From IMG/VR virus record IMGVR_UViG_3300042112_000102, positions 1-23,505 of that record: DNA of 23,505 nt; one strand, given 5' to 3'. The notes beneath the pieces are model-generated. The model had not been told where the DNA came from. It saw only the letters and a list, made by a program, of their open reading frames with translations, and did no database searches. The position numbers and the translations under genes are program-made. The DNA comes from a virus. Positions 1 through 23,505 of this stretch are shown here, piece after piece. The first letter of the stretch is position 1, and each line of letters opens with the position of its first letter.

Positions 1-15
1 GTGTGGTGGGTGGGT

Positions 16-31
16 GGGGGCCGGAGCCCCC
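16..31 (-). terminator. GC-rich hairpin just beyond the leftward gene
   Basis: The + strand reads GGGGGC-CGGA-GCCCCC, a perfect 6-bp stem with a 4-base loop, six bases past the stop codon of the leftward gene at 38-232. Its position fits a transcription end for that gene. No run of U follows on the minus strand, so it would be a weak or factor-assisted terminator, or just an mRNA 3' end stabiliser. Confidence 0.3.
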
Positions 32-37
32 GAGGGG

Positions 38-232
38 TTAGATGTTGCGGTGCCAAATTCCGCAATCGGTGCGGCTGTCGTCAACCCACACGGCCACGTA
101 ACCCGCCTCTTTGCGCCACGCGCTCTTGGCATCCTTGCGAGCGACCCGGATGGCATTGGCTTTGTTGGCAAACACGGCCGGGCCTTCATCCTGCGATCCG
201 TCTTCATGCGTCCAGCTGATCCGGTAAGCCAT
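38..232 (-). CDS. Small soluble protein of unknown function, leftward
   Basis: This 64-aa protein begins MAYRISWTHEDGSQDEGP and continues with a Lys/Arg/Ala-rich helix (about residues 23-42) and a Trp-containing end (WVDDSR...GIWHRNI). I see no signal peptide, membrane segment or catalytic motif. Short proteins of this style (two beta strands, then a helix) are frequent in phage and plasmid accessory regions, but I cannot name a function. The start is well supported: an AAGGGAGA Shine-Dalgarno lies about 7 bases upstream, behind a strong promoter with two operators (253-304). It is the only gene at the left end read leftward. A tightly controlled lone divergent gene suggests a regulatory or lysogeny-expressed role, which is inference from layout only. 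Confidence 0.75.
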   Translation of the reverse strand: MAYRISWTHEDGSQDEGPAVFANKANAIRVARKDAKSAWRKEAGYVAVWVDDSRTDCGIWHRNI

Positions 233-252
233 CGTCGTGTCTCCCTTGCTGA

Positions 253-271
253 TGACGCCAATGTAGCGTCA
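253..271. promoter_or_regulatory. Operator O1 (19-bp dyad over the -10 box)
   Basis: The sequence TGACGCCAATGTAGCGTCA has 6-bp inverted arms TGACGC/GCGTCA around a 7-base centre. It covers the -10 box (260-265) of the leftward promoter. A second site at 286-304 matches it at 15 of 19 positions in the same orientation, with the shared core ACGCCAwTGTrGCGTCA. A dimeric repressor bound here would block RNA polymerase. The binding protein is not identifiable within the window. Confidence 0.65.
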
Positions 272-288
272 TGCGCTGGGGGTGTCAA
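260..288 (-). promoter_or_regulatory. Leftward sigma70-type promoter
   Basis: On the minus strand a perfect -35 TTGACA (283-288) is followed by exactly 17 bases and a -10 TACATT (260-265, 4 of 6 to TATAAT). The downstream gene starts at 232 with a good ribosome site, leaving a leader of roughly 20 bases. The -10 box lies in the centre of operator O1 and the -35 box touches operator O2, the classic geometry of a repressible promoter. Confidence 0.7.
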
Positions 289-304
289 CGCCATTGTGGC
301 GTCA
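286..304. promoter_or_regulatory. Operator O2 (19-bp dyad at the -35 box)
   Basis: The 19 bp centred on 295 contain ACGCCA-TTG-TGGCGT and share 15 of 19 bases with O1. Centre-to-centre spacing is 33 bp, close to three helical turns, so both sites face the same side of the helix and could support cooperative binding. O2 overlaps the edge of the leftward -35 box and faces the rightward early genes. Confidence 0.6.
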
Positions 305-333
305 CGGGGAAGTTTTTTCGTGCATTTTCCCGA

Positions 334-362
334 TTCAGTCGCGCACCGATTTGGGGTATGAT
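334..362 (+). promoter_or_regulatory. Possible rightward early promoter, leaderless start
   Basis: TATGAT at 357-362 matches the -10 consensus at 5 of 6 bases. Seventeen bases upstream is TTCAGT (334-339), a poor -35 (3 of 6), so an activator may be needed. Transcription would start about seven bases on, at or next to the ATG at 369, giving a leaderless or near-leaderless mRNA. That fits the lack of a properly spaced Shine-Dalgarno there. Confidence 0.4.
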
Positions 363-368
363 GGGGGC

Positions 369-581
369 ATGATGACCACTGACGCTTTGGCTCGGGCCAT
401 CTGCTGCGAAGGGGCGCCGTGTCTGCGTCCCGACGCTTGCGACGCATCGCGCGAATACCGCGTGCCGGTGTCGCCAACGCGAGCCGCGCAGGCCGTGCGC
501 ACGCTGCTGTGCCAGACGTGGCAGCAACACCGACCGGCGGGGCCGATGAGCAGGACGCGGGAGATTGGGCGCGATGAGTGA
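369..581 (+). CDS. Small Cys-rich protein of unknown function
   Basis: This 70-aa protein begins MMTTDALARAICCEGAPCLR. Four cysteines (residues 12, 13, 18 and 24) cluster near the N-terminus, which could bind a metal, but spacing and number match no motif I know. Residues 36-51 form a predicted helix and the C-terminus is polar. The start is set by the divergent promoter region: the ATG at 369 (or the adjacent one at 372) lies at the expected transcription start. A longer upstream reading in the same frame would run into the operators and is rejected. Its stop overlaps the next gene, so it heads a five-gene overlapping early cluster. Function unknown. Confidence 0.5.
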   Translation: MMTTDALARAICCEGAPCLRPDACDASREYRVPVSPTRAAQAVRTLLCQTWQQHRPAGPMSRTREIGRDE

Positions 582-729
582 TGCGATCATGCGCCGCGTG
601 GTCGATGCCATGATGCAGCGCTACATGGTGCAGCGGTTCCTGCTGTTGTCGGACAACCTTGAACTGTGGGGTGCGACGCATTCGGTTGGCGCCGATCAAT
701 TTGCTGGCTCGGAGAAAGTGGGCAAATGA
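574..729 (+). CDS. Very small protein of unknown function
   Basis: The 51-aa protein begins MSDAIMRRVVDAMMQRYMVQ, a Met-rich amphipathic helix, followed by a Leu-rich stretch (RFLLLSDNLELWG) and a polar end. The ATG overlaps the stop of the preceding gene (ATGAGTGA) and its own stop overlaps the next start (ATGA), so translation is probably coupled. Codon use matches its neighbours. I do not recognise the family; the length and position suit a phage early accessory protein. Confidence 0.5.
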   Translation: MSDAIMRRVVDAMMQRYMVQRFLLLSDNLELWGATHSVGADQFAGSEKVGK

Positions 730-932
730 TGCGCAAAGTTGTGCAAATCGCCAGCGGTGATGGCGGAGTAGTGGCGTTGTGCAACGATGGCACGGTTTGG
801 CGTGTGGTCGGTGCTGGGGAAGGGCGGCTGATTTGGGTGCAGGCTCCGGATATTCCTCAGCCCGAGTTGCAGCTAACGCGTCGCTATGAGCCGCGCCTTA
901 TGACTAAACCGGGGCCGAACCCATGGGTTTGA
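726..932 (+). CDS. Small DGTVW-motif protein
   Basis: The 68-aa protein begins MMRKVVQIASGDGGVVALCN and continues with DGTVWRV. The arrangement V-V-Q-I-A-S-G...A-L-C-N-D-G-T-V-W resembles a single RCC1-like beta blade and recalls small conserved proteins seen in phages and bacterial accessory regions, recalled from memory rather than searched. The C-terminus is Pro-rich. The start at 726 (or the second ATG at 729) overlaps the previous stop by four bases; a longer in-frame upstream extension would lie wholly inside the preceding gene and is rejected. No enzymatic motif is visible. It may be structural or a small binding protein. Confidence 0.6.
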   Translation: MMRKVVQIASGDGGVVALCNDGTVWRVVGAGEGRLIWVQAPDIPQPELQLTRRYEPRLMTKPGPNPWV

Positions 933-1459
933 TCCAACCCCAAGCCGCAACGATGCGGGCGCGCGCGCGTCGAATTCGCCAACCAATTCAACGCGAAACG
1001 TCCGATTTCGGCACGGGCGCGATCCCGGTTGTCATCGAGGACGTGGCCGTGGGCGTGCGTGCCACGGTCAAGCGCGGGCGCAGGCGCGAAGCGTGGGAAG
1101 GCATCAAGGGCCTGACGCGCGGCATGCACCAGGCCGCACTTGCCTATCGGCAGGCGTGGGAACACCTGTCAGACGGGCGCGGCATGGGGCCGATGCCGTG
1201 GGGTGCGGATCGCGTGGGCAACACCGGTTCGGGCGTGTTCTTGCTGGCGCAGGAGCGGGCCTTGAGCGCGGCGGACGTGCATACGCGCGGCGTGCAGGCG
1301 ATGGGGCTGGCAGCGTCGCAGGGCGTGGTGCGGTGGGTGGTGATTGAGGGCAAGCCCGTGGAGGCGTTCGACGTGGCGATGCAGCGGCGGAAGGGGCTGG
1401 CAAGCGTCGAGTTGGTGGCGGCGCTGGAACGGGCGGCGGAGGCGTATGGTTGTGCTTGA
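923..1459 (+). CDS. DUF6456-like protein, possible regulator
   Basis: This 178-aa basic protein has an Arg-rich N-terminus (residues 11-25), a middle block YRQAWEHLSDGRGMGP at about 75-90, and a C-terminal helical part with ERALSAADV..., VVIEGKPVEAF and ALERAAEAYG. The order (an A-Y-R-like segment, an A-rich helix, a V-V-x-x-V-V-I-E-G strand, then a final A-L-x-x-A-A-x-x-Y-G helix) recalls the alphaproteobacterial DUF6456 family and related phage proteins that may be DNA-associated; this is a resemblance, not a search result. It overlaps the preceding gene by 10 bases and the next by 14. The start at 923 has only a weak ribosome site; Met11 (953) is an alternative. By position it is a candidate late-gene regulator. 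Confidence 0.55.
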   Translation: MGLIQPQAATMRARARRIRQPIQRETSDFGTGAIPVVIEDVAVGVRATVKRGRRREAWEGIKGLTRGMHQAALAYRQAWEHLSDGRGMGPMPWGADRVGNTGSGVFLLAQERALSAADVHTRGVQAMGLAASQGVVRWVVIEGKPVEAFDVAMQRRKGLASVELVAALERAAEAYGCA

Positions 1460-1619
1460 TGATGGCGAGATGAGCGACGATCGCGAGAAATTGGCGCAGG
1501 TTTTGGATTTGCTTGCTGAGATTATTGAAGCCGAGACGCTTGGACGTCCCGCCGAGGTGCTTGGGTTGCGCGCGCGGGCAATTTTGGCCACGATGAAACC
1601 AATAACGATACCCCGTTGA
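1446..1619 (+). CDS. Small acidic helical protein
   Basis: The 57-aa protein contains a long predicted helix (REKLAQVLDLLAEIIEAETLG) and a second helix (AEVLGLRARAILATM). No motif is recognised. The start at 1446 overlaps the previous gene by 14 bases, with GGAGG only three bases upstream; the ATG at 1470 (MSDDREK) is a credible alternative. It is the last gene of the early cluster, and its stop overlaps the -35 of the promoter-like sequence that precedes the structural genes. A small adaptor or antirepressor-like helical protein is possible but unproven. Confidence 0.5.
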   Translation: MVVLDDGEMSDDREKLAQVLDLLAEIIEAETLGRPAEVLGLRARAILATMKPITIPR

Positions 1620-1645
1620 CACACCGGGGGCGTTCGTGCTATCGC
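1616..1645 (+). promoter_or_regulatory. Promoter-like element before the structural operon
   Basis: TTGACA (1616-1621) is followed by 18 bases and TATCGC (1640-1645) in the context GCTATCGC, which resembles the GCTAnAwC -10 of Caulobacter-type housekeeping promoters. It sits at the end of the early cluster and about 80-100 bases upstream of the first structural gene, leaving a leader long enough to hold the hairpins at 1677-1723. An imperfect inverted repeat CGTGC/GCACG (1635-1655) overlaps it. Confidence 0.45.
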
Positions 1646-1676
1646 TTCCGGCACGCTGCAATTTTTGTCTGAACCC

Positions 1677-1705
1677 ACCCGCTAGGCTCCGGCCCGGCGG
1701 GTTTT
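1677..1705 (+). terminator. Terminator-like hairpin in the structural-operon leader
   Basis: ACCCGC (1677-1682) pairs with GCGGGT (1697-1702); an inner GGC/GCC (1685-1687 with 1692-1694) can add stability. A short T run (TTTT, 1702-1705) follows at once, as in an intrinsic terminator. It lies 20 bases before a gene start, so it may end early transcripts or act as an attenuator. Its right arm is shared with the competing hairpin at 1697-1723. Confidence 0.5.
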
Positions 1706-1723
1706 CTGTGTTGGAGAACCCGC
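1697..1723 (+). promoter_or_regulatory. Hairpin hiding the Shine-Dalgarno of the first structural gene
   Basis: GCGGGTTTTC (1697-1706) can pair with GAGAACCCGC (1714-1723), ten pairs with one G-U, around a 7-base loop TGTGTTG. The ribosome site GGAG (1713-1716) is inside the loop edge and stem, two bases before the ATG at 1725. The left arm is the same strand that forms the terminator-like hairpin at 1677-1705, so the two structures exclude each other. This is a visible potential switch; nothing shows what would trigger it. Confidence 0.5.
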
Positions 1724-1724
1724 T

Positions 1725-2072
1725 ATGCCCGGCAACCCGATTGCTCAGTACGGTGGCGTCAACGTCATCACCGATGGCGCCACTCAGACCTGGGATTGTT
1801 CCTCTGGTGGCCAGTTCCAGTGGACGCTTGGCGCCTCGCGCACCATGAGCGAGCCGACCAACATGGTTCCTGGCCAGCAGATCGAAATCCGCGTGGTTCA
1901 GGACGCCACCGGCTCGCGAACCGTGACCTGGCCTTCAACGTTCTCGTGGCCCGCGTCCACGGCCCCGACCCTCACCACGACCGCTTCGCGCATGGATATC
2001 GTGCGCGGCGTGTGGGACGCCACCAACAGCAAGTGGCGCATGTCCGCCGCGTCGCTGAATTACACGGTCTAG
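1725..2072 (+). CDS. Small beta-rich virion protein (fibre-domain type)
   Basis: The 115-aa protein has the pattern QIEIRVVQDATGSRTVTWPS...STAPTLTTTASRMDIVRGVWD. This pattern is common in phage tail-fibre and virion decoration domains (a G-x-x-I-x-V-x-Q-D-x-T-G-S-R-T-x-T-W core, then A-P-T-L and a D-I/L strand). Here it is a stand-alone gene rather than part of a fibre. No signal peptide or membrane helix is seen. The start is firm: GGAG lies eight bases before the ATG. It opens the structural operon immediately after the leader hairpins and is followed four bases later by a second beta-rich gene. Probable role: capsid or fibre decoration (inference). Confidence 0.65.
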   Translation: MPGNPIAQYGGVNVITDGATQTWDCSSGGQFQWTLGASRTMSEPTNMVPGQQIEIRVVQDATGSRTVTWPSTFSWPASTAPTLTTTASRMDIVRGVWDATNSKWRMSAASLNYTV

Positions 2073-2076
2073 CGCC

Positions 2077-2499
2077 ATGTCGAGCAACCTTTTCCCGTTC
2101 GGCGTGCGGATGGTCGATCCGGCCGATATCGTGCGCATGACGCAGGTTCAGCTTACCGCGCTGAACCAGACGGCCGGCACCATCCCCGCCAACATCATCA
2201 CGGGCGGCGACTACGTGGTGTGCATCACGACCAACGCCACGCCGGGCACGCAGACCACGCGCACGGCGGTGCAGATGTTTGCCGACGATCCGACCGCGTA
2301 TCCTGGGCAAGCCTACGTGTTGCGCATCGCCAACAGCGGCGCCGGCACGCTGACGCTGGCGGGCGGAACTGGCGTGACCGTCACTGGCACTGCGACCGTG
2401 GCGACCAACACGTTCCGCGATTTCGTGGTGCAGTATGGCGGCACGGCAGCGGCGCCGACGATGACGATCACGAACGTCGGGCTGGGGACCTACACCTAA
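2077..2499 (+). CDS. Small virion-type beta protein
   Basis: The 140-aa protein begins MSSNLFPFGVRMVDPADIV and ends in a Thr/Gly-rich beta region: YVLRIANSGAGTLTLAGGTG then VTVTGTATVATNTFRDFVVQ. That region resembles repeats found in phage head decoration and fibre proteins. There is no membrane segment. It starts four bases after the preceding stop and is followed by the terminase genes. The pair 1725/2077 may form a surface or vertex structure, or be fibre parts displaced to the start of the late operon. The function assignment rests on composition and context only. Confidence 0.6.
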   Translation: MSSNLFPFGVRMVDPADIVRMTQVQLTALNQTAGTIPANIITGGDYVVCITTNATPGTQTTRTAVQMFADDPTAYPGQAYVLRIANSGAGTLTLAGGTGVTVTGTATVATNTFRDFVVQYGGTAAAPTMTITNVGLGTYT

Positions 2500-2502
2500 C
2501 CC

Positions 2503-2937
2503 ATGCCTGCCGGCGGATGGGGCAAGCCGGGCGACGCCACATACAAGGCGCCGTCTGGCATGCCTGCGTCTGGCATTCCCGCCAAGGGCAACGGTCAAGG
2601 CCCGGCGCAGGGGCTGGGCTACGGCGGCGACGCTGGCGGCGTGCGGCAGACGTTCACGGCTGAGAACCAGCCCGGCTACGAGGCGCAGGCGCGAGGCAAG
2701 GAGCAGATGGCGACACTTCGCGAACTGCTGGAGCCGTATCGCGCCGATGTGGTGACGACGTGGGTCAACGTGCTGAGCGATCCCAACGCTAGCGCACGCG
2801 ACAAGATCACGGCGGCTGAGAAGATCGCGGATCGGCTGGAAGGCAAGCCCGCACAGACGTTGCAGGGGCCGCCGGATGACGCTGGCAAACCCACATCCCT
2901 AGCGGTGGCATTTGTCCGACCTGGCGCCCAAGATTGA
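2503..2937 (+). CDS. terS: Putative terminase small subunit
   Basis: This 144-aa protein has a Gly/Pro-rich N-terminal third (residues 1-50) and a helical part (about 66-125) ending in DKITAAEKIADRLEGKPAQT. That block resembles the helical domain (A-A-x-x-L-D-R-x-x-G-K-P) in many small terminase-like genes next to terL. It overlaps the large terminase by 26 bases, the usual terS-terL arrangement. TerS recognises the packaging site on concatemeric DNA and feeds it to TerL; in P22-like phages the pac site often lies within terS. No clear helix-turn-helix can be read by eye. The assignment rests on position plus partial sequence similarity. Confidence 0.6.
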   Translation: MPAGGWGKPGDATYKAPSGMPASGIPAKGNGQGPAQGLGYGGDAGGVRQTFTAENQPGYEAQARGKEQMATLRELLEPYRADVVTTWVNVLSDPNASARDKITAAEKIADRLEGKPAQTLQGPPDDAGKPTSLAVAFVRPGAQD

Positions 2938-4189
2938 GTTCCCCGAGAAGCTGGAATGCCTGTTCCGGCCGGGGCGCTACAAGGTTCTCTATGGCGGGCG
3001 TGGCGGGGCCAAGTCGTGGGGCGTGGCCCGCGCGCTGCTGGTGCAAGGGGCTGCGGAACCGCTTCGCGTTCTCTGCGCACGCGAGATTCAGAAATCCATC
3101 ACGGATAGCGTTCACCGCCTGTTGGCCGATCAGGTTGCGGCGTTGGGGCTGTCGGGGTTCTACGAAGTCCAGCAGACGACGATAAAAGGCGATAACGGCA
3201 CGCAATTCATTTTCGCGGGCCTTCGTCATAATATCAACAATATCAAATCACTAGAGGGCGCGGATAGGGTTTGGGTTGAAGAGGCGCAGACGGTTTCGAA
3301 GGCGTCGTGGGAAAAGCTAATCCCGACGATCCGAAAGCCTGGTTCGCAAATCATTGTGTCGTTTAACCCCGAATTGGACACCGATGAAACCTATGTCCGG
3401 TTCGTCAAGAACACGCCGCCAGGCGCTGAGGTGGTCAAAATCGACTGGCGCGATAACCCGTGGTTCCCCGAGGAATTGCGGGCCGAGATGGCGCACCTTC
3501 GGGAGACGGACCCGGACGCTTATCTGACGATCTACGAGGGCCACTGTCGGCAGGTTCTTGATGGCGCGATCTATGCCAAGGAACTGCGGGCGGCGACCGA
3601 GGAAGGGCGCCTGTGCCGGGTGCCGTACGATCAGACCAAGCCGGTTCACACGTTTTGGGACTTGGGCCGTGCGGACAAGACAAGCATCTGGTTTGCGCAG
3701 ATCGTCGGCTTTGAGTTTCGCGTAATTGACTTCTATGAGAACAGCGGCGAGGCACTGGCGCATTACCTCAAGGCGTTGCAGGGCAAGCCCTACGTCTATG
3801 GCGACGACTGGTTGCCGCACGACGCGAACAACGAGTTGCTGGCTTCAGAGCGCACGATTGCCCAGCAGATGCGCGCGGCCGGTCGCACGGTGCGGATCAC
3901 GCCCAAGGCTAAGGTTGTGGACGGCATCAACGCCGCCCGCTCGCTGTTCCCGAACGTGTGGTTCGATGCCGACCGTTGCGCCGATGGGCTGAACCACTTG
4001 CGCCGCTACCGATACGACGTGGACCCGGATACGGGCCAGTTCTCCAAAGAGCCGCTGCATGACGACGCAAGTCACGCGGCCGATGCCTTCCGGTATCTGG
4101 CTGTGGCGCTGCGCGAGAAAAAGGCACCAGCCGCGATGAAGCCAATCTTCCGCCCGGCTGTGACCGGAAATAACGCATGGCTGGCCTGA
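2912..4189 (+). CDS. terL: Terminase large subunit (DNA packaging ATPase-nuclease)
   Basis: The 425-aa protein has all expected parts of a Terminase_3-type large subunit. Walker A GGRGGAKS is at 28-35 (Lys34), Walker B RVWVEEA at 119-125 with catalytic Glu, and a coupling motif IIVSFNP at 147-153. The RNase H-like nuclease domain has Asp250 (FWDLGRADKTS), HDAN at 303-306 and HDDASHAADAFRY at 383-395. It pumps DNA into the prohead through the portal and cuts at headful. The length is slightly below Sf6 or P22 gp2 (recalled as about 470-500). It starts at TTG inside terS, with no better in-frame ATG before Walker A, so translational coupling is likely. Its stop overlaps the portal start. Confidence 0.97.
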   Translation: MSDLAPKIEFPEKLECLFRPGRYKVLYGGRGGAKSWGVARALLVQGAAEPLRVLCAREIQKSITDSVHRLLADQVAALGLSGFYEVQQTTIKGDNGTQFIFAGLRHNINNIKSLEGADRVWVEEAQTVSKASWEKLIPTIRKPGSQIIVSFNPELDTDETYVRFVKNTPPGAEVVKIDWRDNPWFPEELRAEMAHLRETDPDAYLTIYEGHCRQVLDGAIYAKELRAATEEGRLCRVPYDQTKPVHTFWDLGRADKTSIWFAQIVGFEFRVIDFYENSGEALAHYLKALQGKPYVYGDDWLPHDANNELLASERTIAQQMRAAGRTVRITPKAKVVDGINAARSLFPNVWFDADRCADGLNHLRRYRYDVDPDTGQFSKEPLHDDASHAADAFRYLAVALREKKAPAAMKPIFRPAVTGNNAWLA

Positions 4190-6294
4190 GAGACGACGAT
4201 CTCCTGAAGGAGATTCGCACGAACTTCGCGGCCTGCGAGGATTGGGAAGCGACGGCGCGCGAGAACTTCATTCTTGATGTGAAGTTTGGCAACGGCGACG
4301 CGCGCAACCTGTGGCAGTGGCCGGATGATGTGCAGCGGGCGCGTAGCCTACCTGGCTCACAAAAACCCATGCTGACGGTTAACAAGACCCGCCAGCACTG
4401 CCTACAGATCATCAACGACGCACGCCAGAACAAGGTGGGCATCCAGATTCGCCCCGTGGGCGGCGAGGCGACGGAGAAGGCTGCGGAACTGTATGAGGCC
4501 CTGATTCGGGGCATTGAATACCGTTCCAACGCAACGCTTGCCTATGAGGCGGCGATGTATAACGCGGTGTTCGGCGGCATCGGCTATGTCCGCGTGCATG
4601 TCGATTACGCGGACGAAGACAGCTTTGACCAAGACATTTTCATCAAGCGGGTTGCCGATCCGCTGACGATCTACCTTGACCCGGACATTCAGGAATATGA
4701 CGGTTCCGATGCCCGGTTCGGGTTTGTGTTCGAAGACTTGCCGCGCAAGGAAGCCGAGGCCAAGTACCGGCGCTACAAGGAGGCGTTTGCCGAAACGCCG
4801 GTTGACGACGCGGATAGCTGGTGCGGCCGGGAGAAGGTTCGCATTTGCGAATATTTCTGGCGGGTGGAGAAACCCGACACGCTGATTGCCTTGCCCGATG
4901 GCCAGACGGTGCGCAAGTCTGAACTGCCGCCCGGCGCCTATGACATGCTGAAGGCCGAGGTTGAGGCGGCGGGGCTGGAATTGCGCGAGCGTCCGACCGT
5001 CAACCAGGCGGTGGAGTGGTGCAAGGTCATCGGCAACACTATCGTTGAGCGCAAGCCGTGGCTGGGGAAATACATCCCGATTGCCCGGCTTGTCGGTGAA
5101 GAGACGGTCATTGAAGGCCAGATGGACCGCAAAGGCCATGTCCGGGCGCTTCTCGATCCGCAGAAGATGTACAATTACAACTCGTCGGGTTCCGTCGAGT
5201 TTGTGGCGTTGCAGACGAAAAGCCCGTGGCTGGCCAGCGCGCGAGCCGTCGAAGGCAACATGGAGCAATGGACTGAGGCAAATATCAAAAACGCCTCCGT
5301 TCTGATTTGGAACGACGTTGACGAGGCCGGCAACCCGATCCCGCCGCCGCAGCGCATCGCCCCGCCGCCTGCCGCGTCTGGCCACATCGAGGGCATGCAG
5401 GTAGCCCAGCAGGAGATGATGCTGGTGTCTGGCCAGTATCAGGCCATCATGGGCGCGCCGTCGAATGAGACGAGCGGCAAGGCCATCAACGCCCGGCAGC
5501 GGCAGGGCGACAACGCGACGTATCACTTCATCGACCATCAGGCGGTCATGATCCGCTTCCTTGGTCGGATCGTGCTGGACTTGATACCCAAGGTTTACGA
5601 CACCGCGCGCGTGTTGCAGGCCGTGGGCAAGGATGACAAGCGGTTCAAGATCGCGGTTGACCCGAACGCCGCAACACCCGCCGAACAGCAGGCGGACCCG
5701 GCGGACGAGGATTTCGACGCGGAGACGGTGGCGGCGGTGCTGAACCCTGCCATTGGCAAGTATGACGTGATTAGCGACGTTGGCCCGTCCTATGCCACGC
5801 AGCGGCAGGAAGCGTTTAACGCCTTTTCGCAGATCATGCAGCAGCAGAAAGGCGCGTGGGAAATCGTGGGCGACTTGTGGGCGGAGTCTGCGGACTTCCC
5901 CGGCAGCGAGAAGTTGGCCGAACGGCTGCGCAAGTTGCTGCCGCCTGCGGTCAAGGGTGGCCCGTCGCCTGCGGAACAGCAGATGCAGCAGCAGTTGCAG
6001 GCCATTTCGCAGACGGCCAATGCGGCGGTGGAGCAGTTGCAGGCGCAGCTTGCCGAGGCTGAGCAAAAGCTGAAGGACCAGGAAGCGGACATCCAGCGCA
6101 AGGATTACGAGGCGGAGACGCAACGGTTGTCTGCCGTGGGCAAGATCGACCCGGAGGCGCTGAAGCCCGTTGTGCGCGAGATGGTGTCGCAGATGCTTGG
6201 GCAGCCCGTCGTGCCGCTGATGGCGCAGCACGCGGCGGCGGATCAGGCGATGCAGCCCGCGCCGGAGCCGGTCGATGCCTACGCCGCGCAATAG
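4177..6294 (+). CDS. P22-type portal protein
   Basis: This 705-aa protein is close in length to the P22 portal (about 725) and follows terL directly, overlapping it by 13 bases. The N-terminal region (LLKEIRTNFAACEDWEATAR, then an F-G-N-G-D-x-x-N-L-W segment, then MLTVNKTRQ) and the region QIRPVGGEATEKAAELYEAL are typical of this family. Residues about 598-650 are Gln-rich coiled coil (EQQMQQQLQAISQ..., AEAEQKLKDQEADIQ), like the C-terminal barrel of P22 portals. As a dodecamer it forms the vertex through which DNA enters and leaves, and it docks the tail machine. The start ATG at 4177 has a modest GGAAA upstream. Confidence 0.95.
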   Translation: MAGLRDDDLLKEIRTNFAACEDWEATARENFILDVKFGNGDARNLWQWPDDVQRARSLPGSQKPMLTVNKTRQHCLQIINDARQNKVGIQIRPVGGEATEKAAELYEALIRGIEYRSNATLAYEAAMYNAVFGGIGYVRVHVDYADEDSFDQDIFIKRVADPLTIYLDPDIQEYDGSDARFGFVFEDLPRKEAEAKYRRYKEAFAETPVDDADSWCGREKVRICEYFWRVEKPDTLIALPDGQTVRKSELPPGAYDMLKAEVEAAGLELRERPTVNQAVEWCKVIGNTIVERKPWLGKYIPIARLVGEETVIEGQMDRKGHVRALLDPQKMYNYNSSGSVEFVALQTKSPWLASARAVEGNMEQWTEANIKNASVLIWNDVDEAGNPIPPPQRIAPPPAASGHIEGMQVAQQEMMLVSGQYQAIMGAPSNETSGKAINARQRQGDNATYHFIDHQAVMIRFLGRIVLDLIPKVYDTARVLQAVGKDDKRFKIAVDPNAATPAEQQADPADEDFDAETVAAVLNPAIGKYDVISDVGPSYATQRQEAFNAFSQIMQQQKGAWEIVGDLWAESADFPGSEKLAERLRKLLPPAVKGGPSPAEQQMQQQLQAISQTANAAVEQLQAQLAEAEQKLKDQEADIQRKDYEAETQRLSAVGKIDPEALKPVVREMVSQMLGQPVVPLMAQHAAADQAMQPAPEPVDAYAAQ

Positions 6295-7342
6295 GCTGGC
6301 GCCGTCGCCGATTGAGGATAATCCGGTTGGGTGGTCCAGCATCTACCCGCCGCCGCCTGGACGCGTGATTGAGAACGCCAGCCCGGAGTTTTCGCCGCTG
6401 GCACCGTCAACCTACATGACGGCGGCGCAGAAGGTCGGGCGGTTCTTCAATGCCGCCACGGGCCGCGCCAAGCCCTACACGGTGGCGGACCTGCTGGGGC
6501 TGACACAGGCTGGCAACGAGGCATACGACGCGGCGGCGGGCTTCGTGAACTCGACCAATCCCATCCGCGCCTATCACGGCTCGCCGCACACGTTCGACCG
6601 TTTCGATATGTCGAAGATCGGCACGGGCGAGGGCGCGCAGGCGTATGGGCATGGGCTGTATTTCGCGGGGAATGAGGGGGTGGCGCGGGCTTACAAGGAA
6701 GCGCTGTCTCCCGTTGGAAACGGCGCTGCAACGGGCGCGACCGATGCGGCGGGCTTAGCTTCTCGGGCGTTGCAAACTGCCAATGGCGACCCTGCTAAAG
6801 CAATTGCTGCGCTGGAATACAATTTGCAGATTTCGCGCGCCGCAAATGGCGGTGTTGTCGCGCAGGATTTTGCAACGAAAGTCGCCGAAGCGCGGCGCCT
6901 GTTGGCTGACCCTGCTTCGCGCGGCTCCATGTACGAGGTCAACCTCCGCACGACGCCCGAGCGGTTGCTGGATTGGGATAAGCCGCTGAGCCAGCAGCCG
7001 GCGGCGGTGCGGGAGGCGGTGGGGAGGGTAGGGCTTCCTGATGCTTATTGGGCTGAACAATTTGCCAACAACCCGGTTCTAGCGTTGGGTAACATAGGCC
7101 ATGGATACGGGGGCGTTGCTACCGCCGCCCGGACGCCAGCCGGCGCAGAAGCTCTTCGCCAAGCCGGCATCGACGGCATCCAATACCTAGACGCTGGCTC
7201 CCGCGCCGCTGGCGAGGGCTCGCGCAACTACGTGATGTTCCGGGATGACATTATCGACATTCTGAAGCGTTACGGGCTGTTGGGCATGATTGGCGGCGGG
7301 GCAGCGACAGGCAACCGGCTGGCGCCGCAGGGAGAACAGTAG
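6275..7342 (+). CDS. ADP-ribosyltransferase-like protein (ART-PolyVal type)
   Basis: The 355-aa protein carries the signature of ADP-ribosyltransferases found in polyvalent phage proteins. YHGSPHTFDRFDMSKIGTGE starts at residue 100 with the NAD-site His101, then YGHGLYFAGNEGVARAY (124-140). MYEVNLRTTPERLLDWDKPL is at 219-238, and GIDGIQYLDAGSR...NYVMFRDDIIDIL at 298-330. The expected H and Y elements are present; the acidic third element should lie in the last block but I cannot fix it by eye. Residues 1-60 are Pro-rich and the tail is Gly-rich (GLLGMIGGGAATG). Family members move ADP-ribose from NAD to targets. It lies between portal and scaffold, overlapping the portal by 20 bases (GGAG eight bases before ATG), suggesting a packaged or ejected enzyme. 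Confidence 0.85.
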   Translation: MPTPRNRLAPSPIEDNPVGWSSIYPPPPGRVIENASPEFSPLAPSTYMTAAQKVGRFFNAATGRAKPYTVADLLGLTQAGNEAYDAAAGFVNSTNPIRAYHGSPHTFDRFDMSKIGTGEGAQAYGHGLYFAGNEGVARAYKEALSPVGNGAATGATDAAGLASRALQTANGDPAKAIAALEYNLQISRAANGGVVAQDFATKVAEARRLLADPASRGSMYEVNLRTTPERLLDWDKPLSQQPAAVREAVGRVGLPDAYWAEQFANNPVLALGNIGHGYGGVATAARTPAGAEALRQAGIDGIQYLDAGSRAAGEGSRNYVMFRDDIIDILKRYGLLGMIGGGAATGNRLAPQGEQ

Positions 7343-8031
7343 TGGCACTGAGCCCGACCGGCTTCTACGGGTTCCGCGTGGACGGTAACCGCCAGTATCC
7401 CGTGTGGATGACCGGCGGCACGGCTGCAACGCGCCCAACGCGCACGCAAGCCAAGCCGGAGTTTGAGAACCTGCCGCCGATGGCAGCCGCGCCCGCGCCG
7501 GTCAACGCGCTGGCACCGCAGCGGGTGGACATGGGGCAGGGCTTCGCGCAGCCGGAAGGTGGCGGGGGTGGCTACGGGGCGCCCGCGCAAGGCAACACGT
7601 CGTTTGGCGACTTCATGAGCGCGCTGGGCTTCAGCGGCTTCGGCAGCGCCAACAACACCACGAGCGGCACGGCCCCGCTGGGGGCGGTCACGTCTGAGCC
7701 ACTGGCGGACCTGTCGCCGGGCCTTGACGGCGGCAGCGACGGCCAAGGCGCCGGCATGGGTGGCATGGACGCGGCTGGTATGGGCGGCGGCGGGATGGAA
7801 GCCGGCGGCGGCTACGGCGGCATGGATGGCGCGGGCGGCATGTATCGCGGCGGCATCGTGACCGAGAACCGGCTACGAGGCCCCGACCCACGCGGGCCGG
7901 ATGACGGATACGTGGCGATGGACCGAGGCGAGGGCGTGCTTACCGCCGAAGCCGTGCGCCACTACGGGCCGGGGATCGTTGCCCGGCTGAACAAGTTGGC
8001 GGTGCCGAAGAAGGCATTCGCCCAGCGTTGA
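7342..8031 (+). CDS. Gly-rich virion-module protein
   Basis: This 229-aa protein is GTG-started, overlapping the previous stop by one base (TAGTG), with GGGAG seven bases upstream. Residues about 70-85 and 135-175 are Gly/Met-rich (GGMDAAGMGGGGMEAGGGYG). The conserved end reads DDGYVAMDRGEGVLTAEAVR followed by HYGPGIVARLNKLAVP. This G-P-D-D-G-Y-x-A-x-D-x-G-E-x-V-x-x-x-A-V-x-x-Y-G-P-G pattern recurs in proteins of the portal/head region and in tape-measure-like proteins of many phages, but has no agreed function. In position it lies between portal and scaffold and may be a minor internal head protein co-packaged with the upstream ADP-ribosyltransferase. Confidence 0.65.
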   Translation: MALSPTGFYGFRVDGNRQYPVWMTGGTAATRPTRTQAKPEFENLPPMAAAPAPVNALAPQRVDMGQGFAQPEGGGGGYGAPAQGNTSFGDFMSALGFSGFGSANNTTSGTAPLGAVTSEPLADLSPGLDGGSDGQGAGMGGMDAAGMGGGGMEAGGGYGGMDGAGGMYRGGIVTENRLRGPDPRGPDDGYVAMDRGEGVLTAEAVRHYGPGIVARLNKLAVPKKAFAQR

Positions 8032-8073
8032 CGTGCCGACCCTACCGGCGGGGTTCACCGGGCGACAATCTCC

Positions 8074-8850
8074 ATGGACACCATGAGCGAAACATTGGAC
8101 AGCGCCACGCAGGGCGCGACGGCTCCGGCTGTCGAATCTGTGCCTCAGCCCGCCATTGAGACCGCTCCGGACACCGGGCAGGAGCAGCAAGCGGACACCG
8201 TAGAGCAGCAAGACGAGACGCCAGAGGAACCAAAGCGCAAGCCGTGGTTTCAGCAGCGTATCGACGAACTGACGCGGGAGAAGCATGAAGCACGACGACA
8301 GGCGGAACAGCTTGCCGGCTATCTGCGCCAAATTCAGCAGGGTCAGCAGCAGTATCCGCAGCAGCAAGACGCACCGCAGGTTCCGCCCGGCTACGTGCCG
8401 GTAACGGAAGTGGCGCGCGTTGCGGCGCAGCAGCTTGAAACAGCCCGCTTCAACGAAGCGTGCAACGCCATCGCGGACCATGGCGAAAGCCAGTTCCCCG
8501 ATTTTCAGGCGGCTGTGCAGAACTTCCAGATGATTGGCGGACCTCCGCCGGCCCTTCTGGAAGCCGTGACCGCGCTTGGTAAAGAGGATGGCGCCCGGGT
8601 TTATTACGAACTCGGGAAGAACCCCGACGAGGCGATGCGCCTGCTCAACCTGTCGCCTGCCCGTATGGCCGTGGAACTGGCGAAGATGGCTGCGAGGCCT
8701 GCGCCGGCTCCAAAGGCAATCAGCCGTGTTGCCCCGCCAATCACCCCCATCAGCGCCGCGCGCGCCGAAGCCGGGGGCGAACCTGACGCCACCAAGAACC
8801 CCGAAGCGTGGACGAAATGGTTCAACGATCAGCGGAGGACGCGGCGCTGA
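8074..8850 (+). CDS. Putative scaffolding protein
   Basis: The 258-aa protein is highly charged and Gln/Glu/Pro-rich. Residues 1-65 are acidic and disordered. A basic coiled-coil segment follows at about 66-95 (WFQQRIDELTREKHEARRQAEQ), then Gln-rich linker, a helical domain and a basic end (WFNDQRRTRR). A basic C-terminal tail is what P22-type scaffolds use to bind coat subunits. It sits directly upstream of the coat gene, the P22 gene 8 position. P22 scaffold is about 300 residues. It would guide procapsid assembly and leave before packaging. No good Shine-Dalgarno supports 8074; the ATG at 8083 (MSETLDS) is equally possible. Confidence 0.8.
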   Translation: MDTMSETLDSATQGATAPAVESVPQPAIETAPDTGQEQQADTVEQQDETPEEPKRKPWFQQRIDELTREKHEARRQAEQLAGYLRQIQQGQQQYPQQQDAPQVPPGYVPVTEVARVAAQQLETARFNEACNAIADHGESQFPDFQAAVQNFQMIGGPPPALLEAVTALGKEDGARVYYELGKNPDEAMRLLNLSPARMAVELAKMAARPAPAPKAISRVAPPITPISAARAEAGGEPDATKNPEAWTKWFNDQRRTRR

Positions 8851-8882
8851 GGCACGCGCCCGCGTAGCCGTATCCCCCTCAA

Positions 8883-8922
8883 AGCGGGCTTAGGCAACCC
8901 GCTCGCACCGTCGTGACGACGG
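8883..8922 (+). promoter_or_regulatory. Two tandem stem-loops upstream of the coat gene
   Basis: Hairpin 1 is AGCGGG (8883-8888) with CCCGCT (8898-8903), extendable by TT/AA across a bulged C. Hairpin 2 is perfect: CCGTCG-TGA-CGACGG (8908-8922). They lie in the 96-base gap between scaffold and coat, just before the coat ribosome site GGATGGAG (8933-8940). There is no T run, so simple termination is unlikely. RNA processing or 5' stabilisation that raises coat expression over scaffold is a reasonable inference. Confidence 0.6.
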
Positions 8923-8946
8923 CGCATCCCATGGATGGAGCCTCCC

Positions 8947-10131
8947 ATGCCCAATACGTTGCTTAACGTTGACAAGATCACGAACGCTGCGCTCGCGATC
9001 CTGCATCAGAAGCTGAACTTCGTCGGGTCGATCAACCGCACCTATGACAGCTCCTTCGCTGTCGAAGGCGCCAAGATCGGTAGCACCCTGCGCATCCGCC
9101 TGCCGAACAAGTTCACCACCACCACCGGCCAGGCCCTGAACCTTCAGGACGTGACCGAGACGAACACCAGCCTGACCGTGGCGACCCAGCGCGGCGTTCA
9201 CACCGTGTTCAACTCGCAGCAGCTGGCCCTGAACATCTTCGACTTCTCCCAGCAGGTGCTTGAGCCGGCGATGGCGCAGCTTGCCGCGTCGATTGAGGCG
9301 GATGCGCTGTCCATGCTTACCAGCGTGTACAACACGGTAAACGGCTCGGGCAGTGCGCAGACCCTGCGTAACGTTCTGTCGGGGCGCAAGATCCTTCGCG
9401 ACAACCTCGCGCCGGCTGCCGAAACCTACATGGCCCGCATCGACACTCAGTCGAACGTGGACCTCGTGGACTCGCTGAAGGGGCTTTTCCAGTCCTCGAC
9501 GCAGATCAAGCGCCAATACGAGGAAGGCGTCATGGGCGTGACCGGCGGCTTTGAGTTTGCCGAAAACACGCTCCTGCCGTCTTTCACCTTCGGCGCCCGC
9601 AACACGGCGTATCTCACCAACTCCGCCACGGCGCAGACCGGCTCCAGCCTGATTGTGGACACCGGCACGGGCGCGATGGCGGTTGGCGACGTGTTCACCA
9701 TCGGCGGCGTGTTCCGCGTGCATCCTGAGACAAAGGTTTCGACCGGCGTTCTTCAGCAGTTTGTGGTGACGGCGGCGTACTCCGGCGGTTCGGGCACCAT
9801 CAGCATCTCGCCGTCCATCGTGACCTCTGGCCCGTATCAGAACGTCAGCAACGGCGCTGCCGACAACCAGGCGCTGACTTTCGTGGGCACCGCTTCCGCC
9901 ACGACCCAGCAGAGCGTGGTGTATCACCGGGACGCCTTCGCCTTCGCGACTGCTGACCTGCCGCTGCCGGATGGCGTGCATTTCGCCGGCCGCAAGGTGC
10001 AGGAGGGCATTTCGATGCGCGTGGTGCGAGCCTACGACATCAACAACGACCAGTTTCCGTGCCGTATCGAGGTGCTGTATGGCTACAAAGCCATCCGCCC
10101 CGAGATCGCGGCGCGCATCCTGTCGAACTGA
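8947..10131 (+). CDS. Major capsid protein, P22 coat-like
   Basis: The 394-aa protein has the hallmarks of the P22 coat group. The N-terminus is MPNTLLNVDKITNAALAILH. There is a Thr/Gln-rich segment near 55-80 (TTTTGQALNLQDVTETNTSL), an ALNIFDFSQQVLEPAM helix, an inserted beta-rich domain (about 215-300) and the C-terminal block AFATADLPLPDGVHFAGRKV then EVLYGYKAIRPEIAARIL. About 400 copies of such HK97-fold subunits form a T=7 head in P22. The start at 8947 is preferred over the ATG at 8935 because GGATGGAG lies six bases before it. The gene stands alone between hairpins (8883-8922) and the tail accessory gene, as expected for the most strongly expressed product. Confidence 0.9.
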   Translation: MPNTLLNVDKITNAALAILHQKLNFVGSINRTYDSSFAVEGAKIGSTLRIRLPNKFTTTTGQALNLQDVTETNTSLTVATQRGVHTVFNSQQLALNIFDFSQQVLEPAMAQLAASIEADALSMLTSVYNTVNGSGSAQTLRNVLSGRKILRDNLAPAAETYMARIDTQSNVDLVDSLKGLFQSSTQIKRQYEEGVMGVTGGFEFAENTLLPSFTFGARNTAYLTNSATAQTGSSLIVDTGTGAMAVGDVFTIGGVFRVHPETKVSTGVLQQFVVTAAYSGGSGTISISPSIVTSGPYQNVSNGAADNQALTFVGTASATTQQSVVYHRDAFAFATADLPLPDGVHFAGRKVQEGISMRVVRAYDINNDQFPCRIEVLYGYKAIRPEIAARILSN

Positions 10132-10140
10132 CCTAGCGCC

Positions 10141-10854
10141 ATGACCCCGGTAAGGCTCATCACCCTTATCCTTCGGGATGCCGGGGTCAACGGCGTTGGC
10201 CAAACTCCGCGTGCCGAGGACTTGAACGACGTTCTCGACACGCTGAACATGATGCTGGACGAGTGGGCAACGAAGCGCTGGCTCGTCTATCATCTGGTTG
10301 ACGTGTCCGTTCCAGTGACGGGCGCGCAATCCTACACGGTCGGGCCGGGCGGCAACATTGACACCACTCGACCCGATCAGGTGCAGGCGGCTTTCTTCCG
10401 TTACACGGGCGTAACCCCGTATGTCGATTACCCGCTGGGGGATATCGGCTCTCGCGAGGACTACAACCGCATCGCCGTCAAGACCGTGGGCACCTGGCCC
10501 TCGTGGTATTGGTATGATGCCGCGTATCCGCTGGGCATCTTCTACCCGTGGCCCGTGCCCAACTCCGGGATTGGCGAGCTGCACCTGACGCTCAAGCAGC
10601 CGCTCGCGCATTTCCCCGACCTGACCACCGATATCGCCATGCCGCCGGCTTATGTGAACGCCCTGCGCTGGAATGGCGCCGTGCGAGTGCGGCCGATGTA
10701 TGGCTTGCCGGAAAGCCCCGCCGTGGCGCGGCTGGCAGCGGCCTCGCTGGGGGCGGTGCGGGGGCCAAACCTGCAAGTCCCGATGGCGAAGATGCCGATG
10801 GGTATTCCGGTGCCGGGGCGGCGCTACAACGTGTATAGCGACACCTTCCGCTGA
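10141..10854 (+). CDS. P22 gp4-like tail accessory factor (head completion)
   Basis: The 237-aa protein begins with a helical segment, LITLILRDAGVNGVGQTPRA then DLNDVLDTLNMMLDEWATKR, typical of the gp4 group that binds the portal crown as the first tail factor. A beta-rich middle (VPVTGAQSYTVGPGGNIDTT, YPLGDIGSREDY) and W-x-x-P-V-P-N segment follow. P22 gp4 is shorter (166 aa) and has peptidoglycan-hydrolase activity; I see no clear catalytic Glu motif here, so the enzyme role should not be assumed. It stabilises packaged DNA and provides the docking surface for the gp10-like product downstream (TGATG overlap). Confidence 0.87.
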   Translation: MTPVRLITLILRDAGVNGVGQTPRAEDLNDVLDTLNMMLDEWATKRWLVYHLVDVSVPVTGAQSYTVGPGGNIDTTRPDQVQAAFFRYTGVTPYVDYPLGDIGSREDYNRIAVKTVGTWPSWYWYDAAYPLGIFYPWPVPNSGIGELHLTLKQPLAHFPDLTTDIAMPPAYVNALRWNGAVRVRPMYGLPESPAVARLAAASLGAVRGPNLQVPMAKMPMGIPVPGRRYNVYSDTFR

Positions 10855-12383
10855 TGCGAGTGGCCCTCAAAACCGGCGCTTACACGGCGCGCAGCGTCAT
10901 CGCCTCATGCCAGCGCAGCGTAAACCTGTATGGCGAGGCGAACCCCGAGGACGCGCCGGTTCCGTTCACCTACTACCCCACGCCTGGCTTGCGGGCGCTG
11001 TCCACGCCTCCCACGGCGGGGCAGGGCAGGGGGCTTTACCGGGCCAGTAATGGCATCCTGTATGCCGTGGTGGGCAACACGCTGTATCGCGTCGGCAGCG
11101 ATTGGGCGTGGACCTCAGTCGGCACGCTGAGCGGCACGTTCACGGTGCCCGTGGGCATGGCGGACAATCAGACGACGCTGTTCCTGACCGGCGGCGCTGG
11201 CAGTGGCTACACCGTGCAGCTGGCCACAAATGCTTTTGCGGCGGTGGCAGACCCGGCGTTCTACGGCTCGCCGCGCGTGGACTTTGCAGACACCTACTTC
11301 GTGTTTTCCAAGCCAAACACGGGCATCTTCTACATTTCGGACAGCAACGCCACGTCGTTTGATGCGCTGTGGTATGCCACCAAGATTGGCGCGTCGGACC
11401 TGCTGGTTACGGCGGCGGTAGTGCATCGCGAAATCTGGCTGATTGGCGAGCGGACGACGGAAGTTTGGATCAACACGGGCGGTGCCAACTTCCCGTATGA
11501 GATCATGAACGGCGCGTTCATTCAGCACGGGTGCGCGGCAGCCTACAGCGTGGCACAGATGGGCGATGCGTTGTTCTGGCTCAGTGAGGACCAGCAGGGC
11601 GGGCGTGTCGTCGTGAAGGGCCAGGGCTACCAGTCGCAGCGGGTCAGCACCCACGCGATTGAGACGGCGATGGCGGGCTATTCCACGGTGTCCGATGCGG
11701 TGGGCTTCACCTACCAGCAGGAAGGCCATCAGTTCTACCAGTTGACGTTCCCCACGGCCGATAAGACGTGGGTTCTGGATATCGTGTCGGGCCAGTGGCA
11801 TGAACGCATGTGGCTTGACAGCGACGGGCGCGAGCATCGGCACCGGGCGATTGCCCATGCTTACGCCTACGGCGAGAACGTGGTTCAGGATTGGGAGACG
11901 GGGCAACTCTATGCCTACGACCTGAACGTTTACACCGACAACGGCGCCCCGATCCTGCGGCGACGCGGCTTCCCGCACATGGGCCACAATGGCGGGCGCG
12001 TGTTCTACCGGCAGTTCCTGGCCGATATGGAAGTTGGGCGCGACGAGGGAAGCACGCTGGCGGGCGCGGGTGGCCCGGCGCTGGGGCCTGATGTGGTGGC
12101 GGATACGGCGCTAGGCCCTGACGTGATCCCGGTGTTCCTCGGCGTCGATAACGGCATGGCTTACGTTGCGCCGAGCAAGTTGTATCTCCGCTATTCCGAT
12201 ACGCGCGGGCAAACGTGGTCGAACCCGATTGAGGACGATTTCGGCGCAACCGGCGAGTTCTATAAGTCGATCCAGTTCCAGCGTCTCGGCATGGCGCGGG
12301 ATCGGGTGTTTGAACTGTTCTGGAGCGCGCCGGTTCGCACGGCCCTGAATGGGGCGTTTGTGGAAGCGGACCCCGAACGATGA
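10854..12383 (+). CDS. P22 gp10-like packaged-DNA stabilisation protein
   Basis: The 509-aa protein begins MRVALKTGAYTARSVIASCQ then RSVNLYGE. It carries repeated beta-blade units (GILYAVVGNTLYRVGSD, TTLFLTGGAGSGYTV, YFVFSKPNTGIFYISD, REIWLIGERTTEVW, DALFWLSEDQQGGRVV), the pattern of the phage stabilisation protein family to which P22 gp10 (472 aa) belongs. In P22 it forms the tail hub below gp4 and carries the needle and tailspikes. It overlaps the preceding stop (TGATG) and the next start (ATGA). The short duplicated patch ALGPDVVADTALGPDVIP at about 406-423 may be a family insertion. Confidence 0.9.
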   Translation: MRVALKTGAYTARSVIASCQRSVNLYGEANPEDAPVPFTYYPTPGLRALSTPPTAGQGRGLYRASNGILYAVVGNTLYRVGSDWAWTSVGTLSGTFTVPVGMADNQTTLFLTGGAGSGYTVQLATNAFAAVADPAFYGSPRVDFADTYFVFSKPNTGIFYISDSNATSFDALWYATKIGASDLLVTAAVVHREIWLIGERTTEVWINTGGANFPYEIMNGAFIQHGCAAAYSVAQMGDALFWLSEDQQGGRVVVKGQGYQSQRVSTHAIETAMAGYSTVSDAVGFTYQQEGHQFYQLTFPTADKTWVLDIVSGQWHERMWLDSDGREHRHRAIAHAYAYGENVVQDWETGQLYAYDLNVYTDNGAPILRRRGFPHMGHNGGRVFYRQFLADMEVGRDEGSTLAGAGGPALGPDVVADTALGPDVIPVFLGVDNGMAYVAPSKLYLRYSDTRGQTWSNPIEDDFGATGEFYKSIQFQRLGMARDRVFELFWSAPVRTALNGAFVEADPER

Positions 12384-12724
12384 GCGGCATCGCGCAGGGC
12401 ATCCCGCAGCGTCTGACGGCGTTTGTGGATATCAAAACGGGGGCGCTCACTCCGCCTTGGTATCGGTTCTTCTACTCGCTGTGGGAGCGCACGGGCGGCG
12501 CGCCGGCTACGTCCACGATTGAGGACGTGATCAGCTGGCAGAACATGGACGACACGGCGGTGCCGACGCCTCCCGAAGAAGCGGCGCTGCTGGCGTTCCT
12601 AATGGCGGACACGATGGAACCGACCCCGCCAGAAGATGCCGCGATGCTGGCGGCGGCGATGGCTGACACGGCGACCGAGCCTGAGAATGACCCGGCCCTA
12701 GTGGCCCTGATGGTGGCGGACTGA
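12380..12724 (+). CDS. Small tail-region protein with tandem repeats
   Basis: The 114-aa protein has a conserved-looking N-terminus (IPQRLTAFVDIKTGALTPPW then YRFFYSLWERTGG, residues 8-40), a pattern I associate with small genes in tail regions of alphaproteobacterial phages. From residue 62 to the end come three tandem units of about 19 residues: PTPPEEAALLAFLMADTME, PTPPEDAAMLAAAMADTAT, and a shorter EPENDPALVALMVAD. It lies where P22 encodes the gp26 tail needle, but is far shorter than gp26 (233 aa) and lacks its trimeric coiled-coil look, so I do not call it a needle. It overlaps gp10 by four bases. Confidence 0.7.
   Translation: MSGIAQGIPQRLTAFVDIKTGALTPPWYRFFYSLWERTGGAPATSTIEDVISWQNMDDTAVPTPPEEAALLAFLMADTMEPTPPEDAAMLAAAMADTATEPENDPALVALMVAD
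12563..12721 (+). repeat. Tandem 57-bp coding repeat
   Basis: Two units (residues 62-80 and 81-99 of the gene at 12380) are nearly identical in protein (PTPPE[ED]AA[LM]LA...MADT), and a third, shortened unit (100-114) is diverged. The unit is 57 bases, so copy-number changes would keep the frame. Third-base differences between copies show the repeat is old and held at protein level. Confidence 0.75.
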
Positions 12725-13059
12725 TGGCAACGATTTCCCCCAGCTACCTAGGCGGCGGCACCCTTACCACGGGCGCCGTAGCCTATGTGACGGCGAGCGG
12801 TTCGCAGACTCTCATCATCAAGAAGGCGATCTTCACCAACACCGACGTAGCGGCGCGCACGATCACAGTGCATCGCGTGCCGAGCGGTGGCGCGGCTGCG
12901 GCGGGCAACATGGTCATTCAGGCGTTCTCGCTGTCGGCAGGGCAGACCTACGACGCGACCGCGCTGGGCAACATGGTCCTGACGCCGGGCGCCACCTTGC
13001 AGGCGCTGGCCAGCACCGGGAGCGTGGTGAACCTGTTCGTATCGGGGCTGTCGGCGTGA
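12724..13059 (+). CDS. Small beta-rich virion protein
   Basis: The 111-aa protein begins MATISPSYLGGGTLTTGAVA and has TLIIKKAIFTNTDVAARTIT then VHRVPSGGAAAAGN, then FSLSAGQTYDATALGNMVLT and a terminal NLFVSGLSA. The I-F-x-N-T...R-T-I-T-V-x-R-V-P-S-G core and the final V-S-G occur together in small phage structural proteins of unknown exact role. No membrane helix or signal is present. It starts within the stop of the repeat protein (TGATG) and ends in a GTGA overlap with the next gene. A small decoration or tail subunit is likely by context. Confidence 0.65.
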   Translation: MATISPSYLGGGTLTTGAVAYVTASGSQTLIIKKAIFTNTDVAARTITVHRVPSGGAAAAGNMVIQAFSLSAGQTYDATALGNMVLTPGATLQALASTGSVVNLFVSGLSA

Positions 13060-13499
13060 CCTCCGTAGAGCCCGTGACGCCGGGCCTGTTGTCCGCCTTC
13101 CTCGCTGCGATGGGCGACGCCGAGCGCGCGGACTTGGAGCGGATCGGCGGGCGCGCGGTTCTTGACAACGCGGTGGCGCAGTCGGTCCACACGTTCGCGG
13201 GCGTGGTGGATGGCGTGCCGGCGTTCGTGGGCGGCGTCATCCCCGACGACGAGCATGTGACCGGCAAGGTGTGGATGATGGCGACGCCGCAGGTGGAGCG
13301 GGCCAAGAAGTTCTATCTCCGCGAGACGCGCCGGCAGGTGGCGTTGATGCTGGAATTGTTTGTGTGCTTACGAACCATGGTGGCGGCGGAATACACGAAG
13401 TCGCTTCGGTGGCTGCGGTGGCTGGGCTTCGCGCTTGGCAAGCCTGTAGAGCGCGCCGGGCGTGTCCTGATTCCTGTGGAGCGGTGGAATGAAGTTTAG
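13056..13499 (+). CDS. DUF2833-like phage protein (GNAT-like fold)
   Basis: The 147-aa protein, read from GTG, has MGDAERADLERIGGRAVLDN, a V-V-D-G-V-P-A-F-V-G-G-V strand pair at about 50-61, VWMMATPQVERAKKFYLRET and a final AAEYTKSLRWLRWLGFALGK. This is the pattern of DUF2833/T7 gp13-like proteins, with an acetyltransferase-like fold: a domain often encoded near the ejection proteins of podoviruses and thought to help place internal virion proteins. The closing S-x-R-W-L-R-W-L-G-F block is the most diagnostic. The GTG overlaps the previous stop (GTGA), and its stop lies inside the next gene. Catalysis is not implied. Confidence 0.75.
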   Translation: MTSVEPVTPGLLSAFLAAMGDAERADLERIGGRAVLDNAVAQSVHTFAGVVDGVPAFVGGVIPDDEHVTGKVWMMATPQVERAKKFYLRETRRQVALMLELFVCLRTMVAAEYTKSLRWLRWLGFALGKPVERAGRVLIPVERWNEV

Positions 13500-14202
13500 C
13501 CCCGGTCCTGCGTCTCTCTGGGAAACGGCGGTGTTCGATCCCATTTCGGCGGCGATCAGCGGCGGCGTGTCGCTGATTGGTGGCTTGGTGTCTTCCGGGG
13601 CCGCTGGGGATGCTGCGGATACGCAGGCTGCGGCGGCGCGGAATGCCGCCGGCATGCAGATGCAGCAGTTCCAGCAGACCCGCGAGGATTTGGCGCCTTA
13701 TCGAGCGTATGGCGTCAAGGGCGGCGATGAACTGGTCAATCGGCTTAAGGAACTGACGGCGCCATTCACGGCTACGCAGGCGCAGCTAGAGGCAACGCCG
13801 GGCTACCAGTTCACGCGCGATCAGGGGCTGAAGTCGGTTCAGTCTGCGGCGGCGGCGAAGGGGCTGGGGCTATCGGGGGCTGCGCTCAAGGATGCGGCGC
13901 GGTTCGCCACGGGGCTGGCGGATAGCACTTACAAGACGCAGTTCGACATTGACCAAACGAACAAAAACAACGCTTGGAACAAGTTGCTTGGGCTGACCCA
14001 GGTGGGCGCGAACGCGGCGGCGAATACCGGGCAGTTGGGCGTGCAGGCGGCGAACAACGCTGGGAACAACCTGACGGCGGGCGCCAATGCGCAGGCGGCG
14101 GGCACGATTGGCGGGACAAATGCCATCGTGGGCGGCATCAATAACGCGGCGAACCTATACGCGACGTATGCGCTGGCGAACAAGTTGGGGGCGTGGCGGT
14201 AA
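13489..14202 (+). CDS. Ejection (DNA-transfer) protein, gp7-like
   Basis: This 237-aa protein has a glycine-zipper hydrophobic segment near the N-terminus (about 18-40: AAISGGVSLIGGLVSSGAAG), then a helical Gln-rich part (MQMQQFQQTREDLAPYRAYG). The highly typical block is TPGYQFTRDQGLKSVQSAAA then AKGLGLSGAALKDAARFATG, at about 103-145. That block marks virion-internal DNA-transfer proteins of many podoviruses. The Ala/Asn-rich C-terminal half is low complexity. Such proteins leave the head before or with the DNA and build a conduit across the cell envelope. It is the first of three consecutive ejection genes; it starts at 13489 with GGAG upstream, overlapping the previous gene by 11 bases. 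Confidence 0.85.
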   Translation: MKFSPGPASLWETAVFDPISAAISGGVSLIGGLVSSGAAGDAADTQAAAARNAAGMQMQQFQQTREDLAPYRAYGVKGGDELVNRLKELTAPFTATQAQLEATPGYQFTRDQGLKSVQSAAAAKGLGLSGAALKDAARFATGLADSTYKTQFDIDQTNKNNAWNKLLGLTQVGANAAANTGQLGVQAANNAGNNLTAGANAQAAGTIGGTNAIVGGINNAANLYATYALANKLGAWR

Positions 14203-15581
14203 TGGCTCTTGACCCCAACATTGCCCTACAGGCCGGCACTGGCATTGCGGCGCCCCCGAACCCGCTTCAGCAGTTGGGGCAGGTTGGCACTATCGCCAAC
14301 ACGTTCGCGCAGAACAAGTTGCTTGGGCAGTCGCTAGAGACGCAGCAACAGGCGCTTGCGGCGACGCGGCTCAAGACGCTTGGCGCCATCGCTGGCACCG
14401 CTTTGCGCGCCTACGATCCGCAGAACCCCGCCAGCGCCAACGGTGTGGTAGATGCGCTGCATCTCGGCATTGATTCGGCCGTTGCTAATGGCTCCATTGA
14501 CAAAAACACGGCGCAGCAACTGTATCAGGGCATCGCGGCAACCAAGTCGCCGCAGGACTTGATTGGCCGCGTGCAGCAGTTCGCGCTTATGGGCATTGAT
14601 CCCAACGCGGCGCTTACGCGCATCTACGGGGCGCCGGGCAGTGTGTCCAATGGCCAGGACTTGCAGCCGGGCATCGTGCGCGATCCGATGATGGGCGGCG
14701 GTTTCAACCCCGCTGGCCCTGCCATTCCTCAGTTCCCCAGCCGGTCGGAACTGGCGGGGCGCGTTCCGGGGCCGCCGGGGCCGGGCGGGGCGCCGACAAG
14801 CGTTCCGCTGGGCAGTGTCACGCCTCCTGCGCTTGGTGGCCCTGCCGTGTCGCCGCTGGGCACCGGGCGCCTTCCCGACGCGCTACGCAACCCCGCCAAC
14901 CCTGCCGCGCCTCCGATGGCGTCGCCCACGGGCCAGGTGGCGACCGGGCTAGGCCCGGCGCAGTCGGCTGCGCAATCTCAGACCGGCGGCCAAGCGGCGA
15001 CGCGCTTCACCGAGATTGCCGATCAGGGCGTTCGGGCGCAGTCGCAAGACGCGATCCTGTCCAACATGCTGACCGAAGCCGAGCAATTCACCACGGGTTC
15101 CATGGCGGATCGGGTGAAGAAATTCGGACAGTTCACCGTGCGGTTTGCCCCCGGCGTGGCGCGGTCCTTTGGGCTGGACGAAAAGACCGTTGCGGCCAAC
15201 GAATCGTTTGACAAGTTGGCGGCGCAGATTGCGGACGCTCAGGGCGCGGGTTCCGATGCCCGGCTTGCCGTCACGCAAAGCGCCAACCCCAACAGCAGCC
15301 TTTCCCCCGAAGGCATTCGGTTGATCGTGAACCAGCTTCGCGGGAACGCCGATTACATGCGCGCCCGCGCCACGCTGGCGGCAAACTGGCCCGACAAGGC
15401 GGACCATCAGGGCTTTGAGCAATTCGCCAAGAACCTTGATCCGCGCGTGTTCCAGTTGATCCGCATGACGCCGGAACAGCGAACGACATTCTTCAACAAA
15501 ATGCCGGCGGCGGATCGCGAGGCCGTCAAGCAGTCGTGGGCGTGGGCGAACTCGCAGGGTATCGGCGGCGGTGGTCGATAG
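14202..15581 (+). CDS. Ejection protein, gp20-like
   Basis: The 459-aa protein has an Ala/Gln-rich helical N-terminal part, a long Pro/Gly-rich linker at about 165-250 (PGPPGPGGAPTSVPLGSVTP), and a helical C-terminal part (ILSNMLTEAEQFTTGSMADR; LRGNADYMRARATLAANWPD; QLIRMTPEQRTTFFNKMP). The last part resembles the C-termini of internal virion proteins of P22/T7-type phages. It sits second in the ejection block, as P22 gene 20 does. The ATG at 14202 (TAATG overlap, GGGGGCG upstream) is preferred to the GTG at 14193. No enzyme motif is visible. It probably builds the trans-envelope channel with its neighbours. Confidence 0.75.
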   Translation: MALDPNIALQAGTGIAAPPNPLQQLGQVGTIANTFAQNKLLGQSLETQQQALAATRLKTLGAIAGTALRAYDPQNPASANGVVDALHLGIDSAVANGSIDKNTAQQLYQGIAATKSPQDLIGRVQQFALMGIDPNAALTRIYGAPGSVSNGQDLQPGIVRDPMMGGGFNPAGPAIPQFPSRSELAGRVPGPPGPGGAPTSVPLGSVTPPALGGPAVSPLGTGRLPDALRNPANPAAPPMASPTGQVATGLGPAQSAAQSQTGGQAATRFTEIADQGVRAQSQDAILSNMLTEAEQFTTGSMADRVKKFGQFTVRFAPGVARSFGLDEKTVAANESFDKLAAQIADAQGAGSDARLAVTQSANPNSSLSPEGIRLIVNQLRGNADYMRARATLAANWPDKADHQGFEQFAKNLDPRVFQLIRMTPEQRTTFFNKMPAADREAVKQSWAWANSQGIGGGGR

Positions 15582-17958
15582 ATACGCCCCGATCTTCGAA
15601 GCCGCCGGGCGCGAATGGAACGTTGATCCGCGCCTGTTGCGGGCGATTGCGATCCAAGAGAGTGGCGGCGATCCCACGGCGCGTAGTCGTGCTGGCGCTG
15701 TGGGCGTTATGCAGATCATGCCAGGCACCGGGCAAGAGCTTGGCGTCACGAACCTGACGGACCCCGAGCAAAGCATCTACGCGGGCGCCAAATACCTGTC
15801 GCAGATGCTGGACCGCTACAAGCACCCGGAACTTGCCTTGGCTGCCTACAACGCCGGGCCGGGGCGCGTTGATGCCTACTTGAAGGGCGGGGCGTTGCCT
15901 GACGAGACGCTGAAGTACGTGCCGGCCGTCAAGGCGCATTTCGAAAGGTCGCAGCCCGTGGGAGATCGTCGCGCATCCGCCCTGCCGTCCGATGCGGACT
16001 TTCTCAAGTCGCTGCCCAGCGCCGGCCCCGACAAGCCGGCGCCCATGTCCGACGCGGATTTCCTCAAGGCGCTTCCGGGTGGTGACGCGCCGCCCGCACC
16101 GCCCCAACAGGACCGGCGCCAACAGGGCAACCCCGACGATCCCGTGATGCCGCAGCGTTTCCAGCGCCGCGCCGATCTTGGCCCTCGTTCTTCGTCTGCG
16201 GTCGAGACGGGCACCACCGTGGGCAGCATGGTGGACAGCGCCCGCAACATCGGCGCCGCCGCCGCGCGCGGGTTTCAGGAAGGCTCTCAGCCGCTACCGC
16301 CGCTGGTGACGCCGGTCATGGAGGGGCTAGGCGTGTTCGGGCCTGCTGGCGGCGGCACGCTCATGCAGGGCGTCAACCGGCAGATTATCGCCCCTGTGGC
16401 GCAATTGGGCGAATGGGCGCTAAGGGGTGCCAACGGCCTGTTTCGCGGGGCTCAGGCGGGCGTGGCGCAAGCGGGCGCGGAGATTGACCAGCCGCAACTA
16501 GGGCGCGACCTGGCAGCCATCCCCGAGGCGTTCATGGGCGGTGGCATGGGGATGCCGCGCAACCGACTGGCGCCCGGTGTTCACACCGAAGCGCCGTATG
16601 CACGCCTCGCTGCCGACCTAGAGGCCCGCATAGCGGCCGACAGGACGCCGCCTGCGCCTCCGCCGCCACCGCCGGGTATGCCCGTCCCCGACTTCCTGCC
16701 GCCCGGTGTGCGGGCTCCTGAAGCGCCTCCCGTGCGTCCTGCGGCGCCGCCTGAATTTCTGCCGCCGGGCGTGGCTGCCGAGGCTGGCCCGCGTCGTTCG
16801 GCTGGCGCGGCTGCGGCGACGGATCAGGAAGCCAATATGTCCCGCAAGGAGGCTGTGGCGCAGCGGGCGACGGCAGAGCGGCAGGCGTTGCAAGAATCCC
16901 AGCCGGCGGGCGTGGCGGACAACACCGAATACGTGCCGGGCAGCGTTCCGACCGAAGCGCACATTGCACAGACCACGGAGGCCGCGCGGGCCGAAAAGAG
17001 CATGGCGACGCAATCGCCTGCCGCCAAGCAGATGTTTGACGACCTCCGGGCGCGCAACAACGAAGCACGGGCAGATTTCTTTGCCGAGATGGAGGGCAGC
17101 CCGACGCTCAAATTGCGCCTAGAGCAGGCGCGGGAGCAACAGGCACAGGCGGACTTGCGCGCGGCGTGGCGGAACAAGGGCGCAGCCGATGCGACCCCGG
17201 TTGTCAAGATGGCGCAGTCCATCATTGATGGACCCGCCGGGCGCCAAGAGTCCGTTGAAAAGACGATGAAGAATGTCTTGGCCCGGATGCAGGACAAAAG
17301 CGGAAAGCCATACACCGATCCCGAAATGCTCTACGGGGTGCGCAACCACATCCGCAATCTGCTTGAGGGCAAGACCGACGACAGCGCCCAAGCGTCGCTG
17401 GCGCGCAAGGAACTGGTGCAAATCCGCGATGCGCTAGACGGCGTGATCGAGCAGGCCGCGCCGGGCTTTCGCCAATACCTTGAGAACTTCAAGCAGGCTT
17501 CGGCGCCGATTGACGAAATGGAAATCTTGCAGGCGTGGAGTAAGAAAATCCGTTCCGACAACGGGAACGGCCCGATTACGTTCCAAGGCGTGCAGCGGAT
17601 GATGAAGGACCTCGTCAGCGCGCGCGAAAGCACTCAGCCGCATGCGGCGCACGGGATCAGTGACGAGACGATGGCTAAGCTGTGGGCGCTGCGCAACGAC
17701 CTCCGCCGCCAGCACGCATCCGAAACACTGGCCCGCGCGCCGGGTTCGGATAGCGGGCAGAATTTCTTCGACGCAGCCAAGGGCCTAGCGACCCGCGCGG
17801 CTGCTGAGGGTGCTGCGGCTGCGGTAGGCGTCCCGCCCGGCATCCCGTCAATGATTTGGGGGACTATCACCGGCCCCATGCGTGAGAACGCGCTGTTGCG
17901 GGGCGCCAACCGCGCCACCAGCGTTGATCCAAACCGCCTGCGCCCACCGCCGCAGTAG
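15571..17958 (+). CDS. Virion transglycosylase-ejection fusion protein, gp16 position
   Basis: The 795-aa protein starts with a lytic transglycosylase (SLT) domain: IAIQESGGDP with catalytic Glu30, AGAVGVMQIMPGT at 41-53 and LAAYNAGPGRV at 90-100. This should cut peptidoglycan locally during DNA entry. Twin motifs SDADFLK[SA]LP follow at 140-149 and 160-169, then a hydrophobic Gly/Ala region (about 225-330), a Pro-rich linker with twin [DE]FLPPGV (374-380, 395-401), and a long helical C-terminal half with EMLYGVRNHIRNLLEGKTDD. P22 gp16 (609 aa) holds the same place but lacks a clear SLT domain. The GTG overlaps the gp20-like stop by 11 bases. The 3' end overlaps an antisense gene. Confidence 0.9.
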   Translation: MVDRYAPIFEAAGREWNVDPRLLRAIAIQESGGDPTARSRAGAVGVMQIMPGTGQELGVTNLTDPEQSIYAGAKYLSQMLDRYKHPELALAAYNAGPGRVDAYLKGGALPDETLKYVPAVKAHFERSQPVGDRRASALPSDADFLKSLPSAGPDKPAPMSDADFLKALPGGDAPPAPPQQDRRQQGNPDDPVMPQRFQRRADLGPRSSSAVETGTTVGSMVDSARNIGAAAARGFQEGSQPLPPLVTPVMEGLGVFGPAGGGTLMQGVNRQIIAPVAQLGEWALRGANGLFRGAQAGVAQAGAEIDQPQLGRDLAAIPEAFMGGGMGMPRNRLAPGVHTEAPYARLAADLEARIAADRTPPAPPPPPPGMPVPDFLPPGVRAPEAPPVRPAAPPEFLPPGVAAEAGPRRSAGAAAATDQEANMSRKEAVAQRATAERQALQESQPAGVADNTEYVPGSVPTEAHIAQTTEAARAEKSMATQSPAAKQMFDDLRARNNEARADFFAEMEGSPTLKLRLEQAREQQAQADLRAAWRNKGAADATPVVKMAQSIIDGPAGRQESVEKTMKNVLARMQDKSGKPYTDPEMLYGVRNHIRNLLEGKTDDSAQASLARKELVQIRDALDGVIEQAAPGFRQYLENFKQASAPIDEMEILQAWSKKIRSDNGNGPITFQGVQRMMKDLVSARESTQPHAAHGISDETMAKLWALRNDLRRQHASETLARAPGSDSGQNFFDAAKGLATRAAAEGAAAAVGVPPGIPSMIWGTITGPMRENALLRGANRATSVDPNRLRPPPQ

Positions 17959-18189
17959 CCAAATCCGCGCGCTCGCTGCGCACCAAGCCAAACCCGCGAT
18001 AGCCAGATAGCCGCCCTCTGCCCGGCCATCCGCCGGGATGCGCCCAAACTGCGCCTCTAGGTGCATTGCCCACCAGAAACAGCCCACCGCCGTCAGCACC
18101 AGCCACGCGGCGATGCGGCCGATCCCATGCCCTGACCACCAGAGCCAGCCAAGCACGGACGCAACCGCCGTGCCGATTACCCACGCCAT
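17848..18189 (-). CDS. Antisense small membrane protein, possible superinfection exclusion
   Basis: This 113-aa protein is read against all its neighbours. Three hydrophobic segments are visible: about 3-18 (WVIGTAVASVLGWLWW), 25-42 (RIAAWLVLTAVGCFWWAM) and 61-79 (GYLAIAGLAWCAASARIWLL), the last followed by RRW. The start has a strong GGGAGG five bases upstream, and codon use shows the same G/C third-base bias as real genes here. It fills the only sizeable gap without rightward genes (17959-18213), and its last third overlaps the ejection gene by 111 bases. In P22 the opposite-strand sieA/immunity I genes lie exactly between gene 16 and the tailspike gene, so a SieA-like inner-membrane block to DNA entry is an attractive inference. 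No sequence similarity is claimed; a holin-like role is the alternative. Confidence 0.65.
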   Translation of the reverse strand: MAWVIGTAVASVLGWLWWSGHGIGRIAAWLVLTAVGCFWWAMHLEAQFGRIPADGRAEGGYLAIAGLAWCAASARIWLLRRWAQAVWINAGGAVGAPQQRVLTHGAGDSPPNH

Positions 18190-18193
18190 TCTG

Positions 18194-18204
18194 TCCTCCC
18201 GGAG
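18194..18204. promoter_or_regulatory. Shared Shine-Dalgarno block for two divergent genes
   Basis: CTCCCGGAG (18196-18204) is an odd-length palindrome. Read leftward, TCCTCCC (18194-18200) gives GGGAGGA five bases before the antisense ATG. Read rightward, GGAG (18201-18204) lies nine bases before the fibre ATG at 18214. Only 24 bases separate the two start codons, so no promoter fits between them. The fibre gene must be read from upstream and the antisense gene from inside the fibre gene. Confidence 0.6.
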
Positions 18205-18213
18205 CCTGCCCGC

Positions 18214-19698
18214 ATGGCGCTACCTCTGCCCAACGGCGAAACCCAGTTCATCGACGCCAGCGGCAATCCGTTGGCTGGGGGTTACGTCTATCACTACGTT
18301 CCCGGCACAAGCACGCCAAAGAACACCTATCAGGACCAGGCTGGCACGATTGTGAACAGCAATCCAGTGGTGCTGGACGCGGCGGGGCGGGCGATCATTT
18401 TTGGCGATGGCCTGTATCGGCAAGTAGTGACGGACAGCCTGGGCAATCAGGCGTGGGACCAAGAGACGGGCGTTGCGACGCTTTCGGTTCTCGGTGCGGT
18501 GGCCAAGGCGGGCGACACGATGACGGGGCGCCTCACGGTGCCGGCGTTCACGTCCACCTCTACCGCAGCGGCGCAGACGATTACGCCGATTGGCAATCCT
18601 TCGCTGCTGGCGATGAACCCGATTAGCGGCACGACCACTTCCAGCACGCAAAACGAACTGGCGCTGTCCATCAACCTTGTCAGCAACACGGGCGCCGCCG
18701 CTACGGTGCCAACGGCCAAAAACAAGGTGGCGCTCTACTCGGCCATCCAAGCCGACGCCGGCAGCGGCAACGTATGGGCGTTCAACCCGTTGCTGCTGTT
18801 GAACTCCGGAGCCTGCACCATCGGCGGGGCGCAGATTGCGGAGTTCGACCTCGCCAACAACAGCGGGACGCACTTCGGGGACGCGGGCGGTTTCCCGGCG
18901 CAGCCTGCCGTATTCGGCATGCAGATCACCGGCATCAGCACCAACCGCGCGACGGCGGCGGTGGCGGTGCTGGGCAACCTTGCCGACCTCGTTTCCCCGA
19001 TGTGGAATCAGGGGCTTGTGTTCGCCTCGCAGAGCGTGCGCCTGACCACGATTGCCGACTACACCAACAGCGTCACGTCGATTGACCTGCAAGGCGTCCA
19101 CACGGGCTACGGGCTCGATACCTACAATGGTTCGTTTGCCTCCGGGGCAATCCGGCTGGACAGTCAGGCCCGCATCGTGGCGCGCAACGCGGCGGACAGC
19201 ACGGATATCGACGTTCTGAAAACTTCTGTTTCTGACAGCCTCGTTCTGGGCAGCGCGTCGTCTCCCTACATCATCGCCACGGCCGGCACCGGCTTCGTCC
19301 CGTCTGCCGATAACACGCTGGTGTGCGGCGTCTCTGGCGCCCGCTGGTCCGCCGTGTGGGCGGCGAACGGCACCATTCAGACCTCCGACCCGTCGCTGAA
19401 AACCGACATTCAGCGGCTGACCGGCGTTCCCACGGGCGACATTATCGACGCCATCAAGCCAATTACCTTTCGATGGCTGGACGGCGGCGGCGGGAAGCCT
19501 GGCAAGCGGACGCATTGGGGCTTCAACGCCGAAGAAATCGGCACGATTGCCACCAAGGCCAAGCGCGACTTCGGCGGGTTCGTGAAAGCTGAGGACGACA
19601 CGCTTTCGATTCGACCAGACCAGTTGATCCCGATTCTGTGGGAAGAGATGCGGCGCCTCCGCAAGCGCGTCGCCCAGCTTGAGGGGCGCAAGTCGTGA
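18214..19698 (+). CDS. Tail fibre with S74 intramolecular chaperone
   Basis: This 494-aa protein begins with a head-binding-type domain: AGGYVYHYVPGTSTPKNTYQ, then an N-x-N-P-V-V-L-D-A-A-G-R segment, then GDGLYRQVVTDSLGNQAWD. A G-D-T-M-T-G-R-L repeat at 100-106 precedes a beta-rich shaft. The C-terminus is a Peptidase_S74 chaperone. SDPSLKTDI starts at residue 391, with the catalytic pair Ser391 and Lys396 spaced five residues apart as in endosialidases; I-x-P-I-T-F-R-W, HWGFNAEEIG and a closing coiled coil (LWEEMRRLRKRVAQLEGRKS) follow. The chaperone folds the trimer and then cleaves itself off before Ser391, leaving a mature fibre of about 390 residues. Receptor recognition is inferred. Confidence 0.92.
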   Translation: MALPLPNGETQFIDASGNPLAGGYVYHYVPGTSTPKNTYQDQAGTIVNSNPVVLDAAGRAIIFGDGLYRQVVTDSLGNQAWDQETGVATLSVLGAVAKAGDTMTGRLTVPAFTSTSTAAAQTITPIGNPSLLAMNPISGTTTSSTQNELALSINLVSNTGAAATVPTAKNKVALYSAIQADAGSGNVWAFNPLLLLNSGACTIGGAQIAEFDLANNSGTHFGDAGGFPAQPAVFGMQITGISTNRATAAVAVLGNLADLVSPMWNQGLVFASQSVRLTTIADYTNSVTSIDLQGVHTGYGLDTYNGSFASGAIRLDSQARIVARNAADSTDIDVLKTSVSDSLVLGSASSPYIIATAGTGFVPSADNTLVCGVSGARWSAVWAANGTIQTSDPSLKTDIQRLTGVPTGDIIDAIKPITFRWLDGGGGKPGKRTHWGFNAEEIGTIATKAKRDFGGFVKAEDDTLSIRPDQLIPILWEEMRRLRKRVAQLEGRKS

Positions 19699-21440
19699 CC
19701 GCCATTCAATACATTTCCCAGCTTGGCACGCCCGCCGCCGGGTCTGCTGCGGCGACCGATCTTGTGCCCGTCACTCAGGGCAGCACGGGCGCGTTGACCG
19801 GCACAACTCGCAAGATGAAGTTGGCCGAAGCGTCGGGCGGCGTTACCGGGATGCTGAACGTCCTTGCGTTTGGCGCGGTGGGCGACGGCACGACCGACGA
19901 CACCACGGCCCTGCAAGCGGCTTTTAGCGCCATCGGCACCAACGGCGGCACAGTGCTGTTGCCGCTGGGATACGTCTTTGCCGTGTCGCGCACCATGATT
20001 GTCAAATCCAAGACCACGACGACCGGCGGCGGCACGCTCAAGGCGCTGGCGCAGGCGTCTTGGCCCACAAACCAGTATTGGGCGTTCAAGAACGAGAATT
20101 TCGACGCCAGCGTAATCACAGACACGGATATCGTGTTCCGTGGCATTGATGTGGATTGGTCCAACATCAGCAGCGCCGCTTATGGGCATCTGTTCCACAT
20201 CCGCAAAGCGCGCCGGGTCATTGTGGAAGATTGCAAGACGCAGGGCGGTTCTAGTGCTTCGGCGCTTCTAGGATGCGACGACACGCTTGTGCAGGGCTGC
20301 CGCATGAAGGGGTTCTTGAACTGCGGCCCCGACCATTGGGACGGACCGAGCAACGCGCGGGTGATCGGGAATTATATCGAGTCCGACAACACGGCGCAGA
20401 TGGTCAATTTCAATCCCGATCCAACCGATCCGCCCTCCACGGGCTATGTGGCGTCTGGCTTCACCATGACGGCGAATGAGCTGGTTTCGGCGCAGGCAAC
20501 CGCTCGACCGACGCAGATTGAGCCGTTGCGCGCGGGCGCCTACATGGTTGGGGCGACGATCACCAACAACGTGTTCCGCAATTGCTCGCTTGTCATCCGT
20601 GGCGATGTTCGCAGTGTGACCGTCTCGGGCAACACGTTTGTCGATCTTCTCGGCACAGCCGAAGCCATAACCAACTATGTGTTCAATGGCGGCACCGGCA
20701 GCGGCATCACGATCACCGGGAACGTCATTCGCAACCCGCTCACCGCCGCGCCAAATTGGGGCGTGATTCGCACCGAAACTGCCAGCGCCAACGTGGTCGG
20801 CAACGTCATCACCGGCACGGGCTACAGCGTCGATGCCATCTATCGCGGCAGCCCGGCGGTGGGTTACGCGGGCGCCAACTATGCGCAGACCAACCCTATT
20901 GTTGGCCAGTTTCAGCGCGGCGGCCGGCTGGACAACGGCGGATCGTCGCTATGGGGCTGGACGGATGCCAGCGGCGGCGCCGTCGATATGCGGTTGCAGT
21001 CGGACAACAACTGGATTTTCCGGGGCACCGACGCGGGCGGCAGCATCCGCTCGTATATGTCGATTTTCGCTCGCAGCAGCACGGCACCAATGCTGTGCGA
21101 CGTGCCGTTTCAGTTTAACCAAGCCATTCGCCAGAATGTTGCTCAGCTTGCGGCGGCGGGCACGGTCATCGGCACGGCAACGGACGTAACCGCGAACATC
21201 AACGAAGTGACGAGCGCGACGGGCGGTGTCGCCACGGGCATTCGTTTGGTGGCCATCTCCGGGCTTAAGACGACCGTCATCAACTCCACGGCGACGACCA
21301 TCAACGTCTATCCAAACAACAGCGGCGCTTCGCAAATCGACGGCGGCGGCGTCGGGGTGCCGACCACGATCACGGCGGGCAAATCCAAGACCTTCGCGCT
21401 GGTGTCCGCCAACAACTTCCGAACAGTGAGTGTAACATGA
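19695..21440 (+). CDS. Tailspike, right-handed beta-helix (pectate-lyase-3 type)
   Basis: The 581-aa protein has an N-terminal adaptor (ISQLGTPAAGSAAATDLVPV, TGTTRKMKL). The beta-helix entry signature NVLAFGAVGDGTTDDTTALQ is at about 55-74, followed by long N/T/G-rich beta-helix turns (ATITNNVFRNCSLVIRGD, SVTVSGNTFVDL, GITITGNVIRN). A separate C-terminal domain from about 480 (G-I-R-L-V-A-I-S-G...V-Y-P-N-N...I-T-A-G-K-S-K-T-F) is of a type seen at fibre tips. Spikes of this fold often depolymerise capsule or LPS O-antigen. Catalytic residues cannot be picked by eye. The GTG start lies inside the end of the fibre gene (GTGA), with AGGGGCG upstream. Confidence 0.9.
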   Translation: MTAIQYISQLGTPAAGSAAATDLVPVTQGSTGALTGTTRKMKLAEASGGVTGMLNVLAFGAVGDGTTDDTTALQAAFSAIGTNGGTVLLPLGYVFAVSRTMIVKSKTTTTGGGTLKALAQASWPTNQYWAFKNENFDASVITDTDIVFRGIDVDWSNISSAAYGHLFHIRKARRVIVEDCKTQGGSSASALLGCDDTLVQGCRMKGFLNCGPDHWDGPSNARVIGNYIESDNTAQMVNFNPDPTDPPSTGYVASGFTMTANELVSAQATARPTQIEPLRAGAYMVGATITNNVFRNCSLVIRGDVRSVTVSGNTFVDLLGTAEAITNYVFNGGTGSGITITGNVIRNPLTAAPNWGVIRTETASANVVGNVITGTGYSVDAIYRGSPAVGYAGANYAQTNPIVGQFQRGGRLDNGGSSLWGWTDASGGAVDMRLQSDNNWIFRGTDAGGSIRSYMSIFARSSTAPMLCDVPFQFNQAIRQNVAQLAAAGTVIGTATDVTANINEVTSATGGVATGIRLVAISGLKTTVINSTATTINVYPNNSGASQIDGGGVGVPTTITAGKSKTFALVSANNFRTVSVT

Positions 21441-21616
21441 CGCTGATTGAGGCAGGCTTTCCGTTCACGGAAGCCCAAACGCTAGCGCTCAAGGGCATAA
21501 CAACAGTTGACGAGTTGAAAGCCTACATGAGCGGCACCCCTGATGTTGCAGACCAATTCGGGCGCGTCGTGGCCATTGCGATCACGCAGTTCCTGGAAAG
21601 CAAGGAGCCTAACTAA
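21437..21616 (+). CDS. Small helical protein between spike and adhesin genes
   Basis: The 59-aa protein reads MTLIEAGFPFTEAQTLALKG, then ITTVDELKAYMSGTP, then DQFGRVVAIAITQFLESKEPN. It is mainly helical and acidic, with no membrane segment. Its ATG overlaps the spike stop (ATGA) and its stop overlaps the next start (TAATG), so it is certainly embedded in the operon. Small genes just after receptor-binding genes often act as fibre chaperones or tip subunits, but I do not recognise this family, so the role is left open. Confidence 0.6.
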   Translation: MTLIEAGFPFTEAQTLALKGITTVDELKAYMSGTPDVADQFGRVVAIAITQFLESKEPN

Positions 21617-21960
21617 TGACCGCGATTCCGTCCGCGCTCCCGGCGTTCTTCCCGGAGCAAACGTCAACGCTGGCCTGCAACACCACCAGCGGCAGCACCA
21701 ATGTCGTTCTTGGCACCGTTGGCGATACCCTGCTGTTGCGCAACGAAGGGCCTTCCACGGCGTTTGTGGCGTTCGGCAATGCCGGCGTAGTGGCCACGGC
21801 TGGCGGCGTCGCCAACGCCTCTAGCGATGGCTCTTATCCTCTCCTTGCGGGAGAGATCAGTACCGTTCGCGTTGATGCCATCGGTTCGGGTCTGAACGTT
21901 GCGGGCATCACGGCCAGCGGAACGGCAACCGTCCGCATCACGCGCGGGAGTGGCGTGTAA
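21616..21960 (+). CDS. Small beta-rich virion protein near the adhesin
   Basis: The 114-aa protein has the sequence pattern STNVVLGTVGDTLLLRNEGP, then STAFVAFGNAGVVAT, then YPLLAGEISTVRVDAIGSGL and a final SGTATVRITRGSGV. This N-V-V-L...L-R-N-x-G...A-F-V-x-F-G-x-x-x-V-x-A-T arrangement is seen in small structural proteins and fibre C-terminal domains of many phages and suggests a compact beta-sandwich. No signal or membrane segment is seen. TAATG overlaps link it to both neighbours. It is similar in style, not in clear sequence, to the genes at 1725 and 12724. Confidence 0.65.
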   Translation: MTAIPSALPAFFPEQTSTLACNTTSGSTNVVLGTVGDTLLLRNEGPSTAFVAFGNAGVVATAGGVANASSDGSYPLLAGEISTVRVDAIGSGLNVAGITASGTATVRITRGSGV

Positions 21961-22910
21961 TGGCGCTTAGGGCAGTCGCGGGCATTACTCGCACCATCCA
22001 GACGTTCACCGGCAACGGCACATATACGAAGTCCAGCGGGGCGCGATACGTCGCGGTCCAAGTGGTCGGCGGTGGTGGCGGCGGTGGTTTTGGGGGCACC
22101 TACGCGGCTGCGGGCGGCGGCTCGGGCGGTGGCGGCGGCGGTGGCGGGGCGTGGGATTACGCGGTGTTCCTGGCATCATCCCTCCCCGCAACGGTGGCAG
22201 TGACTGTTGGCGCAGGCGGCACAGGCGGCACCAGCGGCACGCCGACCGGCGGGCAGGGCGGCATCTCGTCGTTTGGCACGTTGTTGTTTGGCGGCGGTGG
22301 CGGCGGGGGCGGCGGGGGCTCGGCAGCGGCTACTAGCGGCGGTGGCGCTGGAATACCGCCCGGCCGGAATGGGCAAGCAAACAATGGTTCCACCACTGGC
22401 GGCACTGCTTTTGTTTTTGGCAACGCTGGCGGCACCGGAGTTGCCGGGAATCCCGGTGGGGGTGCCAATATTGTAGGTGCTGGGGCTTCCGGTGGTGGAA
22501 CCTCGGCCGCTGGCGTTCCCGGCGCTGGTGGGTTCCATCCGAACGGCACGGGCGGCGGTGGCGCTGGAGGTGGGTTCAACGCTGGCGCGGCCTCTGCTGG
22601 AGGCATGTCCGGATACAACGTGTCTGGTGGTGGCAATGCGTCGGTTGCGGGGGGCGCCATCGGCACGGCGGGCAACGCTGGCAACAGTCCTAGCACATCA
22701 TTCCTAACTGCGATCACCACTGGCGGCCCGCTTGGCGGCGGCGGTTCTGGCGGCGGATCAGGCACGGCAGCCAACGGCGGCGCTGGTGGTGCTGGCGGGA
22801 CGTATGGCGGCGGCGGCGGCGGCGGCGGGGCTGGTGACAGCGGCGCCGGGCGCGTGGGCGGCAACGGCGGGCAGGGCGGCGCGGGCGTTGTCATCGTGTG
22901 GGAGTGGTAA
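21960..22910 (+). CDS. Polyglycine-rich tail-tip adhesin
   Basis: The 316-aa protein begins TIQTFTGNGTYTKSSGARYV and then VQVVGGGGGGGFGG. Most of its length is Gly-rich runs (GGGSGGGGGGGGA at about 51-63, GGGGGGGGGGS near 110, GGTYGGGGGGGGAG near 288) broken by short variable loops, ending GGAGVVIVWEW. This fits the Gly_rich_2 group (F-x-x-x-G-x-Y-T start, G-x-V-I-V-x-W end) and recalls the polyglycine-helix sandwich adhesins of some T-even phages, whose loops contact the receptor. The start overlaps the previous stop by one base. Runs of GGC/GGT codons make it prone to slippage and recombination, so loop swapping and host-range change are likely here. Confidence 0.85.
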   Translation: MALRAVAGITRTIQTFTGNGTYTKSSGARYVAVQVVGGGGGGGFGGTYAAAGGGSGGGGGGGGAWDYAVFLASSLPATVAVTVGAGGTGGTSGTPTGGQGGISSFGTLLFGGGGGGGGGGSAAATSGGGAGIPPGRNGQANNGSTTGGTAFVFGNAGGTGVAGNPGGGANIVGAGASGGGTSAAGVPGAGGFHPNGTGGGGAGGGFNAGAASAGGMSGYNVSGGGNASVAGGAIGTAGNAGNSPSTSFLTAITTGGPLGGGGSGGGSGTAANGGAGGAGGTYGGGGGGGGAGDSGAGRVGGNGGQGGAGVVIVWEW

Positions 22911-22912
22911 CA

Positions 22913-23056
22913 ATGCGCTATGTCGTGCTGAACGAAGCAGGCGAGGTGGTCAACGTCGTGCTTTGGGATGGCGTGTCCGAGTGGCATCCGGGCGAGGGAT
23001 TGCGGGCTGTTCTTGAGACGGAGCATTCAGCGCCGCCAACGGCGCCCGGCCAATAA
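22913..23056 (+). CDS. Small conserved tail-associated protein
   Basis: The 47-aa protein reads MRYVVLNEAGEVVNVVLWDG, then VSEWHPGEGLRAVLETEHSA and a Pro-rich end. The pattern M-x-Y-x-x-x-N-x-x-G-x-V-V-N-V-x-x-W-D-G...W-x-P-x-x-G is that of a small family commonly encoded after tail-fibre genes in alphaproteobacterial phages, function unknown. It starts two bases after the adhesin stop. It is shorter than many relatives, which continue with a second domain; the stop here looks natural because the next gene starts soon after. Confidence 0.7.
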   Translation: MRYVVLNEAGEVVNVVLWDGVSEWHPGEGLRAVLETEHSAPPTAPGQ

Positions 23057-23130
23057 TCAACACATCGTCAATGTTCCGTGAAAGCGCTGATTGCGCCTAG
23101 AAGTTGTGGCGATGCCCGGAGAAATGTTCC

Positions 23131-23439
23131 ATGAATGACACCGTTGATTCCGGCCTCGTGGCGGTCATGGAGCGTGTAACGCGGGTTGAGACGCTGATTG
23201 AGCAGAGCGCGCACGCCTCTCGGGAGTTTCGGGAGGCGACGAACGCGCGCATGGAGAAGATGGCGGGCGATATCAACGCCATCGGGGCGAAGATTGACGG
23301 CATTGCGCAGGATATCGTGGTGGCCAAAACGCGGCTTCAGACCGGGGCCAGCCTGCTTGGCGTCATCGGGCGCCAGGCGCCGGGGCTGTCGATCGGCGGG
23401 GCTGTGGCGTGGGCTGCGGCGCATTGGCCGTGGAAGTAG
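23131..23439 (+). CDS. XhlA/holin-like coiled-coil membrane protein
   Basis: The 102-aa protein has an N-terminal coiled coil at about 5-70 (VMERVTRVETLIEQSAHASR, KMAGDINAIGAKIDGIAQDI). One hydrophobic segment near the C-terminus (about 75-98: SLLGVIGRQAPGLSIGGAVA then WAAAHW) follows. This layout, a cytosolic coiled coil then a single C-terminal membrane helix, matches haemolysin XhlA-type holin-associated proteins. With a lysis position right after the tail genes, it probably helps release the endolysin, which would lie beyond the window. The start at 23131 has GGAG nine bases upstream and is preferred to the in-frame TTG at 23104. Confidence 0.65.
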   Translation: MNDTVDSGLVAVMERVTRVETLIEQSAHASREFREATNARMEKMAGDINAIGAKIDGIAQDIVVAKTRLQTGASLLGVIGRQAPGLSIGGAVAWAAAHWPWK

Positions 23440-23475
23440 CTGCGGGCCGGGCTTGATACCGGCTATCCACCCTTG
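23440..23475. repeat. Possible alphaproteobacterial intergenic palindromic repeat
   Basis: Directly after the last stop, GCCGG (23446-23450) and CCGGC (23459-23463) flank GCTTGATA, in the context GGGCTTGATACCGGC-TATCCA. The GGGCTTGA-CCGG-ATCCA style recalls short palindromic intergenic repeats abundant in alphaproteobacterial chromosomes, whose translations give PGLIPAIHP-like strings. I recognise the style from memory only. The remaining 30 bases hold nothing I can name. Confidence 0.35.
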
Positions 23476-23505
23476 ATCGCCATTTGCGGTTCGTGCCTGT
23501 TGGCA

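Follow-up and report, generated by a model that had tools for sequence, protein, structure and literature searches.

The 23,505 nt window, a virus record from IMG/VR that was analysed as one stretch of DNA, contains an antisense ORF with an ATG start which, on the sequence evidence, is a genuine gene under selection. The sequences show that it is coding and selected, that its place and strand are conserved, that it is optional and that it falls into no known family; its product appears to belong to a new family of small accessory membrane proteins. Our best single guess at the function, with a probability of roughly 0.45, is that the protein is a SieA-like superinfection exclusion factor.

The antisense gene and its P22-like surroundings

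Judged by its genes, the genome around the antisense ORF is P22-like. There are matches to the P22 portal (E 3.6e-161) and the P22 coat (E 5e-31), and the window also holds a scaffold-like protein, a head closure protein (Hc3), an internal virion protein, a DNA-ejection family protein and a third ejection protein that bears an SLT domain. The preliminary description placed the ORF in the interval from the last ejection gene to the fibre gene, and both its coordinates and its strand are as given there. Its 3' end overlaps the final 111 nt of the SLT gene, which is gp16-like and matches a PHROG of internal virion protein/lytic tail protein, and its start and the ATG of the S74 fibre gene, which faces it head to head, are 25 nt apart. 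The fibre gene is followed by a pectate-lyase-like spike. The features are listed in Table 1.

Table 1. Features of the antisense gene and its neighbours in the window
Feature	Position	Strand	Evidence or remark
DNA-ejection protein, PHROG 598	13489..14202	+	E 6.7e-33
gp20-position ejection protein	14193..15581	+	gene order; no PHROG match
gp16-like ejection protein, N-terminal SLT domain	15571..17958	+	PF01464, E 7.7e-30
Overlap of the 3' ends of the antisense gene and the gp16-like gene	17848..17958	-	codon score at background
Antisense membrane protein gene (predicted), 113 aa	17848..18189	-	ORF, homologues, dN/dS, codon use, SD
Layout of the antisense gene			conserved core, codons 1-94; variable tail, 95-113
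Shine-Dalgarno sequence GGGAGGA just before the ATG	18190..18203	-	in the spacer that it shares, head to head, with the fibre gene
Tail fibre, C-terminal Peptidase_S74 chaperone	18214..19698	+	PF13884, E 5.4e-07

Three other ORFs of the window were observed. At its left end there is a 64-aa antisense ORF (38-232, minus strand) with a gene-like codon score. The 355-aa protein encoded after the portal gene (6275-7342, plus strand) has a sub-threshold match to ART-PolyVal, an ADP-ribosyltransferase (E 3e-6), and no counterpart is called at that place in G001, G002 and G003. A 111-aa protein (23104-23439, plus strand) has a coiled coil and a C-terminal hydrophobic segment, with an analogue in G003, and is likely to be the start of a lysis region cut by the end of the window.

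Relatives were found via the ejection genes that neighbour the antisense ORF, and they carry homologues in the same interval and on the same strand. In the part that is free of the gp16 gene, dN/dS against the relative L042 is 0.26 (bootstrap 95% interval 0.12-0.49) and 30 of the 59 changes are at third codon positions (P = 0.004). A second, independent pair, L045/L040, has a dN/dS of 0.23, with a wide interval as there are only 8 changes, and values of 0.41-1.9 are obtained when this DNA is read in other frames. The gene-like codon use reported earlier holds for codons 1-77, where the synonymous codon score is 0.25 (window genes span 0.07-0.42; null ORFs, -0.05, sd 0.15); the tail that overlaps the gp16-like gene scores 0.05. 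The ribosome site had also been described as strong, and at -10.3 kcal/mol the Shine-Dalgarno sequence comes first among the 23 genes compared, ahead of all 22 others. Only 0.2% of random sites reach this value and the site is kept as AGGAGGA in L042. The last residues (about 19, beyond residue 94) are not conserved among the homologues, and this tail is probably incidental read-through into the complement of the gp16-like gene.

Two readings do without a functional protein. A GC content of 64.5% gives rise to many long antisense ORFs, this one partly overlaps a real gene and one relative, G002, is without it, so that the ORF might be spurious and lie opposite a non-coding or regulatory interval. 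This is hardly credible given the dN/dS values in two independent pairs, codons that are gene-like solely outside the overlap, a Shine-Dalgarno sequence stronger than any other compared and homologues that reach down to about 28% identity in the distant one, and we reject it on these grounds. It is very unlikely that what counts is the RNA and not the protein, with an antisense transcript that regulates the expression of gp16 or the fibre: the overlap with the gp16 3' end and the head-to-head fibre gene would suit such a role, but selection acts at the level of the protein, which can be aligned at about 42% identity.

Homologues and the ejection-fibre interval

The homologue in L042/L041 (G001/G005) has 94 aa and is 68% identical to the window protein, and those in L045 and L040 (G003 and G004) are shorter proteins with about 40-50% identity. 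In the ejection-fibre interval of the distant relative L030 (G016), two antisense membrane genes lie in tandem and overlap (L030:12840-13539, minus strand); they are paralogous to one another (z = 10.7). One of them gives shuffle z scores of 4.5-4.6 against L045 and L042 (P = 0.0015-0.0025) and of only 1.7 against the window protein itself, and in a profile search of 4,712 ORFs it was the top non-member (E 0.058). These comparisons make the L030 gene a likely, though not a certain, homologue of the window family.

A deletion in G002 (L039) has removed the Shine-Dalgarno sequence and the first 60 codons of the gene; the ribosome-binding site of the fibre gene is kept, and what remains is an open C-terminal remnant without a start. 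The preliminary description had held that a frame broken in relatives would refute its proposal; the frame is broken by this N-terminal deletion in one of five lineages and is not broken in the others. The deletion shows the gene to be accessory and dispensable rather than spurious.

The claim that the protein represents a new sequence family agrees with all the searches made. There is no family for it in Pfam, PHROGs or NCBIfam, and no match was found in 50,697 phage records, 72,556 plasmids and 84,980 prokaryote genomes. A profile search of the PDB gave nothing better than E 0.46. A match to DUF2905 (E 0.033) was far below the family cut-off and was discarded.

It had also been proposed that the same interval in relatives be checked for other opposite-strand membrane genes. 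Besides the homologues, L015 and L033 have hydrophobic ORFs on that strand that are unrelated to them. Comparisons gave no support for the antisense ORFs of L015, L033 and L034 as homologues, and the one located behind the ejection gene of Pseudomonas phage PAE2 is not similar to the window protein. The antisense ORF of Acetobacter phage phiAX1 is dissimilar and has no hydrophobic segment; the interval in this phage contains Arc/KilA-N-type genes. The junction is empty in L024, L026 and L029. In another P22-like group (L078-L080, about 2906-4982) the interval is occupied by lysozyme and membrane genes on the sense strand, so that the site is generally open to the insertion of accessory or lysis genes.

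A site that varies in this way across relatives, and a protein with no family match pointing to exclusion, would also fit a moron, that is, an accessory membrane protein whose role lies in the envelope, host physiology or defence and is unrelated to a block of ejection. This is quite possible, but there is nothing positive for any particular other function, and topology and place match SieA. A holin, antiholin or other lysis protein is distinctly unlikely, since both G001 and G016 have lysis genes of their own on the sense strand: in G001 a module downstream of the fibres with GTA_holin_3TM (E 6e-16), an M15 endolysin and a spanin-like gene, and in G016 a GH108 lysozyme beside a coiled-coil/TM gene. 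Additionally, the antisense gene runs against late transcription, is lost in G002, is not the sole holin candidate in a lysis cassette and has no holin match in Pfam, PHROGs or NCBIfam. What a lysis role would account for is the predicted small three-helix form, the tandem paralogues of L030, which recall holin pairs, and the lysis genes in the interval of the distant L078-L080.

Predicted topology, expression and possible role in exclusion

The protein had been described as having three membrane helices, and this is also what is predicted from the hydropathy of the homologues and a low-confidence model. There are three TM segments by hydropathy in L042 and L045; in the window protein, helices 2 and 3 exceed a simple hydropathy threshold and helix 1 does not. 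AlphaFold2, run with five sequences, places helices at residues 2-18, 22-48 and 53-94 with low confidence (pLDDT 63). The loops are a short GH-IGR loop and an acidic or neutral loop, and there is a basic RR tail. By the positive-inside rule, this distribution of charge suggests an N-out/C-in topology with the basic tail in the cytoplasm.

One part of the preliminary description, expression in the lysogen, is not borne out. The window is a genome fragment; G001 carries the gene and is complete (184 nt end redundancy, 98.9% identity). There is no recognisable tyrosine integrase in G001 or in G016, also complete (128 nt end redundancy, 99%), and no serine recombinase or S24-type repressor in G001 and the other close relatives. 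This leaves lysogenic expression unsupported for the clade. There is a weak Cro/YdaS-like HTH protein in G001 and an HTH protein in G016, and persistence by means other than integration may occur. A scan for sigma-70-like promoters, using a consensus that may not be that of the host, gave none on either strand (0.2 expected). A promoter was also sought under the first codons of the fibre gene, at the 5' end of which synonymous change is not reduced.

For the exclusion reading, we infer the topology, timing, target and effect of the protein as follows. An accessory gene transcribed against the late operon would give a small protein with three helices. This would sit in the inner membrane and interfere with the conduit of an incoming related podovirus, which would be built from the gp16/gp20-like ejection proteins of the invader. 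Expression would come before late transcription, by which the antisense gene would be opposed. As the complete relatives have no recognisable integrase, it is less likely that protection would come from a classical prophage than that it would act in the course of infection or from a non-integrated state. Selection on the protein and the tandem pair of antisense paralogues that a distant relative has at this place count in favour of exclusion. Against it count the lack of SieA similarity or motif, of an integrase or S24 repressor in close relatives and of a recognisable antisense promoter, and the fact that the gp16 allele is not linked to the type of antisense gene.

These alleles were seen when the gp16-like gene of the window was compared with those of the relatives L039, L040, L042 and L045. 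There are at least three alleles of the C-terminal part (alignment columns 480-839, about 40% of the protein), roughly 30-60% identical, and phages with differing C-termini are mostly more than 85-90% identical in the N-terminal part. G001 and G002, for example, are 87-100% identical in columns 1-420 and 31-55% identical from column 480. The gp20-position protein has a variable middle among the relatives. P22 escapes SieA by mutations in the C-terminal parts of gp16 and gp20 (Leavitt et al., 2024, PMC10883804). The alleles hint at selection, or at modular exchange, in the domain to which SieA escape maps in P22. An exclusion arms race could drive this diversity; adaptation to a host partner would give the same pattern. 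Across the five phages there is no correlation between the gp16 allele and the type of antisense gene, so no matched pair is visible. A more specific form of the exclusion reading, which we consider doubtful, is that there is a new family of small antisense inner-membrane exclusion proteins, sometimes present as tandem paralogues, in P22-like phages without a recognisable integrase, that these would act during infection on the ejection conduit and that swapping of the gp16 C-terminus would be the other side of the arms race.

If the protein does act in exclusion, the gp16-fibre junction hosts antisense membrane exclusion genes beyond the SieA sequence family, and such genes occur in phages without a recognisable integrase too. 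It would then provide a natural system for testing how the podovirus ejection conduit is stopped by small inner-membrane proteins, with allelic gp16 C-termini ready-made. If the function differs, this is still a new conserved family of phage membrane proteins, of a kind that gene callers could miss in dense late operons.

Comparison with known systems

The protein resembles class I holins and GTA_holin_3TM (PF11351) in its small size and three predicted membrane helices. However, it has no Pfam match, and the GTA_holin_3TM of G001 is a separate gene on the sense strand. Proteins of the T4 Imm type are small inner-membrane exclusion proteins of lytic phages. The antisense protein would be like them in being a small membrane protein, and such a system would suit a phage without an integrase; T4, however, is another type of phage.

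In the P22 record, gene 16 ends at 13313, sieA is at 13336-13830 on the minus strand and gene 9 starts at 16204, in agreement with the earlier statement that P22 keeps sieA in the same interval and orientation; the interval holds sieA, mnt, arc and ant. Wherever the location of sieA in P22-like prophages has been studied closely, it is flanked by the homologues of genes 16 and 9 (Leavitt et al., 2024, PMC10883804). SieA itself is an inner-membrane protein that has three TM segments and a cytoplasmic C-terminus, and it keeps P22-like phages from injecting their DNA by way of gp16/gp20. The antisense gene has this position, being on the opposite strand between the homologues of these genes in a P22-like phage. 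A BLASTP comparison of 11 sequences, in which type A alone represented the SieA types A-C, gave E 0.23, and the motif FxRYPxEAxxFNK is present in P22 SieA only and absent from the antisense proteins. With neither the motif nor significant similarity, the protein is not classed as a SieA. It also differs in size (87-113 aa for the antisense family, about 164 aa for P22 SieA) and in occurring in phages without a recognisable integrase. The likeness lies in an optional antisense gene, situated in a P22-like phage after the gp16 gene and before the fibre/tailspike gene, and in three predicted TM helices with a C-terminus that is probably cytoplasmic. We favour SieA-like exclusion because place, strand, predicted topology and dispensability all fit SieA.
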